64,000 nt of DNA from an uncultured Aquimarina sp. (lineage in GTDB: Bacteria; Bacteroidota; Bacteroidia; Flavobacteriales; Flavobacteriaceae). The number at the start of each line of letters is the position of its first letter. The stretch's first letter is position 1. The position numbers and the translations under genes are program-made. Positions 1-64,000 of the stretch are shown here, in pieces. Below the pieces are notes generated by a model. It saw only the letters and a program-made list of their open reading frames with translations, made no database searches and had not been told where the DNA came from. The stretch is from positions 124,001 through 188,000 of the forward strand of contig CANMLS010000001.1 of assembly GCA_947498785.1 (NCBI GenBank), given 5' to 3'.

Positions 1-1182
1 ATGCCAGGAGGATATGGAGATTTTGATATTTATGTGGTTGATGTTAATTTGGATGGTACTTATGGCACTCCGACAAATTTGGGACCATCGATAAATACAG
101 AAAATAGAGAACAGTTTCCTTTTATTTCAAAGGATGGTAATTTGTTTTTTTCTTCCAATGGTCACTTAGGCCTTGGTATGATGGACATTTTTGTTTCAGA
201 ACTTGGAGGTATTATTTCACCAATTAATTTGGGAGCTCCAATTAATTCTAGTTATGATGACTTTTCTATGGCGTATTATAATGATACCGATGGCTTTTTT
301 GCTTCTAATAGAAATAAAGTAGGTGATGATATTTATAGTTTTTCTCAGATCGGAGATATTTTTCCAAAAGAGTATCGAGCACGTTTCGAAGTTAAAGATT
401 ATGTAACAGATGATTATATAGCAAATGCAGATGCTATTTTATATAATAATGATAATGAAAAAGTTTATGAAAGTCAGTTAGATTCTATAGCCGCTTTTGA
501 CCTCAAATTGTTCTCTGGAAGATATAACTTTAAAGCCTCAGCAGAAGGATATAAAACAAGAACCAAACCTTTGGTTGTAAAAGAAAAGGAAGAAGAAGTG
601 TATGTAGTGTATTTGGATAGAGTAGGTAAGAAAGTTGATGTTACCACAGCCGAAGATAATTATAACGATAGTTCTCAAAACACTAATAGTTCAAATAATA
701 ATGAGCGTACAACGATTAATGAAACTAGTACGGAGCGCAAAAAAGAAGAAATAACAAAAATACAACTTAGAGAAACTCTTTTGAGCGATAAAGATGGTCC
801 ACCAGTAATAGAAAAAAATGGTAAACTATATTTTAAAATGCCTCCGATCTATTTTGATTATGATAAATGGAATATACGAGCAGACTCCAAAAAAGTGTTA
901 GACAAACTGGCACTTAAATTAGAACGCTATAAAACAGTATATATAAAAATATGTTCCCATACAGATAGTAGAGGAACAGATTCATACAATCAGGTTTTAT
1001 CTACTAGACGAGCAGAGTCAACACGTAATTATCTTGCACTTGTGGGATATGTGAATGCAAGAAGAATGAAGTTTGTAGGATTTGGAGAATCTCAACCACT
1101 TATAGATTGTGATTCTAAAGTATGTACAGAGGATGATCATCAAATAAATCGAAGAAGCGAATTCGAGATTGTTAAGTTTTAG
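1..1182 (+). CDS. OmpA-family outer membrane protein with PD40 repeats (C-terminal part)
   Basis: The left edge of the window probably cuts this gene, so the ATG at base 1 is most likely internal. The N-terminal 110 residues hold two or more PD40/WD40-like propeller strands (a FPFISKDGNLFFSSNG-type motif near 38-54). Residues about 120-210 look like a carboxypeptidase-regulatory-type beta sandwich, followed by a Ser/Asn-rich linker. The last 115 residues are an OmpA peptidoglycan-binding domain: IYFDYDKWNIR, HTDSRG, RRAEST, GFGES and a final NRRSEF. Such proteins anchor the outer membrane to peptidoglycan in flavobacteria and are often paired with PorP/SprF-like proteins, which would lie upstream, outside the window. 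The C terminus closely resembles that of the protein at 8778-10988, including a Cys pair before NRRS. The exact role is unknown. Confidence 0.88.
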   Translation: MPGGYGDFDIYVVDVNLDGTYGTPTNLGPSINTENREQFPFISKDGNLFFSSNGHLGLGMMDIFVSELGGIISPINLGAPINSSYDDFSMAYYNDTDGFFASNRNKVGDDIYSFSQIGDIFPKEYRARFEVKDYVTDDYIANADAILYNNDNEKVYESQLDSIAAFDLKLFSGRYNFKASAEGYKTRTKPLVVKEKEEEVYVVYLDRVGKKVDVTTAEDNYNDSSQNTNSSNNNERTTINETSTERKKEEITKIQLRETLLSDKDGPPVIEKNGKLYFKMPPIYFDYDKWNIRADSKKVLDKLALKLERYKTVYIKICSHTDSRGTDSYNQVLSTRRAESTRNYLALVGYVNARRMKFVGFGESQPLIDCDSKVCTEDDHQINRRSEFEIVKF

Positions 1183-1198
1183 TATACATCTATAATCT

Positions 1199-1230
1199 TT
1201 TGCTTTCTAATAAATTAAATGGTACTTTTG
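1199..1230 (+). promoter_or_regulatory. Bacteroidota-type promoter of rpsA
   Basis: TTTG at 1199-1202 and TACTTTTG at 1223-1230 are 20 bases apart. This fits the flavobacterial consensus TTG-N17-23-TAnnTTTG. Transcription would start near 1237 and leave a leader of about 110 bases before rpsA, long enough for autoregulation by S1, although no structure was recognised there. Confidence 0.7.
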
Positions 1231-1346
1231 CACTCCTTTTTAGCGTATAAGAGGATTAAAAAGGATAAAATCTAATTTAAACTAATACTTCTGTATAATT
1301 TTCGCATTGATTCTCAATAATATACAGGATACAAATTTTATCTTCA

Positions 1347-3164
1347 ATGTCTGAAGAAACAAAAAACACAGACGTTCAGGAAGTAGAGAAGCCAGCAGTA
1401 GCTGAAACTCCGCAACAAGCAAACCCTGAGCAATTTCTAAAAGATTTTAACTGGCACAACTATGAAGAAGGGATAGATCCTATCGCTGATTCAAAACTTG
1501 AAGAGTTTGAAAAGTTAGTAGCAGAAAATTTTGTAGATACTCTAAATGATGAAGTAGTAGACGGAACTGTAATTAATATTACTGATCGTGACGCTATCAT
1601 CGATATTAATGCAAAAAGTGAAGGTGTTATTTCATTAAATGAATTTCGTTATAACCCAGATCTTAAAGTAGGTGATAAGGTAGAAGTGTTAATTGATGTG
1701 CGTGAAGACGCTACAGGTCAATTAATTTTATCTCACCGTAAGGCTCGTGTGATCAAAGCATGGGATAGAGTAAATGGTGCACATGATACAGGTGAAATCG
1801 TAAACGGTTTTGTAAAATGTAGAACCAAAGGAGGTATGATCGTTGATGTATTTGGTATTGAAGCTTTCTTACCAGGTTCTCAAATTGATGTGAAACCAAT
1901 CCGTGATTATGATGCATATGTTGGTAAAACAATGGAATTTAAAGTGGTTAAAATAAACCACGAATTCAAAAACGTTGTTGTATCGCACAAAGCGCTTATC
2001 GAAGCTGATATCGAAGAGCAAAAGAAAGAAATTATCGGTCAATTAGAAAAAGGTCAGGTATTAGAAGGTACTGTTAAGAATGTTACTTCTTATGGTGTAT
2101 TCGTTGATCTTGGAGGAGTTGATGGATTAGTACATATTACAGACCTTTCTTGGTCAAGAATTAATCATCCAAATGAGATTGTAGAACTTGATCAGAAATT
2201 AAATGTGGTAATCTTAGACTTTGACGAAGCTAAAACACGTATCCAATTAGGTCTTAAACAATTAAAACCTCACCCATGGGAGGCTCTTGATAAAGAACTT
2301 AAAGTAGGTGATAAGGTTAAAGGTAAAGTAGTTGTGATCGCAGATTACGGTGCATTTATCGAAGTAGAAGAAGGTGTTGAAGGATTAATTCACGTTTCTG
2401 AAATGTCTTGGTCTACACACTTACGTTCTGCACAAGATTTTGTAAAAGTTGGTGATCCAGTAGAAGCAGTGATCCTTACACTTGACAGAGAAGAGCGTAA
2501 AATGTCTCTTGGAATTAAGCAATTAACTCCAGACCCTTGGACAGATATTACAACTAAATATCCTGTTGGTTCTAAACACAACGGTATCGTTCGTAACTTT
2601 ACTAACTTTGGTGTATTTGTAGAGCTTGAAGAAGGTATTGATGGGCTTATCTATATTTCTGACCTTTCTTGGACTAAGAAAATCAAGCATCCATCTGACT
2701 TTACTAATGTTGGAGATACTCTTGATGTTGTAGTTCTAGAACTTGATGTAGAAGGACGTAAATTAAGTCTTGGTCATAAGCAAACTGAAGAAAATCCTTG
2801 GGATAAATATGAAACCGAATTCGCATTAGGAACTAAGCATACAGCTACAATTGGTGAAATAGTAGATAAAGGTGCTACTATTGATTTCAATGAAGATATC
2901 GTTGCATTTGTTCCTTCTCGTCATCTTGAAAAAGAAGATGGAAGCAAATTGAAAAAAGGTGATGAAGCAGAATTCCAAATCATTGAATTCAATAAAGAAT
3001 TCAAAAGAGTGGTTGCTTCTCATACAGCTTTATTCAAAGAAGAAGAAGCTAAGATCGTAAAACAAGCTGCTAAGAAGGCGGCTAGTCCATCAGAGAAAAC
3101 TACTCTTGGTGATATCGATGCATTAGCAGATCTTAAAGCTAAAATGGAAAAAGGAGGAAACTAG
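1347..3164 (+). CDS. rpsA: 30S ribosomal protein S1
   Basis: S1 binds mRNA on the small ribosomal subunit and helps initiation. The 605 residues contain a series of S1 RNA-binding domains; the clearest repeats read YGVFVDLGGVDGLVHITDLSW, then similar GAFIEV...GLIHVSEMSW and GVFVEL...GLIYISDLSW copies at about residues 240-470. The acidic N-terminal 50 residues and the Lys/Ala-rich tail are typical of Bacteroidota S1. The ATG start lies about 110 bases below a good promoter, and a strong hairpin follows the stop, so the gene is probably monocistronic. Its codon use is cleaner than that of its neighbours, as expected for a highly expressed gene. Confidence 0.97.
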   Translation: MSEETKNTDVQEVEKPAVAETPQQANPEQFLKDFNWHNYEEGIDPIADSKLEEFEKLVAENFVDTLNDEVVDGTVINITDRDAIIDINAKSEGVISLNEFRYNPDLKVGDKVEVLIDVREDATGQLILSHRKARVIKAWDRVNGAHDTGEIVNGFVKCRTKGGMIVDVFGIEAFLPGSQIDVKPIRDYDAYVGKTMEFKVVKINHEFKNVVVSHKALIEADIEEQKKEIIGQLEKGQVLEGTVKNVTSYGVFVDLGGVDGLVHITDLSWSRINHPNEIVELDQKLNVVILDFDEAKTRIQLGLKQLKPHPWEALDKELKVGDKVKGKVVVIADYGAFIEVEEGVEGLIHVSEMSWSTHLRSAQDFVKVGDPVEAVILTLDREERKMSLGIKQLTPDPWTDITTKYPVGSKHNGIVRNFTNFGVFVELEEGIDGLIYISDLSWTKKIKHPSDFTNVGDTLDVVVLELDVEGRKLSLGHKQTEENPWDKYETEFALGTKHTATIGEIVDKGATIDFNEDIVAFVPSRHLEKEDGSKLKKGDEAEFQIIEFNKEFKRVVASHTALFKEEEAKIVKQAAKKAASPSEKTTLGDIDALADLKAKMEKGGN

Positions 3165-3194
3165 TCCTTTCACCATTACCGAATTATTTTGATA

Positions 3195-3228
3195 AGAGCC
3201 ATTCATTTTGAATGGCTCTTGTTTTTTT
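3195..3228 (+). terminator. Rho-independent terminator of rpsA
   Basis: A perfect 11-bp stem (AGAGCCATTCA, 3195-3205, with TGAATGGCTCT, 3209-3219) and a 3-base loop are followed by TGTTTTTTT. Confidence 0.9.
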
Positions 3229-3523
3229 GAAACATAAGGTTTACTTAAACTTTCTGGTCACTATGAACAGAACAAGTTCTTAGTTTTTGATTCTCTCATA
3301 TAATTCTTTCTTCGTATATATTGTGATTGTTGTAACTTCTAATTTTTGGTTAATCTATAGTAATCATAAACCAAATTTCTTGACAAAGCCTTGATGTCTT
3401 TAGTTTACTTTTTGTGATAAACACTCACTGAAAATGGGGGTGAAATTTTCACTAGTATTGGCGTGATTTAGGAAGGAAAACCTCTTGATATTTGCATTGC
3501 AAATAATCTTAATTGTTTTTAAA
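3229..3523. other. Intergenic stretch with a palindrome
   Basis: No gene was seen here. The stretch holds a perfect 13-base palindrome GTGAAATTTTCAC at 3440-3452, just after a run of G. Together with TGAAAAT at 3429-3435 it could form a hairpin about 75 bases before the next gene. It may be an operator or a leader element; nothing further can be assigned. Confidence 0.4.
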
Positions 3524-3925
3524 ATGAAAAATGTCAAAAGAAAAATAGTGGTAATCTTAAGTTTTTTAGTAACCATTCATACAAATGCCAAAGAAACTAA
3601 TATTTTGTCTTTTTTTACAAGTGACAAAGAGATAGAATGTGTAGAAGAAAAGAAGCTTCGTAATGAACCAAAAACTAAAAAAATAGAAAAAGCTTCCAAA
3701 ATTACAAGTTTTCATTCTATTAAGAAATGGAAAATAACTATAGAATATACTGATGGTGGGTTTATGTCTAAGACAATTGTTATTAATGAAGCTACTGAAT
3801 TAAGTCCTTTAGAAACTGCATTTGTAGAAGCAGAAAAGTACCTTGAGGCCTTTAATAATGTAAAAGAGTATAGTGTTTCACCAGTATCCGATAATTCATT
3901 TGTACTATTAACAGGAGGAAGGTAA
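3524..3925 (+). CDS. Small secreted protein of unknown function
   Basis: I do not recognise this family. The chosen ATG at 3524 gives 133 residues that start with a normal signal peptide: basic MKNVKRK, then a hydrophobic stretch ending near TNAKE. An upstream in-frame start at 3485 would put a hydrophobic segment before the basic one and is less likely. The mature part is Lys/Glu-rich, then has a beta-like segment (KWKITIEYTDGG) and ends VLLTGGR. There is no Cys after the signal, so it is probably periplasmic or exported rather than a lipoprotein. It is followed about 100 bases later by another small secreted gene that is broken. Confidence 0.6.
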   Translation: MKNVKRKIVVILSFLVTIHTNAKETNILSFFTSDKEIECVEEKKLRNEPKTKKIEKASKITSFHSIKKWKITIEYTDGGFMSKTIVINEATELSPLETAFVEAEKYLEAFNNVKEYSVSPVSDNSFVLLTGGR

Positions 3926-4025
3926 ATTTTTATAGTTGAATAGACTAATATATATCTTTAGATTATATAGTATTAATGCTTACATTAATTCATGCGCAAT
4001 AAAGAGTTGAAAAAAGTAAGAAAAT

Positions 4026-4562
4026 GTGAAAATAAAATGTTTCATAATCATTACAATTTTATTTACCAATCTAATAGCAACAAGCCAGACTAGATTTACT
4101 GATAAAGAGCTAAAAGAATTTAGAAAACGAGTTCTTGAAACTAGAAAATTAGGAAGGGCGGGTATTATAGCTGTAGCTGCAAAAGCAGTAAGTGACAATC
4201 CTATATCTCTAATTAATGAAAAGGATGTAATAATTTCTGTATGGTATAATCATATTGAGGTAAAAGTAGAATTTATTCAACGTTCTCTTTTATTATATAT
4301 CCCTCGAGGTTCTAGATACGCTACCAAAATGGAAGTACATGTTTCTTTAGACAAAGCATTCCAGAGTGATTATTAGAGAGCAAAAAGACTACTATTCTGT
4401 TCAAATAGGAAATTCATATCCTATAACGTATAAAATACAAAAAGAATCGGGAAAAGTGTATAATTATGAAGACCCTTATCGCGACTTCTATCCAACTCCA
4501 GTAAATAATGAGATAAAATTACCTCATATATAGGAGGTGAATGGATAGAAATAAAAGAATGA
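4026..4562 (+). pseudogene. Broken small secreted-protein gene with two compensating frameshifts
   Basis: A GTG start at 4026 opens 116 residues with a signal peptide (MKIKCFIIITILFTNL) that stop at TAG 4374-4376. The next frame is then open and protein-like from about 4363 to the stop at 4531 (REQKDYYSVQIGNSYPITYK, later YEDPYRDFYPTPVNNEI). After that the first frame resumes as IGGEWIEIKE and ends at TGA 4560-4562. The simplest reading is one extra base near 4345-4370 and one lost base in the ATATATA run at 4526-4532, in a gene of about 178 codons. The family is not recognised. Sequencing error is possible for either site; if the assembly is right, the gene is decaying. Confidence 0.6.
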
Positions 4563-4641
4563 TGGTTTAAATTTATATTGTATTCATGTGGATTGATTTT
4601 TTTTAAACATTTTTTAGGATAAATTAATTCTAAAATTTTAC

Positions 4642-4649
4642 TACTTTTG
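4642..4649 (+). promoter_or_regulatory. -7 promoter element of the pyrR-pyrB operon
   Basis: TACTTTTG matches the Bacteroidota -7 consensus and lies 33 bases before the pyrR ATG. No clear TTG is seen at -33. The predicted leader is only about 20 bases, so there is no room for the long PyrR-dependent attenuator known from Bacillus. Confidence 0.6.
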
Positions 4650-4674
4650 TATTCCAAATATCCATTTGGAGATT

Positions 4675-5214
4675 ATGAGTCAAAAATTACTACTTAGTGC
4701 AAAAGAGATCAATATAATTCTGCACCGTTTGGCTTGTCAATTAATCGAAAATCATACACATTTTAATCATACAGTATTAATCGGAGTTCAGCCTAGAGGA
4801 ATATTTTTGGCAGATAGAATTAAAAAAATTTTAGAAGAGGATTATCGGTTAACAAATGTAAAGTTAGGATATCTTGATATTACATTTTATCGAGATGATT
4901 TTAGAAGAGGGGAAAAACCTTTAGAAGCTAACAAGACTAATATTGATTTTGTCGTTGAGGATAAACGAATTGTATTTATAGATGACGTATTGTATACAGG
5001 GCGAAGTATAAGGGCGGCTTTAACTGCGATGCAATCTTTTGGAAGGCCACAAGAAATTGAGTTGTTGACGCTAATTGACAGGCGTTTTAGTAGGCATTTA
5101 CCTATACAACCAAATTATAGAGGAAGACAGGTTGATGCAATTAATCAAGAGAAAGTAAAAGTACATTGGATAGAAAATGAAGGAGAAGATGCAGTCTACC
5201 TTATAGGACAATAG
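4675..5214 (+). CDS. pyrR: Bifunctional pyr operon regulator / uracil phosphoribosyltransferase
   Basis: PyrR is a type I phosphoribosyltransferase that converts uracil and PRPP to UMP and, in Gram-positive bacteria, binds pyr mRNA. The PRPP-binding motif VFIDDVLYTGRSIRAAL lies at about residues 100-117, and VLIGVQPRGIFLADRI near residue 33 is a second family signature. I use the ATG at 4675 (MSQKLLLSAKE, 179 residues); an in-frame TTG at 4666 would add three residues. The gene sits 44 bases before pyrB, so the two are probably co-transcribed. RNA binding is not shown by the sequence, because no attenuator was seen upstream. Confidence 0.93.
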   Translation: MSQKLLLSAKEINIILHRLACQLIENHTHFNHTVLIGVQPRGIFLADRIKKILEEDYRLTNVKLGYLDITFYRDDFRRGEKPLEANKTNIDFVVEDKRIVFIDDVLYTGRSIRAALTAMQSFGRPQEIELLTLIDRRFSRHLPIQPNYRGRQVDAINQEKVKVHWIENEGEDAVYLIGQ

Positions 5215-5258
5215 AACGTTTTTGGTAATAGACTTAAAATTATAAATTAGAATAAAAA

Positions 5259-6188
5259 ATGGGTGAATTAAGTGTCAATCACTTACTAGGAATTAAATAT
5301 CTAAACAAAGATGATATTAACCTTATCTTTGAGACAGCCGATCATTTCAAAGAAGTTATTAATCGACCTATTAAAAAAGTTCCTTCCCTTAGAGATATAA
5401 CAATAGCCAATCTTTTTTTTGAGAATAGTACACGAACAAGGTTATCTTTTGAATTGGCAGAAAAAAGACTTTCTGCAGATGTAATTAATTTTTCTGCTTC
5501 TTCTTCTTCCGTTAAGAAAGGAGAAACTCTTATAGATACGGTAAATAACATCCTTTCTATGAAAGTGGATATGGTTGTTATGCGTCATCCTAATCCAGGG
5601 GCAGGAGTTTTTTTGTCAAAACATGTAGGGGCAAGTATAGTAAATGCTGGAGATGGAGCACATGAACATCCAACACAAGCCTTACTAGATTCATACTCTA
5701 TACGCGAACGATTAGGTAGTGTGGGAGGAAAAAAAGTGGTGATTGTAGGTGATATTTTACACTCAAGAGTAGCGTTATCTAATATTTTTGCTTTAAAATT
5801 ACAAGGAGCAGAAGTAAAAGTATGTGGGCCTAAAACTTTAATTCCTAAGTATATACATAAGTTAGGAGTTGGTGTAGAAACCAATCTCCAAAGGGCATTA
5901 GAATGGTGTGATGTAGCTAATATGTTGCGCGTACAAAATGAAAGAATGGAAATTAGTTATTTTCCTTCTACAAGAGAGTATACCCAACAATTTGGTGTCA
6001 ATAAAAAAATATTGGATAATCTGGATAAAGACATTGTAATAATGCACCCAGGACCTATTAACCGTGGAGTGGAAATCACGAGTGATGTTGCTGATTCTAA
6101 TCAAGCCATTATATTAGATCAGGTACAGAATGGGGTAGCAGTGAGAATGGCAGTGATATATCTTTTAGCTTCAAAAATTAAACGGTAA
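5259..6188 (+). CDS. pyrB: Aspartate carbamoyltransferase, catalytic subunit
   Basis: The enzyme joins carbamoyl phosphate and aspartate in the first committed step of pyrimidine synthesis. The 309 residues match the family length. The carbamoyl-phosphate loop STRTRLSFE is at about residues 56-64, HPTQALLD at about 133-140, and HPGPINRGVEI near 268. The cytoplasmic enzyme is a trimer in the family; no regulatory subunit pyrI lies nearby. It follows pyrR by 44 bases and precedes the next gene by 3 bases, so it lies within an operon. Confidence 0.96.
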   Translation: MGELSVNHLLGIKYLNKDDINLIFETADHFKEVINRPIKKVPSLRDITIANLFFENSTRTRLSFELAEKRLSADVINFSASSSSVKKGETLIDTVNNILSMKVDMVVMRHPNPGAGVFLSKHVGASIVNAGDGAHEHPTQALLDSYSIRERLGSVGGKKVVIVGDILHSRVALSNIFALKLQGAEVKVCGPKTLIPKYIHKLGVGVETNLQRALEWCDVANMLRVQNERMEISYFPSTREYTQQFGVNKKILDNLDKDIVIMHPGPINRGVEITSDVADSNQAIILDQVQNGVAVRMAVIYLLASKIKR

Positions 6189-6191
6189 CTT

Positions 6192-6524
6192 ATGATTTTT
6201 AATAAGGAAGGTTCTACGACTATAATAACCCAAGAAAAAACTACAATCATCGAATTTGTTAATCGAATGGAAAGTAAGTATGATACACTTAAAAACGATA
6301 ATATTATTGTTAATCTGTTTTCATTGGCTAATATTTCGGTAAATGATTTAAATGAGTTTTTAAGAATTTCTAATACTCATAAATCAGCTAATCATTCTTT
6401 TGTGATTGTTACAAATAAGGTTTCATATGATGAAGCCCCTGCTGAAATAACAATTGTACCTACTTTACAAGAAGCGTATGATTTGGTTGAAATGGAAGAA
6501 ATAGAAAGAGATCTTGGTTTTTGA
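6192..6524 (+). CDS. Small STAS-like protein in the pyrB-rnz interval
   Basis: This is a 110-residue protein starting 3 bases after pyrB. Its pattern of alternating strands and helices (IIVNLFSLANISVNDLNEFL, then HSFVIVTN, then EITIVPTLQEAYDLVEMEE) resembles STAS/anti-sigma-antagonist folds, where the second segment corresponds to the 'discovering-a-conserved-site then helix' unit. No Ser phosphorylation motif is obvious. The protein is cytoplasmic, with no signal or membrane segment. In flavobacteria such a small protein is often found next to ribonuclease Z and can be mislabelled as it. Function unknown; the STAS assignment is an inference from pattern only. Confidence 0.7.
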   Translation: MIFNKEGSTTIITQEKTTIIEFVNRMESKYDTLKNDNIIVNLFSLANISVNDLNEFLRISNTHKSANHSFVIVTNKVSYDEAPAEITIVPTLQEAYDLVEMEEIERDLGF

Positions 6525-6576
6525 GAAAACTAATGTTTTTTTGTAATTTCCTATATTAATTTTCGTCTCATACATT

Positions 6577-7035
6577 ATGAAAAGATTAGCCCCAATTTTA
6601 TTAGTAGCATTTGTTATGCTTTTTTCTCAGAATCTTAAAGCTCAGGATTGGAAATATGATTTGAATGAAGCACTAGCTTTAGCCAAAGAAAAAGACCAAA
6701 AAATTGTATTGTTTTTTACTGGATCTGATTGGTGTCCTCCTTGTGTCAAATTAGAAAGGAACCTGTTGTCTAGTGAAGAATTTGCCGCCTTTACTCATCA
6801 AAAGTACGTTTGGTTGAGAGCTGATTTTCCCAGACGAAAAAAGAACAGAATCTCACAAGAACAAAAAAATAAAAATAAAGAATTAGCCAAACGCTACAAT
6901 AAGAAAAAGCAATTTCCAGCGATTTTGATCCTTAATAAAGAAGGAGTAGTTCTTGGTGCCACAGGATATAGAAGGGATTTGGATGTGCAAGGGTATATAT
7001 CTTTATTAACTTCATTCGATTCTTTTGGGCATTAG
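6577..7035 (+). CDS. Exported thioredoxin-fold protein
   Basis: A signal peptide (residues 1-22, ending LKAQ) is followed by a short thioredoxin domain with the redox motif WCPPC at residues 52-56 in the context FFTGSDWCPPC. The 152-residue length and the GSDWCxPC context match the periplasmic thioredoxin_7/DUF255-like group that reduces or isomerises exported disulfides. The section 85-112 is very Lys/Arg-rich. It sits between the small protein and rnz and is probably co-transcribed. The partner is unknown. Confidence 0.85.
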   Translation: MKRLAPILLVAFVMLFSQNLKAQDWKYDLNEALALAKEKDQKIVLFFTGSDWCPPCVKLERNLLSSEEFAAFTHQKYVWLRADFPRRKKNRISQEQKNKNKELAKRYNKKKQFPAILILNKEGVVLGATGYRRDLDVQGYISLLTSFDSFGH

Positions 7036-7097
7036 ATTGATTTATAATTAAGATTGAATTATATTAACAGCCTATTTAACAAAGAGGAAAGATAATT

Positions 7098-8003
7098 TTG
7101 AAAATTACGATTTTAGGATGCTATTCAGCAACTCCAAGAACTTTTACAAATCCAACATCACAAGTTTTAGAAATAAATAACCATATTTTTTTAATTGACT
7201 GTGGAGAAGGCACTCAAGTGGAATTAAGGAGAAATAAAATCAAATTCTCAAGAATTAAGCATATTTTTATTTCCCATCTTCATGGTGATCATTTTTTTGG
7301 TTTGATTGGTTTGGTTTCCACATTTAGGTTATTAAATAGAGATGTTCCATTACATATTCATGGTCCTAAAGGGATTAAAGAAGCAATTACGCTTCAATTG
7401 AAACTTTCAAACTCTTGGACGGATTATCCATTGCATTTCCATGAATTAACTAGTACAGAATCAGAAGTTATTTTTGAAGATGAAAAAGTAGTTGTAACTA
7501 CAATACCTTTACAACATCGAGTATATTGTAATGGGTTTTTGTTTCGTGAAAAACCTGGTGATAGAACATTATTGATTGATAAAGTTGTAAATTATGACAT
7601 AGATAAAGCATATTATCGATCTATAAAAAAGGGAAAAGATGTAGTTTTGGATAATGATACTGTAATTCGGAATGAAGAGCTTACCGAAGCTCCAAAACCT
7701 GTAAAAAGCTATGCATTTTGTAGTGATACAAAATATGATGAAGCAAAAATCCCTTTAATTAAGGATGTTTCTGTTTTATATCATGAATCTACATTTTTAG
7801 AGAGTCATAAACATCTTTGTGCCAAGACAGGGCATAGTTCTGCAATAGAAGCTGCAAGTATTGCTAAGAAAGCAAATGTTGGAACTCTAATTTTGGGTCA
7901 CTATTCTACTAGATATGATAATATTGAATTGTTTAAGGAGGAGGCAAAGACTGTATTTGAAGATGTTGAAGTAGCAAATGATGGTAAAGTCTTTGAATTT
8001 TAA
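7098..8003 (+). CDS. rnz: Ribonuclease Z
   Basis: RNase Z is a zinc-dependent endonuclease that trims tRNA 3' ends. The metallo-beta-lactamase motif HLHGDH is at residues 60-65, and the later metal ligands fit CSDTKYD (about 214), HESTF (about 230), and GHYSTRY near 268. The 301-residue length is typical of the short bacterial form. I use TTG at 7098 as start because the conserved family N terminus (MKITILGCYSATPR) begins exactly there. It follows the thioredoxin gene by about 60 bases on the same strand. Confidence 0.95.
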   Translation: MKITILGCYSATPRTFTNPTSQVLEINNHIFLIDCGEGTQVELRRNKIKFSRIKHIFISHLHGDHFFGLIGLVSTFRLLNRDVPLHIHGPKGIKEAITLQLKLSNSWTDYPLHFHELTSTESEVIFEDEKVVVTTIPLQHRVYCNGFLFREKPGDRTLLIDKVVNYDIDKAYYRSIKKGKDVVLDNDTVIRNEELTEAPKPVKSYAFCSDTKYDEAKIPLIKDVSVLYHESTFLESHKHLCAKTGHSSAIEAASIAKKANVGTLILGHYSTRYDNIELFKEEAKTVFEDVEVANDGKVFEF

Positions 8004-8092
8004 TCAGACCTGTTTTTAACTTCTAATAAAATTGTTGTTTTGTTATTACTTTCTATTCTGTAAAATAAGTAAATTGCACTATATTTTTGATT

Positions 8093-8737
8093 ATGAATAG
8101 AGATCTGACAGCATATAGAAAATCTTATGAGAAGAATTTTTTAGAGGAAAATGATCTTCCAGAATCTCCTTTTATGCTTTTTTCTAATTGGTTTAAAGAA
8201 GTTGAAGAAAAGGGAGGGGTTGAAGAGGCGAATGCCATGACTATTACTACTGCTGGAGTTGATGGTTTTCCTAAAGCTAGAATTGTGTTGTTAAAACATT
8301 TTGATGATAAAGGGTTTGTGTTTTATACAAATTATAACTCAGAAAAAGGAAAAGCTATAGCGAATAATAACAAAGTTTGTATTTCTTTTTTTTGGCCAAA
8401 TCTAGAAAGACAAATTATCATTAAAGGGGTAGCAGAAAAAATAGATAAAGAAAAGAGCTTAAAATATTTTCGATCACGCCCCAGAGGGAGTCAAATAGGA
8501 GCATTAGCCTCTAATCAAAGCGAAATTATTCTATCAAGAACTGAATTGGAAAATAAACTCAAATCGCTAGAAGATGAATATCAGGATAAAGAAATACCAA
8601 TGCCAGATTCTTGGGGTGGATATCAAATACAACCTGTAGAATTCGAATTTTGGCAAGGAAGACCTAACCGATTACATGATAGGATTAGGTTCTTTATTAA
8701 AGATCATAATTGGAAAACAACAAGACTATCTCCTTGA
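8093..8737 (+). CDS. pdxH: Pyridoxamine 5'-phosphate oxidase
   Basis: This FMN enzyme oxidises pyridoxamine or pyridoxine 5'-phosphate to pyridoxal 5'-phosphate, the coenzyme used by several enzymes in this window. The family core is visible: PKARIVLLKHFDDKGFVFYTNYNSEKG near 60-87, the FMN-binding FWPNLERQI, SRPRGSQIGALASNQS near 122-138, and the C-terminal EFWQGRPNRLHDRI. The length of 214 residues is normal. ATG 8093 (MNRDLTAYRKSY) is chosen; an upstream TTG at 8087 would add only two residues. Confidence 0.95.
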   Translation: MNRDLTAYRKSYEKNFLEENDLPESPFMLFSNWFKEVEEKGGVEEANAMTITTAGVDGFPKARIVLLKHFDDKGFVFYTNYNSEKGKAIANNNKVCISFFWPNLERQIIIKGVAEKIDKEKSLKYFRSRPRGSQIGALASNQSEIILSRTELENKLKSLEDEYQDKEIPMPDSWGGYQIQPVEFEFWQGRPNRLHDRIRFFIKDHNWKTTRLSP

Positions 8738-8777
8738 TTTATATTTGTTTATTGTAATATTTTTAAATAAAAAAGTA

Positions 8778-10988
8778 TTACATGATAACAAAACTAGATC
8801 TTCTGTTTTTTTGATATTGATCCTCAGAACAATCTTGCCCATCCTTACAGTTATTCACAGGTTTGCTTTCTCCAAAGCCTATATATGAAAGTATTCTATT
8901 TTTAGAAATATCTTTACTTAAAAGATAATTATAAATTGATTCTGCTCTTTTCTGAGAAAGTGCCAAATTATAATTTTCGCCTCCTCGGCTATCAGAATGA
9001 GTTTCTATTTTAATAACCATATCAGGATAATCCTTATTCATAATTTGAACAACTCTATCTAATTCTTTTTCAGCCTTAGACGTTATGTCCCATTTATCAA
9101 AATCAAAATAAATTTCATTTAAATCAATAAGGTCATTTATAGTCTTAGTTAATTTTATTTCAGATTTTAGTAGTGATTCTGGAGTAGAATCTGACTGCAC
9201 AACATCTCCTGGTGCTATACCTCCGCTTTGAGCGTTGTTAGATTTATCAACTTTGTCAGACTCACCAGGTATTAATGCTTCAAAATGATTGTTCATTTTC
9301 TTTTTAGGGATAGAAGCAAGAAGATTAGCATTAGGGCAGTTTAATTCACTTATGTCTATAGCTAAATTAAACTGGTAAAAATCAGGTAAATTACATGAAT
9401 TAATATGATTATATCCTTTTGAATATTTTACTGTTTCATTTAATGTCCCATTAAATTCAGCAGTTACAGGTTGATCAACAACTAGAATGTCATCTATGGT
9501 ATCGATAGATTCACAGCTTGTATCTACAATAACATTATAACTTATCTTAAATGGTTCACTATCAGTTTTTACCATTTTATTAGGTATGCTAAAACTTAAT
9601 GTTCTTGTAGTATCATCAAATTTTACTTTGATTTTTTTAGAAGGTAGTATTAAAGATTTTTCTGAAAAAATTACATTTTTAGGAAGAATATCTTTGATAA
9701 TTGTATTCTTGGCATCATCATTACCGTCATTATGTATTGTAAGATGATATGTTATTTCTTGTTTTGGTGCTAAAACATCTTCAGGATGAATATAAGTATC
9801 GTTTGCTGTATTTTTAGACCTTTTAACTATATGTATAGCAGGTTCGTATATTTCGATACTAAATGCTACAGCTGTGACAGAAAATCCGTCATTGTTTGTT
9901 AGTAATCTAAATTTTGCTTCTGTTTGGTTATTACCAATGATACTATTTCTTACATTTTTTATATCAAATAAATCAGCATCATATCCCAACGTATTTTGAC
10001 TAGCAGGAACTCTTGATTTTACATTCTTTCCATTTTCAGTAATATTCGCATTGAAAAAATTGTTCATAGGATTAGTACCGTCTGCAAGGCTTCTATATTT
10101 ACCTGTTTCATTAGACATAGCTTGAAAACGATCTCCAATGATTCCTTTATCTCCTTCATAAGAAATAACTCCTATTTTTCCATTTACAGCTCCATTAGGT
10201 ATGGTCTGAAAATTATCAAAAGAAAAAGCTACGGGTTTTGCTTTAGAATCAATGTTTACAAAACCATCATATACATAAAATCTTTTTCTTGGCTTAGCAT
10301 TATCCTCATAAATAACGACCATTGTCCATCCACCAGCTAATCCATTACCCAAAATTGGATCATCATTTACAGCAGTAGTTGTCGCAGGGATATTGGCAAG
10401 CGTATACGTACCTTGAGGATTTCTTAGTTTTAAAACATCCTCTGTAATGTCTTTATAGCAAGAGTATTGTTGAAACAAGGATTCCTTGTCCTTGTAATAA
10501 TCATGTATAACTTTTGCATTTGTTATTGTAGAATATGTTTTTTCTCCTGGATATTTAATTTTGATTGATGTAATATCATGTTTTCTATTTTCATCAGCAT
10601 ACGATGCTGTCCAGTAAAGACCTACATGTTTTATTGTGTTGCAATCAGAATCAATATTTAGATCAGCACTACTAGAATTAAAAGTAGATTCATCATTATC
10701 AATGTCTATAAATCCCATTTTGAATTGATTATTCAATCCTCCATTATTATAGCTCTTATTAGGGTCAAAAACACCAGAACCATCATCATTACTTACTTTT
10801 CCTAAAATTGTATTGGATACAAACTTAAAATCTCCTTTAAGCGTTAATTCAGTACGTTTTTTCAAAGGCACCTCTACCTGGCCATGTATAACCGAAGTAC
10901 CAAAGCAACATATGACGATAAGTAGGATTACGTTTCGAAACTTATTAAAGTTTCTATTTTTAATAATTACTTTTTCCACCTTTTTCAT
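8778..10988 (-). CDS. Secreted adhesin-like protein with C-terminal OmpA domain
   Basis: 736 residues with a signal sequence (hydrophobic NVILLIVICCFGTSVIHG ending near residue 36). The large N-terminal region (40-390) is beta-rich and unrecognised in detail. It is followed by a DUF11-type repeat (about 395-520: ITYHLTIHNDGNDDAKNT, DILPKNVIF) as found in surface adhesins. The final 115 residues are an OmpA peptidoglycan-binding domain (IYFDFDKWDI, HSDSRGG, KRAESIYNYL, GFGES, NRRSSF). The protein thus probably spans from the cell wall to the cell surface or is held at the outer membrane. Its OmpA end is a paralogue of that at 1-1182. It is transcribed alone, convergent with pdxH. Confidence 0.8.
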   Translation of the reverse strand: MKKVEKVIIKNRNFNKFRNVILLIVICCFGTSVIHGQVEVPLKKRTELTLKGDFKFVSNTILGKVSNDDGSGVFDPNKSYNNGGLNNQFKMGFIDIDNDESTFNSSSADLNIDSDCNTIKHVGLYWTASYADENRKHDITSIKIKYPGEKTYSTITNAKVIHDYYKDKESLFQQYSCYKDITEDVLKLRNPQGTYTLANIPATTTAVNDDPILGNGLAGGWTMVVIYEDNAKPRKRFYVYDGFVNIDSKAKPVAFSFDNFQTIPNGAVNGKIGVISYEGDKGIIGDRFQAMSNETGKYRSLADGTNPMNNFFNANITENGKNVKSRVPASQNTLGYDADLFDIKNVRNSIIGNNQTEAKFRLLTNNDGFSVTAVAFSIEIYEPAIHIVKRSKNTANDTYIHPEDVLAPKQEITYHLTIHNDGNDDAKNTIIKDILPKNVIFSEKSLILPSKKIKVKFDDTTRTLSFSIPNKMVKTDSEPFKISYNVIVDTSCESIDTIDDILVVDQPVTAEFNGTLNETVKYSKGYNHINSCNLPDFYQFNLAIDISELNCPNANLLASIPKKKMNNHFEALIPGESDKVDKSNNAQSGGIAPGDVVQSDSTPESLLKSEIKLTKTINDLIDLNEIYFDFDKWDITSKAEKELDRVVQIMNKDYPDMVIKIETHSDSRGGENYNLALSQKRAESIYNYLLSKDISKNRILSYIGFGESKPVNNCKDGQDCSEDQYQKNRRSSFVIM

Positions 10989-11354
10989 TTTTAATAGCCC
11001 TGTTCATATTATAATAAACCTGCATGGATTATTTTTGGGGAAACACTTTGATTTAAGGGAAAACCGTATGTAAATTTATATTTTACCATTTGAATTTATA
11101 AGAAAAAAATCATATTTTCGATGTAAACACCCTTTTCATCGATTAAAATCAATTATATATCATGTTCATTTTCATTAATTTAGGAATTATTTTGTAAAAA
11201 AAGAATTCTGATGAAGGTATATTTTGTTATTTCTTGATATACTATTGAGATTTGCATAAAATGTGTTTTTTATGTTGTTATATTAAGATTTATGAAAGCT
11301 TATGCTTAAACTTGTATAAAATAATTTTATTTCTTCAAAAAAAGTATCTGATTC
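10989..11354. other. Divergent intergenic region
   Basis: The 366 bases between the divergent OmpA-type gene and the sixA-ppk-ppx unit are very AT-rich. I see no gene, no strong hairpin and no exact TAnnTTTG promoter that decides either start. Confidence 0.4.
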
Positions 11355-11840
11355 ATGAAAACTTTATATATAATTAGACATGCAAAATCTTCATGGGAGT
11401 TTGATGTTACTGATGATAAAAGACCACTTAATCAAAGAGGGTTGAGTGATGCTGATTTGGTTGGTGAAGAGCTGAAAACAATAGTAAAAAAGGTAGATAA
11501 GATCTTGTGTAGTCCAGCTGAAAGAGCGTATAGTACGGCAAAAATTATACTAAGTCACTTAGATATTTCTAAAGATATATTTAGCTTAGAGCCAAATCTT
11601 TATGATTTTGACGGGGCAATGGTAATGGATGTTATAAAAAGCTGTAATGATGAGATTAAAACTTTGATGATATTTGGTCATAATCATGCATTTACTTCAA
11701 TAGCTAATTTTTTAGGAAGTAAGCGAATAGATAATCTACCAACTGCGGGAGTTGTAGTGATAGAGTTTGATATAGATAAATGGAAAGATGCATCTGTAGG
11801 AAAAACCCTGTTAACAATTTACCCTAAATCTTTGAGATAA
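11355..11840 (+). CDS. SixA-type histidine phosphatase
   Basis: A 161-residue branch-2 histidine phosphatase. The phosphate-acceptor motif RHAKSSW is at residues 8-14, and the second catalytic His is in IFGHNHAFT near residue 103. SixA in E. coli removes phosphate from a phospho-His of an HPt domain or of PtsN-system proteins; here the substrate is unknown. The stop codon overlaps the ppk start by one base, so it is translationally linked to polyphosphate synthesis, which suggests a role in phosphate or polyphosphate metabolism. Confidence 0.88.
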   Translation: MKTLYIIRHAKSSWEFDVTDDKRPLNQRGLSDADLVGEELKTIVKKVDKILCSPAERAYSTAKIILSHLDISKDIFSLEPNLYDFDGAMVMDVIKSCNDEIKTLMIFGHNHAFTSIANFLGSKRIDNLPTAGVVVIEFDIDKWKDASVGKTLLTIYPKSLR

Positions 11841-13945
11841 TGCAGGAAAAAACTAATAATCAATATATTAACAGAGAGTTGAGCTGGTTGCAATTTAATG
11901 CTAGAGTATTACAAGAAGCTGCTGATGATACGGTTCCGCTATTAGAAAGATTACGTTTTATTGGAATATTTTCTAATAACCTTGATGAGTTTTTTAAAGT
12001 TAGATATGCTACAATCAAGAGAATTGATTTGGCTGGAAAAGATGGTAAAAATGTATTAAAAGGTAATACTGCAAGTGAGTTATTAGAGAAAATCACCAAT
12101 ATTGTAATTAAACAACAATCAGAAAGTCTTAAGGCAATTAATACAATAAAAAACAAACTTGAAGATCATAATATTTTTATTATCGATGAAAATCAGGTTA
12201 CTGAAGATCAAGATGCTTTCATTCGTAATTATTTTATAAATAAGGTTAGTCCTGCTTTAGTAACTTATATCCTCAATGATTTGGATAAATTTCCTCATCT
12301 AAAGGATAGTGTTGCATATTTGGCTGTAAAACTAGTCTTAAGGGAGAAAATACCTAAAGAGGGAAGGATTTCAAAAATATTACAGCAAACCATAAAAGAA
12401 AGAATATATGCATTAATAGAAATTCCTAAAAATACTGACCGGTTTGTTGTATTGCCAGAAAAAGAAGGAAAACAATTTATCATTATTCTAGATGACCTTA
12501 TTCGATATTGTATGCACATTAACTTTAGTATTTTTGATTATGTGAGTGCATCTGCACATATGATCAAAATTACCAGAGATGCACAGTTAGATTTTGATAA
12601 TGACCTGAGTAAAAGTTTTATTCAGAAAATATCAAGTAGTGTTCGTTCTCGTCGAGATGGAGAGCCAGTTCGTTTTGTGTATGATAAAACCATAGAAAAA
12701 GACACACTTTCTTTCTTAATGGAAAAAATGGGAGTCGATAACACGGATAGTATTATTCCGGGAGGTAGGTACCATAATCGTAGGGATTATATGAATTTTC
12801 CAGATTTGGGGAATTCGGATTTGGTATATCAGCAAATAAAACCATTAGATATTCCAGGACTCGCTTTACAAGGTAGTTTATTGGATAGGATTGCAAAAAA
12901 AGATTTTTTACAATATACACCATACCATACTTTTGCTTATACCGTAAAGTTTTTAAGAGAATCAGCAATTGATCCCAAGGTAAAAAGTATTAAAATAACT
13001 ATTTATAGACTAGCCAGTATTTCTCATATTGCTAGTTCCCTTATAAATGCTGCCAAAAACGGTAAAAAAGTTATTGTAGAAATCGAATTACAAGCTCGAT
13101 TTGATGAAGCTGCAAATATTAGATATGCAGAGCAAATGCAAAGGGAAGGTATAAATCTGATTTTCGGAGTAACAGGGTTAAAGGTGCATTGTAAAGCATG
13201 CGTAATAGAACGAGAGGAAAAAGGCAAACTAAAAAGGTATGGATTTATAAGTACAGGAAATTTTAATGAATCTACAGCCAAAATATATACAGATTATACT
13301 CTTTTTACTACAAATGAATCCATTTTAAAGGAGACGAACAGAGTTTTTAAATTTTTTGAAATAAATTATAAAATAAATCGCTATAAACATTTGTTGGTTT
13401 CTCCACACTACACAAGATCTTCTTTGATTAAATTAATTGATATAGAGATTAAGAATAGTAAAGAAGGTATTGAGGCAAGTATTAGATTAAAATTGAATAG
13501 TCTGAGCGATTATGATATGATTGATAAGTTATACGAAGCTAGTAGGGCTGGAGTAAAAATTGATTTGATTATACGTGGAATTTGTTGCTTGGTTCCGGGA
13601 ATACCAGGAATGAGCGAAAATATTAGAGCAATAAGTGTGATTGATAAATTTTTGGAACACCCAAGGTTGTATATTTTTAGCAATGCGGGAGATCCAAAAG
13701 TCTATATTTCTTCGGCTGATTGGATGACTCGTAACTTGGATAGAAGAGTAGAAATTTCCTGTCCTATTTATGATGAAGATATTAAATTAGAATTAATTGA
13801 TACATTTGATATCTGTTGGAGTGATAATATCAAAGCTAGAATGCTTTCCAAAGAGCAGGATAATGTATATATTAGAAATGATAAAGATCAGATCAGATCA
13901 CAAATAGCAACATATAACTATTATTTGAAAAAACTAGGAAATTAA
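11840..13945 (+). CDS. ppk1: Polyphosphate kinase 1
   Basis: PPK1 makes inorganic polyphosphate from ATP through a phospho-His intermediate. The four usual parts are present in 701 residues: N domain (SWLQFNARVLQEA near 14), head domain, and two phospholipase-D-like C domains. The autophosphorylated His is in GLKVHCKACVIERE near residue 449. Other signatures are TGNFNESTAKIYTDY, RGICCLVPGIPGMSENI and SSADWMTRNLDRRVE. The start ATG overlaps the stop of the SixA-like gene and the ppx homologue starts 5 bases after the stop. Confidence 0.97.
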   Translation: MQEKTNNQYINRELSWLQFNARVLQEAADDTVPLLERLRFIGIFSNNLDEFFKVRYATIKRIDLAGKDGKNVLKGNTASELLEKITNIVIKQQSESLKAINTIKNKLEDHNIFIIDENQVTEDQDAFIRNYFINKVSPALVTYILNDLDKFPHLKDSVAYLAVKLVLREKIPKEGRISKILQQTIKERIYALIEIPKNTDRFVVLPEKEGKQFIIILDDLIRYCMHINFSIFDYVSASAHMIKITRDAQLDFDNDLSKSFIQKISSSVRSRRDGEPVRFVYDKTIEKDTLSFLMEKMGVDNTDSIIPGGRYHNRRDYMNFPDLGNSDLVYQQIKPLDIPGLALQGSLLDRIAKKDFLQYTPYHTFAYTVKFLRESAIDPKVKSIKITIYRLASISHIASSLINAAKNGKKVIVEIELQARFDEAANIRYAEQMQREGINLIFGVTGLKVHCKACVIEREEKGKLKRYGFISTGNFNESTAKIYTDYTLFTTNESILKETNRVFKFFEINYKINRYKHLLVSPHYTRSSLIKLIDIEIKNSKEGIEASIRLKLNSLSDYDMIDKLYEASRAGVKIDLIIRGICCLVPGIPGMSENIRAISVIDKFLEHPRLYIFSNAGDPKVYISSADWMTRNLDRRVEISCPIYDEDIKLELIDTFDICWSDNIKARMLSKEQDNVYIRNDKDQIRSQIATYNYYLKKLGN

Positions 13946-13950
13946 TTATT

Positions 13951-14850
13951 TTGTTAACCATAGAGAAATATGGAGCTATTGATATAGGCTCCAATGCGGT
14001 AAGACTATTGATAAGTAGCATTCACGAAGAAGAAGGAAAAACTACCAGATTTAAAAAAACAAGCCTTGTACGAGTTCCAATTCGTTTAGGAGCAGATGTT
14101 TTTAAAACTAAGCGTGTTTCCGAAGAAAATATTATAAGAATGATAGATGCCATGCAGGCATATCAACTCCTAATGAAGACCCATAAAGTTTCTCGTTATA
14201 AAGCCTGTGCTACATCGGCAATGCGTGAAGCTGAAAATGGTAATGAAATAGTGAAACTTATAAAGGAAAAAACAGGAATACAGATTGATATTATTGATGG
14301 TAAATCTGAAGCAGCAATCATTGCAATGACAGATTTACACGAATTGATTAATACAGATGCGACTTATTTGTATGTGGATGTTGGAGGAGGAAGTACTGAG
14401 TTTACATTATACCATAATGGAAATGTTATTGCATCAAGATCTTTTAAATTAGGTACCGTTAGGCTTCTCAATAATTTGGTTTCAGATCAAATATGGGGCG
14501 ATGTAGAAAGTTGGATTAAAAAATATATTAAAAATTACAACAGAATTGCACTAATAGGATCAGGAGGAAATATTAATAATATCTTTAAGAATAGTGGTAA
14601 AAGTGCGGGAAAACCCCTAACTTTTTTATATCTGAGTTCCTATTATGAATTGCTTAACTCTTTAACTTATGAGGATAGAATTTGGCAACTTAATCTTAAT
14701 CAAGATAGAGCAGATGTTATCATTCCGGCGGTTCGTATTTATCTATCTGCAATGAAATGGAGTGGTGCAAGGAAAATTTTTGTTCCCAAAATAGGGTTAT
14801 CCGACGGGATTATCAAATCATTGTATAATGATAAATTAAATAACCGGTAA
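13951..14850 (+). CDS. ppx: Ppx/GppA-family phosphatase (exopolyphosphatase), short form
   Basis: The protein has the ASKHA-fold signatures of Ppx/GppA: GAIDIGSNAVRLLI at residues 8-21, ATSAMREAENG near 90-100, and the phosphate-binding YVDVGGGSTEFT near 144-155. At 299 residues it lacks the C-terminal HD-like domain of E. coli Ppx (about 510 residues), as is common in Bacteroidota. It probably degrades polyphosphate or pppGpp; the sequence does not decide which. The TTG start at 13951 lies 5 bases after ppk1, so kinase and phosphatase are co-expressed. Confidence 0.9.
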   Translation: MLTIEKYGAIDIGSNAVRLLISSIHEEEGKTTRFKKTSLVRVPIRLGADVFKTKRVSEENIIRMIDAMQAYQLLMKTHKVSRYKACATSAMREAENGNEIVKLIKEKTGIQIDIIDGKSEAAIIAMTDLHELINTDATYLYVDVGGGSTEFTLYHNGNVIASRSFKLGTVRLLNNLVSDQIWGDVESWIKKYIKNYNRIALIGSGGNINNIFKNSGKSAGKPLTFLYLSSYYELLNSLTYEDRIWQLNLNQDRADVIIPAVRIYLSAMKWSGARKIFVPKIGLSDGIIKSLYNDKLNNR

Positions 14851-14979
14851 AATTCATTAAAAAATAGTAAGAGTGCAATTAGTCGGTTTTTTGTGATTAA
14901 TTATTATCATAAACTTTAATTTCTTTTCATAAAACCGTTATTTTGTTTTAAATTGAATGTATAACTATACCTATATACC

Positions 14980-15540
14980 ATGAAAAAAAAATTACAATTT
15001 GTAGCATTATTTTTAGTGTTTGGATTTTTGACTTGTAAAGCTCAAGATGCTTCTTATGGAATGAGAATTGGTGCTAATCTTAGTTCTATTGATTCTGATA
15101 ATATTCCAGAAAACCTTGAAGATAGTCGATTTGGTATTGTTGTAGGTTTTTTGGTAGAGTACCCGATTACTCAAAAATGGAGCATTCAACCAGAGTTTCA
15201 GTTTTCATCATTAGGAAATGATGATAAAACACTACGAGTAGACTATCTGCAGTTACCAGTGTTATTAAAATACAATTTTTCTCAACTTTTTAATATTCAT
15301 ATTGGACCTCAAGTTGGTGTTAAAATATGGGAATGGGAAGATAATACTGGTTTAGAAACCAATTTTAATACGTTTAATTTTGCTGGAGTTATTGGAGTAG
15401 GGGCAAATATTACTGATAATGTGTTTGCTGATTTACGCTACGGATTTGGTTTATCAAATATCATTGATGATGAAGATATTCCAGGAGGAGCAGAGGGTAG
15501 TACAAGGAATATCCAATTATCTATCGGATATAAATTATAG
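14980..15540 (+). CDS. Outer membrane beta-barrel protein, PorT-like
   Basis: 186 residues with a cleavable signal (ends FLTCKAQ) and a set of alternating amphipathic strands typical of the small eight-strand barrel 'PorT-like' group (GMRIGANLSSI, WSIQPEFQFSSLG, LQLPVLLKYNF, FNIHIGPQVGVK, VFADLRYGFGLSNI, final IQLSIGYKL). It ends in an aliphatic-Lys-Leu beta signal. It stands 130 bases after ppx and may be separate. The function is unknown. Confidence 0.85.
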   Translation: MKKKLQFVALFLVFGFLTCKAQDASYGMRIGANLSSIDSDNIPENLEDSRFGIVVGFLVEYPITQKWSIQPEFQFSSLGNDDKTLRVDYLQLPVLLKYNFSQLFNIHIGPQVGVKIWEWEDNTGLETNFNTFNFAGVIGVGANITDNVFADLRYGFGLSNIIDDEDIPGGAEGSTRNIQLSIGYKL

Positions 15541-15589
15541 TGATATTCTACCAAATTTAAAATCATTAGGGTTGACAAAATAATGTTCA

Positions 15590-15829
15590 TTAATTATTCA
15601 ATTTACTTAGTCTGTAAGTATGAAGAATTACTGCAATTGTGCACCCAACAATAATAGGAGTTGTACCAAGAAGTATTCCGTAAATGATATAGATTAAATT
15701 AGCTATTGTAGAAAATATCCTTAATTTAGATTCACCTTTAGTACACATTGAATAAAGATTAATAGTTAGTGCTAAATAGCCTATAGCATCTATTACATAA
15801 GTGTCATCTAAATTGACAAGTATATTCAT
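15590..15829 (-). CDS. Small YgjV-like inner membrane protein
   Basis: 79 residues with two to three predicted membrane helices (about 13-30, 38-55, 57-73): IGYLALTINLYSMCTKGE, then IANLIYIIYGILLG, then IIVGCTIAVILHTYRL. The pattern looks like half of the YgjV family, which itself is built of repeated three-helix units reminiscent of SemiSWEET transporters. It may work as a dimer. It is separated from the GNAT gene upstream by only 4 bases, so both are co-transcribed. The assignment is tentative. Confidence 0.7.
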   Translation of the reverse strand: MNILVNLDDTYVIDAIGYLALTINLYSMCTKGESKLRIFSTIANLIYIIYGILLGTTPIIVGCTIAVILHTYRLSKLNN

Positions 15830-15833
15830 CTAG

Positions 15834-16343
15834 TCAATTATTTAGATTCAGCTCAAATAAACTTACTAGAGCATTGTGGTAATGTGAGGGCAGGTTTTTT
15901 GCATTTTCTATTTTTGTTAATCCCAAAAAAGAAAAACCTCTTTTGGTATATAAATCAATCAGACCTCTATTTTCTCCTACAGTGTCGAGTCTTAAATATT
16001 TTTTATCATTTTTTTTAGCAAATACTTTGGCCCATTCAAAAATCTTTGATGTTAAATTTTTTCCTCTGAATTCTGGATTTGTGGTAATTCTGTGCAAATA
16101 AATAGCATCATTTAAATCTTTCTCTTTCCAAATTTCAGCATCCTCAAAAGATGTCATCCATATGCAAGCAATTTGATTATCAATCACAAGTTTCCATTGT
16201 CTATTTTCCAGAATCTCTGCTTTTACAATTTTTGGATCAAAATCTGGCCAGAATACACTGTACTTTTTCTTTTGAAATTCAGTAGCTTTATGATATAATT
16301 CGAATATTTTTTCAAAATCTTCTTTTGTGCTATTTAGAATCAT
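15834..16343 (-). CDS. GNAT-family N-acetyltransferase
   Basis: A 169-residue acetyl-CoA-dependent acetyltransferase. The acetyl-CoA loop is in LHRITTNPEFRGKNLTSKIFEWAK (about 92-115; R/Q-x-x-G-x-G/A variant RGKNLTS) and the C-terminal YTKRGFSFLG is the usual motif B end. The substrate is unknown. It leads a two-gene unit with the small membrane protein, and its promoter region carries a pair of inverted repeats that look like repressor sites, so this unit may be tightly regulated. Confidence 0.88.
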   Translation of the reverse strand: MILNSTKEDFEKIFELYHKATEFQKKKYSVFWPDFDPKIVKAEILENRQWKLVIDNQIACIWMTSFEDAEIWKEKDLNDAIYLHRITTNPEFRGKNLTSKIFEWAKVFAKKNDKKYLRLDTVGENRGLIDLYTKRGFSFLGLTKIENAKNLPSHYHNALVSLFELNLNN

Positions 16344-16362
16344 TTATTGAACTAATTTTATA

Positions 16363-16422
16363 CCAGAATGGTATTATTGATAATATTTACAAATGTATTA
16401 CCACTCTGGAGTGTTTTAACAA
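16363..16422 (-). promoter_or_regulatory. Promoter of the GNAT gene flanked by operator-like inverted repeat
   Basis: On the minus strand TTG (16420-16422) and TACATTTG (16390-16397) are separated by 22 bases, a good flavobacterial promoter. Two 11-base arms, CCAGAATGGTA (16363-16373, plus strand) and TACCACTCTGG (16399-16409), form an inverted repeat with one mismatch. One lies in the spacer and the other just downstream of the predicted start of transcription, which is the arrangement expected for a repressor. Confidence 0.55.
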
Positions 16423-16766
16423 TCCAGTTATGATATATTAAATAGTCCAGTTGTACTTAGTATAAAATAACTTTATCGTTTTATTCTAATGCATTTAAAA
16501 TTAATATTTTGTATAATATAGTAAGCTGTTTTATTAAGTCAATGGTAGGTGTTACCTGATCTTGATTGTCATACAGGTATATTAGTTTCTATAATTATAC
16601 TATAACATCGTAGATCCGTCTTTTCCATTTTCTGGAAGGTGAGTAGTAAATTAAATGGTTAAATAGAATGTTTTTTAAGAATGATAAATAAAATTTGATT
16701 TTGGTCAATATCATTAACTCTTCTAAAATAAAAAATACTTTCCTTTTTTAGTTATAGATAAAAATT
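16423..16766. other. Intergenic stretch without a recognised gene
   Basis: This AT-rich stretch between the GNAT promoter and miaE contains TCCAGTT twice (near 16423 and 16447), echoing the CCAG of the neighbouring operator arms. No open frame, RNA or strong terminator was seen. Confidence 0.35.
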
Positions 16767-17348
16767 TTATCCATGTATAGTCTCTTTATTTCCAAGGGAT
16801 TTCATGATTTCAGCTTCATAAACAAGCAATTCTTCCCACTTTTTGTCAACTTCCTTACGATTTCCATACTGACGAGCAAAACCTAAAAACATTGTGTAAT
16901 GATTGGCCTCGCTAATCATTAAACTTTGATAAAAATCAGCAAGTTCTGGATCTTCTAATTCTTCTGAAAGAAGTTTGAAACGTTCACAACTTCTTGCTTC
17001 TATAAGTGCTGCATATAGTAATCTATGTACTAGTTGAGTAGTTCTGCTTCCTCCTTTTGGAAAAAAAGTGACTAATTGCACGACATAATCATCTTTTCGA
17101 TCTCTTCCTAAAACCCATCCACGTTCGATAATTTTATCATGAACCATTTTAAAATGACTAATCTCCTCTTTAACTAATTTGACCATTTCCTGAACCAATT
17201 CTGTATATTCTGGAAAACTTACAATAAGTGATATCGCTGTTGATGTTGCTTTTTGCTCACAGTATGCATGATCAGTGAGAATTTCTTCGATATTTTTTTC
17301 TACGATATTTACCCATCTAGGATCTGTAGGAAGTTTAAGGCCAAGCAT
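16767..17348 (-). CDS. miaE: tRNA-(ms2io6A)-hydroxylase, copy 1
   Basis: MiaE is a ferritin-like diiron monooxygenase that hydroxylates the isopentenyl group of ms2i6A37 in tRNA. The diiron ligand pattern is visible: Glu in DHAYCEQKA, EEISHFKMVH (ExxH), Glu in EARSCERFKLL, and SEANHYTMF (ExxH). The 193-residue length is typical. A second copy with the same C terminus (KETIHG) lies at 28729-29313. A -7 element TAATTTTG (17363-17370) lies 15 bases upstream on the minus strand. Confidence 0.93.
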   Translation of the reverse strand: MLGLKLPTDPRWVNIVEKNIEEILTDHAYCEQKATSTAISLIVSFPEYTELVQEMVKLVKEEISHFKMVHDKIIERGWVLGRDRKDDYVVQLVTFFPKGGSRTTQLVHRLLYAALIEARSCERFKLLSEELEDPELADFYQSLMISEANHYTMFLGFARQYGNRKEVDKKWEELLVYEAEIMKSLGNKETIHG

Positions 17349-17505
17349 TTTTATTCTTTATGCAAAATTAATTAAAACTAATGATATCACAGTAACTAAT
17401 TAGTACCGAAAAAAATATTAAAGTTAAAATTTATTTCTTAGAACCGTATAATAACCAGTTGTGTTGGTCAACTTTGAGTCATAAAATATAAATTGAAATG
17501 TAAGA

Positions 17506-17540
17506 AAGCCGTCTAAAATTGTTTAGACAGCTTCTTTTTT
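17506..17540. terminator. Bidirectional terminator-like hairpin
   Basis: A 12-bp stem with one wobble or mismatch (17506-17517 with 17522-17533) and loop ATTG. It is followed by TTCTTTTTT on the plus strand and by TTTCTTA on the minus strand. It lies 17 bases after the stop of the small peptide gene on the minus strand and probably ends that transcript. Confidence 0.7.
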
Positions 17541-17556
17541 AGACTATTAATTTAAA

Positions 17557-17733
17557 TTAATACCATAAGCAACCTCCATCTGGTCTAGGACGCCCAGGAG
17601 CACATTCTATTTCGTGCGTATACGGGTTTAATTTGCAGCATATAGATTGATGCCCAGCTGAAGCTTTAATTTCTTCTTGTTGTTGTTTTGATATTTTTTT
17701 TACATTATTAAGATTTAAAATACTTTTTAACAT
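17557..17733 (-). CDS. Small double-glycine-type peptide precursor (RiPP/bacteriocin-like)
   Basis: 58 residues from the ATG at 17733 (an upstream in-frame start at 17769 lacks the family-type N terminus). The leader MLKSILNLNNVKKISKQQQ resembles the flavobacterial leaders of small bacteriocin-like or lanthipeptide-like precursors. It is followed by EEIKASAGHQ, which could hold the cleavage site, and a core with four Cys and many Pro/Gly (SICCKLNPY, IECAPGRPRPDGGCLWY). Four Cys could form two disulfides; there are few Ser/Thr for lanthionines. No transporter, peptidase or modification enzyme lies nearby, so processing would be in trans. Function unknown. Confidence 0.65.
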   Translation of the reverse strand: MLKSILNLNNVKKISKQQQEEIKASAGHQSICCKLNPYTHEIECAPGRPRPDGGCLWY

Positions 17734-17997
17734 AAGTGTGTTTTTGAAAATTTGATTTGCAGTGAACATTTAAAGACACTCACCATTTATGTCTACTCTT
17801 GCAAGAATATTTTATAGTTTTTATAGACTAAAATGTTATATTCATGATTAAGTATTCCAAAAACATTTATCAATTAAAAAATCCCTTAATACAACTAATA
17901 TAAATATACAATTTAGCACGTATATCGTATATTGTTTTTTGTTAAAAATACCTCAATATTTCGAGTGTTTTTACTTTTTAATTTAAATAATAAAAAA

Positions 17998-19794
17998 CTA
18001 AATATCCAAATCAAAAGAGGAACGTAATTTGTCAATTAGCGGATTTTTTTCACGTAGTTTATCATATTTATCCTGTGGAGTGAAAGCGTATTTTTTGGAA
18101 GCTTCCTCATTTACAATGATTTTAAGTTCGATGCTGTAATTATCCAGTTTTCTGTATAAATATTGTAACAATCCAGATTGAGCAGCTTCAAGATCAACTT
18201 TCATGGATTGGTTTGGAAGTTCTAATTTAATTTTATTATCCACAAGAGTAGGGATGTTCATGGCAAACATAGAGCCAATAATTCGTTCTCCTTTTTTATC
18301 TTGCATTTTGCCATATTCGATCCACCCATCTTGCATTTGTGCTTCTGTAAAAGGAGAGGATGGTAGGTTTTTTGGATCAACTACTTTTTCTTCTTTACTT
18401 TCTTCATGCTCCTTTTTCTTTCGAATACTGCTTAAAGATAACCCAGAGGTCCTTCGTTCTCTATTACCAGTTGAAGGTTTTTTTTCTATAACTGCTGAAG
18501 TTTCTATTACAGAAGTATTTTCAAAACTATTTTCCTTTTGGATAGGAGATTCGTCGCTTTTTATATTATCCGTCGTTTTGTTGGTAGCAGTTTCTAAATT
18601 AGCGCCAGTTTTTTGTGCTTCAACATGCTCAATAGCTTTTTCTTTTACTTCTGGTGAAATTTTAACAGGAGTAATTCCTTTTTCTTTAAAATAAGAAGGT
18701 GAGATTATATAGGGTTGGTCATTTTTTTTTTCTCCATCCTTTAGAAGGATAGAGGCAAGTTGCATCAGGCATAACTCAACGAGTAGTCTTTGATTTCGAC
18801 TGGTTTTATATTTTAAATCACAGTCGTTAGCAAGTTCGATACCTTTAATGAGAAAATCATGAGGTGATTTTTGAGATTGTTCCTGATATTTTGTCTTGGT
18901 TTGATCTCCAACCTCGAGCAATGCAATTGTAGCAGGGTTTTTACATACTAATATATCTCTAAAATGAGAAGCAAGACCTGCAATAAAATGATGCCCATCA
19001 AATCCTTGAGCTAAAATTTCATTAAACTCTACTAATAATTGTGGAATATTGTTCTGAAGTATTAAATCAGTAGTTTTAAAGTACGTTTCATAATCTAATA
19101 CATTAAGATTTTCTGTAACAGCTTGTCTGGTTAAATTCTTCCCACTAAAACTAACAACTCTATCAAAAATAGATAAGGCATCTCGCATAGCACCATCTGC
19201 TTTTTGCGCGATAATTTGTAAAGCATCTTCATCGGCAATAATACCTTCTTGGGATGCTACTTGCATTAGATGATTTTTAGCATCGGTAACAGTAATACGT
19301 TTAAAATCAAATATCTGACAACGAGATAAGATCGTTGGTATAATTTTATGCTTTTCTGTGGTTGCAAGAATAAATATTGCATGTTTTGGAGGTTCTTCTA
19401 ATGTTTTAAGAAAAGCATTAAAAGCTGCTTGAGAAAGCATATGTACCTCATCAATAATATATACTTTGTATTTTCCTACTTGTGGAGGGATTCGAACTTG
19501 ATCTATAAGGCTTCGTATATCATCAACAGAATTGTTTGAAGCTGCATCAAGTTCAAAAATATTAAATGCAAAATCTTCATCAGGATGTTCATTACCATCT
19601 TGATTGATGGTTTTTGCAAGAATTCTGGCGCATGAAGTTTTTCCAACTCCTCTAGGTCCCGTAAATAATAAAGCTTGTGCTAAATGATTATTATCAATAG
19701 CATTAAGCAAAGTATTAGTAATCGCCTGCTGCCCAACAACATCTTTAAATGTCTGGGGTCTGTATTTACGGGCTGATACTATAAAATGCTCCAT
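17998..19794 (-). CDS. dnaX: DNA polymerase III subunits gamma/tau
   Basis: DnaX is the ATPase of the clamp loader. The start at 19794 gives 598 residues beginning MEHFIVSARKYRPQTF; a start at 19821 would add nine residues that are not family-like. Walker A GPRGVGKTS is at residues 46-54, the DEVHML box near 120, and sensor ATTEKHKIIPTILSRCQ near 153. The four-Cys zinc module of E. coli DnaX is missing: after CARILAKTINQ there is an acidic spacer leading straight to FNIFELDAASN. A Lys/Glu-rich linker (about 370-480) precedes the tau-like C terminus. It is divergent from rnpB. Confidence 0.95.
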   Translation of the reverse strand: MEHFIVSARKYRPQTFKDVVGQQAITNTLLNAIDNNHLAQALLFTGPRGVGKTSCARILAKTINQDGNEHPDEDFAFNIFELDAASNNSVDDIRSLIDQVRIPPQVGKYKVYIIDEVHMLSQAAFNAFLKTLEEPPKHAIFILATTEKHKIIPTILSRCQIFDFKRITVTDAKNHLMQVASQEGIIADEDALQIIAQKADGAMRDALSIFDRVVSFSGKNLTRQAVTENLNVLDYETYFKTTDLILQNNIPQLLVEFNEILAQGFDGHHFIAGLASHFRDILVCKNPATIALLEVGDQTKTKYQEQSQKSPHDFLIKGIELANDCDLKYKTSRNQRLLVELCLMQLASILLKDGEKKNDQPYIISPSYFKEKGITPVKISPEVKEKAIEHVEAQKTGANLETATNKTTDNIKSDESPIQKENSFENTSVIETSAVIEKKPSTGNRERRTSGLSLSSIRKKKEHEESKEEKVVDPKNLPSSPFTEAQMQDGWIEYGKMQDKKGERIIGSMFAMNIPTLVDNKIKLELPNQSMKVDLEAAQSGLLQYLYRKLDNYSIELKIIVNEEASKKYAFTPQDKYDKLREKNPLIDKLRSSFDLDI

Positions 19795-19910
19795 CGATAC
19801 AAAGTTAAAAATTGCGTACAAATAATAAATTTTAGTTTTCGCTTTTTATCTTTAGTTATTAACAGCTAAAAATTATTTCTGAAATCTGAATTCTAAATAG
19901 AGAATTGTAA

Positions 19911-19918
19911 TACTTTTG
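19911..19918 (+). promoter_or_regulatory. -7 promoter element of rnpB
   Basis: TACTTTTG ends 4 bases before the P1 helix of the RNase P RNA, the correct spacing for transcription starting at the mature 5' end. Confidence 0.75.
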
Positions 19919-19921
19919 CAG

Positions 19922-20240
19922 AAAGCAGATCACCTTATCGCTGTCCGTTTTTTGACGGAGAGAGGAAAGTCCGGACACCATAGCACAGTATAGCGGGTAA
20001 CACCCGTCATTCTGAGTAATCAGAAGAGGACAAGTGCAACAGAAAGTATGTACAGGTAATGCTGTAGTGAAACCAGGTAAACTCTATGCGGTGCAACGCC
20101 ATGTAAACTAGCTTTTGAGGGTTGTGCGTCCAATGTTAGAGGGTAGGCGGTTTGAGCTAATAAGTAATTGTTAGTCTAGATAAATGATAAGGATATTCGT
20201 TTCGACGAGGAAACAGAATCCGGCTTATGATCTGCTTTTT
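19922..20240 (+). ncRNA. rnpB: RNase P RNA, bacterial class A
   Basis: This is the catalytic RNA that matures tRNA 5' ends. The universally conserved P4 halves are clear: GAGGAAAGTCCGGAC near 19961-19975 and ACAGAATCCGGCTTA near 20213-20227. The P1 helix AAGCAGATCA (19923-19932) pairs with TGATCTGCTT (20228-20237). ACAGAAA and GGTAAACTC-type joining elements lie between. The length of about 316 bases is typical for Bacteroidota. The P1 3' strand followed by TTTTTTT can act as the terminator. Confidence 0.96.
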
Positions 20241-20296
20241 TTATAATAAAGTTCTGGCATGTTAGTTGATTCAAATTTTTGAATATAAAACTGAAT

Positions 20297-20709
20297 ATGA
20301 AAATCAAAACTACTTTAATACTATTAATGTCATTCTCTTTTATTTTTTCGCAAGAAGAGATCCCAAATAGGAAAGAATTATTAGGAAAATGAACATTGAC
20401 TGTTAAAGATTATATAGCAGAAGTAACGGAGTACATACTTTTAGATTCTAAACACTGTTAATTATTATGAAAAGATTCTTATTGAAAACGATAGGATAAC
20501 TAAAACATATAATATGTAAGAGAATTAGATGCGGTAATGATCATAGGCGTTACTACAATAATGGAAATGGTAATCGTCGAACCTCATGGATTTATAATGA
20601 AACAAGTGGAATCCTAGAAATATCTGAAAGACATATATTAGATGGTGGAAAAAAATTCTTTATTCGAAAACTAGATTCCGGAAATATTCTTTTAACAAAA
20701 ATTGAATAG
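20297..20709 (+). pseudogene. Decayed secreted lipocalin-like gene
   Basis: An ATG at 20297 opens a signal peptide (MKIKTTLILLMSFSFIFSQ) followed by KELLGK and an in-frame TGA at 20390-20392 where a lipocalin-like domain would have Trp (LLGKW). The same frame then continues protein-like (TLTVKDYIAEVTEYILLD) to TAA near 20460. A second frame reads NYYEKILIENDRITKTYN, and a third reads RTSWIYNETSGILEISERHI to DSGNILLTKIE, ending at 20709. All pieces together resemble one exported protein of about 135 residues. One nonsense change and two frameshifts make the gene dead unless the assembly is wrong here. Confidence 0.7.
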
Positions 20710-20782
20710 GTTTTTTAAAACTACTTTAACAAAAAACAATACTAAATTTCTTGTACCTTGTGCCAAAAGAAAAAGTATTTAA

Positions 20783-21910
20783 ATGAAAATTGCTATTGTT
20801 TGTTATCCTACCTTTGGTGGTAGTGGAGTAGTTGCTACAGAATTAGGAATTGCCTTGGCAAAACTAGATCACGAAGTCCATTTTATTACATATAAACAAC
20901 CTGTTCGTTTAAATCTTTTAAACCCAAATATTCATTTCCATGAGGTAAATGTACCAACTTATCCTCTTTTTCATTATCAACCATATGAATTAGCATTATC
21001 AAGTAAATTGGTGGATACTATTAAGAAATATCAAATTGATGTATTACATGTGCATTATGCTATTCCGCATGCTTATGCAGGATATATGGCAAAGAAAATG
21101 CTAGAAGAAGAAGGAATATACGTTCCTATGGTCACAACATTACATGGTACCGATATTACTCTTGTAGGAAATCACCCTTTTTATAAACCCGCAGTTACTT
21201 TTAGCATCAATAATAGTGATATTGTGACCTCGGTTTCTCAAAATTTAAAAGAAGATACCTTACGTTTATTTGATATTACAAAAGATATCGAAGTTGTTCC
21301 AAATTTTATTGATTTAAGTCAAAAGAAAACAAGTTTTACTGATTGTCAGCGAGAGTTAATGGCCAGTCCAGAAGAACGTATCGTAACTCATATTAGTAAT
21401 TTTAGACCTGTAAAACGTATTTTAGATATCGTAGATATCTTTTACAATATTCAAAAAGAAATACCAGCAAAATTGTTAATGGTAGGGGAAGGCCCAGAAC
21501 GTAAACCAGCTGAGAAAAAATGTAAAGAACTAGGTATAAAAGATAAAGTAATTTTCTTAGGAAATAGTAATGAAATAGATAAGATATTATGTTTTTCTGA
21601 TTTATTTCTATTGCCTTCAGAACGAGAAAGTTTTGGATTAGCGGCATTAGAAGCGATGATGAATAAAGTACCTGTAATATCAAGTAATGCGGGAGGAATT
21701 CCAGAAGTAAATAGTCAAGGAGTATCAGGATATCTTAGCAAAGTAGGGGATGTAAAAGAAATGTCTGAAAATGCAATTCGTATTCTAAAAGATGATATTA
21801 CATTAGAGATATTTAAGCAGAATGCATATAAAGAAGCAGAAAAATTCGATGTAAATACAATCGTTCCTAAATATATTGCTTTATACGAAGGTGCATTAGC
21901 AACATTTTAG
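20783..21910 (+). CDS. bshA: N-acetyl-alpha-D-glucosaminyl L-malate synthase
   Basis: BshA is a GT4 glycosyltransferase that joins GlcNAc from UDP-GlcNAc to L-malate, the first step of bacillithiol synthesis. The N terminus MKIAIVCYPTFGGSGVVATE is a hallmark. Others are TTLHGTDITLVG near 119-130 and the donor-site segment LLPSERESFGLAALEAM near 275-291. The 375 residues match the family. bshB and bshC are not in the window. The gene appears monocistronic, convergent with the barrel gene downstream. Confidence 0.95.
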   Translation: MKIAIVCYPTFGGSGVVATELGIALAKLDHEVHFITYKQPVRLNLLNPNIHFHEVNVPTYPLFHYQPYELALSSKLVDTIKKYQIDVLHVHYAIPHAYAGYMAKKMLEEEGIYVPMVTTLHGTDITLVGNHPFYKPAVTFSINNSDIVTSVSQNLKEDTLRLFDITKDIEVVPNFIDLSQKKTSFTDCQRELMASPEERIVTHISNFRPVKRILDIVDIFYNIQKEIPAKLLMVGEGPERKPAEKKCKELGIKDKVIFLGNSNEIDKILCFSDLFLLPSERESFGLAALEAMMNKVPVISSNAGGIPEVNSQGVSGYLSKVGDVKEMSENAIRILKDDITLEIFKQNAYKEAEKFDVNTIVPKYIALYEGALATF

Positions 21911-21948
21911 GAACGATCAAAATTGTTTAAAGTTTTATATATAATAGA

Positions 21949-22437
21949 TTAAAATTGATAACGCACACCTAGAGCAATATCTAAATCTAGGTCATCATTA
22001 AAATCTCCAAAACCTATTTCTGGTCTTACATCTAGTGAAATAAGTAATGGAATATCAAAATTATACTCTATTCCTATGTCACCAGCAATAAAGAAATAAC
22101 TATCACTACTATCTCTTCCTAAGATATCATCATCAAAATCAACAAAGCCAACTCCTCCTCCTGGTCCAACATACCAGTTAAAACCTTTATCAAGATTAAA
22201 AACCCACTGGTATATACCCGCAAGTTTTATTGCAGTAAAAGCATCTTCACTTCTCCATCCTAAGTCTAATTCTAATCTATTAGTACTACTCAATCCCAGC
22301 TGATATGATGCTTCTACACCGAAGCCATCATTATCTCCTATTCGAACTCCAAGAGCATGCTTAGAAAAGTCTTGTGATTGCATAGTACAAATCGTACCTA
22401 ATAAAAAAAATGCGAAAATTAAAATTCGTTTTGTCAT
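21949..22437 (-). CDS. Small outer membrane beta-barrel protein
   Basis: 162 residues with a signal peptide ending MQSQ, then short amphipathic strands (HALGVRIGDNDGFGVEASYQL, NRLELDLGWR, FNWYVGPGGGVGF, DIGIEYNFD, LSLDVRPEIGFG) and a C-terminal aromatic residue (LGVRYQF), the usual barrel insertion signal. The composition is Asp/Gly-rich. It belongs to the broad OmpX/OprG-like group; its function is unknown. Confidence 0.82.
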   Translation of the reverse strand: MTKRILIFAFFLLGTICTMQSQDFSKHALGVRIGDNDGFGVEASYQLGLSSTNRLELDLGWRSEDAFTAIKLAGIYQWVFNLDKGFNWYVGPGGGVGFVDFDDDILGRDSSDSYFFIAGDIGIEYNFDIPLLISLDVRPEIGFGDFNDDLDLDIALGVRYQF

Positions 22438-22529
22438 TGTAAAATTGGGTTTTATATTTAGTCCTCGAATATAACGTCACAATTCCTCTATTTTGTATGT
22501 ATTAGCCTTAAATTTTTGTTAATGTTAAC

Positions 22530-23342
22530 TTAATTTTCTTGAAGTTTCATGTCGGTGCTTTCAAAAATTTTATCAGCTGAATTTGCTATAAATCCAGTAA
22601 ACATAGTATTGTCATCCTTTTTATATCGATAAGAAAACTCATAATAACATGTTGTAATTTTCTTAACACCTTCCTCAAAATGGACCTCTACAGTATCGGC
22701 AAGAATACTTGACTGTTCCAAAAACTGGGTAGCTGACCCTTTTATTTCACCTCCAGAAGTATTCATTTCAAAACCATTTTCCTTGAGAAATTCATTCACA
22801 GATTCTAGATTGTCAAAAGTGCTTAATTTATTAACATCTACTGTGAAGTGATTAGAACAAAATCCATTAACATACATCCAGGCTGCATATTCTGAAACTA
22901 AAAGAAGTTTTTGATAAGTTTTAAAAGAAAGTGTTTGCCAAACTCTACCTTTTAAAACTAGGTCTTTTTGTTTAAATATATGTTGATCTACTTGTTTTAG
23001 AATATTTTGTACTATATCAGTTAATTCTATAGGGAATTCTTCCAAAAGTAATTCACTAATAAATATTTTTGGAGCATCCTCATCATCTTTATGCTCAAAA
23101 TGCTTTGCATATAGTTTTTTGGTTTTAAAGTGATACTCACCCTTTGGTTCATATCCCATTTCAATAAATGGTTGGGCTAGAATATCAATACTAACTCTTG
23201 GATCGTTAAAAGTGCGTATAGCAATGTGATCATTAAAAACAGTATTTCCTTTGTTTTCAAATAATGATTTTATTTTTTTAGCAGAAGGAGTTTTTGCAGT
23301 ATACTGTTTCCAGAGCTCTTCAAAAAAAATAGTTGAATCCAT
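22530..23342 (-). CDS. DUF1338 protein, 2-oxoadipate dioxygenase/decarboxylase-like
   Basis: The family member HglS of Pseudomonas converts 2-oxoadipate to D-2-hydroxyglutarate with O2 and iron. The expected metal and substrate residues are here: H39 and R43 in NDHIAIRTF (spacing as H70/R74 of HglS), a second His in CSNHFTVDV near 186, and Glu in YYEFSYRY near 245. The 270-residue length is that of the short DUF1338 form. It is divergent from an Lrp regulator and a D-2-hydroxyglutarate dehydrogenase-like gene, which would consume its product. The reaction is inferred from family and context. Confidence 0.82.
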   Translation of the reverse strand: MDSTIFFEELWKQYTAKTPSAKKIKSLFENKGNTVFNDHIAIRTFNDPRVSIDILAQPFIEMGYEPKGEYHFKTKKLYAKHFEHKDDEDAPKIFISELLLEEFPIELTDIVQNILKQVDQHIFKQKDLVLKGRVWQTLSFKTYQKLLLVSEYAAWMYVNGFCSNHFTVDVNKLSTFDNLESVNEFLKENGFEMNTSGGEIKGSATQFLEQSSILADTVEVHFEEGVKKITTCYYEFSYRYKKDDNTMFTGFIANSADKIFESTDMKLQEN

Positions 23343-23502
23343 CTTATTTTGTTTTTATTTGGTTCAAAAATATTAGTTTTGACTATTATATAATATCAAT
23401 TAGTTAGTTTTAGCTTTTATCTATGATGTTTTGTGTCAATTCATAAATACACAATGTTTTTAACTAAAATTTTACTTTTTATCGTTTAATTTTTCAGTCA
23501 TT

Positions 23503-23985
23503 ATGAACCATTTTGATTATATAGACCAACAAATACTATTACAGATACGTGAAGATGCTCGAAAACCATTTTCGCAGATTGCGGATAATTTGAAAATCTC
23601 AAATTCTTTAGTTCATCAACGAATTAAAAAATTAACACAAAAAGGAGTTATAAAAAAGGCTGAATTTGTTGTTGATGAAAAACACATTGGATTTAATACT
23701 AAATCATATGTCGGTATTCGTTTACGAGAAGCACGATATGCAAAAGAAGTTGTCGAAGGATTAAAAAAGATTCCAGAAATATTAGAATGTAATTATGTTT
23801 CTGGCCATTATGCAATTTTCATTCTTATTTTTGCTATAGATAATCATCATTTACGAAAAATATTATATGAGCAAGTACATCAGATTGATGGAGTTGCGGG
23901 AACAGATAGTTTTATTTGTTTTGATACTAATTTTAGAAGACCAGTTTCTTTAAATTCTTTAGGAAAGAATAATACTTATGATTGA
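23503..23985 (+). CDS. Lrp/AsnC-family transcriptional regulator
   Basis: 160 residues with an N-terminal winged helix-turn-helix (DYIDQQILLQIREDARKPFS, IADNLKISNSLVHQRIKKL) and a C-terminal RAM/ACT-like ligand domain. Its reading frame overlaps the next gene by 8 bases, so regulator and dehydrogenase are translated from one message. Such regulators sense amino acids; together with the neighbours, lysine or a derived oxo acid is a reasonable guess for the ligand. Confidence 0.93.
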   Translation: MNHFDYIDQQILLQIREDARKPFSQIADNLKISNSLVHQRIKKLTQKGVIKKAEFVVDEKHIGFNTKSYVGIRLREARYAKEVVEGLKKIPEILECNYVSGHYAIFILIFAIDNHHLRKILYEQVHQIDGVAGTDSFICFDTNFRRPVSLNSLGKNNTYD

Positions 23986-26899
23986 TCATACCACACTAGC
24001 ATCTTTACAAAATATATTAGATGGTGAAATACAACATGATATACTTACCAAGTCTTTGTATGCAACAGATGCCTCTGTATATAGAAGAATCCCCATGGGA
24101 GTCGCCTTTCCTAAATCTGTTGATGATATAAAGAAAATAGTAGCTTTTGCTTTAGAACATAAAATCGGACTTATTCCTAGAACTGCAGGAACTTCTCTTG
24201 CCGGTCAATGTGTGGGAGATGGTATTGTGGTTGATGTATCTAAATATTTTACAGAAATAGTTTCTATTGATAAATCAAAAAAAACAGTAACTGTTCAACC
24301 AGGAGTCATTCGTGATGACCTAAATCGATTTTTGAAACCATATGGGTTATTCTTTGGACCTAATACATCTACATCTAATAGATGTATGATAGGAGGAATG
24401 GTAGGAAATAATAGTAGTGGTACTACTTCTATACAATATGGAGTTACCAGAGACAAGGTATTAGAATTGCATACCGTTTTATCTGATGGGAGTGAGGCAG
24501 TATTTTCTGAAATTTCTATAGAAGAATTTAATGCAAAAAGAAATATTGACACTTTAGAAGGAAAAATATATCAAAGTATTTATAGCGAACTCTCACCTCA
24601 AGCTGTTCGAGAGGAGATTATAGCTAATTTTCCTAAACCCGAAATACATCGACGCAATACAGGGTATGCAATAGATGAATTGATTAATTCTGAGGTCTTT
24701 TCTGAAGATAATACACCTATTAATTTATGTAAATTACTTTCTGGAAGTGAAGGAACATTGGCATTTACTACACAAATCACTTTACAGCTTGATGAACTAC
24801 CTCCAGATGAATCATTAATGATTGCTGCACATTTTAGAACAATCAATGAGTGTATGAATGCTGTAGTACCAGTAATGAAACATTCTTTATACACTTGCGA
24901 AATGATGGATAAAACCATCCTTGATTGTACAAAAAATAATAAAGAACAACTTAAGAATCGATTTTTTATAGTTGATGATCCCGAAGCTATTTTAATGTTA
25001 GAATTAAGAGCAAAGGATAAAGAAAAACTACAAAAACAAAAATCTCAATTATTAGAAACACTTAAAGAATCAGAATTAAGTTATGCGAATCCAGTTTTAC
25101 ATGGTGCTGAGATAGATCAGGCATTAGAACTTCGTAAAGCAGGATTAGGGCTACTAGGTAATATAGTTGGAGATAAGAAGGCTGTAGCATGTATAGAAGA
25201 TACTGCAGTTGCAATACCTGATTTAGCTAATTATATTTCTGAGTTTACAAGTTTGATGAAGTCATATGATCAAGAGGCGGTGTATTATGCACATGCGGGG
25301 GCGGGAGAGATTCATCTTAGACCAATTCTAGATCTTAAAAAACGAGAGGATGTAACGTTGTTTAAGAAAATTACAGATGATGTAGCTGCTTTGGTAAAAA
25401 AGTATAATGGTTCTATGAGTGGTGAACATGGAGATGGTATAGTAAGAGCAGAATATATACCATTTATGATTGGTGAGAAGAATTATAAAATCATAGAACG
25501 AATTAAAGAAGCTTTTGATCCGGCTTATATTTTTAATCCTGGTAAGATAGTGAATGCTTATCCCATGGATCAAAAACTAAGATATGAAATTGATCGTGAA
25601 GAGCCCGAGATTGATACCATATTTGATTTTAGTGATTCTATGGGGATTTTACGTGCTGCCGAAAAATGTAACGGTAGTGGAGACTGTCGTAAATCAGTGG
25701 AATCTGGAGGTACAATGTGCCCGAGCTATAGAGCAACAAAAAATGAAAAAGATACCACTAGAGGCAGAGCAAATACACTTCGGGAATTTCTAACCAATAG
25801 CGACAAAATAAATAAATTTAATCACGAAGAATTAAAAGAAGTTTTTGATCTGTGTTTAAGTTGCAAAGGTTGTTCAAGTGAGTGTCCATCTAATGTAGAT
25901 ATTGCTACATTAAAAGCCGAATTTGAATATCAATATCAAAAGAAAAACGGAGTATCATTGCGAACAAAACTTTTTGCGAATAATAATCGCTTAAATAATT
26001 TGGGAAGAATGGCTCCAAGTATGACAAATTTCTTTTTTAAAAATAAATTTACTTCCAGTATTTTAAAATCTTCATTGGGTATTGCCAAAAATAGAAATTT
26101 ACCTTTATTAAGTAAACAATCACTTCGTAATTGGTGTAATAACAATATAGATAAGATACAACCCATACAACCTATAAAAACAGTGTACTTTTTTATAGAT
26201 GAATTTACGAATCATCTGGACACAACTATCGGAATAGATGTAATAGTACTGTTAACAAATTTGAATTATGGTGTTAAGGTAATTGATCATAAAGAAAGCG
26301 GACGTACCTTTATCTCAAAGGGGCTATTGAAACAAGCAAAAGAGTTAGCAAATCACAATACAAAGGTGTTTAATGATTTGATTACCAAAGAGACTCCTTT
26401 AATAGGATTAGAGCCTTCAGCAATTCTTACTTTTAGGGATGAATATCCAAGATTAGTGGATGATAAAAAGAGAGCAGAATTCCTTGCTAAAAATACATTT
26501 CTGATTGATGAATTTTTGAATTCAGAGATTAAAATAGGTAATATCACTTCAGAACAGTTTACCTCAGAAAATAAAACCATTAAATTACACGGACATTGTC
26601 ACCAAAAAGCATTATCTACTATTCAAACAACATTTGCATATCTTAATCTACCAAAAAACTTTAAGGTGACCATTATCCCATCTGGGTGTTGCGGAATGGC
26701 GGGATCTTTTGGATATGAAAAAGAACACTACGATATAAGTATGCAAGTAGGAGAACAAACCTTGTTTCCCGCAGTACGTAAAGCTACAGAAGATACTATT
26801 ATTGCTGCAGTTGGGACAAGTTGCAGACATCAGATAAAAGACGGAACAAGTCGTACTGCTTTTCATCCTGTAACTATTTTAAGAGAAGCTATGATTTAG
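23978..26899 (+). CDS. FAD-linked and Fe-S oxidoreductase, D-2-hydroxyglutarate dehydrogenase-like (YdiJ type)
   Basis: This 973-residue fusion has an FAD-binding PCMH domain (about 35-215: PRTAGTSLAGQCVGDG, CMIGGMVGNNSSGTTS) and an FAD-oxidase C domain (to about 530: YAHAGAGEIHLRP, SGEHGDG). Then follow two Fe-S cluster motifs (CNGSGDCRK...CPSY near 565-585; CLSCKGCSSECP near 628-639) and a C-terminal CCG domain (HGHCHQKALS, SGCCGMAGSFGYE). E. coli YdiJ of this layout oxidises D-2-hydroxyglutarate; glycolate or lactate are the alternatives. The overlap with the Lrp gene and the divergent DUF1338 gene favour 2-hydroxyglutarate. Electrons would go to the membrane quinone pool. Confidence 0.88.
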   Translation: MIDHTTLASLQNILDGEIQHDILTKSLYATDASVYRRIPMGVAFPKSVDDIKKIVAFALEHKIGLIPRTAGTSLAGQCVGDGIVVDVSKYFTEIVSIDKSKKTVTVQPGVIRDDLNRFLKPYGLFFGPNTSTSNRCMIGGMVGNNSSGTTSIQYGVTRDKVLELHTVLSDGSEAVFSEISIEEFNAKRNIDTLEGKIYQSIYSELSPQAVREEIIANFPKPEIHRRNTGYAIDELINSEVFSEDNTPINLCKLLSGSEGTLAFTTQITLQLDELPPDESLMIAAHFRTINECMNAVVPVMKHSLYTCEMMDKTILDCTKNNKEQLKNRFFIVDDPEAILMLELRAKDKEKLQKQKSQLLETLKESELSYANPVLHGAEIDQALELRKAGLGLLGNIVGDKKAVACIEDTAVAIPDLANYISEFTSLMKSYDQEAVYYAHAGAGEIHLRPILDLKKREDVTLFKKITDDVAALVKKYNGSMSGEHGDGIVRAEYIPFMIGEKNYKIIERIKEAFDPAYIFNPGKIVNAYPMDQKLRYEIDREEPEIDTIFDFSDSMGILRAAEKCNGSGDCRKSVESGGTMCPSYRATKNEKDTTRGRANTLREFLTNSDKINKFNHEELKEVFDLCLSCKGCSSECPSNVDIATLKAEFEYQYQKKNGVSLRTKLFANNNRLNNLGRMAPSMTNFFFKNKFTSSILKSSLGIAKNRNLPLLSKQSLRNWCNNNIDKIQPIQPIKTVYFFIDEFTNHLDTTIGIDVIVLLTNLNYGVKVIDHKESGRTFISKGLLKQAKELANHNTKVFNDLITKETPLIGLEPSAILTFRDEYPRLVDDKKRAEFLAKNTFLIDEFLNSEIKIGNITSEQFTSENKTIKLHGHCHQKALSTIQTTFAYLNLPKNFKVTIIPSGCCGMAGSFGYEKEHYDISMQVGEQTLFPAVRKATEDTIIAAVGTSCRHQIKDGTSRTAFHPVTILREAMI

Positions 26900-27013
26900 T
26901 TTTGTTTCAATACAATTAAGTATATAGCTTAAGAATTATACAGAATTTTGGTAACTAATTTGTTGTTTGATAGTCATATAAGAAAATGAGCTCTCATTCA
27001 AAACTAAACTAAG

Positions 27014-28678
27014 ATGAAATCATCTCAAAAAATTAGAACTTTTCTGTCAATCCCTTTTTTTCTTTTTGCCTGTTTATCAATAGGAGCCCAAGGCTTAGAA
27101 AAAGATATAAATGATATTGTTTCTTCTATGTATACTACAGATGAACCAGGGATTTCAATATTAGTAGCAAAAGATGGGAAACCAATTTTTAGAAAAGCAT
27201 ATGGGAAAGCAAATCTAGAGCTAGATGTTGATTTGAAACCCGAAAATGTATTCGAGATAGGATCTATAACCAAACAATTTACAGCGGTAGCTATCTTAAT
27301 GCTAGAGGAACAAGGAAAGTTAAAGATAGAAGATAAAATCACAAAGTATATTCCAGATTACCCTACGAATGATAAAGTGATTACAATTCATCACTTATTA
27401 AACCATACCTCAGGTATAAAGAGTTATACAGGAATGGAGAATTTTATGGAGTTAACTAGAAATGACATGACTCCAAAAGAACTTATCGATGTTTTTAAAA
27501 ATGAACCTATGGATTTTGATCCAGGAGAAAAGTTCCTCTATAATAATTCTGGATATATATTATTAGGATATATAATAGAAGTGATTACAGGCAATACTTA
27601 TGAAAATTTTATAGAAAAGAATATTTTTGAAAAAATAGGTATGAATTCTTCTTATTATGGAAGTATGAAAGAACTTATTAAAAATAGAGCATATGGGTAT
27701 CAACAGAAAGATAAGGGATATGTGAATGCAGATTATCTTAGTTTGACGTTACCCTATGCAGCGGGTTCGTTAATGTCTACCGTGGACGATTTATTAAAAT
27801 GGCAGAATGCTATTAGTGCCAATACTTTTATAAAAAGGACGAGTTTAGAAAAAGCTATTAATGGCTCTACCCTTAACAATGGAGAGGAGATAAATTATGG
27901 CTATGGATGGGGAAAAACATCTATACAAGGGTCAAAAGGATATGCTCATAGTGGAGGTATTTTTGGGTACACTACTAACGGTATTTTTCTAGAGAATGAA
28001 AATATATATGTTATAGGATTAACAAATTGTAATTGTAAAAGAGTATCTGATATTACAAGAAGGGTAGCGGCTGTTGCTATTGGAAAGCCTATACCTAACA
28101 AAAAAGATGCAATTACTTTATCAGAAGATAAATTAAAAAAGTGGGTTGGAGCATATCAATTCGAAGAAAATGTAATTAGACATATTATCTTAAGAGATGG
28201 TCAACTCTATAGTTTAAGAGAAGATGAAGATTCTAGAGAGTTTAAAATATACCCAATGAAGGACGGTTCATTTATATTTGATGAAGGTACAATATCCTAT
28301 AACTTTTCGATGACAAAAGAAGGAAGAAGACAAACCATATTTAGATCGGGGGAAGAAAGTTTTAAAGGGAAAGGAATTGATAAAGCACCTCCAGCAGAGA
28401 AAAAAGCTATAAAAGTATCATCTGATATTCTGAAAACATACATAGGGAAATATGAACTACAACCAACATTTATTATAGATGTAACTGTAGAAGGAGATTC
28501 AATTTTTGCTCAAGCTACGGGACAACCTAAATTTGAAATTTTCGCAGAGACAGAACAACGGTTTTTTTTTAAAGTTGTACCTGCAGCAATTGTTTTTAGT
28601 AAAAACGATGAAGGAAAAGTAGAAAGCTTAACATTAAACCAAGGAGGAAGACAAATGCCCGCTAAGAAAATAGAATAA
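27014..28678 (+). CDS. Exported serine hydrolase, beta-lactamase/PBP4* family
   Basis: 554 residues with a signal peptide (ends SIGAQ). The class C beta-lactamase-like domain (about 30-365) has the nucleophile motif SITK at 84-87, the YNN motif (LYNNSGY) near 177, and HSGG (third motif, KTG equivalent) near 315. A C-terminal region of about 180 residues holds two DUF3471-like beta domains (LKKWVGAYQF and LKTYIGKYEL). It probably acts on peptidoglycan peptides or another D-amino-acid or ester substrate in the periplasm; beta-lactam resistance is not implied. Confidence 0.9.
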   Translation: MKSSQKIRTFLSIPFFLFACLSIGAQGLEKDINDIVSSMYTTDEPGISILVAKDGKPIFRKAYGKANLELDVDLKPENVFEIGSITKQFTAVAILMLEEQGKLKIEDKITKYIPDYPTNDKVITIHHLLNHTSGIKSYTGMENFMELTRNDMTPKELIDVFKNEPMDFDPGEKFLYNNSGYILLGYIIEVITGNTYENFIEKNIFEKIGMNSSYYGSMKELIKNRAYGYQQKDKGYVNADYLSLTLPYAAGSLMSTVDDLLKWQNAISANTFIKRTSLEKAINGSTLNNGEEINYGYGWGKTSIQGSKGYAHSGGIFGYTTNGIFLENENIYVIGLTNCNCKRVSDITRRVAAVAIGKPIPNKKDAITLSEDKLKKWVGAYQFEENVIRHIILRDGQLYSLREDEDSREFKIYPMKDGSFIFDEGTISYNFSMTKEGRRQTIFRSGEESFKGKGIDKAPPAEKKAIKVSSDILKTYIGKYELQPTFIIDVTVEGDSIFAQATGQPKFEIFAETEQRFFFKVVPAAIVFSKNDEGKVESLTLNQGGRQMPAKKIE

Positions 28679-28695
28679 AAGCGAATTAAAACTAT

Positions 28696-28749
28696 AAAGA
28701 AACTATACAGGTATAAGTAGCCATATAGTTAACCATGTATAGTTTCTTT
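28696..28749. terminator. Bidirectional terminator between serine hydrolase gene and miaE copy 2
   Basis: A 14-bp perfect stem, AAAGAAACTATACA (28696-28709) and TGTATAGTTTCTTT (28736-28749), is followed by TTT on the plus strand. The right arm is inside the last codons of the minus-strand miaE copy. Confidence 0.75.
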
Positions 28750-29313
28750 TTTACCATAATTTTGAATAAGCTTTCCTTCGAACTCTAACAAATCTTGCCA
28801 TTGTTTATCTACATCTATACCTTTACCATATTTACGGGCAAAACCAATAAATGTAGTATAATGACCAGCTTCGCTAACCATAAGGTCATGATAAAACTTA
28901 GACAATTCAGGATCTTTTATTTTTTCAGAAAGAAGTTTGAATCGTTCACAACTACGGGCTTCAATCATTGCAGAAAAAAGTAATCTACTTACTAATCCCT
29001 GTTGACGGCTTCCACCTTGCTTCACTTTATGTTTAAATAACTCATTTACATAACTATCTTTACGTTCACGACCGAGTTTATAACCGCGTTTCTTTATAAG
29101 TTCATGAACCATTTGAAAATGCTCTAATTCTTCTTGAGCCAGAATTAGCAAATCTGTGACTAGATCTTCATGTTCAGAATTTAGTGTAATTATAGTAATA
29201 GCATTGGTAGCGGCTTTTTGTTCACACCAAGCATGATCAGTAAGGATTTCTTCGATATTTGATTCTACCAGAGCAGCCCAACGTGGATCTGTGGCTAATT
29301 TTAAACCGAGCAT
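28729..29313 (-). CDS. miaE: tRNA-(ms2io6A)-hydroxylase-like protein, copy 2
   Basis: 194 residues, closely similar along the whole length to copy 1 at 16767-17348: LATDPRWAALVESNIEEILTDHAW here against LPTDPRWVNIVEKNIEEILTDHAY there. All diiron ligands are kept (Glu in DHAWCEQKA, EELEHFQMVH, EARSCERFKLL, SEAGHYTTF). A -7 element TACCTTTG is on the minus strand at 29343-29350, 30 bases upstream. Whether both copies act on tRNA, or one has another substrate, cannot be told. Confidence 0.9.
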   Translation of the reverse strand: MLGLKLATDPRWAALVESNIEEILTDHAWCEQKAATNAITIITLNSEHEDLVTDLLILAQEELEHFQMVHELIKKRGYKLGRERKDSYVNELFKHKVKQGGSRQQGLVSRLLFSAMIEARSCERFKLLSEKIKDPELSKFYHDLMVSEAGHYTTFIGFARKYGKGIDVDKQWQDLLEFEGKLIQNYGKKETIHG

Positions 29314-29472
29314 AATTATCTTTTTGAAGATTAGAAACAGAACAAAGGTACGTATTACGAATCATTAATCTTCCTTTGCAGCAAACGGATATCTATTGAA
29401 AAAGGTTAAACTACTTCCTTTGCAAAATAATAGTAACGAATATTTCAATTGATATGAATAATGAAAAATAGA

Positions 29473-30324
29473 CTAAGAATTTTTAGTAAGAAAATTATGT
29501 ATCATAAAAGAAGTTTGTAGTCCTTCTGGGTCCATTTTTAGATTTTCTGTTTCTTCAGTATGCTCTGCAAAAATTTCCATTTTTTCATTTTCATAATGAA
29601 TCAATTTCCATTCTTTATCATGATATTCTAATGAAGTAAGGTTTTCTATCCAATCCCCAGAATTCAGATAAAAACAAGATCCGTTCTTATTAGTATATTC
29701 CCTCATTTGTGGCTGATGAATATGCCCACAAACTACATATTGATATTCGTTTTTTACAGCAAGTTCGGCAGCAACATCTTCAAAGTCATTAATATACTTA
29801 ACAGCTTTTTTTACACTGTTTTTAATTTTTTTTGACAATGAGAATTTTTCTTTCCCAAACCGTATTAAAAACCAATTAATCAATTGATTTAAAACAATTA
29901 ACATGTCATATCCCCAGCCTCCCAATTTTGCTAACCACTTTGCGTTTTGTATAGAAGCATCAAAAACGTCACCATGAAAAAACCAAGCTTTTTTACCATC
30001 TAGTTCCAAAACGAGTTTGTCAACGAGTTTAAAATTTCCCATTTGTGTATCACTAAATTTGCGTAACATTTCATCATGATTCCCAGTAATGTATATGACT
30101 TCTGTTCCTTTTGATGCAAACGAGATGATTTTTTTAATGATTTTAAGGTGAGGCTTAGGAAAGTATCGTTTCCTGAATTGCCAGATATCTATAATATCAC
30201 CATTCAAAATTAGTGTTTTCGGTTTTATGCTATTTAAATAATTGAGAAGTTCTTTTGCATGGCAACCATATGTACCAAGATGGACATCAGAAATTACAAC
30301 AAGTTCTACAGTGCGTTTTTTCAT
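29473..30324 (-). CDS. Metallophosphoesterase, UDP-2,3-diacylglucosamine hydrolase-like
   Basis: 283 residues of the calcineurin-like phosphoesterase fold with all five metal motifs: DVHLG (14-18), GDIIDIW (about 41-47), GNHDE (about 81-85), HGDVFD (about 116), and GHIHQPQ (about 199). This matches the LpxH/LpxG-like group that cleaves UDP-diacylglucosamine in lipid A synthesis; the Bacteroidota members are often annotated so. It is cytoplasmic or peripheral to the membrane, with no signal peptide. Confidence 0.82.
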   Translation of the reverse strand: MKKRTVELVVISDVHLGTYGCHAKELLNYLNSIKPKTLILNGDIIDIWQFRKRYFPKPHLKIIKKIISFASKGTEVIYITGNHDEMLRKFSDTQMGNFKLVDKLVLELDGKKAWFFHGDVFDASIQNAKWLAKLGGWGYDMLIVLNQLINWFLIRFGKEKFSLSKKIKNSVKKAVKYINDFEDVAAELAVKNEYQYVVCGHIHQPQMREYTNKNGSCFYLNSGDWIENLTSLEYHDKEWKLIHYENEKMEIFAEHTEETENLKMDPEGLQTSFMIHNFLTKNS

Positions 30325-30616
30325 AAAAAATAGTATAGTATCACAAATTTAACTGTACTTGTTTTATAATATAATTACCTAATGATGAGCTTATTGTTAC
30401 CTGAATTTAATCATTTTGTCGATTTGTTATTAAAACATTAAAACTGAGCTGTTTTTAGGGATTTATGGGGAATATATATAGATCGTTTTTTAAGTAAGTG
30501 TTATGTACAAAATTAAAAATCTTTATTTAGAATATATTTTTTACCTAGTAAAAAATAAAACTTATAATAATACGTTAATTTCGTTAAAATAAAAACAAAC
30601 TCTTAAAACTAAAAAA

Positions 30617-33487
30617 ATGAAAAATGTATTTTACTTTTTACTTTTATTCAGTATTACGTTATCATATGGACAACCTCCAGAACCCAAAAGTGGGTATCGA
30701 TGGGTACTTTGGGATCAATATTCTGACGAATTTAATGGTACAGAATTAGATCGTTCCAAATGGAGAGATTCTTTCAGGGGTTGGAAAGGACGTTCTCCTG
30801 CAAAATTTGACCCCTCTACCATATCGGTAAAAGAAGGGAACATGCAGATAAGGAACAAAAAACTTACTACTCCAGATGGGCCATATACTATTGGAGGAGG
30901 TGCAGTTCAATCTCTGGAAAAAACCGCATATTTTGGTTATTATGAATGCAAGTTTAAAGCTTCGAGAATATCAATGTCGACCACGTTTTGGATGTCAAAT
31001 CAAAAAAGAGATATAATAGGTCCAACTAAGCTAAGTGGTGATTGTGCAAGGGATAAGTGGAGTCAAGAGCTTGATATCTGCGAAAGTATTGGAGGGAGGT
31101 TTAATGGTGGTTCTAAGTTTAGAACACAAATGAACTTTAATACACATTATCGTTATGTCGATTGTAATGGCGCTCCAGAAAAGTTTTATTCTGCTGGTAA
31201 TAATGCAGTAGAAGGAAACGGACAGGAGGCTAATGCTGATCTAGTTGGAAGTGAGTCCTGGGAAGATTTTCATACCTATGGATGTTATTGGAAAAATGAT
31301 AAAGTCGTTGATTTTTATGTAGACGATAATTTTGCAGGTACAGTTAATGTAAGAAGAGATGTAGTAGATTCACCATTTTCTAGACCAATGGGAATCAATA
31401 TGGTAACCGAAACTTATAACTGGGCAAAACCACATCCTACTGATGCTCAGTTGGCTAATAATGCAATTAACACTTCATACTATGACTGGATTCGTTCATA
31501 TAGATTGATTCCTATTTTTGATCCAGAATTTCAAAATGATAATAATAGACCCACAAAACCAGCTATATTCGAAGAAGAAATTAAGTGGAGTAATGCTCCT
31601 GTAGTGGATATAGCAAATAAAAAAGTTACCATACATTATGTGTATAAAGCAAATCTGGATCGTGACTTAGTGATTCATTTATATGATGCAAATCAAAATG
31701 AAGTCTTTTCAAAAAAGATAAACGCTCTAGAAGGATTTGGTAAAAATCAATATGTAGCTACAATAACTAATTCTCTTCCAGCAGGTAATTATTCTGTAGT
31801 GGCTGATATTCGTCCGGTAGGAGGTTCTGATGCACAGATCATAGCAAAAACTGATGGAAGTGTTCAACCTCCAACGAATGGAGATATTATAATTGGTAAC
31901 CCAACAGAAACAAATGCTACTTTAGATGGATGGAAATCTAATATGGTTATTAATGAAACAGATGTTTATACAAACAATACAGGAGCTGCACAGACTTTAA
32001 AGATCAAAGAATTTGCATTTTATGCATCAAGAAAAGGAGATCCAGTTACTCCTTTTATAGCAAAAGTAAATAGTGATAATGATTTTACCGTACTTGCTGT
32101 AGGAACTTCACGTTCTTCAACGGCTTATAATACTGGAGAAAATACTTTTACTTTTAATACAGGAACTGCCAAAGAAATAACTCTTGCTAGTGGAGAAACT
32201 ATAGCATCTGGTTTTCTTGATGCTAATGCAAATGGATCAGGCGGAAACATAGGGTCAGTTATTCCTTTTGATGATAATGCTTCGGCAGATCAGATTTGGT
32301 ATTCTGGAGGTACAAATGTTGATGATTCTGGTAATGTAACAGAAGGTTCTGCTCCCTCAGGTGGTTTAAATACAGTTACTACTCTGACAAGAAATTATCG
32401 TTATAAAATAGTATTGTCTGTTAAAGAAGAACCATCTGTAGCAGATTGTAGTGTAGCTCCTTCTGGTTTTACTGCATCAAGCATTACAAATAACTCTGTT
32501 ACTTTTTCATTTGATAATACTCCTACCGATAAAAGAACATTTGAGTTAAGAGCATTCCCTCAAGGAGAGTTTAATGGAGATATAAATACAGGAAGTATTG
32601 GTTTTGCATCTGCATCTGCTGGTAGTACAACAATTGGATTGAACAATTTAGAGGCGGATACTTCATATGATTTTGTATTCAGAGCATTGTGCAATGGAGA
32701 AACACCAACACCGTCTGCATTGATAACATTAGTCGAGACTACTTCAGGAGAAACACCTACTACGCCCGATACAATTATTCTAACACCTGTAAATGATGCC
32801 TATTTACAAGGTACTACTAACTATAATAATACTATTATTAGAATAGAAAACGGAAATAGAGTTGGGTATTTAATGTATGATTTATCAGGAATTAATGGAA
32901 CCATTACTGATGCTAAATTAAAGTTTACTGTTACAGGAGATGCTGGTAATGGAAATCTTAATGTTAATTTGGGAAATTCTAATAATTGGAACGAAACCAA
33001 TTTGTCTAATAATAACAAACCATCATCAGGAAGTTTATTGGGATCTATTAATAAAACATATACAATTGGTCAAACAGAAACAATTGATTTGCAGTCAGGT
33101 TCGATCTCTGGAGATTCTTTATCCCTGATACTTAGTACCACCTCAGGAAATGATTTTGCATTTGCATCAAAAGAAAACTCAGGAGTAACCGCTCCGCAAT
33201 TGGTGATTACATATCAATCTAGTAAGTTAGGAGTAAATGATATAAATTCTTTTGACCAAAAATCGTTATTATTTCCTAATCCAGCTGAAGATGTGATAAA
33301 GCTTTCTGGAATTTCTAAGAAAGCTATAGTAACTATTTCAGATATTTCAGGTAAAATCGTTAAGGTTCTTATCAAATCAGAGAAAAATGCAAGAGAATTA
33401 AACGTATCCAATCTTAAATCTGGGATGTATTTTGTCATTATACAAGAAGATCAGAATAAAAAAGTGCTAAGATTTTCAAAAAAATGA
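30617..33487 (+). CDS. Secreted GH16 glycoside hydrolase with carbohydrate-binding region and T9SS sorting domain
   Basis: 956 residues with a signal peptide ending SYGQ. The GH16 catalytic domain (20-300) has the signature QELDICES with nucleophile E151, D153 and acid/base E156. The context (SMSTTFWMSNQ, GINMVTETYNW) is nearer to agarase/porphyranase-type enzymes than to laminarinases, but the substrate is not certain. Downstream are a beta-domain (about 315-415), a jelly-roll-like region (420-610), a fibronectin-like domain (about 615-705), a CBM96/DNRLRE-like domain (about 715-865) and a type IX sorting domain (about 880-956: LLFPNPAEDVIKL, VTISDISGKIV, LKSGMYFVII). It is exported to the cell surface or medium. 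Confidence 0.9.
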   Translation: MKNVFYFLLLFSITLSYGQPPEPKSGYRWVLWDQYSDEFNGTELDRSKWRDSFRGWKGRSPAKFDPSTISVKEGNMQIRNKKLTTPDGPYTIGGGAVQSLEKTAYFGYYECKFKASRISMSTTFWMSNQKRDIIGPTKLSGDCARDKWSQELDICESIGGRFNGGSKFRTQMNFNTHYRYVDCNGAPEKFYSAGNNAVEGNGQEANADLVGSESWEDFHTYGCYWKNDKVVDFYVDDNFAGTVNVRRDVVDSPFSRPMGINMVTETYNWAKPHPTDAQLANNAINTSYYDWIRSYRLIPIFDPEFQNDNNRPTKPAIFEEEIKWSNAPVVDIANKKVTIHYVYKANLDRDLVIHLYDANQNEVFSKKINALEGFGKNQYVATITNSLPAGNYSVVADIRPVGGSDAQIIAKTDGSVQPPTNGDIIIGNPTETNATLDGWKSNMVINETDVYTNNTGAAQTLKIKEFAFYASRKGDPVTPFIAKVNSDNDFTVLAVGTSRSSTAYNTGENTFTFNTGTAKEITLASGETIASGFLDANANGSGGNIGSVIPFDDNASADQIWYSGGTNVDDSGNVTEGSAPSGGLNTVTTLTRNYRYKIVLSVKEEPSVADCSVAPSGFTASSITNNSVTFSFDNTPTDKRTFELRAFPQGEFNGDINTGSIGFASASAGSTTIGLNNLEADTSYDFVFRALCNGETPTPSALITLVETTSGETPTTPDTIILTPVNDAYLQGTTNYNNTIIRIENGNRVGYLMYDLSGINGTITDAKLKFTVTGDAGNGNLNVNLGNSNNWNETNLSNNNKPSSGSLLGSINKTYTIGQTETIDLQSGSISGDSLSLILSTTSGNDFAFASKENSGVTAPQLVITYQSSKLGVNDINSFDQKSLLFPNPAEDVIKLSGISKKAIVTISDISGKIVKVLIKSEKNARELNVSNLKSGMYFVIIQEDQNKKVLRFSKK

Positions 33488-33542
33488 TAAATAAATTAAT
33501 TTAAATGATTGATTATTAGAATCTAAGTTGATAAAATGTAAG

Positions 33543-33575
33543 AACCCCGGAATATATTTTCCGGGGTTAATTATT
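33543..33575 (+). terminator. Terminator hairpin after the GH16 gene
   Basis: A perfect GC-rich 10-bp stem, AACCCCGGAA (33543-33552) with TTCCGGGGTT (33559-33568), 6-base loop, followed by an AT-rich but not strongly T-rich tail. Confidence 0.8.
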
Positions 33576-33765
33576 TGTGTTGATATATTTAGGAATATAT
33601 AATTACCAATAAAATTTCGAAATTTCTTCTGTAATCTGTCTATATAGAGGGTTTATTCATCTCTATTATCTTGTAATTTAGTCGTTAAGAGTATGTGATA
33701 TGGGAAAAATTATTGCATTTAAACAAATTATTTAATTTGAAATTATTGGATAGAATTAAAAATAT

Positions 33766-36033
33766 ATGAAAAATTACCTCGCTTTAGCATTTATCTTTTG
33801 TTATTTATTGTCAAGTTGTACTAAGGAATCGTCTACTAAAAAAACTGATATACCCGAAACAAATACTGTGGAGTCTAAAATCGATAGTATTATTTCAAAA
33901 ATGACATTAGAAGAAAAGATCGGTCAAACCGCTCAACGGGGTAAATCTAGTCGAGTTAAAGAGTTACCTTTAGAACTTAAAGATGCTGTAAAAAGAGGAG
34001 AAATAGGTTCTTTTCTAAATATTATGGAAAAGGATGATGCTAAAGAATTACAGCGAATAGCAATAGAGGAGAGTCCAAATAAAATTCCTTTAATATTTGC
34101 AAGAGATGTTATTCATGGTTTTAAGACCATTTTTCCTATTCCATTAGGTCAAGCTGCTTCATTTGATGCTAATCTAGTACAAAAAGGAGCCAGAATAGCT
34201 GCTATCGAAGCTTCTACTTATGGTATTCGATGGACATTTGCTCCGATGTTGGATATATCACGAGATCCCAGATGGGGGCGCATTGCAGAATCAGCTGGAG
34301 AAGATCCATATCTGACAAGTATAATGGGAGAAGCTTATATCAAAGGTTTTCAAGGAAGTGATTTGTCTTCCCCAACTAGTTTGGCAGCTTGTGCTAAGCA
34401 TTTTGTAGGATATGGGGCAGCCGAAGGTGGGCGAGACTATAATACAGCAAACATCAATGAATTTTCTTTACATAACACATATTTGAGACCATTTAGGAAG
34501 GCTGTAAAAACAAAGGTAGCGACCTTAATGACCGGTTTTAATGAACTTAATGGGGTTCCGGCTTCAGGAAATGAATACCTTTTGAAAGAAGTATTGCGTA
34601 ATCAGTGGAATTTTGATGGATTTGTAGTAAGTGATTGGAACTCTATCATCGAAATGATTCCTCACGGATTTGCAGAAGATGAGTCAGCAGCAGCAGAAAA
34701 AGCAGCAAATGCAATGTTGGATATGGAAATGACAAGTACTTCATATCAGGATAACATGAAGGATCTAATAGAAGAAGGAAAATTCTCTGAAGAAAAATTA
34801 GACGAAATGGTTCGAAATATTCTTAGAATCAAATTCAGATTAGGATTATTTGACAACCCATACTTCGAACCTGAATCAAATGTATTGTATGCCAAAGATC
34901 ATCTGGACGCAGCTAAAGAAGCAGCAGAAAAAAGTATGGTATTACTTAAAAACGAAAAGCAAATTTTACCACTAGATGCTAAAAAAAGTTTAGCTATAAT
35001 TGGCCCTTTAGCAAATGCATCTCATGATCAATTAGGTACATGGACTTTTGATGGAGAAAAAACACATACAATTACTCCACTAACATCTTTTAAAGAAAGT
35101 AATAAAAATCCAATTTTATATAGCGAAGGTTTATCATATAGTAGAGATAAATCTAATAAAGGATTTAGTGATGCGATCAAAATAGCTCAAAATTCTGATG
35201 TTATAGTATTTTTTGGAGGTGAAGAAGCTATATTATCTGGAGAGGCTCATAGTAGGGCAAACTTAAATCTACCAGGAGAACAAGAACAACTCATTAATGA
35301 ACTTCATAAAACCGGAAAACCAATAGTATTGGTATTAATGGCAGGTAGACCAATTACATTGGGTAACATTATTGATAAAGTAGATGCTGTATTATTTGCT
35401 TGGCATCCAGGAACAATGGGTGGCCCTGCATTACTGGATATACTTACTGGTAAAACTTCGCCATCAGGACGATTACCAATAACCTGGCCTAAAGAAGTAG
35501 GTCAAATTCCAATTCACTATAATCATAAAAACACAGGACGTCCTACAATTCCTGAAGAATTTGTTCAAATGGACTCTATACCTATAGGAGCTTGGCAAAG
35601 TTCACTGGGAAATACATCTCATTACCTGGATCTGGGATATTTACCAGAATACCCATTTGGATATGGTCTTACATACAGTAATTTTGAATATTCTGAGGTT
35701 AAAATCTTATCTAACGAAATTAAGGATGATAGGCCAATTATAATAAATGCAAAAATTACGAATACAGGAAATATGAAGGCAGAGGAGGTCGTACAATTGT
35801 ATTTTAGAGATATGGTTGGAAGCATAACTAGACCAGTAAAAGAATTGTTGAGATTTAAGAAAATTGAACTCGAACCAGGAGCCTCAAAAATTGTTGATTT
35901 TGTGTTTACTAAAGACGATATTTCGTTTTATGGCCCTGACAAAAAGTGGGTTTTAGAACCTGGTAAATTCAAATTATGGGTTGCACAACATGCTTTAGAT
36001 AATACGCATGAGTTAGAATTTATTATAGAATAA
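33766..36033 (+). CDS. GH3 beta-glycosidase lipoprotein
   Basis: 755 residues of the periplasmic BglX type, with a lipoprotein signal (LLSSCTKES, Cys at about 18). The GH3 N-terminal barrel holds the active-site region ACAKHFVGYGA and the nucleophile Asp in GFVVSDWNS near 292. A C-terminal alpha/beta domain (PLDAKKSLAIIGPLA, about 405 on) and a fibronectin-type III-like domain (AEEVVQLYFRD, about 670) follow. It releases terminal beta-linked sugars, typically glucose, from oligosaccharides. It stands 13 bases before the GntK-Gnd fusion, so it starts a run with the gluconate genes. Confidence 0.93.
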   Translation: MKNYLALAFIFCYLLSSCTKESSTKKTDIPETNTVESKIDSIISKMTLEEKIGQTAQRGKSSRVKELPLELKDAVKRGEIGSFLNIMEKDDAKELQRIAIEESPNKIPLIFARDVIHGFKTIFPIPLGQAASFDANLVQKGARIAAIEASTYGIRWTFAPMLDISRDPRWGRIAESAGEDPYLTSIMGEAYIKGFQGSDLSSPTSLAACAKHFVGYGAAEGGRDYNTANINEFSLHNTYLRPFRKAVKTKVATLMTGFNELNGVPASGNEYLLKEVLRNQWNFDGFVVSDWNSIIEMIPHGFAEDESAAAEKAANAMLDMEMTSTSYQDNMKDLIEEGKFSEEKLDEMVRNILRIKFRLGLFDNPYFEPESNVLYAKDHLDAAKEAAEKSMVLLKNEKQILPLDAKKSLAIIGPLANASHDQLGTWTFDGEKTHTITPLTSFKESNKNPILYSEGLSYSRDKSNKGFSDAIKIAQNSDVIVFFGGEEAILSGEAHSRANLNLPGEQEQLINELHKTGKPIVLVLMAGRPITLGNIIDKVDAVLFAWHPGTMGGPALLDILTGKTSPSGRLPITWPKEVGQIPIHYNHKNTGRPTIPEEFVQMDSIPIGAWQSSLGNTSHYLDLGYLPEYPFGYGLTYSNFEYSEVKILSNEIKDDRPIIINAKITNTGNMKAEEVVQLYFRDMVGSITRPVKELLRFKKIELEPGASKIVDFVFTKDDISFYGPDKKWVLEPGKFKLWVAQHALDNTHELEFIIE

Positions 36034-36046
36034 CCTCTCTACAGAA

Positions 36047-37960
36047 GTGAATTTGAAAGATATATATATCATTTTTGGTGTTTCTGGATGCGGAAAAACA
36101 ACTTTGGGAAGGGAACTGTCAACTATATTGAACATTCCTTTTTATGATGCTGATAATTTTCATCCAGAACCAAATATTAAAAAGATGTCAGAAGGTATTC
36201 CTCTAGAGGATAATGATAGAGCTCCGTGGTTGCAAGTTTTGGCAGATCGTATTGCAGATTGGAGTAAAGAAAAAGGAGCTGTATTGGCATGTTCTGCATT
36301 AAAACAAGAATATAGAGATAAGCTCCAATCTATTGATCATCGATACATAAAGTGGATTTTTTTGGAAGCTTCGTATGAAACTATTTTAAAGCGTTTGGAA
36401 GCTAGACAAGGACATTTTTTTAAAAAGGAACTATTAGTATCACAATTTGATACTTTAGAACAACCAAAACAAGGAATTTGTATCAATGTAGAACAGAGTA
36501 TTGAAAAAAGTATTACTCAAATAAAGTTAAAATTGAATATGTCAAAATCACAGCTCGGACTTATTGGACTAGGTGTTATGGGAAAAAGTCTTTCTAAAAA
36601 TATACTATCCCGAGGCTTTAGTTTATCCGTTTATAATCGCCAAGTTGAAAATAAAGAAGTTGATATAGCAAAACATTTTGTAGATGAACAACCTAATGGA
36701 TCACATGTTCTTGGGTTTGATGATTTATCGTCTTTTGTGAATTCATTAGAAGAACCCCGTACAATCATGATTATGGTCAATGCAGGAAAACCAATAGACC
36801 TGGTTATAGAGTCTATATTACCATTGTTGTCAAAAGGGGATTGTTTGATCGATGGAGGGAATTCTCATTATAAAAAAACTTTAGAAAGAGAACAACTAGT
36901 ATCTAGATTAGGAATACATTTTATCGGTACTGGAGTTTCTGGAGGAGAAGAAGGAGCACTTAAGGGACCATCTATTATGCCTGGAGGGTCGAAAGAAGCA
37001 TATATGCGTTCTGGAAAATTTTTAGAAGCTATTGCTGCCAGAGATAAAAATGATAATTCATGTTGTACTTATATTGGCCCAGGTGGAGCAGGGCATTATG
37101 TAAAAATGATTCATAACGGGATTGAATATGGAGAAATGCAGTTGTTGGCAGAAATCTATCATTTTTTAAGATTTTATGGAAATAAAACCCCAGAACAGAT
37201 AAGTGACGTTTTCGAATCCTGGAGAATAAATAGAAAAGATAGTTTCCTTTTAGAAATTACAGCAGATATTTTACGTAAAAAAGAAGGAGAAGAATTTTTG
37301 ATAGATAAAATTCTGGATAAAGCTGGGCAAAAAGGTACTGGAGGATGGTCAACAGTATCAGCTTTGGAAATAGGAATGCCATTATCAACAATTTCAGAAG
37401 CTGTTATGGCTCGAAATCTTTCTGGAATGAAATCAGAACGTGAAACTGCTTCAGAGATTTATAATCTCAAACCATCTATAGCTATTGATGACGAAGAGCT
37501 TCTAAATACTTTAGAAAAAGCATTTTATGCTACAAGTATAATTAATCATGCAATAGGGTTTGACCTTATCTCACAAGCATCTCAAGAATATCAATGGAAT
37601 CTTAATTTATCAGAAATTGCAAGAATATGGACTAATGGATGTATTATTCGGGGTCATCTAATGGAGCAGATATCAGTCTTATTTAAAGATAGTGATTCTA
37701 TTTCATTGCTTTTGCTTCCAGAAATTGTTGAAATTCTTAAAACAGATATTACTAAATTAACAGATATAGTTTCTATAGCAATGAGAGCAGGATATTCTCT
37801 ACCCGTGATGTCTGCAGCTGCAAACTATTTTTTAACATATACATCAAAACAATCCTCTGCGAATATGATACAAGCACAGCGTGATTATTTTGGAGCTCAT
37901 ACATACCAACGCATTGATGCTCCATTGACTGAATACTTTCACACAAACTGGAAAAATTAA
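36047..37960 (+). CDS. Gluconokinase / 6-phosphogluconate dehydrogenase fusion protein
   Basis: Residues 1-164 are a GntK-type gluconokinase: P-loop FGVSGCGKTTLG (9-20), then ADNFHP, and CSALKQEYRDKL. From residue 165, which is itself a Met and the natural start of a stand-alone gene, residues 165-637 form 6-phosphogluconate dehydrogenase: NADP motif GLIGLGVMG, GTGVSGGEEGA, catalytic Lys in GHYVKMIHNGIEYGEMQ, and GTGGWSTVSALE. The frame is continuous over the joint. Gluconate would be phosphorylated and then oxidised and decarboxylated to ribulose 5-phosphate by one chain. The GTG start at 36047 lies 13 bases after the GH3 gene, and the permease follows 3 bases downstream. Confidence 0.93.
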   Translation: MNLKDIYIIFGVSGCGKTTLGRELSTILNIPFYDADNFHPEPNIKKMSEGIPLEDNDRAPWLQVLADRIADWSKEKGAVLACSALKQEYRDKLQSIDHRYIKWIFLEASYETILKRLEARQGHFFKKELLVSQFDTLEQPKQGICINVEQSIEKSITQIKLKLNMSKSQLGLIGLGVMGKSLSKNILSRGFSLSVYNRQVENKEVDIAKHFVDEQPNGSHVLGFDDLSSFVNSLEEPRTIMIMVNAGKPIDLVIESILPLLSKGDCLIDGGNSHYKKTLEREQLVSRLGIHFIGTGVSGGEEGALKGPSIMPGGSKEAYMRSGKFLEAIAARDKNDNSCCTYIGPGGAGHYVKMIHNGIEYGEMQLLAEIYHFLRFYGNKTPEQISDVFESWRINRKDSFLLEITADILRKKEGEEFLIDKILDKAGQKGTGGWSTVSALEIGMPLSTISEAVMARNLSGMKSERETASEIYNLKPSIAIDDEELLNTLEKAFYATSIINHAIGFDLISQASQEYQWNLNLSEIARIWTNGCIIRGHLMEQISVLFKDSDSISLLLLPEIVEILKTDITKLTDIVSIAMRAGYSLPVMSAAANYFLTYTSKQSSANMIQAQRDYFGAHTYQRIDAPLTEYFHTNWKN

Positions 37961-37963
37961 AAT

Positions 37964-39307
37964 ATGGAATATCAATTATTGATTGCAGTAGGTGTAGGTA
38001 TTTTGGCTCTACTTTTTATGATTCTAAAATTAAAAATACAAGCATTTATCGCACTTCTAATTGTATGTGTACTTGTGGGAATTATTGCTGGTTTATCGCC
38101 AGAAATGATTCTTGATAGTATAAAAAATGGAATGGGAGGAACATTGGGATTTGTGGCTACAGTTGTTGGTCTGGGAGCTTTGTTTGGAGGATTATTAGAA
38201 CATTCTGGAGGAGCTCAAGGTTTAGCAAAATACATATTAAAACTTGCAGGAGAAAAAAATGCATCTTGGGCCATGATGATCACTGGCTTTATAATTGCTA
38301 TTCCAGTATTTTTTGATGTTGCATTTATCATTTTGGTTCCGGTGGTATATGCCATTGCAAGAAACACCAAAAAATCGGTACTGTTATATGCGATACCCTT
38401 ACTTGCAGGTTTAGCTATTACACATAGTTTTATACCACCAACTCCAGGACCTGTTGCAGTAGCAGATATTCTAGGAGCTAATTTAGGTTGGGTAATTATC
38501 TTAGGTTTTATTACTGGTATTCCTGCGGCAATTATTAGTGGGCCTATTTTTGCAAAATATATATCCAAAAAAATTAGTGTTTCAATACCAGAACAAGGTA
38601 TGGACATACTAAAAGATAAAGAATACCCTAACCCAATCACTATAATTGCAATTATAGCGCTTCCAATTCTACTAATTGTTTTAAAAACTGTTTTTCTTGG
38701 TGACTGGATGGATGAGAATTTTTTACCAAAATCAATAACCTATACCATAGCTTTATTAGGGCATCCTTTTACAGCTTTAATTATTGCTAACCTCCTTGCT
38801 TGGTACATTTTAGGTATTATAAGGGGGACAGGAAGAGATGAATTATTAAAGCTATCTATAAAATCTTTTCAGCCAGCAGGGGCAATTATATTACTTACAG
38901 GAGCAGGAGGGGCTTTTAAGCAAGTTTTAGTAGACACAAAAGCAGGGGAGATGTTAGCTTCTTCGTTGCAGGGAGCCTTTATACACCCCTTATTATTTGC
39001 TTTTATCGTTGCAGCTTTGATACGTGTCCTTCAAGGATCGGCCACAACCGCCATGATTGCAGCGGCTGGAATAGCATCGCCCATAATTCTGGCAGGAGAA
39101 TTTAGTGCTGCTCAAATTGCTCTTTTTGTTATATCAATAGCTTCTGGAGCGACTATATTGTCTCATGTAAATGATAGTGGATTTTGGTTAGTGGGTCAAT
39201 ATCTTGGTTTAACAGAAAAACAAACCTTTCATTCCTGGACTGTAATGACTACTTTAATTGCTTGTACTGGATTAATAATGTCGTTGTTATTGTGGTATGT
39301 GTTTTAA
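37964..39307 (+). CDS. Gluconate permease, GntP family
   Basis: 447 residues with about 12-14 hydrophobic segments. The family features are LIVCVLVGIIAGLSPE near the start, GLGALFGGLLEHSGGA, the loop PPTPGPVAVADILGANLG near 157-174, and SHVNDSGFWLVGQY near 401-414. It imports gluconate with protons. It starts 3 bases after the gluconokinase/6-phosphogluconate dehydrogenase fusion, so uptake and the first two enzymatic steps are one transcription unit. Confidence 0.94.
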   Translation: MEYQLLIAVGVGILALLFMILKLKIQAFIALLIVCVLVGIIAGLSPEMILDSIKNGMGGTLGFVATVVGLGALFGGLLEHSGGAQGLAKYILKLAGEKNASWAMMITGFIIAIPVFFDVAFIILVPVVYAIARNTKKSVLLYAIPLLAGLAITHSFIPPTPGPVAVADILGANLGWVIILGFITGIPAAIISGPIFAKYISKKISVSIPEQGMDILKDKEYPNPITIIAIIALPILLIVLKTVFLGDWMDENFLPKSITYTIALLGHPFTALIIANLLAWYILGIIRGTGRDELLKLSIKSFQPAGAIILLTGAGGAFKQVLVDTKAGEMLASSLQGAFIHPLLFAFIVAALIRVLQGSATTAMIAAAGIASPIILAGEFSAAQIALFVISIASGATILSHVNDSGFWLVGQYLGLTEKQTFHSWTVMTTLIACTGLIMSLLLWYVF

Positions 39308-39753
39308 AGAAAGCTAGGTTGAATTTTGAATAACATAGTTATTTAACCCGTTTTATGTATTATAACTTCGTGATGAAGCTTTGAAATACCATAATAATGA
39401 TGTTTTCTTAATTTCTGCATAAGCACCGTTATGGTGAAATTAAAAAATATAATGAAGTGCCAGTATTTGCAGTAGTTCAAAGATGTAATAGATTTTTTAA
39501 TGCATAATGCGGGTTTAATTCAGTATTTGAAAAGACAAAGTATTATTATAGTTTATTTGGCATTATATTATCCAAACAATGAATAATAATGCTTCCATTT
39601 TGTTATAGCATTCTAATAAGGAGGTTTACTGATGATGATAGCACTATCTTTATCTTCAAATTGATTGTCTAGATAGATTAAATATTTTCCTGATAGGATG
39701 GTTTGTAGACATTGTTATTAATTAGTTTTTACTGTTTATAACTAAGGAATTAT
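39308..39753. other. Long intergenic stretch without a recognised gene
   Basis: The 446 bases between the permease and the convergent beta-helix gene hold no complete gene. A frame from 39412 to 39507 reads protein-like (HRYGEIKKYN, VPVFAVVQRCNRFF) but has no start and no neighbours in frame; it may be the relic of a lost gene. No terminator with a T tract was found. Confidence 0.35.
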
Positions 39754-41145
39754 TTACCAACCATCTAAAACACATTGTAGTGTGTAAGGTTTACTTTCTG
39801 ATAATGGTAGCTCTTCTGGAGCGTCTCCCAAATAATTTCCGCTTGCAAAGCCAGTGACCTCATTAAATCGATATGACCAACAAAACCTAAGATTAGGATG
39901 ATCTTCAGAATAAGTAACCAGATTATCGACCAATATTACATTTTCAAATTCAGAAAAAGCGACAAAGTAACCATAAAACTTATTACGACGAACATCTGCA
40001 TCAGAACTTTTGTACATATACATACCACAACTGTTACAAATATTATCATGTACATAAGTAGCTCTATTATGGCCTTTATCTCCTCCACCAGAGTATTGGA
40101 TATACCCCAGTCTACCATTAGCTGACCCTGTGACCATGGTGATGGTATTTCTAGCGATAATATTATGTGTTTTATGCCAACTAACAATAGGACCATCTAC
40201 ATACTTACTCCCTTCACCTTGTTCCATCACATTATCAAGGATATAAACATTTTCACCACTAGTATTTACTATATCTCCTCCTGTGTTATGATGAAAGTAG
40301 TTATTTTGAATTATAATATCTTTATCTTCACGTCCACCTCCTTCAATATCAATACCAAATTGTGGTGAAGTACCGCTAATATTATGAATTTCATTGTTTT
40401 TTATTTCGATACGTGTACCTCCAACTATTGAAATACCTTGTCGTCTATTATTATTGATATTGTTATTTGTAAAAGTAACGTCTTTTGCATCTAGTACTAA
40501 AGAACCATCTCCGGTTAAATTATGAATTTTCATGTTTTCAATTAATACTTGATTACTTGTGTTCCAAACACAAATACCATGACCTTCATCATGAGCTGTT
40601 TTTCCGTCACTATCACGTGGTGTAAAAACATGTGTATCTCGATCTCCCTTAATTGTACCATCACGTATGATTATGTTATCTCCATTTAAGCTAATAACAC
40701 AATAATTCCATTTATTATTCGTGTCAATTTCTAAAATAGTGCCTTCACTGAATACAAATTCGGTATTGTCATGAATTTCAATTCCTCCTTGATATATATC
40801 ATTTATATCCTCACCAACCAGATATTCGCCTTTAGGTAGCACAACGCGACCATAGTTTTCTTCATGCGCCCAATCAATTGCTGCTTGTAAGTTTGTAGTT
40901 GTTTTAATAGCATTTGTACCATTATTAGGAATATCCCACCTATTTAAGTCAATAATATATTCTTGAGTATTTGATATTATAGGTAATTTAACATCAAAAG
41001 TAACCTTAGGAAGTCCATCAGTATCTAAATCTTCTGAATCTGCTTCATAGTCTGAGTTATTCATAATAAAATCTGAATTTTCGTTACTACAAGACAAAAA
41101 GAAAATTACTACAGAGATTAGAGTATAGTATGTTAATTTTTTCAT
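39754..41145 (-). CDS. Right-handed parallel beta-helix lipoprotein
   Basis: 463 residues from the ATG at 41145 (an upstream start at 41175 adds ten non-signal residues). The lipobox FFLSCSN marks it as a lipoprotein. A pectate-lyase-3-like opening (TTNLQAAIDWAHEENYGRVV, then LPKGEYLVG) leads into many beta-helix rungs rich in Asn ladders (VTFTNNNINNN, IEIKNNEIHNI, IIIQNNYFHHN, VYILDNVMEQ). Such proteins are polysaccharide lyases, epimerases or glycosidases; no catalytic set could be recognised. Its place beside the GH16/GH3 run suggests a glycan substrate. Confidence 0.82.
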   Translation of the reverse strand: MKKLTYYTLISVVIFFLSCSNENSDFIMNNSDYEADSEDLDTDGLPKVTFDVKLPIISNTQEYIIDLNRWDIPNNGTNAIKTTTNLQAAIDWAHEENYGRVVLPKGEYLVGEDINDIYQGGIEIHDNTEFVFSEGTILEIDTNNKWNYCVISLNGDNIIIRDGTIKGDRDTHVFTPRDSDGKTAHDEGHGICVWNTSNQVLIENMKIHNLTGDGSLVLDAKDVTFTNNNINNNRRQGISIVGGTRIEIKNNEIHNISGTSPQFGIDIEGGGREDKDIIIQNNYFHHNTGGDIVNTSGENVYILDNVMEQGEGSKYVDGPIVSWHKTHNIIARNTITMVTGSANGRLGYIQYSGGGDKGHNRATYVHDNICNSCGMYMYKSSDADVRRNKFYGYFVAFSEFENVILVDNLVTYSEDHPNLRFCWSYRFNEVTGFASGNYLGDAPEELPLSESKPYTLQCVLDGW

Positions 41146-41341
41146 TGGGGCATTATCAAAATTAGTTATTTGCAATGTATTAAAACCAATACATTACGAC
41201 AAATTATAATAGTAAATTTGAGAAATTAATCTGTACGTCATTCATAATTTAAAAGTTTACTACTTATTTTATATTCTTTAACTAATCATACTATTTTGAC
41301 ACCTCGTATGTCCTGCATCAAGTGAGTTTATAGACCCTCTG

Positions 41342-41620
41342 TTGGGTCAAAAAGACGCTCGGTTAGAGCTTGGATACCCAAATTTAGACTTTTGGGTCCC
41401 AAATTTGGGTCTGACACTTCCAATTTTGAAGGTGATAAGTCCAAATTTGGGGCTTGATGACCCAACGTTGAGCCTTAAAAGTCCAATTTTTCATCAAAGA
41501 GATCCAACGGAACGTCTTTTTGGTTCATCGTTTTATAGTGATGTCTCAAATTTGAACCCCCAAAGTCCAAAAATGGGTATTAGAAGTCCAATTTTGGAAG
41601 AAATTATAAAAACATACTAA
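41342..41620 (+). CDS. Heptapeptide-repeat ORF (P-N/I-L-G-L pattern)
   Basis: A 92-residue frame that starts with TTG and is built of seven-residue units: PNLDFWV, PNLGLTL, PILKVIS, PNLGLDD, PTLSLKS, PIFHQRD, PTERLFG, SSFYSDV, SNLNPQS, PKMGIRS, PILEEII. It corresponds exactly to the 21-bp DNA repeat. There is no signal peptide. The start is uncertain, and the frame may not be translated: the DNA repeat rather than the protein may be what is kept. I do not recognise the family. The neighbour downstream is a small HTH protein. Confidence 0.35.
   Translation: MGQKDARLELGYPNLDFWVPNLGLTLPILKVISPNLGLDDPTLSLKSPIFHQRDPTERLFGSSFYSDVSNLNPQSPKMGIRSPILEEIIKTY
41372..41603 (+). repeat. Degenerate 21-bp tandem repeat, about 11 units
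   Basis: Eleven consecutive 21-base units share the core yCCAAnTTTGGg (for example CCCAAATTTGGGTCTGACACT and TCCAAATTTGGGGCTTGATGA). The period stays at 21 bases throughout, with units 7 and 8 most diverged. The core is itself palindromic (CCAAATTTGG). The base composition is clearly richer in GC than the flanks. Confidence 0.85.
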
Positions 41621-41711
41621 AGTACTTAAGAGCTCACATCCTCACATTCACATAATTAATTGACAAAACGTAATCCTACCCCATAATAATCTCTAAATAT
41701 AAGAACACATT

Positions 41712-41984
41712 ATGAACGTTATCATTAAACATATCGAAATTATAAAACGTATCGATCAATTGATTCGGCTACAAGCCACTGGGGCACCAGAAACATGTGC
41801 TGTTCGTTTGAGAATCTCAAAAACCAAACTCTATCGTACGATTACCCTGATGAAAGAATTAAATGCTCCGATTGAATATAATTTTTCTATCCAAAGTTAT
41901 GTATATGTCAAAGAGGTAGGTTTTCAATTTGGGTTTTATACCAAAGAAAGCAATGTTAAGAAATTAAATCCTTTTGTAGGGTAG
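41712..41984 (+). CDS. Small helix-turn-helix protein
   Basis: 90 residues of a short flavobacterial DNA-binding family. The HTH is in IDQLIRLQATGAPETCAVRL and RISKTKLYRTITLMKEL (about 12-56), followed by a small beta wing (APIEYNFSIQSYVYVKE) and a short tail. It has no ligand domain. Such genes occur beside small peptide genes of unknown role in Bacteroidota. It lies 91 bases after the heptapeptide repeat on the same strand and may regulate it. Confidence 0.78.
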   Translation: MNVIIKHIEIIKRIDQLIRLQATGAPETCAVRLRISKTKLYRTITLMKELNAPIEYNFSIQSYVYVKEVGFQFGFYTKESNVKKLNPFVG

Positions 41985-42343
41985 TTGTTTTAAGTATAAA
42001 CTATGTTTAGTTTGATGCAAGAAATATTGTTATAATATCTAGAGCAAGGAGTCTAGATAAATAGTTAATCCAATGAATTTAAATAAAGTATTAGAAAAAG
42101 ATATCTAAACATGTAATAGTGTTTTTTACAATAAAGGTATTTTCTATTAATTTGAGCTTCTATGGTGTTTCATTTGTACTCAATTTATAAAGCATTTTGC
42201 ATTATAAACCCTTGTTTTCAAAGAAAAGATGTATTTCGGTTATTTTTTAACTTTTCTTAAAAAAATGATCTTGATTGAATTTTCATAACCAAAATCTTGT
42301 TTTTTATATCATATTACTACTGTTTTTTTAAAGATTAAAAATT
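41985..42343. other. Intergenic stretch before aroC
   Basis: About 360 AT-rich bases without an open frame, RNA or clear hairpin. It ends in the aroC promoter. Confidence 0.4.
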
Positions 42344-42351
42344 ACTTTTGT
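42344..42351 (+). promoter_or_regulatory. -7 promoter element of aroC
   Basis: TACTTTTG is 15 bases before the ATG at 42366, and CTG at 42321-42323 fits a weak -33 site with a 20-base spacer. The alternative TTG start at 42348 would lie inside this element, which argues for the ATG. Confidence 0.65.
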
Positions 42352-42365
42352 GCAAAATTATTGTA

Positions 42366-43430
42366 ATGGCTGGAAATACATTTGGAAACCTTTTTAAGGT
42401 AACCACATTTGGAGAATCACACGGAGTAGCAATTGGGGGGATCATTGACGGATGTCCTGCGGGTGTTACATTAGATTTAGAAGCAATTCAGGCAGAATTA
42501 GATCGCCGTAAACCAGGACAATCAGCTATCGTTACACAGCGTAAAGAGCCTGACACAGTAGAGTTTTTTTCTGGTATTTTTGATGGAATGACTACTGGAA
42601 CTCCTATAGGTTTTGCGATTAAGAATGCAAATCAGAAGTCCAAAGACTATTCGCATATAAAAGATTCATATCGACCTTCTCATGCAGACTATACCTATGA
42701 CCAAAAATATGGTATTAGAGATTATAGAGGAGGAGGGCGTTCTTCTGCTAGAGAGACTGCTAGTAGAGTAGTAGCAGGAGCTATAGCCAAACAAGTATTG
42801 TCTGAAATTAAGATAAATGCTTATGTAAGTGGAGTTGGTGCTATAAAACTAGAAAAGAGTCATACCGAATTAGATTTTTCATTAACCGAAAGTAATATTG
42901 TTCGTTGTCCGGATCCTAAAATGGCAAACGAAATGGAAAACTATATCAAACAGATTAGAAAAGAAGGAGATACTGTTGGGGGAATTGTGAGTTGCGCAAT
43001 TTCTGGTGTTCCTATTGGACTTGGAGAACCTGTTTTTGATAAATTACATGCAGAATTAGGAAAAGCTATGCTTTCTATTAATGCAGTAAAAGGTTTTGAG
43101 TATGGAAGCGGTTTTGCCGGAGCAGAATTAAAAGGAAGCCAGCATAATGATCTTTTTAATACAGACGGAACAACTAAGACCAATCTATCAGGAGGAATAC
43201 AGGGTGGGATTTCTAACGGAATGGATATCTACTTTAATGTAGCTTTTAAACCTGTAGCTACAATAATGCAAGATCAGGAAACCATTGATAAAGATGGAAA
43301 TATGGTAAACATGCAAGGTAAAGGAAGACATGATCCCTGTGTTGTGCCCAGAGCAGTTCCTATAGTAGAAGCAATGGCAGCTTTGGTACTTGTAGATTAT
43401 TGGTTAATGAACCGTACAATCAAGAAATAG
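42366..43430 (+). CDS. aroC: Chorismate synthase
   Basis: The enzyme makes chorismate from EPSP and needs reduced FMN. The 354 residues from ATG 42366 contain the family signatures [18 protein letters not shown] (12-29), [22 protein letters not shown] with the [11 protein letters not shown] site (about 108-138), and the C-terminal [19 protein letters not shown] (about 319-337). Start choice rests on the promoter position and the conserved [11 protein letters not shown] terminus. It is monocistronic, with a terminator 30 bases after the stop. Confidence 0.97.
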
Positions 43431-43458
43431 CAAATAATAAAAGATAAGTTAATAATTT

Positions 43459-43488
43459 ACGGTAATCTTATTTTGGTTGCCGTTTTTT
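43459..43488 (+). terminator. Terminator of aroC
   Basis: A 7-bp stem with one G-T pair, ACGGTAA (43459-43465) and TTGCCGT (43477-43483), followed by TTTTTT and then GTTTTT. Confidence 0.65.
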
Positions 43489-43540
43489 GTTTTTAATTTA
43501 TATCTTCGATGCTATTTTGCTTAAATATTAAAATACTCAC

Positions 43541-44869
43541 ATGAAAAAAATCGCATTGCACTGGCAAATCATGATCGGAATGATATTAGGAATATTATTC
43601 GGGTTTTTAATGACTACCTTCTCATGGGGGAAAGAATTTACAGGAGATTGGATTGCACCGTTGGGAACTATTTTTGTAAATCTATTAAAGCTAATCGCAG
43701 TTCCATTAATTTTGGCTTCTCTAATTAAAGGAATTTCAGATCTAAAAGATATTTCAAAATTTAAATTAATAGGAGGTAGAACAATTGTTATCTATATTTT
43801 AACAACCGTTATTGCTATAACAATTGGTTTATTAATGGTAAATGTATTTAAACCAGGAAATGGAATTACTCCAGAAACTATAGAGAAATTAACTACAGAA
43901 TACGCAGGCAATGCCAAAATCTCTGAGCGTATTGCAGAGGCGGGAAGACAAAAAGAAAGTGGCCCTTTACAATTTATTGTTGATATGGTACCACAAAATG
44001 CTTTCAAAGCAATGAGTGATAATAAGATGATGTTACAAGTCATATTTTTTGCAATCTTTTTGGGTATTAGTATGTTGCTTATAAAGCCATCTCAATCAGA
44101 GCCTCTTAAAAAGTTTTTTGATAGCTTAAATGATGTGGTATTAAAAATGGTTGATTTAATTATGTTAACCGCGCCATTTGCTGTTTTTGCTTTATTAGCC
44201 AATGTAGTTGTTACTTCTGATGATCCTGATATATTATTGGCATTATTACGATATGCAGGTGTTGTGATATTTGGTTTGGCCTTGATGATCGTTTTTTATT
44301 GTGTTTTGGTTGCTGTCATAACTAAGAAATCTCCGTTATGGTTCCTTAAACAAATTAGTCCAGCACAGTTGCTAGCATTTTCTACTAGTTCTAGTGCAGC
44401 TACTCTTCCTGTAACCATGGAAAGAGTAGAAGAACATATAGGAGTTGACAAAGAAGTATCTAGTTTTGTACTTCCTGTTGGAGCCACTATCAATATGGAC
44501 GGAACTAGCTTATATCAAGCTGTTGCTTCTGTGTTTATTATGCAAGTTCTTTGGCCAGAAGGATTAACATTTAGTAATCAAATTACGATTGTTTTAACTG
44601 CTTTATTGGCATCAATAGGATCTGCAGCTGTTCCAGGAGCAGGAATGGTGATGTTAGTAATTGTTTTAGAAGCTATAGGTTTTCCTTCTGATAAGTTACC
44701 AATTGGGTTAGCTCTAATATTTGCGGTAGATAGACCATTAGATATGTTACGAACAACTGTAAACGTTACAGGAGATGCAACTGTATCCATGATTGTTGCC
44801 AAATCTGTAGGTAAGCTGGGAGAACCTAAAGTAAAAGAATGGGATGATCATTATGATAATGTAAAGTGA
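43541..44869 (+). CDS. Dicarboxylate/amino acid:cation symporter (DAACS family)
   Basis: 442 residues of the GltP/DctA fold with about eight membrane helices and two re-entrant loops. The Ser-rich hairpin motif is FSTSSSAATLPVTMERVEEH near 284-303, the cation-binding NMDGTSLYQAV is near 324, and helix 8 carries DRPLDMLRTTVNVTGDA near 400-416 with the Arg/Asp/Asn substrate residues. It imports glutamate, aspartate or C4 acids with Na+ or H+. The convergent LysR gene begins one base after its stop. Confidence 0.93.
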   Translation: MKKIALHWQIMIGMILGILFGFLMTTFSWGKEFTGDWIAPLGTIFVNLLKLIAVPLILASLIKGISDLKDISKFKLIGGRTIVIYILTTVIAITIGLLMVNVFKPGNGITPETIEKLTTEYAGNAKISERIAEAGRQKESGPLQFIVDMVPQNAFKAMSDNKMMLQVIFFAIFLGISMLLIKPSQSEPLKKFFDSLNDVVLKMVDLIMLTAPFAVFALLANVVVTSDDPDILLALLRYAGVVIFGLALMIVFYCVLVAVITKKSPLWFLKQISPAQLLAFSTSSSAATLPVTMERVEEHIGVDKEVSSFVLPVGATINMDGTSLYQAVASVFIMQVLWPEGLTFSNQITIVLTALLASIGSAAVPGAGMVMLVIVLEAIGFPSDKLPIGLALIFAVDRPLDMLRTTVNVTGDATVSMIVAKSVGKLGEPKVKEWDDHYDNVK

Positions 44870-45751
44870 TTAATCTACTTTCCAATTCTTGAGAAGTTCA
44901 AATAACAAAGGATATTCTTGTTCTCGTTCGGGATTCCACATCATAGTGAGTTTTGCTTTTTGTTTTATATTTTTCAATTCAATATTTTGTATAGGAAATT
45001 CATGACCGTACAATGAAGAAATAGGTTCAAGAGAAATTCCTAAACCAGCTTCTACTAACCTAAAACTAGTGCTTGCAGAATCTGTTTCATGAATAATTTT
45101 GGGAACAAAACCAGCATCAATACATATGGATTCTAATATATGAACGTAATTAGGACCATCTGCTACAGAAGGAAAAATGAATTCTTCATTTGAAAAAACA
45201 GAAAAATCACTATAATTATTTTGATGTACAGGGTGATTTTCTGGTAATAATATTACAAAATTATCAATTTGTAATATTTTACTTTTCAAAGTAAAAGGAA
45301 CCATAGGATTGGTTGCAAAACCAATGTCTAATTCGTTTTGTTGCAGAGCAAGATATTGATCTCGATTGTTCATTTCTCTTAAGACCGCTTTTATTCCAGG
45401 TATTCTTTGATGAATGGTTTTTAATATTTCTGGTAGTATGGTTTGCATTATAGAATGTGTAAAGCCTATTTTGATTTCTCCTGCTTGACCATTATGAATT
45501 TGAACTGCTTGCTTTTTAATTCTTTCTAATTGAACAAGTAGTTTTTTGGTTTCTGATATAAAATAATGCCCAGCGTGGGTGAGCTGTACATTGCGCTTAT
45601 TTCTTTTAAATAATACTGCACCAATTTGATCTTCTAACTGCTTTATTTGTCTGCTCAATGCAGGTTGTACAATGTTTAATTCTTCTGCTGCTCTGGTGAA
45701 GTTAAGTTTCTCAGATAATACCAAGGCATTTTCTAATTGTTGAATGTTCAT
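44870..45751 (-). CDS. LysR-family transcriptional regulator
   Basis: 293 residues from ATG 45751 (MNIQQLENALVLSEKLNFTR is the family N terminus; a TTG at 45775 adds eight residues). The winged HTH spans residues 1-60 (AAEELNIVQPALSRQIKQLE) and the rest is a periplasmic-binding-protein-like effector domain. It is divergent from the PLP decarboxylase at 45802, with only about 50 bases between, so it most likely controls that gene and itself. Confidence 0.94.
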   Translation of the reverse strand: MNIQQLENALVLSEKLNFTRAAEELNIVQPALSRQIKQLEDQIGAVLFKRNKRNVQLTHAGHYFISETKKLLVQLERIKKQAVQIHNGQAGEIKIGFTHSIMQTILPEILKTIHQRIPGIKAVLREMNNRDQYLALQQNELDIGFATNPMVPFTLKSKILQIDNFVILLPENHPVHQNNYSDFSVFSNEEFIFPSVADGPNYVHILESICIDAGFVPKIIHETDSASTSFRLVEAGLGISLEPISSLYGHEFPIQNIELKNIKQKAKLTMMWNPEREQEYPLLFELLKNWKVD

Positions 45752-45801
45752 TAATGCATTTTTGTTATTAATCAATCAAAATTAAGTATTTTTTTTTATA
45801 A

Positions 45802-47310
45802 ATGAAGTTGATTAATTTTGATATGCTTATACATCTAGTTGATTCACATCATAATTTTAGTTATTCAATGCAAAAAACAATACCAGACCTAGGTACATTA
45901 GAAAGTGTATATGATCCTTCTAATTTTAGAAATATAGGGCATGAAATAATCGATCTACTTGCTGATCATATTGAAAAAGTTCAGACAGATAGTGAAGAGC
46001 CTGTTCTTATTTATAGAGAACCAAAAGACGAATTATTATTTTGGAAACAAGATTTTTCTTCTGATTCTGAAATATTGGATGTATTTGATAATATTTTAAA
46101 GCATTCGATTAGTATGCATCATCCAAAATATATGGGACATCAAGTTGCTGTTCCTGCATTAATTTCTGGTTTGGCTGGACTGCTGTCTGATGTATTGAAT
46201 AATGGAACAGGAGTTTATGAAGTAGGAATGGCTAGTAATGCAATTGAAAGGATAGTTACTGATTTGGTTGCAAAAAGAATTGGATATAATTCTGAAGCTT
46301 CAGGGTTTCTTACTTCTGGTGGAACTTTGGCAAATCTTACTGCTTTGTTAGCAGCACGTAAAGCTAAAGCTCCAACCGCTGTTTGGGAAGAAGGACATCA
46401 AGAAAAATTAGCTGTACTAGTCTCTGAAGAAGCGCATTATTGTATTGATAGAGCAGCAAGAATTTTAGGTTTTGGAAATGATGGTATTATAAAAGTACCT
46501 GTTGATTCAGAATTCAAAATAAATATAGAAGTACTTGAAGAATATTATACTACAGCTAAAGAAAAAGGCTTTCATGTTATTGCACTTATAGGTTGTTCAT
46601 GTTCTACTGCTACAGGGTCTTATGATAATCTGAACCATCTTGCAAATTTTGCAGAAAAATATGACTTGTGGTTTCATGTTGACGGAGCTCATGGTGGAGG
46701 AGTAATTTTTTCTAAGCGAAATAAACATTTGGTAAACGGAATAGAACGTGCAGATTCTGTTGTTATTGATTTTCATAAAATGCTTATGACTCCCGCTTTA
46801 AATACGGGATTAATTTTTAAGAAAACAGAAGATGCTTATCAAACTTTTGCTCAAAAAGCTCATTATTTATGGGATTCTCAGGATACCAGAGAATGGTATA
46901 ATTCAGGAAAACGAACTTTTGAATGCACCAAATTTATGATGTCAATAAAAGTATATGCTATATTAAAAACACATGGAGAAGAAATATTTGAAAAACACAT
47001 AGATACCCTATACAATCTTGCTTCAATTTTCTCAAAAGTGATTGATGATAACCCAAATTTTGAATTAGCACTAAGACCTGAAGCTAATATCGTTAATTTT
47101 AGATATACCAAAGTAAAGAATAAGAATGTAAATTCCTTTAATGCAGATATCCGAAAAAATTTAATTATTTCAGGAAAGTTCTACATAGTACAAACCACAA
47201 TAAAGAAAGAATTATACCTTAGGACGGCAATCATGAATCCATTAACAAAAGAAGAGGATTTAATTTCTCTTTTGAATGAAATAGAAACTATCGCAGAAAC
47301 AATAAAATAG
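45802..47310 (+). CDS. PLP-dependent group II amino acid decarboxylase
   Basis: 502 residues of the aromatic-L-amino-acid/glutamate/diaminobutyrate decarboxylase family. PLP-site features are TSGGTLANLTALLAAR near 172-187, HVDGAHGGG near 293-301 (Asp to the PLP nitrogen), and the Schiff-base Lys in VVIDFHKMLMTP near 327. The substrate amino acid cannot be told. The start is uncertain: ATG 45802 is the longest, but TAATTTTG (45813-45820) looks like a -7 element, in which case ATG 45868 (MQKTIPDLGTL) is the true start. Regulation by the divergent LysR is likely. Confidence 0.88.
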   Translation: MKLINFDMLIHLVDSHHNFSYSMQKTIPDLGTLESVYDPSNFRNIGHEIIDLLADHIEKVQTDSEEPVLIYREPKDELLFWKQDFSSDSEILDVFDNILKHSISMHHPKYMGHQVAVPALISGLAGLLSDVLNNGTGVYEVGMASNAIERIVTDLVAKRIGYNSEASGFLTSGGTLANLTALLAARKAKAPTAVWEEGHQEKLAVLVSEEAHYCIDRAARILGFGNDGIIKVPVDSEFKINIEVLEEYYTTAKEKGFHVIALIGCSCSTATGSYDNLNHLANFAEKYDLWFHVDGAHGGGVIFSKRNKHLVNGIERADSVVIDFHKMLMTPALNTGLIFKKTEDAYQTFAQKAHYLWDSQDTREWYNSGKRTFECTKFMMSIKVYAILKTHGEEIFEKHIDTLYNLASIFSKVIDDNPNFELALRPEANIVNFRYTKVKNKNVNSFNADIRKNLIISGKFYIVQTTIKKELYLRTAIMNPLTKEEDLISLLNEIETIAETIK

Positions 47311-47330
47311 CTACAAAAAAGTAAAAAACG

Positions 47331-47930
47331 CTAGGATTTTACTTTTCCTGTTAATACACTTACTTTTGAATTGAAAGGATTTCCAGAAGCTCTTCTTAGT
47401 AAAACTACTTGTCCAGTATGCCAAATTGCATCAGAAATGGGACCATTAATGTTATTCCAGAAAGGAAATTCTGTATTTCCTTCTTTCCCTTTGAAAACAA
47501 TTTTGAAGTCTGTTAAATCATTACTGTTTAAAAGTATTGTACTAGCTTTTTTGAAATTTTCAAGAGTTTTTTTACGTTTTTCTACATATGTCATTTCTGG
47601 TTGCTCTATGGAGGGGTCATTTATTGTTTTGGTTGTAGCGTTAACAATTACTCTAGATAAATCATAAATGTGATCAATAGTTTCTCCGCATTTTCTTCCT
47701 TTCTCACTAGGTTTATATTGTAAATCTTCATCGCGTAATCCTTCTGTTGCCCAATAATATCTAAAACCTAATCCATCAATCAATCTAGAAGATACAGAAC
47801 CAGCAGTATAGGTTTCTGGATAAGTAGGTATTTCAGCATATGGAAGGTTTTTAGAATTGGTATCTTGAGCGCTTATGGTAATCGAAAAGAATAGTAGAGT
47901 AGTAGCTATAAATATAAAGGATTGTTTCAT
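47331..47930 (-). CDS. Exported DinB-like four-helix protein
   Basis: 199 residues with a signal peptide ending TISAQD. The mature part fits the DinB/YfiT metal-binding four-helix bundle: WATEGLRDEDLQYKP near 60, TIDHIYDLSRVI near 85-96 (first His) and SDAIWHTGQVVLLRRASGNP near 166-185 (third His). Exported DinB-like proteins of unknown role are frequent in Bacteroidota. It is convergent with the decarboxylase gene. A 10-bp A/T hairpin (47317-47326 with 47337-47346) overlaps its last codons and could act as a shared terminator. Confidence 0.8.
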   Translation of the reverse strand: MKQSFIFIATTLLFFSITISAQDTNSKNLPYAEIPTYPETYTAGSVSSRLIDGLGFRYYWATEGLRDEDLQYKPSEKGRKCGETIDHIYDLSRVIVNATTKTINDPSIEQPEMTYVEKRKKTLENFKKASTILLNSNDLTDFKIVFKGKEGNTEFPFWNNINGPISDAIWHTGQVVLLRRASGNPFNSKVSVLTGKVKS

Positions 47931-48084
47931 TATGATAGATTTTATTTTTTAAGGAATCTAAAGTAATTCACTCTAAGTGGATAGCGAAAAATATTATGAT
48001 TTTTAACATTTTCTTTACGCAACCAAACATAGAAGTTACTCATCTAGTTAGATAAGTTTGGATATATTAATACGTACAATTTAT

Positions 48085-48492
48085 ATGAAATATTTTATTT
48101 ATTTCTTCGCTTCTTTAATGATTTTGAGCTGTAGTGAAGATGATGATGTGGTTTTTAATCCAGATCCAAATTCTTTGGGTTTAGAAGGAGAATGGAATTT
48201 AATCAATGTGTCTGGAGGCTTTATAGGAATTAATGAAAATCTTGATAAGGGAACAGTGGTTTGGGATTTTAACGAAACCGATAAAAATATCGTAATCGTA
48301 AATAATAATATGAATGATATGATTAATGATATATTCCCATCAGGAACCTATAATTTTTCTATGGTCATGATGAATGAAAACAAAGAATTGATCATCAATG
48401 ACAGAAGCTTAGGTAGTTTTGAACTTACCAATAATGAATTTACCATTGATGAACAATTTAGAGATGGTTTTCGGTATACATTTCAGCGTTAA
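48085..48492 (+). CDS. Lipocalin-like small lipoprotein
   Basis: 135 residues from ATG 48085, 25 bases after a -7 element TAAGTTTG (48053-48060); an upstream start at 48058 would fall at that promoter. The lipobox is MILSCSED. The mature part begins GLEGEWNLINVSGG, the usual opening of Bacteroidota lipocalin-like (DUF4923/lipocalin_4-type) beta proteins, and continues as a set of strands with FTIDEQFRDGFRYTFQR at the end. The function is unknown. It overlaps the convergent MuiA-like gene by 4 bases. Confidence 0.8.
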   Translation: MKYFIYFFASLMILSCSEDDDVVFNPDPNSLGLEGEWNLINVSGGFIGINENLDKGTVVWDFNETDKNIVIVNNNMNDMINDIFPSGTYNFSMVMMNENKELIINDRSLGSFELTNNEFTIDEQFRDGFRYTFQR

Positions 48493-50369
48493 AGATTAAT
48501 CCGTTTGTTTTTTGGATATTTTACTTGATAAGAAAATTGTTTTTCTTCTTTTTGATTTGAAGGAATATCCAATTTACAACTTATAATACCAGTTTTATCA
48601 TTATATTCTAATGTGTCAGTATTAATATCATCTATTTTGATTTCTTTATTCTGAGTGATAGGAATACGATCCTGTAACGTAATATAAATTTTATTTTTCT
48701 TGTTATTTTTAATGCTGATTTTATACCCACGATTTATAATTTTACTACTTCCTGTAAAGGATTTACTTTTAAAATTATTAAGTTGTTCTCTTTTTACAAT
48801 GATATTAGGATCAACACCTAAGGATATAGTGAGACTGTCTGTTGTAGCTAGAGGATCGATATTTGTTTTTCCTGCAAAGCTACCTTCAAAGTAAATATTG
48901 GCTTCTCCCGCTAATAAGTTAAATTGTTCCCAGTTTCCTAATTTAGCAGTAAGAAATGCATTTTCATCAAGTTCTGGTGCTACATAATACCTATAATCTG
49001 CTTTCATATCAAAATTATCAATCTCGATTACGGTAACCTCTGCATTAGAGTTGATCGTGTATTTATTTTTAATTTTGAATTTAGTATTCGTAATCCCTTC
49101 TTCTTTAGTTTCAACTACTTGGTTATATTCTTTTTTTTCTTGCACTCTCTTATTTTTTGAAATTGACGATGCACCTCTTATTTTGACTACAGATGACGCA
49201 TATCCAGTAACAACAACTTCTTCTAGTGCTGATACATCTTCTTTTAATTTTTGATTGATTAATGAGGAATAAATAGGAATAGTTGAGCTTTTAAATCCTA
49301 TGTAAGAAAAAGAAAGTTCTCTTCCTCCTTGTATATTTATAGTATATCGACCATCAAAATCTGTTTGAACACCATTTGTTGTTCCTTTTTCTATAATATT
49401 TACCCCAGGAAGTGGTTGGCCATTAGAATCACTAATAATTCCGGTTACTCGCCTTATTGTTGGATTGTATTTGTAGCCATATCTATTCACAGTAGTATTG
49501 CTTCTGTAATTTCCATAAGTAAAGTTTAGGTATTTTGTAGTTAGATCAGGTTTAAGGTTATTGGTATTGGGATCACCAGTAGACAGAATGATATTTGCAT
49601 TTTTCCAATCTGTTCCGGTTTGTTGATATACATTAGCTTTATAGGCTATGTTAAGTGGAGATTCAACATTTTTTGATTTGATATCATATAATGGAAACCA
49701 GCCTGCATTACTAACATTATATCGTATTTCTAGTATTAGGTTAGACGCAGTGGTAGCATCAAGTTTTAATTTAATTTCACCACGTTCTTCTTTGGTATGA
49801 TCATCAAGTGTATTTATTTCATTTCTGATTGCATCAATATTTTTATGTAAGTCATTTAACCTTTGTGTAATGGTATATATATCATTCTTTATAATAACAG
49901 ATCTTTCCCTATAATACGTAGAAATTTGTTTTACCGTTTCTAAAGAAAGGGTTGTGTTGTTACCACTGATTTGTTGATTATTATCTAGTACTTTTTGTTC
50001 TTGTTGTAGTCCAGAAATAATATTATCATTGTTACTTCTCACTAATAGTAATTTTTGAAGTTTACTTTTCAAAGATTTTAATTCTTCTGATTGTTGTTTC
50101 TTTTCGAGATAATTAATGTTGAAGTTGATAGATACTATAGAATTGTTTTTTAACCCCGATATTTGAATGCTGTTTTCATCAATAGATGGAGATAGATTGT
50201 GCAATATGATATCATTGATTCCTGGTTTTATATTTACAGAGGTAGTTCTTTTTATTTGTGCTCCCGTAAGATACACTGTTACTTCTTCGATTGTAGATTC
50301 TGTCATTTTTTCATTATTAGCAGATACTAAGAATGAAAAGAGTAAGAATAATAATGTATAGGTTCTCAT
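48489..50369 (-). CDS. MuiA-family DUF4139 protein with inserted carboxypeptidase-regulatory domain
   Basis: 626 residues, signal peptide ending VSANNEK. DUF4140 (about 20-120: EEVTVYLTGAQIKRTTSVNI) and a coiled coil (about 75-185) come first, then DUF4139 (about 205-290: LEIRYNVSNAGWFPLYDIKS, TGTDWKNANIILSTG). At about 305-400 a SusC-type N-terminal domain is inserted: RVTGIISDSNGQPLPGVNII, GTTNGVQTDFDGRYTI, then LEEVVVTGYA and KIRGASS as in the start of a TonB plug. DUF4139 then resumes to the end (YRYYVAPELDENAFLTAKL). The protein is exported. MuiA-type proteins affect mucoidy in Myxococcus; the role here is unknown. Confidence 0.85.
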   Translation of the reverse strand: MRTYTLLFLLFSFLVSANNEKMTESTIEEVTVYLTGAQIKRTTSVNIKPGINDIILHNLSPSIDENSIQISGLKNNSIVSINFNINYLEKKQQSEELKSLKSKLQKLLLVRSNNDNIISGLQQEQKVLDNNQQISGNNTTLSLETVKQISTYYRERSVIIKNDIYTITQRLNDLHKNIDAIRNEINTLDDHTKEERGEIKLKLDATTASNLILEIRYNVSNAGWFPLYDIKSKNVESPLNIAYKANVYQQTGTDWKNANIILSTGDPNTNNLKPDLTTKYLNFTYGNYRSNTTVNRYGYKYNPTIRRVTGIISDSNGQPLPGVNIIEKGTTNGVQTDFDGRYTINIQGGRELSFSYIGFKSSTIPIYSSLINQKLKEDVSALEEVVVTGYASSVVKIRGASSISKNKRVQEKKEYNQVVETKEEGITNTKFKIKNKYTINSNAEVTVIEIDNFDMKADYRYYVAPELDENAFLTAKLGNWEQFNLLAGEANIYFEGSFAGKTNIDPLATTDSLTISLGVDPNIIVKREQLNNFKSKSFTGSSKIINRGYKISIKNNKKNKIYITLQDRIPITQNKEIKIDDINTDTLEYNDKTGIISCKLDIPSNQKEEKQFSYQVKYPKNKRINL

Positions 50370-50608
50370 AATTTTATAGATTTTAGTTATAAAATCGAAT
50401 ATAGATTATTAGTGCTTTTTGAAAAATCTTGATTGAGTAAAAGAGTATTCTGAGTTAGTAAAACTCATACTCAAGCATTAAAACATTAACTATAAGATTG
50501 TTATAGGGGGATTTTCCCCTAATCATTTTTAGTTAAAGTCCCCTTACGCCGTATCATTCATATCTATATTTTTGGGATATCAATTTTTCACACTAAAACA
50601 CTTACAAT

Positions 50609-50791
50609 ATGAAACGGCTTTTACTTCCTGTAGTGCTTATTGCTTTTGCTGTTATATGTCTTAGTATTGTACATATAGATAATGTCAATAAGTTAGATGC
50701 TCAATCTAACGAATTGCGTAAAAAACATCAAACAGATATTATTTATGATAATCAAGTAGATAAGTCTTCAGTCATTCCAAAAAATAAATGA
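50609..50791 (+). CDS. Small membrane-anchored or exported peptide
   Basis: 60 residues: MKRLLLPVVLIAFAVICLS is a single N-terminal membrane or signal segment, followed by a short polar, charged tail (HIDNVNKLDAQSNELRKK, VIPKNK). A -7 element TATTTTTG (50567-50574) lies 35 bases upstream. I do not recognise it. It is too short for firm support, but the promoter spacing and signal make it plausible. Confidence 0.5.
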   Translation: MKRLLLPVVLIAFAVICLSIVHIDNVNKLDAQSNELRKKHQTDIIYDNQVDKSSVIPKNK

Positions 50792-50813
50792 AGAGTAGAA
50801 AATGATTCAATAA

Positions 50814-51221
50814 TTATTGATCAATAAAGAGTGCCTTAAGTTCTGGGGTTGGAATCATACAACTTTCTTTTTTGCCAAACCATTTATACCTATTTCTGGC
50901 AATAATATTGTAAACCCAATCTCTAAAGAATTTAGGAAAAATAAGGAAAACAGAAAGTATGGGATAAAGACCAGACAGCTGCTTTGCAATATGTAAAGCG
51001 GCTGTTGATTTATGATAATAAGCGATTTTTGGCTCTATTAATAAAATAGAATCTAATGAAGAAGTGTCTATATTTCTTTCTAATATTAGTTTTTTACCTA
51101 TTTCACTTTGTAGAGATGCATATCTGAATATATCCTTTTTATCTCGTTTAATAATAAAGTTTACTGCACTATTGCAGAGATTACATACGCCGTCAAATAA
51201 TATGATTTTTTTGTTTTCCAT
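50814..51221 (-). CDS. DCC-type thiol-disulfide oxidoreductase (DUF393)
   Basis: 135 residues with the defining FDGVCNLCNSAVNFIIKRD motif at about 9-27 (DGxCxxC redox pair) and the later HKSTAALHIAKQLSG and WVYNIIARNRYKWFG segments. The family is thioredoxin-like and of unknown cellular role. It stands 65 bases downstream of the epimerase-like gene on the same strand and may be co-transcribed with it and gcvT. Confidence 0.9.
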   Translation of the reverse strand: MENKKIILFDGVCNLCNSAVNFIIKRDKKDIFRYASLQSEIGKKLILERNIDTSSLDSILLIEPKIAYYHKSTAALHIAKQLSGLYPILSVFLIFPKFFRDWVYNIIARNRYKWFGKKESCMIPTPELKALFIDQ

Positions 51222-51285
51222 AATTATAGAACAAAGATAGTATGAATAATGGATAAGAAATATAGTATTATGAATTCATTAAGAA

Positions 51286-52101
51286 TCACTTGGCAATAAC
51301 AGAGTTTATGACTTGTTGTGTTGTAATCTGAAGATTTTTTGGAAGCTTATTGTCTTTAGGAAGTACTGCCAGATAACGATCATTATTAGAATCATAAACT
51401 TGTTTGTAAGAAGGATCATCAAGCTGTAATATATCACAGATTTCTTTAATAAGGTCAAGATGATAGATAAGATCATTGCTTCCTAAATGAAAAATACCTT
51501 TCTTGTTACGATTAATAATATAGTGTATTTGTTGAGTTAATTTTGATATAGAGGTGGCATTAATGATTACATTAGGGAAAACTTCTATTGGAGCTTTTAA
51601 ATCATGTAATGTTTTTAATTCCTGAATTCTGGGAGTGCCAGATCCAAAAACCATAGGTACTCTAGCAATGACATACTTGTTTATTGGCAAGCGCATTAAT
51701 GCATTTTCAATTTTAATTTTAAATCTTCCAAATACGCTGTCACTAAGGGTTTTATCATATTCATAAGATGGGTAATTACTAAAAGAATCAAATACATTGG
51801 CACTGGACATAAAAATAAGTCTGCACTTATGTTTTTGTATCCAACCAATGATACGTCGATGAGCATCTAATTGAGAATTAAAATTACCTCTAAGTACAGT
51901 GATAATATATGTTGGCTTTAAGTTATCTAATAGAATAGAAATATCTTCAAGTTCCATGTCATACTGAAAGAATTTTTTGTTTTTTTCAAAAAATGCATTA
52001 TCAGTGCGATACGTACCATAAGTATCAAAATAAGAATTTAGCTCTTTATAAAGGGCATTTCCTATAAAACCACTAGCTCCTATGATTAAAATTCTTTTCA
52101 A
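51286..52101 (-). CDS. NAD-dependent epimerase/RmlD-like reductase
   Basis: 271 residues of the extended short-chain dehydrogenase fold. The dinucleotide motif GASGFIG is at residues 8-14, and the catalytic Tyr-x3-Lys fits YEYDKTLSD near 127 (Y-x-x-x-K, with SSANVF before it as the Ser region). It resembles dTDP-4-dehydrorhamnose reductase/sugar-nucleotide epimerases. The substrate is unknown, and no other sugar-nucleotide genes are nearby. Confidence 0.82.
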   Translation of the reverse strand: MKRILIIGASGFIGNALYKELNSYFDTYGTYRTDNAFFEKNKKFFQYDMELEDISILLDNLKPTYIITVLRGNFNSQLDAHRRIIGWIQKHKCRLIFMSSANVFDSFSNYPSYEYDKTLSDSVFGRFKIKIENALMRLPINKYVIARVPMVFGSGTPRIQELKTLHDLKAPIEVFPNVIINATSISKLTQQIHYIINRNKKGIFHLGSNDLIYHLDLIKEICDILQLDDPSYKQVYDSNNDRYLAVLPKDNKLPKNLQITTQQVINSVIAK

Positions 52102-52111
52102 ATTCCTATTA

Positions 52112-52163
52112 TAAAAAAATTAAGTTTCAAATATTACTACTAGAGTAACCTTGAAACTTAATT
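52112..52163 (-). terminator. Terminator of gcvT
   Basis: On the minus strand a perfect 13-bp stem (52151-52163 with 52118-52130, AATTAAGTTTCAA on the plus strand) is followed by a run of T (52112-52119). It lies just after the gcvT stop and separates gcvT from the epimerase-like gene. Confidence 0.75.
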
Positions 52164-52184
52164 ATACCATTATTTATTGTAATG

Positions 52185-53267
52185 CTACCCTTTATAAAAG
52201 GGTAATTTTACTACAGTTGCAGGAATAGCTTTTTTGCGAACCTGAATATTAATTTTATTTCCTGGTGTAGCAAAAATAGTAGGTACATATCCTAATCCAA
52301 TTCCTTTTCCTAAAGAAGGCGACATTGTGCCAGAAGTAACAACGCCTATTTTATTACCATTATCATCCACAATATCATAATCATGACGAGGAATACCACG
52401 CTCATTTAATTCAAAACCTATTAACTTTCGTTCTGCTCCTCGTTCTTTTTCTTCAGCAATGGATTTTGCATTAATGAAATCTTTCGAGAATTTGGTAATC
52501 CAACCCAGTCCAGCTTCAATTGGAGAAGTTGAATCATTTATATCATTTCCATAAAGGCAATATCCCATTTCTAACCTTAGTGTATCCCGTGCGGCCAATC
52601 CGATAGGCTTAATACCAAAATCAGCCCCTGTTTCAAGAACTTTATCCCATATTTGCTGCACTTCAGAATTCTTACAATATATTTCAAAACCTCCACTACC
52701 TGTATATCCTGTGGCCGAAATAATAACATGTTCAATTCCTGCGAAATCCGCTACTTTAAAAGTATAAAATTTCATCGCTTTCAGATCAACAGAAGTAAGT
52801 GATTGCATTGCAACAGCAGCTTTTGGACCCTGTATAGCTAATAAAGAGTAGTCATCAGATAAATCGCGCATATCTGCATTCATTGTATTATGGCTACTAA
52901 TCCAATCCCAGTCTTTTTTTATATTAGAAGCATTAACAACCAAAAGATATTTTTCATCTGCAATTTTGTAAACAATCAAATCATCTACAATTCCACCTCT
53001 GTCATTTGGCAAGCAGCTATATTGAGCTTTCCCATCAATCAGTTTAGAAGCATCATTAGAGGTTACTTTCTGAATTAAGTCTAAGGCATTCGGACCAGTA
53101 ATTAAGAATTCTCCCATATGAGATACATCAAAAACACCAACATCATTACGAACTGTTTCGTGTTCTATATTAACTCCTTCATAAGATACAGGCATATTAA
53201 AACCTGCAAAAGGAACAATTTTAGCTCCTAAAGCAACGTGAGTTTCTGTTAAAGCAGTGTTTTGCAT
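52185..53267 (-). CDS. gcvT: Glycine cleavage system aminomethyltransferase (T protein)
   Basis: GcvT moves the aminomethyl carbon from H protein to tetrahydrofolate. The 360 residues match the family: [12 protein letters not shown] near 20-31, [10 protein letters not shown] near 45-54 (with the catalytic-region Asp), [19 protein letters not shown] near 82-100, [12 protein letters not shown] near 190-201, and a C-terminal [25 protein letters not shown]. The other glycine cleavage genes are not in the window. A perfect palindrome lies about 50 bases upstream. No glycine riboswitch was seen. Confidence 0.96.
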
Positions 53268-53315
53268 ATTGCAATGGTTTATAGTGTTATCAAATTGACG
53301 CCGAAAGTAAAAAAC

Positions 53316-53331
53316 TTTGTGTAGCTACACA
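53316..53331. repeat. Perfect 16-base palindrome upstream of gcvT
   Basis: TTGTGTAGCTACACAA reads the same on both strands. It can be a repressor or activator site for gcvT, or a hairpin of 6 bp with loop AGCT, followed by GCTTTTTT on the plus strand and by AGTTTTTT on the minus strand. Confidence 0.6.
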
Positions 53332-53602
53332 ATGCTTTTTTGTTATAATCCTAATAAATTACCAGTTTAATAATATATTTATCATCAAATGTATCCTTAT
53401 TTATAAAAGAAATAAGAATAGTATTGATATCGTCCATTTTTTTCTTAATACAATACTTCTTTATTATGAAATAGATAAATATCATTAGAAAAAGATTAAT
53501 ATTTAAAGTTTAATCATTGATTACTATAGTGTAAATTAAAGTTTACAAAATTTTAGGAATTGTTTTGGATAATCACTCCAAATAATCCCTACTTTTATTT
53601 AT
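53332..53602. other. Divergent intergenic stretch, gcvT to NUDIX gene
   Basis: AT-rich, with no gene or RNA seen. A near-consensus -7 element TACTTTTA lies just before the NUDIX start. Confidence 0.4.
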
Positions 53603-54181
53603 ATGGAATATAAAATATTAAGTGAAGATCTCGTTTTTGATGGTTTTTTAAAAATTAGAAAAGCTTCTGTTATTCACGACTCTTTTAACCATAACTCTTC
53701 CATCAATTGTGTACGTGAAATGATGGATAAAGGCGATTGCATAGGGGTATTGTTATATGAAAAAGATACCAAGAAAGTATTATTTGTTAATCAGTTTAGG
53801 TATCCAACAACAAAAAACAATAATGGTTGGTTATTAGAAATTCCTGCAGGCGGAATAGAAGAAAAAGAAGACGCAAAAGATTGTGCAATAAGAGAAGTAG
53901 AAGAAGAAACAGGTTATAGAGTTAACAAATTAGAACATATTTCTACGTTTTATGCTACACCAGGGGTTTCTTCAGAAAGAATGTATTTATATTATGGAGA
54001 AGTTTTAGAAAATGATCAAATAAACATAGGAGGTGGTGTTGAGGAAGAAAATGAAGATATCCAACTCCATAAAATTCCAATTTCAAAAATAAGAACATTA
54101 TTAACATCTAATGCGATAAATGATGCAAAATCTATTATCGCATTACAATGGTTTATAATAAATAAGGTAGAAAAATTTTAA
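53603..54181 (+). CDS. NUDIX hydrolase, ADP-ribose pyrophosphatase-like
   Basis: 192 residues with a complete NUDIX box GGIEEKEDAKDCAIREVEEE followed by TGY (about 91-113: Gx5Ex7REUxEExGU). The surrounding VLFVNQFRYPT before the box and YATPGVSSERMYLYYGE after it are those of the ADP-ribose/GDP-mannose pyrophosphatase (NudF/GDPMK) group. It probably cleaves ADP-ribose or a nucleotide sugar. Cytoplasmic and monocistronic. Confidence 0.92.
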   Translation: MEYKILSEDLVFDGFLKIRKASVIHDSFNHNSSINCVREMMDKGDCIGVLLYEKDTKKVLFVNQFRYPTTKNNNGWLLEIPAGGIEEKEDAKDCAIREVEEETGYRVNKLEHISTFYATPGVSSERMYLYYGEVLENDQINIGGGVEEENEDIQLHKIPISKIRTLLTSNAINDAKSIIALQWFIINKVEKF

Positions 54182-54231
54182 TAGTATACTATAGATTGAC
54201 TACCGCAATACAGTAATTAAAAAAACTGGTA

Positions 54232-54819
54232 TTACTCACATTGTATATCAATACTCAATTTTTTCATTTTTTTCCATATCTGGTGTTCTGGTGTTTGAGG
54301 AGAAATAGTGAATAATATACAATGTTTATTTTGTAATTTACAAAAACTATAATTTACGATAACATTAAGAGATACTTCTTTTTTAGTTGTAAAAGCATCA
54401 TAAGTTAATATTTTCCCAACATACATTTCATCGTTTATTTTTTCAAAAAAAGCTTTTGACACAATATTTTTTTGAAGAGAATTTTGATCAGACTTAGAAA
54501 CCGTGGTCATCAATCCATTAAAATATTTTTCCATATATGTTTCTATTTTTTTGGAAGACAGCATTATATCTTGCTCAAGAACCCATAAGAAAGCATATGA
54601 GAAATAATCAGGAGCATCTTGTTCTCCCCATCCAGGAGAAAAACGAACATATTCTGTGCCCAAAAATTGTAAAGAAGGTGCAAATTCTAATGGAAATTCA
54701 ATAACTTCGCTTCTCCAATTATCATTGGAATGCAAAAGATTTTTTTTTGAAGAATCAGAACCACATTGTATAAAAAATAATGCTACTATAATAAAAGGTA
54801 TGGTTTTTGCAAAAGACAT
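54232..54819 (-). CDS. Lipoprotein of unknown function
   Basis: 195 residues with a lipoprotein signal (ALFFIQCGSDSS; Cys near 19). The mature part has SEVIEFPLEFAPSLQFLGTEYVRFSPGW near the start, followed by alternating helices and strands. I do not recognise the family. It is divergent from the M28-like gene, about 100 bases apart, and the two could share a regulatory region. Confidence 0.75.
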   Translation of the reverse strand: MSFAKTIPFIIVALFFIQCGSDSSKKNLLHSNDNWRSEVIEFPLEFAPSLQFLGTEYVRFSPGWGEQDAPDYFSYAFLWVLEQDIMLSSKKIETYMEKYFNGLMTTVSKSDQNSLQKNIVSKAFFEKINDEMYVGKILTYDAFTTKKEVSLNVIVNYSFCKLQNKHCILFTISPQTPEHQIWKKMKKLSIDIQCE

Positions 54820-54854
54820 AATAAAGTATTAATTTAAGCACTAAAAATACGAAA

Positions 54855-54884
54855 TTGTTTACTGATAAATTTTTCTTAAATTTG
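54855..54884 (+). promoter_or_regulatory. Promoter of the M28-like gene
   Basis: TTG at 54855-54857 and TAAATTTG at 54877-54884, with a 19-base spacer, are a full match to the flavobacterial consensus. The predicted start of transcription is about 25 bases before the ATG. Confidence 0.75.
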
Positions 54885-54916
54885 TGTTAATTTGAATAGA
54901 ATACAAACTCTACAAA

Positions 54917-55801
54917 ATGAATTTATATAGAATATTTTTACTATTATTCGTTTTCGCAATTCAGATAGCCCCAGCTCAAACTGAACAAGACCGAATCGAA
55001 GCCGAAATTATTAACGTCCAAAGAACAATAGTTGCAAAACTTACTGGACATGAACCTATTAAAGGAAAAAAGAAATTAAAAAGCAGATTCAGTACCTCTG
55101 AAAGGAAAGCTTCTGCTGATTTTTTATTTACTTCTTTAAAAGAAATTGGGCTTAAACCCCAAAAACACCCTTATAATGTTAAAGACAAAAAAGGAAATCT
55201 TTTTAATGGAGTAAACATTTATGCAGAAATTCCTGCTACTAATAGAACTGATGAGTTTGTTGTAATAGCTGCTCATTTTGATACTGTAGAAAATAGCCCA
55301 GGAGCCGTACATAATGCTACTGGAACCGCTATTGCTTTCTATGTTGCAAAAAAAATATCAGAATTAAAAGAGCGCAACAAAAATTTTATGATCGTGTTTT
55401 TCGATCATTGGAAAAGTAATATGGTTGGAGCAAGAATGTTTACAAAAAAGCTTAAAAAGGAAGGGTATAATATCCATTCAATGCATAGATCTGATTATAT
55501 GGGATGGGATAATGATGAAGATAGAGCTATAGAATTATTGGCTTCAAACTTGAGTTTAGAATCCAGATATAGATTAGAATCTCCTGTACCTATTTATAAA
55601 AGAACAGTAGCTACACCAGAAAGTAGATTTTTTGCAAATTTTGGTTATGATACGGTTACCCTTACAGCAGAATTAAGAAATGCAGATAATTCACCATTTG
55701 TGCGTCAAAGTGAAGATAAATATACTACAGTAAACTTTAAGTACCTTGCGTCTACTACAAGTATTGTATATAAAGTGATGAAATCTTTAGCAGAAGAATA
55801 A
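54917..55801 (+). CDS. M28-like exported protein lacking key catalytic residues
   Basis: 294 residues with a signal peptide ending APAQ. The M28 aminopeptidase fold is clear: VVIAAHFDTVENSPGA (H120), FMIVFFDHWKSNMVGARMF, and SDYMGW (D193). However, the bridging Asp of the usual GADDNASG is H132 (GAVHNATG), the catalytic and metal Glu-Glu pair is W165-K166, and the last His ligand appears to be R263 (PFVRQSED, usually YHTxxD). It is therefore probably not a working zinc peptidase. It may bind peptides or have another activity. It has its own good promoter and ends at a shared terminator. Confidence 0.85.
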   Translation: MNLYRIFLLLFVFAIQIAPAQTEQDRIEAEIINVQRTIVAKLTGHEPIKGKKKLKSRFSTSERKASADFLFTSLKEIGLKPQKHPYNVKDKKGNLFNGVNIYAEIPATNRTDEFVVIAAHFDTVENSPGAVHNATGTAIAFYVAKKISELKERNKNFMIVFFDHWKSNMVGARMFTKKLKKEGYNIHSMHRSDYMGWDNDEDRAIELLASNLSLESRYRLESPVPIYKRTVATPESRFFANFGYDTVTLTAELRNADNSPFVRQSEDKYTTVNFKYLASTTSIVYKVMKSLAEE

Positions 55802-55830
55802 AAGCCACTTTGTATAATAACTAAAAAATA

Positions 55831-55871
55831 ATTAAAGGAGTTCTTATCTATTTAATAAGAACTCCTTTAAT
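55831..55871. terminator. Bidirectional terminator between the M28-like gene and thrC
   Basis: A perfect 17-bp stem, ATTAAAGGAGTTCTTAT (55831-55847) with its complement at 55855-55871, with a 7-base loop. The last codons of thrC (stop at 55844) are within it, so it must end transcription of both genes or slow the last thrC codons. Confidence 0.85.
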
Positions 55872-57136
55872 GTTTCATAATTTTTTATAGGTATACTGTG
55901 CTTTTCCTTATTAATTACTTTTTGAATTTGTGAAGGAATTTTTACCTTAATGTTTAATGTTTCCTCTACGACATCTAGAAATTTAACAGGATGTGCTGTT
56001 TCTAAAAATATGCCATACTCAGTAGATGTTAATTCTTGTTTCTGTAATCCTAAATATCCTACTGCACCATGAGGATCAGCCACATAACCTGATTTTTCAT
56101 AAATTTCCTCCATTGCTTTTTTAGTCTGTTTATCATCAAAACTGTACGCAGAAAAATTACTTTTTAGGAGAGCAAAATCATTATCAAAAAGTTGTTGAAT
56201 TCTTATAAAATTACTTGGATTTCCAACATCCATGGCGTTAGAAATTGTAGCTTTAGAAGGTTTCGGGTCATATTCAGAAGTTTCTAAATAGCGAACAACC
56301 GTATCGTTAACATTAGTAGACGCTATAAAATGTTTTACTGGTAGACCCAGTTTTTGAGCAACAATTCCGGCACAGATATTTCCAAAATTCCCACTTGGAA
56401 CCGAAAACACAATATCTTTTCCTTTATTTTTTACCTGTTTATAAGCAAATAAAAAATAAAATAATTGAGGAAGCCATCTGGCAACATTTATAGAGTTTGC
56501 AGAAGTTAACTGTTTATAAGTAGTAATATCTGTATCTAAGAATGCAGTTTTTACCATATCCTGACAGTCATCAAAAACACCATCTACTTCTAAGGCTGTT
56601 ATATTTTGACCTAGAGTTGTTAATTGTTTTTCTTGTATCTCACTTACTTTTCCAGTAGGATACAAAATGACTACATTAACACCTTTTACACCCAGAAATC
56701 CATTTGCTACTGCACCACCAGTATCCCCTGATGTTGCAACCAAAACAGTTACATGATTTTCATTATTCCGATTAAAATATCCTAGGCACCTTGCCATGAA
56801 TCGAGCTCCAACGTCTTTAAAAGCCATTGTTGGTCCATGAAATAATTCTAGTGTTCCTGTGGTATCGTCAATTTCTACTACAGGAAAATCAAAACTCAAA
56901 ACATCAGAAAGAATATCTCTTAGTTCTATTTCGGGTATTTCTTCACCTACAAATTGTTGTATTGCCTGAAAAGCAATTTCTATATGATCCAGATTTTCAA
57001 TATTTTCAAAAAATGATTCTGGTAATGATTGTATAGATTCAGGAAAATATAAACCTCGATCAGGAGCCAGTCCTTTTATTACAGCTTCTGAAAATGATAC
57101 ATTTGGCGAGTTTTTATGTAAACTATAATATTGCAT
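55844..57136 (-). CDS. thrC: Threonine synthase
   Basis: The PLP enzyme turns O-phosphohomoserine into threonine, the last step of the pathway. 430 residues, with the PLP-Lys in HGPTMAFKDVGARFMAR near 104-120, SGDTGGAVANGFLGV near 145-159, and PSGNFGNICAG near 243-253. The family opening MQYYSLHKNSPNVSFSEAV is present. It is the last gene of the thrA-thrB-ridA-thrC operon, 22 bases after the RidA gene. Confidence 0.97.
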   Translation of the reverse strand: MQYYSLHKNSPNVSFSEAVIKGLAPDRGLYFPESIQSLPESFFENIENLDHIEIAFQAIQQFVGEEIPEIELRDILSDVLSFDFPVVEIDDTTGTLELFHGPTMAFKDVGARFMARCLGYFNRNNENHVTVLVATSGDTGGAVANGFLGVKGVNVVILYPTGKVSEIQEKQLTTLGQNITALEVDGVFDDCQDMVKTAFLDTDITTYKQLTSANSINVARWLPQLFYFLFAYKQVKNKGKDIVFSVPSGNFGNICAGIVAQKLGLPVKHFIASTNVNDTVVRYLETSEYDPKPSKATISNAMDVGNPSNFIRIQQLFDNDFALLKSNFSAYSFDDKQTKKAMEEIYEKSGYVADPHGAVGYLGLQKQELTSTEYGIFLETAHPVKFLDVVEETLNIKVKIPSQIQKVINKEKHSIPIKNYETLKEFLLNR

Positions 57137-57158
57137 TATTTTGTATTCTTTACTTAAG

Positions 57159-57521
57159 TTAGATAATTGCTGAGAATTCTATTTCTACAAGAGTATCTGG
57201 AGAGATTAATTTTGAGACCTCTACCATTGTGGTTACTGGTCTTATTGTACTAAAAAATTCTCCATGCGCTTTACCAACTTCTTCCCATTTATTGATATCT
57301 GTACAGTACATTCTGGTTCTAATAACATTGCTTAAATCTGCACCATATTCTTTTAATGCTTTTTCTGCAATTTTAATAATGGCAATAGTTTGTTCGTATT
57401 CATTTTCACCCTTTGCTGTAGTGCCAGAAATTTCAATTACATCTCCAATTTTTATAGCTCTTGAGTACCCTACAATTTCTTCCCAAGGAGATCCTGTTGA
57501 TATTTTTTTTATTTCTTTCAT
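57159..57521 (-). CDS. RidA-family enamine/imine deaminase inside the thr operon
   Basis: 120 residues of the RidA/YjgF fold: WEEIVGYSRAIKIGDVIEIS near the start, NVIRTRMYCTDINKWEEVGK near 65-84 (with the substrate Arg), and RPVTTMVEVSKL near 94-105 with EIEFSAII at the end. RidA hydrolyses reactive enamines made by PLP enzymes such as threonine dehydratase. Its stop and start overlap its neighbours closely (4-base overlap with thrB), so it is co-translated in the threonine operon, a telling location given that 2-aminocrotonate arises from threonine. Confidence 0.9.
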   Translation of the reverse strand: MKEIKKISTGSPWEEIVGYSRAIKIGDVIEISGTTAKGENEYEQTIAIIKIAEKALKEYGADLSNVIRTRMYCTDINKWEEVGKAHGEFFSTIRPVTTMVEVSKLISPDTLVEIEFSAII

Positions 57522-58450
57522 TGGATTTCTTCAATAATTTTTACTCCGTTACTATTAATTTGTGATACATGAATATCAAATTCAAGTCCTGTTTTTGTGT
57601 ATACTTCTCTTATAGCATCAGCTACATCGTTGGCGGTTTTAAAACCTTTACTTAATGCAAAAATAGATGGCCCTGATCCAGAAATTCCACATCCCAGAGC
57701 ACCATTTTTAATTGCAGCATTCTTTACACTTTTAAATTCTGGAATTAAAATTGATCTGAGAGGTTCTATAATTATATCTTCTAGACTTCGGCCTATCAGA
57801 TCGTAATCTTCTGTGAATAAACCAGCTACCAATCCACCAACATTTCCCCATTGATGAATCGCTTGTTTTAAGGTTATATTATGTTTTATCACTGATCTAG
57901 AATCTGATGTCTTTACTTCGATTTGAGGATGAATTACTGTCATTACAAGATCTTTTGGAGAATGTAACTTTATTACATCGAGTGGATTATAACTTCTTAC
58001 TAAAGTAAATCCACCAAATAGGGCAGGAGCTACATTATCAGCATGGGCATTACCACTGGCTAGCTTTTCTCCTTCCATTGCAAATTTTACTAATTCTTGT
58101 GGTGTATAAGGGTTTTCCAATAGATAATTTACAGCCCAGACTGCACCAGCACTACTTGCAGCACTACTACCAATTCCACTTCCAGCTTTTATTTTTTTGT
58201 ATATTTCTATAGTCACACCTAGATCTTTTTTGTAATCTAGTAGTAATGCCTGAACAGCAACACTGGCTACATTTTTATCTACCTCCATAGGAAGATCAGC
58301 GCCTTCGATTTTGGTAATTCTTATGCCTGGCTCTGATGTAAGTGAAATTAGCATTTCATCACCAACGGTATCCAAACAACACCCTAATACATCGAACCCA
58401 CAGGAAAGGTTTGCGACAGTGGCAGGGGCAAATATTCTAATACTTTTCAT
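57518..58450 (-). CDS. thrB: Homoserine kinase
   Basis: A GHMP kinase that phosphorylates homoserine. 310 residues with IFAPATVANLSCGFDVLG (6-23), the ATP loop KIKAGSGIGSSAASSAGAVW (about 89-108), and the C-terminal GCGISGSGPSIFALS (about 253-267). It starts 5 bases after thrA and overlaps the RidA gene by 4 bases. Confidence 0.97.
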   Translation of the reverse strand: MKSIRIFAPATVANLSCGFDVLGCCLDTVGDEMLISLTSEPGIRITKIEGADLPMEVDKNVASVAVQALLLDYKKDLGVTIEIYKKIKAGSGIGSSAASSAGAVWAVNYLLENPYTPQELVKFAMEGEKLASGNAHADNVAPALFGGFTLVRSYNPLDVIKLHSPKDLVMTVIHPQIEVKTSDSRSVIKHNITLKQAIHQWGNVGGLVAGLFTEDYDLIGRSLEDIIIEPLRSILIPEFKSVKNAAIKNGALGCGISGSGPSIFALSKGFKTANDVADAIREVYTKTGLEFDIHVSQINSNGVKIIEEIQ

Positions 58451-58455
58451 TGTTA

Positions 58456-60900
58456 TTATTTTTTACCAATTCTAATAATATCTGCAAAAATACCAGAAGC
58501 AGTAACCTCGGCTCCGGCTCCGGCTCCCTTTACTATTAGTGGTTGTTTAGGATATCGATCTGTATAAAACAAAACTATATTATCACTTCCTTCAAGGTTA
58601 TAAAAGGGGTGATCAGATGGTATAAATTGTAATCCAACTTTTGCTTTCCCTTCTTCATATTGTGCTACATATTTTAGACGGCATTCTTTTTTATTGGCAT
58701 CATCCAAAATTTTCTTAAAATGATTCTCGTTTTGTTCTACAGATTGAAGAAAATCATCTACACTGGTAGTATCCAAACTTTCTTTTGGTAGAAATGCTTC
58801 ATTTTCTATATTTTCTAACTCCATCACTTTTCCACTTTCACGAGCAAGAATAAGAATTTTACGTGCTACATCAATTCCGCTTAAATCTATTTTAGGATCA
58901 GGTTCTGTATACCCTTGTTGCTGTGCTTGTTTTACTATTTCATGAAAAGTAATACCTTTTTTATAATTATTAAAAACAAAATTTAGACTACCAGATAATA
59001 CAGCCTGTATTTTATGAACATTATCTCCAGATGCAATTAAGTTATTTAATGTGTCTATAATTGGTAAACCAGCACCAACATTTGTTTCATATAAAAAAGA
59101 GGCATTAAATTTTCTTGATAAGTTTTGTAATTCTTCATAGTTAGTATACTCATCTGCACAAGCAATTTTATTACAGGTAACAACAGCCATACTTTCTGCT
59201 AGATAATGTTTATATACTTTGGCAATGTCGGGATTAGCTGTATTGTCAACAAAAATAGAATTACGTAAATTCATTTCTTTTGCTTTGGTAAAAAAATCTG
59301 CAGCATCTGCTTTTTCTCCATTTTCTAATTTTTGCCCCCATGAATCTAAATCAATTCCTCGCTCATCAAAAATCATTTTTCGCGAATTAGAAATGGCAAC
59401 CACTCTTATTTTCAACCTTAGTTTATCCTTAAGGTAGTTTTTTTGCTGTTCTAATTGTTCTATTAATTTACTTCCTACATTTCCGACACCTGTAATGAAA
59501 AGGTTTAATTGTTTAGTTTTTACTTCGAAAAATCGTTCATGTAATGTATTCAAAGCTTTTTTGATATCTTTTTCCTCTATAACAACAGAAATATTTTTTT
59601 CTGAAGCACCTTGAGCAATAGCTCTAATATTAACATTGTTTTTTCCTAGAGTACTAAACATTTTTCCACTTAACCCTTGATGATGATACATATTATCACC
59701 TACCAGAGCTATTATGGCTACATTATCCTCGATTTTCACGGCATCCAATTTATGCTTAGAAATTTCAAATTCGAATGTAGCATCTAACACTTCTTTTGCT
59801 TTTTTTGCATCGATTGCTTCTATTGCAAGGCATATAGAATGCTCTGACGAAGCTTGAGTTATTAAAATAACATTTATGTTTTCGAGAAAAAGAGTTTCGA
59901 ACAAACGTTTTGAAAACCCAGGTATTCCTACCATTCCACTTCCTTCTAATGAAATAATGGATATGCTATCTATATGACTAATTCCAGTAACGGGTTTTTT
60001 TCTATCATTTACTTTTCTTGTAATGAATGTTCCCTGATCATTTGGTTTAAACGTATTCTTTATTAATATCGGAATATCCTTTTCTAAAACTGGATGTATA
60101 GTAGGAGGATAGATTACTTTAGCACCAAAATGAGAAAGCTCCATTGCTTCCTGATATGAGATATGATGAACAGGCTTTGCTTGTTTAACCAATTTTGGAT
60201 TAGCGGTATACATACCACTCACATCCGTCCAGATTTGTAATTCGTCTGCATTAATAGCTGCTGCAAGAATGGCTGCTGTAAAATCAGAACCTCCTCTTCC
60301 TAGTGTTGTAGGTTCCCCGTCCTTTGTTCTGGCTACAAAACCAGGAAAAAGACTTACCCTGTGGGTGTTTTGATCAGCAAACTCTTTAATGTTATCATTG
60401 GTTTCCTTATAATCAATGGTAACCTTTGAATTGATGGTTTTAACAATTAATTCTCGTGAATCTTTTAATATGATATCCACACCTGTTACTTTTGCTGCTT
60501 CTACAATAATATAAGAAGAAAGTATTTCTCCATAACTAGCAATCACGGCAGCAGTTTTTGTAGATAATTCACTTAATAAATAAACTCCTTCACATAAAGA
60601 TTCTAAATCGTTAAGTTGGGCTTTTACTTTACTAATTATAGCACTTTGCGAGATTACAGGAATGAGGCTTTTTATAGCTTTAAGATGTATTTTTTCAATC
60701 TCTATTAGTGTATTTTTGTAATTTTCATTATTATAAGATGCTTCTTCACCAGCTTGTAGTAGCAAATCAGTAATTCCTCCCATTGCAGAAACAACAACAT
60801 ACAAAGGTTGTTTTTCAGATTGTTGTTTTACAATATCTATTACGTTTTCTATTGTAGTTGCATTTGCAACAGAAGAACCTCCAAATTTTAGAACGTTCAT
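58456..60900 (-). CDS. thrA: Bifunctional aspartokinase / homoserine dehydrogenase
   Basis: 814 residues. The aspartokinase domain (1-290: KFGGSSVAN at 5-13, TTLGRGGSDFTAA near 197-209) is followed by ACT regulatory domains (about 300-455) and a homoserine dehydrogenase domain from about 462 (FITGVGNVGSKLIEQL, ETNVGAGLPIIDTLN, GSLNFVFN, PDPKIDLSGIDVARK) to the end. It starts the thr operon, 98 bases below the leader peptide. In this family the ACT domains bring feedback by threonine. Transcription probably is attenuated by the leader. Confidence 0.97.
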   Translation of the reverse strand: MNVLKFGGSSVANATTIENVIDIVKQQSEKQPLYVVVSAMGGITDLLLQAGEEASYNNENYKNTLIEIEKIHLKAIKSLIPVISQSAIISKVKAQLNDLESLCEGVYLLSELSTKTAAVIASYGEILSSYIIVEAAKVTGVDIILKDSRELIVKTINSKVTIDYKETNDNIKEFADQNTHRVSLFPGFVARTKDGEPTTLGRGGSDFTAAILAAAINADELQIWTDVSGMYTANPKLVKQAKPVHHISYQEAMELSHFGAKVIYPPTIHPVLEKDIPILIKNTFKPNDQGTFITRKVNDRKKPVTGISHIDSISIISLEGSGMVGIPGFSKRLFETLFLENINVILITQASSEHSICLAIEAIDAKKAKEVLDATFEFEISKHKLDAVKIEDNVAIIALVGDNMYHHQGLSGKMFSTLGKNNVNIRAIAQGASEKNISVVIEEKDIKKALNTLHERFFEVKTKQLNLFITGVGNVGSKLIEQLEQQKNYLKDKLRLKIRVVAISNSRKMIFDERGIDLDSWGQKLENGEKADAADFFTKAKEMNLRNSIFVDNTANPDIAKVYKHYLAESMAVVTCNKIACADEYTNYEELQNLSRKFNASFLYETNVGAGLPIIDTLNNLIASGDNVHKIQAVLSGSLNFVFNNYKKGITFHEIVKQAQQQGYTEPDPKIDLSGIDVARKILILARESGKVMELENIENEAFLPKESLDTTSVDDFLQSVEQNENHFKKILDDANKKECRLKYVAQYEEGKAKVGLQFIPSDHPFYNLEGSDNIVLFYTDRYPKQPLIVKGAGAGAEVTASGIFADIIRIGKK

Positions 60901-60997
60901 AATATTTTTTTTAATTGAATTAAGGATAAAAAGCTTATGCCTGGTAATACATTTTTAATGAATTACGTACATGTTTTGGCGATACTATATAAATGAA
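60901..60997 (-). promoter_or_regulatory. Untranslated leader between the thr leader peptide and thrA
   Basis: The 97 bases between the leader stop and thrA should hold the attenuator. Candidate pairing is GCC near 60979-60981 with GGC near 60936-60938 plus flanking TAT/ATA, followed by CTTTTT near 60930. It is weak, and I cannot name a definite terminator. Confidence 0.35.
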
Positions 60998-61114
60998 TTA
61001 ACCCCTAAGGGTAGTAATAGTAATTGTAGTAGTACTCATAATTGAAGAAACCTCAGATGTTAATACTGTCCCTAAGATTATTGATAAAGCCGATATGATA
61101 ATGGTACTAAACAT
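60998..61114 (-). CDS. Threonine operon leader peptide
   Basis: A 38-codon frame on the minus strand, too short for most gene finders. It begins MFSTIIISALSIILG and ends MSTTTITITTLRG, with a total of 10 Thr and 8 Ile, seven Thr of them in a nine-codon run near the end. This is the hallmark of attenuator leaders such as E. coli thrL. A -7 element lies 24 bases before its ATG, and the thrA gene starts 98 bases after its stop. Ribosome stalling at low threonyl- or isoleucyl-tRNA would then let transcription continue into thrA-thrB-ridA-thrC. A shorter version could start at the second Met (61039). Confidence 0.8.
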   Translation of the reverse strand: MFSTIIISALSIILGTVLTSEVSSIMSTTTITITTLRG

Positions 61115-61137
61115 TAATTTGCTTTGCTTTGTGAGTT

Positions 61138-61145
61138 CAAATGTA
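61138..61145 (-). promoter_or_regulatory. -7 promoter element of the thr operon
   Basis: TACATTTG on the minus strand puts the start of transcription near 61131, about 17 bases before the leader peptide ATG. No TTG is at -33. Confidence 0.6.
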
Positions 61146-61311
61146 TAATTTTTTACTTTTAGAGAAAATTAAATTAACAGTATTCTTAAACTTTTATTAT
61201 TTCAATAATGAATAACTTGTTTCATTATATAATTCCTAAAAAAACAATAAAAATTGACCTAATTAAAATCATATTTATAGGTTATATAAATAATTATAAA
61301 AATTTAACTTT

Positions 61312-62844
61312 ATGAAGATATTTTCTGCGCAACAAATGCGCATGGCTGATGAGGCTACTATACAATCAGAAAAGATTACATCATTAGAATTAATGGAACG
61401 AGCTGCAGAGCAAGTTTTTAATTTGATTCATAATCAATTACAAGGATCTCCAGTTCTAATTCATGTATTTTGTGGTATTGGAAATAATGGAGGAGATGGG
61501 TTAGTTGTTTCACGATTATTATTAGAACATGGTTATAATGTTAAAACCTATATTGTTAACTTTAGTGAGAACAGATCCAAAGATTTTTTGGTTAATTATG
61601 ATCGATTAAAAGAGATCACAACATCTTGGCCAATACAGCTTAAATCTAATGAAGATTTTCCAACAGTTGGTAGAGAAGATATGATTATTGATGCCATTTT
61701 TGGTATAGGTCTCAACAGACCATTAGTTTCTTGGGTAGCTCAGTTAATAAAACACCTTAATACTTTTAGGTGTTTTATACTCTCTATTGATATTCCATCG
61801 GGATTATATGCTGACAATGTTCCTGATGATCCTAAAGCAGTCATTTACGCAAATATCACAGTTACTTTTCAATTACCTAAATTAGTCTTCTTTTTACCAC
61901 AAACTGGTATGTATACACAGGATCTGAAGGTAATAGATATAGGTCTGGATAGCGAATTTTTAACTCAAAGTCCAGGGGTTGGGATATTAATTAGCAAAAG
62001 TGAGGTGCTTCCTTTATATCGACCAAGGCATAAATTTAGTCATAAAGGAATGTTTGGGCATTGTGTAGTTATAGGAGGAAGTTACGGTAAAGTAGGTAGT
62101 GTAGTATTAGCTACAAGGTCTGCCTTGAAAGTTGGTGCAGGCTTAGTTTCTGCATATTTGCCAGAATGTGGATATGAGGTTATGCAATCTTCAGTTCCAG
62201 AAGCGATGGTAATTACTGATGATGATGATGAATTAGCAGAGATTCATCTTGATTTTAAACCAACGGCTATTGGTATTGGAATAGGGATGGGAACTAATGA
62301 TAAAACTGTAAAGGCATTTGAGAAATTTTTAAAAGAAAATCAATCTGGATTGGTTATAGATGCTGATGGTATCAATATTTTGGCAAAGCATAGTGAATTT
62401 TTTGAAAATCTACCAGAAAAAACGATTTTGACACCACATCCAAAAGAATTACAGAGGTTGATTGGAGAATGGGAAGATGATTTTGATAAAATTGAAAAAA
62501 CAAAGGCATTCTCAAAGAAATATGATTGCATTGTAGTCATTAAAGGGGCTAACTCTATAACCGTTTATGATAGCCAATTGTATATAAATACTACGGGGAA
62601 CCCTGGGATGGCAACTGCAGGAAGCGGAGATGTGCTCACTGGGATAATTACAGGTTTATTATCTCAAGGATATGAACCTCTTCATGCCGCTGTGTTTGGA
62701 ACATATTTACATGGAAGTTCTGCTGATATAGCGATTCAACAAACCAGTTTTGAAGGTTTGTTAGCAAGTGATATTACATCGCATATTGGAGTAGCATTTT
62801 TGGAATTGTTTAAAAGACCAGAGGCAGAAGGGCAAGTAAAATGA
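61312..62844 (+). CDS. nnr: NAD(P)HX epimerase / ADP-dependent NAD(P)HX dehydratase
   Basis: This bifunctional repair enzyme restores hydrated NADH and NADPH. In 510 residues the N-terminal epimerase domain (1-215: CGIGNNGGDGLVVSRLL near 47-63, DAIFGIGLNRPL) is joined to the C-terminal carbohydrate-kinase-like dehydratase (about 225-500: HKGMFGHCVVIGGSYGKVGS, TPHPKELQRL, GNPGMATAGSGDVLTG near 426-441). The fusion is the normal bacterial layout. It is divergent from the thr operon. Confidence 0.96.
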   Translation: MKIFSAQQMRMADEATIQSEKITSLELMERAAEQVFNLIHNQLQGSPVLIHVFCGIGNNGGDGLVVSRLLLEHGYNVKTYIVNFSENRSKDFLVNYDRLKEITTSWPIQLKSNEDFPTVGREDMIIDAIFGIGLNRPLVSWVAQLIKHLNTFRCFILSIDIPSGLYADNVPDDPKAVIYANITVTFQLPKLVFFLPQTGMYTQDLKVIDIGLDSEFLTQSPGVGILISKSEVLPLYRPRHKFSHKGMFGHCVVIGGSYGKVGSVVLATRSALKVGAGLVSAYLPECGYEVMQSSVPEAMVITDDDDELAEIHLDFKPTAIGIGIGMGTNDKTVKAFEKFLKENQSGLVIDADGINILAKHSEFFENLPEKTILTPHPKELQRLIGEWEDDFDKIEKTKAFSKKYDCIVVIKGANSITVYDSQLYINTTGNPGMATAGSGDVLTGIITGLLSQGYEPLHAAVFGTYLHGSSADIAIQQTSFEGLLASDITSHIGVAFLELFKRPEAEGQVK

Positions 62845-62972
62845 TCTTGGATTAGAGAGATTTATTACTTTGTACAAAAAGAATGTAGTTTCTAGGTACA
62901 ATTTTGTGAATGTTTTAGAGTTAATTTTATAGTAATGTAATTACATTTGAATAATAACTTAAAAGCAAAATA

Positions 62973-63848
62973 ATGACAAAAAAGATTTTAGTTTTAGTAA
63001 CTCTTATGTTAGGAGTATTATTCACTTCATGTTCTGGTGATGATGATGGTCCCGCGACAACAACAATACAGTTACAAACTATTGGATTAGAAAACCTTAC
63101 GGGAGGCAGCACTTATCAAGGATGGTTAATTGTTGATGGGCAAGCAGTAGCTACAGATAAGTTTACAGAACCAAATGGAATAGTTAGCTTTAATGTGCTT
63201 GCTACAGATGCAGAAAAAGCAACTCAATTTGTACTTACCATAGAACCTACAGGAGATAATGACAATATTCCTTCTGCTGCAAAAATATTAACTGGTAATT
63301 TTAGTGGCAACGCTGCTCAATTAACTTTTGATACTGTGGTAGCAGATCTTTCCAATACTTCAGGGCAGTTTTTTTTAGCAACCCCAACAGATAATGCTGG
63401 AGGCGTAGATAATAATAATGATGAGTTTGGAGTTTGGTTTATGGATGGAGCAAATGCGGCAGGTCTTTCTCTTCCGGCTCTATCAAGTGGCTGGAAATAT
63501 GAAGGTTGGGTTGATTTTGGAAATAAGATTGTATCTACAGGAACTTTTTCTGATGTTAACACTGTTGATGATGGAAATTTATTTAAAGGTTCTGGTGGGG
63601 ATGTTCCTAGTTTTCCTGGGGAAGATTTTTTGGTTATCCCAAGTCAGGTTTCATTATCTGGAATTTCATTTCCTGCGGAAGTAACTGGTAAAAGAGTATT
63701 CATTACTGTAGAACCATTTCAAGACAATGATCCTAATCCTTTTTTTATAGAACCTCTTAGTGCTATTGCAGGAATTACTACTGGACCAGCTAACCCAGTA
63801 TTGATGACTTCAAATAATGCAGTTCCTTCTGGAAGATTAACAAGATAG
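62973..63848 (+). CDS. Lipoprotein with two anti-sigma-K (RskA)-like beta domains
   Basis: 291 residues with lipobox FTSCSGDDDG (Cys near 20). The mature protein has a tandem repeat of the RskA C-terminal type fold. Copy 1 reads GLENLTGGSTYQGWLIVDGQ with VATDKF, followed by FVLTIEPTGDNDNIPSAAKI. Copy 2 reads SSGWKYEGWVDFGNKIVSTG with TFSD, followed by VFITVEPFQDNDPNPFF. Both end in a loop before a final strand (GNFSGN; GITTGP). It lacks the N-terminal zinc anti-sigma domain and the membrane helix, so it is not a normal anti-sigma factor. Function unknown; it may bind a ligand at the cell surface. Confidence 0.8.
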   Translation: MTKKILVLVTLMLGVLFTSCSGDDDGPATTTIQLQTIGLENLTGGSTYQGWLIVDGQAVATDKFTEPNGIVSFNVLATDAEKATQFVLTIEPTGDNDNIPSAAKILTGNFSGNAAQLTFDTVVADLSNTSGQFFLATPTDNAGGVDNNNDEFGVWFMDGANAAGLSLPALSSGWKYEGWVDFGNKIVSTGTFSDVNTVDDGNLFKGSGGDVPSFPGEDFLVIPSQVSLSGISFPAEVTGKRVFITVEPFQDNDPNPFFIEPLSAIAGITTGPANPVLMTSNNAVPSGRLTR

Positions 63849-63887
63849 AATTAAAAGAGATAGTATAATAAGTCAATCGATAAAAAA

Positions 63888-63940
63888 ATGATAAAAACTC
63901 TTACTTAAATGTATAGTAAGGGTTTTTATCATACTTTTTT
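63888..63940 (+). terminator. Terminator of the RskA-like lipoprotein gene
   Basis: A 17-bp stem with one mismatch or wobble, ATGATAAAAACTCTTAC (63888-63904) and GTAAGGGTTTTTATCAT (63916-63932), 11-base loop, then ACTTTTTTC. Confidence 0.85.
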
Positions 63941-64000
63941 CAATTCGCTATAAAAGTGTTCTTTTTTTATATCGTAGCACAGCACAGCTATGAAGTGCAA

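Follow-up and report, generated by a model that had tools for sequence, protein, structure and literature searches.

In textbook leader-peptide attenuation, the position of the ribosome chooses between two hairpins, one of which is a terminator with a U tract. Among the described systems closest to the locus considered here is the thrL-thrABC attenuator of Escherichia coli, in which a short open reading frame (ORF) carries a run of threonine and isoleucine codons and reaches its stop codon before the first gene. Two further systems involve Rho: in E. coli tnaC, translation of the leader governs Rho, with tryptophan being sensed through stalling at the stop codon, and in lambda tR1, a hairpin is located between two Rho-binding stretches. 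Some attenuators beyond the proteobacteria, the Bacteroidetes included, are said to have been predicted by Vitreschak et al. in 2004 and by Lopatovskaya et al. in 2010, and, to our knowledge, Rho control in Bacteroidota has been little studied. Strong clues for leader-peptide attenuation before amino-acid operons have been presented for Flavobacterium psychrophilum (PMC9723704), a member of the same family as the organism analysed here, and small ORFs reminiscent of leader peptides for Bacteroides thetaiotaomicron (PMC7366714). The suggestion in a preliminary description of the present locus, that leader-peptide attenuation was undescribed in Bacteroidota, is, therefore, only partly right, the former report having preceded it; his and ilv leaders with terminators are, moreover, present in the same genome. 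The main text on F. psychrophilum contains neither threonine nor thrA, and sets out neither a thr case nor a non-terminator mechanism; the accessible text of PMC4833913 and PMC1262725 likewise holds no thr case in Bacteroidota. No description of the thr element was found in the open-licence literature, subscription papers being mostly outside the scope of the search.

The window, by which we mean the whole 64,000-nucleotide stretch of Aquimarina DNA that was analysed, contains a thr cluster on its minus strand. It begins with thrA, encoding the bifunctional aspartate kinase/homoserine dehydrogenase I (58456..60900; NCBIfam NF006959, 1053 bits against a cut-off of 726), which is 94% identical to thrA of Aquimarina algiphila and thereby places the genome in Aquimarina or very close to it. 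This is followed by thrB, encoding homoserine kinase (57518..58450; NCBIfam NF002288 and TIGR00191, both over cut-off), a Rid-family gene in the thrB-thrC interval (57159..57521; TIGR00004 with an E value of 1.2e-12, below cut-off at 48.1 of 106.25 bits), and thrC, encoding threonine synthase (55844..57136; TIGR00260, over cut-off). The genome additionally encodes Rho (TIGR00767, 651 bits, cut-off 509). A second aspartate kinase/homoserine dehydrogenase (AK-HSDH), which is 36% identical, is located at C26:75686-78091 of the same genome (G000; locus L160), close behind another gene and without a leader.

The 38-codon minus-strand frame that had been proposed between a promoter element and thrA is real: it extends from 61114 to 60998, with its TAA stop at 61000-60998, as delimited by translation and the conserved frame. 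From its ATG it encodes MFSTIIISALSIILGTVLTSEVSSIMSTTTITITTLRG, with eight isoleucine codons, as previously counted, and nine threonine codons, one fewer than the ten claimed. The control-codon run, TTTITITT, occupies 61009..61032 (minus strand), its last Thr codon being the ACC at 61012-61010, and 97 nt separate the leader stop from the ATG of thrA. The likeness to E. coli thrL resides in the Thr/Ile run before the same operon; unlike thrL, the leader is longer here (median 35 codons), its last Thr codon is in a hairpin, and there is no U-tract terminator.

The DNA upstream of thrA was examined at 39 genus loci, 113 family loci (from the 114 genomes with a thrA ortholog among 149 searched) and, more distantly, 51 loci of the same order, class or phylum, the window's own locus being counted in the first two sets. 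Locus L011, which is cut before thrA, was dropped, as were L027 and L029 (upstream DNA identical to that of L013 and L004, respectively) and the repeats L190 and L200; the outgroups L009, L010 and L012 were dropped from the genus counts, and L165 was placed among the paralog controls. Alignment A1 comprises 27 of 37 genus rows, and alignment A2 comprises 56 of 72 non-redundant cores. Among 148 loci with a CCC-N-GGG motif, seven had no frame, allowing ATG starts only, that passes through the core and ends within 30 nt; six of the 141 framed loci had fewer than three Thr codons, leaving 135 leaders.

The leader lies behind a candidate promoter -7 box, TACATTTG (61138..61145, minus strand; assigned from its sequence and the consensus), which precedes the leader ATG by 23 nt. 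It conforms to TAnnTTTG, the consensus for flavobacterial sigma-A (PMC9723704), and a box of this type, placed upstream of the leader in the preliminary description too, is found there in all 37 genus sequences examined. In 116 of the 135 leaders with at least three Thr codons (122 of the 141 framed loci), TAnnTTTG lies no more than 60 nt ahead of the leader ATG, and in 19 of the 135 it occurs between the leader ATG and thrA.

As far as comparison of sequences can do so, the 38-codon frame is confirmed as a conserved Thr/Ile leader of the thrA-thrB-Rid-thrC cluster. Relatives do keep the frame: none of the 27 genus rows of alignment A1 interrupts it, and all 52 gap runs that fall inside it have lengths divisible by three, as do only 26 of the 256 beyond its stop. 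Ahead of the hairpin there are 3.91 Thr codons per 14 codons in the leader frame, and 0.21 and 0.16 in the other two frames. Moreover, none of 2000 dinucleotide-preserving shuffles of the 410-nt region reached six Thr within a 12-codon stretch of a frame that starts with ATG (mean 0.98). Taken together, the shuffles, the gap lengths and the other reading frames rule out chance, or an AT-rich artefact, as the origin of the leader. The best Thr count in 12 codons has a median of 5 in the leaders (3-7 for the 5-95% range), compared with 0-3 in the 14 regions upstream of second AK-HSDH paralogs, and the median leader length is 35 codons (5th-95th percentile 26-41; 141 framed loci). Taken over its full length, the RNA shows no unusual degree of structure (z-score 0.14, with 119 of 200 shuffles folding equally well or better). 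We consider the leader to be almost certainly translated, and sensing very probably works by ribosome stalling at its Thr/Ile codons.

The end of the leader coincides with a predicted hairpin, B (61001..61012, minus strand), which was identified by alignment and is near-invariant in the genus: ACCC (61012-61009) and GGGT (61004-61001) flank a TTAG loop. At the genus level, 38 of 39 loci have a CCC-N2-5-GGG motif 50-200 nt before thrA, and at the family level 89 of 113 do; the motif turns up in 12 of 2260 shuffled sequences, in which single-base composition only was preserved. Its distance from the thrA ATG is conserved (median 99 nt from CCC, interquartile range 91-109). The hairpin is also locked to the reading frame: its 5' arm starts with an ACC Thr codon, in the same frame, in 134 of the 135 leaders with at least three Thr codons, although ACT and ACA are commoner at the other Thr positions (ACT 316, ACA 308, ACC 123 and ACG 87). 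The C residues on the 5' side are, in part, a consequence of this ACC codon. The leader stop, which is TAA in 87 cases, TAG in 48 and never TGA, begins within the hairpin in 28 of the 135 and beyond it in the others; that the hairpin might be kept where the frame differs is ruled out, the frame being constant and only the position of the stop moving. A stem of three or four C-G pairs with a loop of three or four bases (five in one case) can be drawn in 135 of 135 leaders, and 128 of these stems have an A-T pair closing the C/G run. Selection of the loci by CCC-N-GGG keeps the drawing of stems from being an independent test; independent tests of hairpin B come from its frame lock and from the counts over genus and family loci. 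A longer lower stem was considered and rejected, as outer pairs 2, 3 and 4 can form in 63, 68 and 40 of the 135, respectively, barely above swapped partners. Three features appear to be new: a hairpin of three to four C-G pairs at the end of the leader, locked to its reading frame, and, as set out below, the lack of a U-tract terminator in a genome that has them behind his and ilv leaders, and the specificity of the element for thr.

Folding of the 141 framed leaders gave a mean pairing probability for hairpin B of 0.80 without a ribosome, 0.70 with a ribosome on the first Thr codon of the run and 0.0004 with a ribosome at the stop; hairpin C (see below) and the start region of thrA hardly changed between ribosome positions. 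The outcome for B is partly expected because it follows from where the ribosome mask was placed. With this reservation, the model shows the position of the ribosome touching hairpin B and not the start of thrA, and hairpin B probably belongs to the switch.

When the hairpin is combined with a leader having at least three Thr in its last 14 codons, the count stays at 38 of 39 in the genus, falls to 80 of 113 in the family and amounts to 18 among the 51 more distant loci, these 18 including genomes of the same order, the same class and the same phylum. In three of the 24 family loci that lack the motif in the 50-200 nt interval (L083, L085 and L096), a similar element is situated further up. At five loci (L128, L135, L136, L142 and L153), thrA lies directly behind a frame ending LFQFLV or alike, which we take to resemble threonine dehydratase, and the leader is absent. 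In another family, the Thr leaders of L209 and L210 end in TTTTG or ITITG; GGGG precedes their stop and CCC follows it, a polarity opposite to that of hairpin B, and no U tract is evident.

Within the sequences searched, the element is tied to thrA. Model R1 (56 cores) matched in 99 of 149 family genomes at E ≤ 0.05; at E ≤ 1e-3, 76 of 80 matches lie within 400 nt before thrA on the same strand, and a further match (G179) precedes a thrA start on another contig, such that 77 of 80 are thr-linked. The remaining three lie elsewhere and look like chance. Across 395 genomes of the phylum, 56 matched at E ≤ 0.01, with stricter filters losing weak matches. Only one of 14 regions upstream of second AK-HSDH genes has CCC-N-GGG, inside a reading frame, and none of the 14 has a comparable Thr run. 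A motif common to other operons was dismissed, since ACCCYTWGGGGTT occurs twice in the genome, the second copy being inside another reading frame; the looser pattern ACCC-GGGT-ATATC is uninformative because its matches in ten genomes are about as numerous as those of a backward control. A known Rfam element was also ruled out: no family reached its gathering score in any of 11 loci, and the three sub-gathering matches in 59000-63000 of the window all lie outside the leader.

The preliminary description had found no strong terminator with a T tract before thrA, and a terminator scan of 60700-61400 agrees, returning no U-tract terminator-like site. In 116 of the 135 thr leaders there is no stem followed by more than five T in 8 nt, and in the other 19, six or seven T in 8 nt follow some weak stem. 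The same scan does find terminators following the his and ilv leaders of this genome, so the thr design is a departure within genomes that do use U-tract terminators. The leader MKNILLHHHHSYILAQAW lies before hisG (L267, contig C1), with a stem and TTTTTTGTTT behind it, and MFNNNNVSVMISIVISSP before ilvD (L259, contig C2), likewise with a terminator behind it; the tails are T6 and T8, respectively. These are leader ORFs as well, but of 18 codons and with terminators, and they are apparently classical attenuators. Tails of seven to eight T of 8 after a stem are seen for both of them, and for five thr leaders elsewhere in the Bacteroidota. The latter (L151, L159, L208, L212 and L213) are classical Thr/Ile leaders before thrA, as here, but they differ in having 15-21 codons followed by a stem with seven to eight T of 8 as a U-tract terminator; L151 and L159 are of the same family and are among its 24 loci without the motif, and the other three are in other Bacteroidota. 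As a separate observation, the region before ilvD in the same genome has two terminator-like stems with T-rich tails (L259, 1023-1048 and 1173-1190), and two consecutive leader-plus-terminator units precede ilvD in three relatives (L256, L258 and L260); these are possibly tandem attenuators. Given that a conserved leader behind a TAnnTTTG box lacks a U-tract terminator, the thr mechanism probably differs from the classical one, as had been surmised.

Beyond hairpin B there is a G-poor, A/U-rich tract and then a C-containing box (60978..60999, minus strand; consensus of leaders tTaattnatTAtATAtCnTCcg), the consensus of tract and box after the hairpin reading tTaatt.atTAtATAtC.TCcg. In 110 non-redundant leaders, G amounts to 4.7% at positions +3..+20 past hairpin B and C to 35% at +18..+26; the window's own tract contains one G. 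The region from -35 to -1 before thrA is G-poor anyway (4.2% G). In the leader RNA, C is about twice as abundant as G, a bias that the upstream DNA does not have, and the Thr codons account for much of the C excess. Further downstream is a second predicted hairpin, C (60944..60966, minus strand), in which GTAATTCAT and ATGTATTAC pair with one mismatch, as suggested by the alignment, folding and a scan of matched versus swapped partners. Its sequence varies and its pairing is kept. A permutation of its two arms (C5 × C3) is circular because C was picked as the best hairpin of each sequence, and the fairer test is the matched-versus-swapped scan of 595 window pairs in 118 leaders: the pair +38..+51 × +56..+69 is the strongest of all (t = -5.0), the most positive t being 3.5. 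Comparison shows, at the level of sequence, a conserved frame with its Thr run, the frame-locked hairpin B overlapping or closely preceding the stop, a tract with little G after B, and then hairpin C, with no U-tract terminator in the window.

We tentatively favour the view that the leader works as an attenuator: where the ribosome stands would decide whether the RNA ends early, before thrA, likely via Rho and not via an intrinsic terminator. With enough charged tRNA-Thr and tRNA-Ile, the ribosome would run to the stop, cover hairpin B and leave; the G-poor RNA would then be open to Rho, and transcription would end before or in early thrA, so that threonine abundance is predicted to shut the thr genes off. 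Were tRNA-Thr short, the ribosome would halt in the Thr run, which lies at the distal end of this unusually long leader; the halted and queued ribosomes would cover the leader, hairpin B could form ahead of the halted ribosome, and RNA polymerase would continue into thrA. Rho may be the off-step, and it is the likeliest of those considered because of the missing U tract, the unchanged thrA start, the C-biased and G-poor leader RNA, and the presence of a rho gene. Unlike tnaC, the control codons here are upstream of the stop, and it is from base composition that we infer the action of Rho. Against this mechanism, a ribosome stalled upstream does not by itself block the binding of Rho past the stop. 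Also to be set against it are the 19 leaders with six or seven T after a weak stem, the 19 with TAnnTTTG between the leader ATG and thrA, the motif in one of the 14 paralog controls, and the low G content that the region before thrA has in any case. In its fullest form the proposal becomes speculative, and we regard it as rather doubtful: Bacteroidota would possess a second, terminator-free threonine attenuator, in which the frame-locked CCC/GGG hairpin holds the last control codon, and ribosomes stalled in a queue on the 35-codon leader would protect the RNA from Rho, whose action would otherwise end transcription ahead of thrA.

One genome, thus, places the textbook design behind its his and ilv leaders, and a thr leader without a terminator, with a frame-locked hairpin instead, before thrA. 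This leader is conserved in most of the family thrA loci examined and is also found in other Bacteroidota. Should the off-step be Rho-dependent, the sensing of amino acids by leader peptides would be joined to Rho in this phylum; the leader also offers a simple point at which threonine synthesis could be tuned in flavobacteria.

Of the other explanations, a classical attenuator fares best, albeit that we consider it unlikely. Here, hairpin C (or B) would serve as an intrinsic terminator whose tail is imperfect, and the Thr run would act as an antiterminator by pairing with the 5' arm of C when the ribosome stalls upstream. The geometry suits such a scheme, since a ribosome at the stop would cover the Thr run just before B, and one stalled upstream would leave it exposed. 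The covariation of hairpin C is in keeping with this, as are relatives such as L094, whose Thr run has a 7-mer identical to one in the 3' arm of C. When the Thr run is paired with the 5' arm of C, matched partners do slightly better than swapped ones (z about -2); p ranges from 0.017 to 0.065 with the window chosen, as one of many tests. The longest helix measures 4.67 when matched versus 4.55 when swapped, which is not significant (p 0.14). The U tract is lacking, both in the window (0 sites) and in the 116 of 135 leaders with at most five T of 8. Two other pairings with the box carry little weight: that of the leader start (z -1.8, p 0.04) is weak among many tests, and that of the Thr run (p 0.0055) is probably trivial because the windows can include hairpin B.

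Also to be weighed is whether hairpin B acts as an RNA polymerase pause hairpin in the A/U-rich tract, with the ribosome opening B and so releasing the pause. A GC-rich stem followed by an A/U-rich tract and a conserved box at a near-constant distance would suit this role, but the direction of control is hard to reconcile with it, in that a ribosome at the stop under plentiful threonine would favour transcription; we therefore think this improbable. Control of the translation of thrA, rather than its transcription, which had been put forward in the preliminary description, could be read into the conserved distance between the leader and thrA (the 99-nt median given above). It finds no support in the folding model, however, where the start of thrA is nearly unchanged between ribosome positions, and hairpin C is about 44-66 nt before the thrA ATG in the window. 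Such a distance is outside the usual initiation region, and we judge translational control to be quite improbable. Finally, that the ORF encodes a small functional protein, with regulation left to an unrelated promoter-level regulator, is scarcely credible, for although an N-terminal part is also kept in the genus (MFST..IS.LL..LGT), the peptide is not kept family-wide outside the Thr run and the hairpin-encoded residues, and the nearly even rates of pairwise difference at codon positions 1, 2 and 3 (0.26, 0.28 and 0.32; 27 genus sequences) are unlike those of a conserved protein and indicate that the leader peptide as such is weakly constrained.

A last observation concerns the flanks of the element. 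Pairing between the 5' UTR and the stretch before thrA gave z -2.2 (p 0.02) over 75 loci, which is weak among many tests. In the genus, AAAGC before the leader ATG (61124-61131) and GCTTT before thrA (60934-60938) are apparently complementary, and the pair seems to co-change (L006 and L013), L006 having GATAAAC and GTTTATC.
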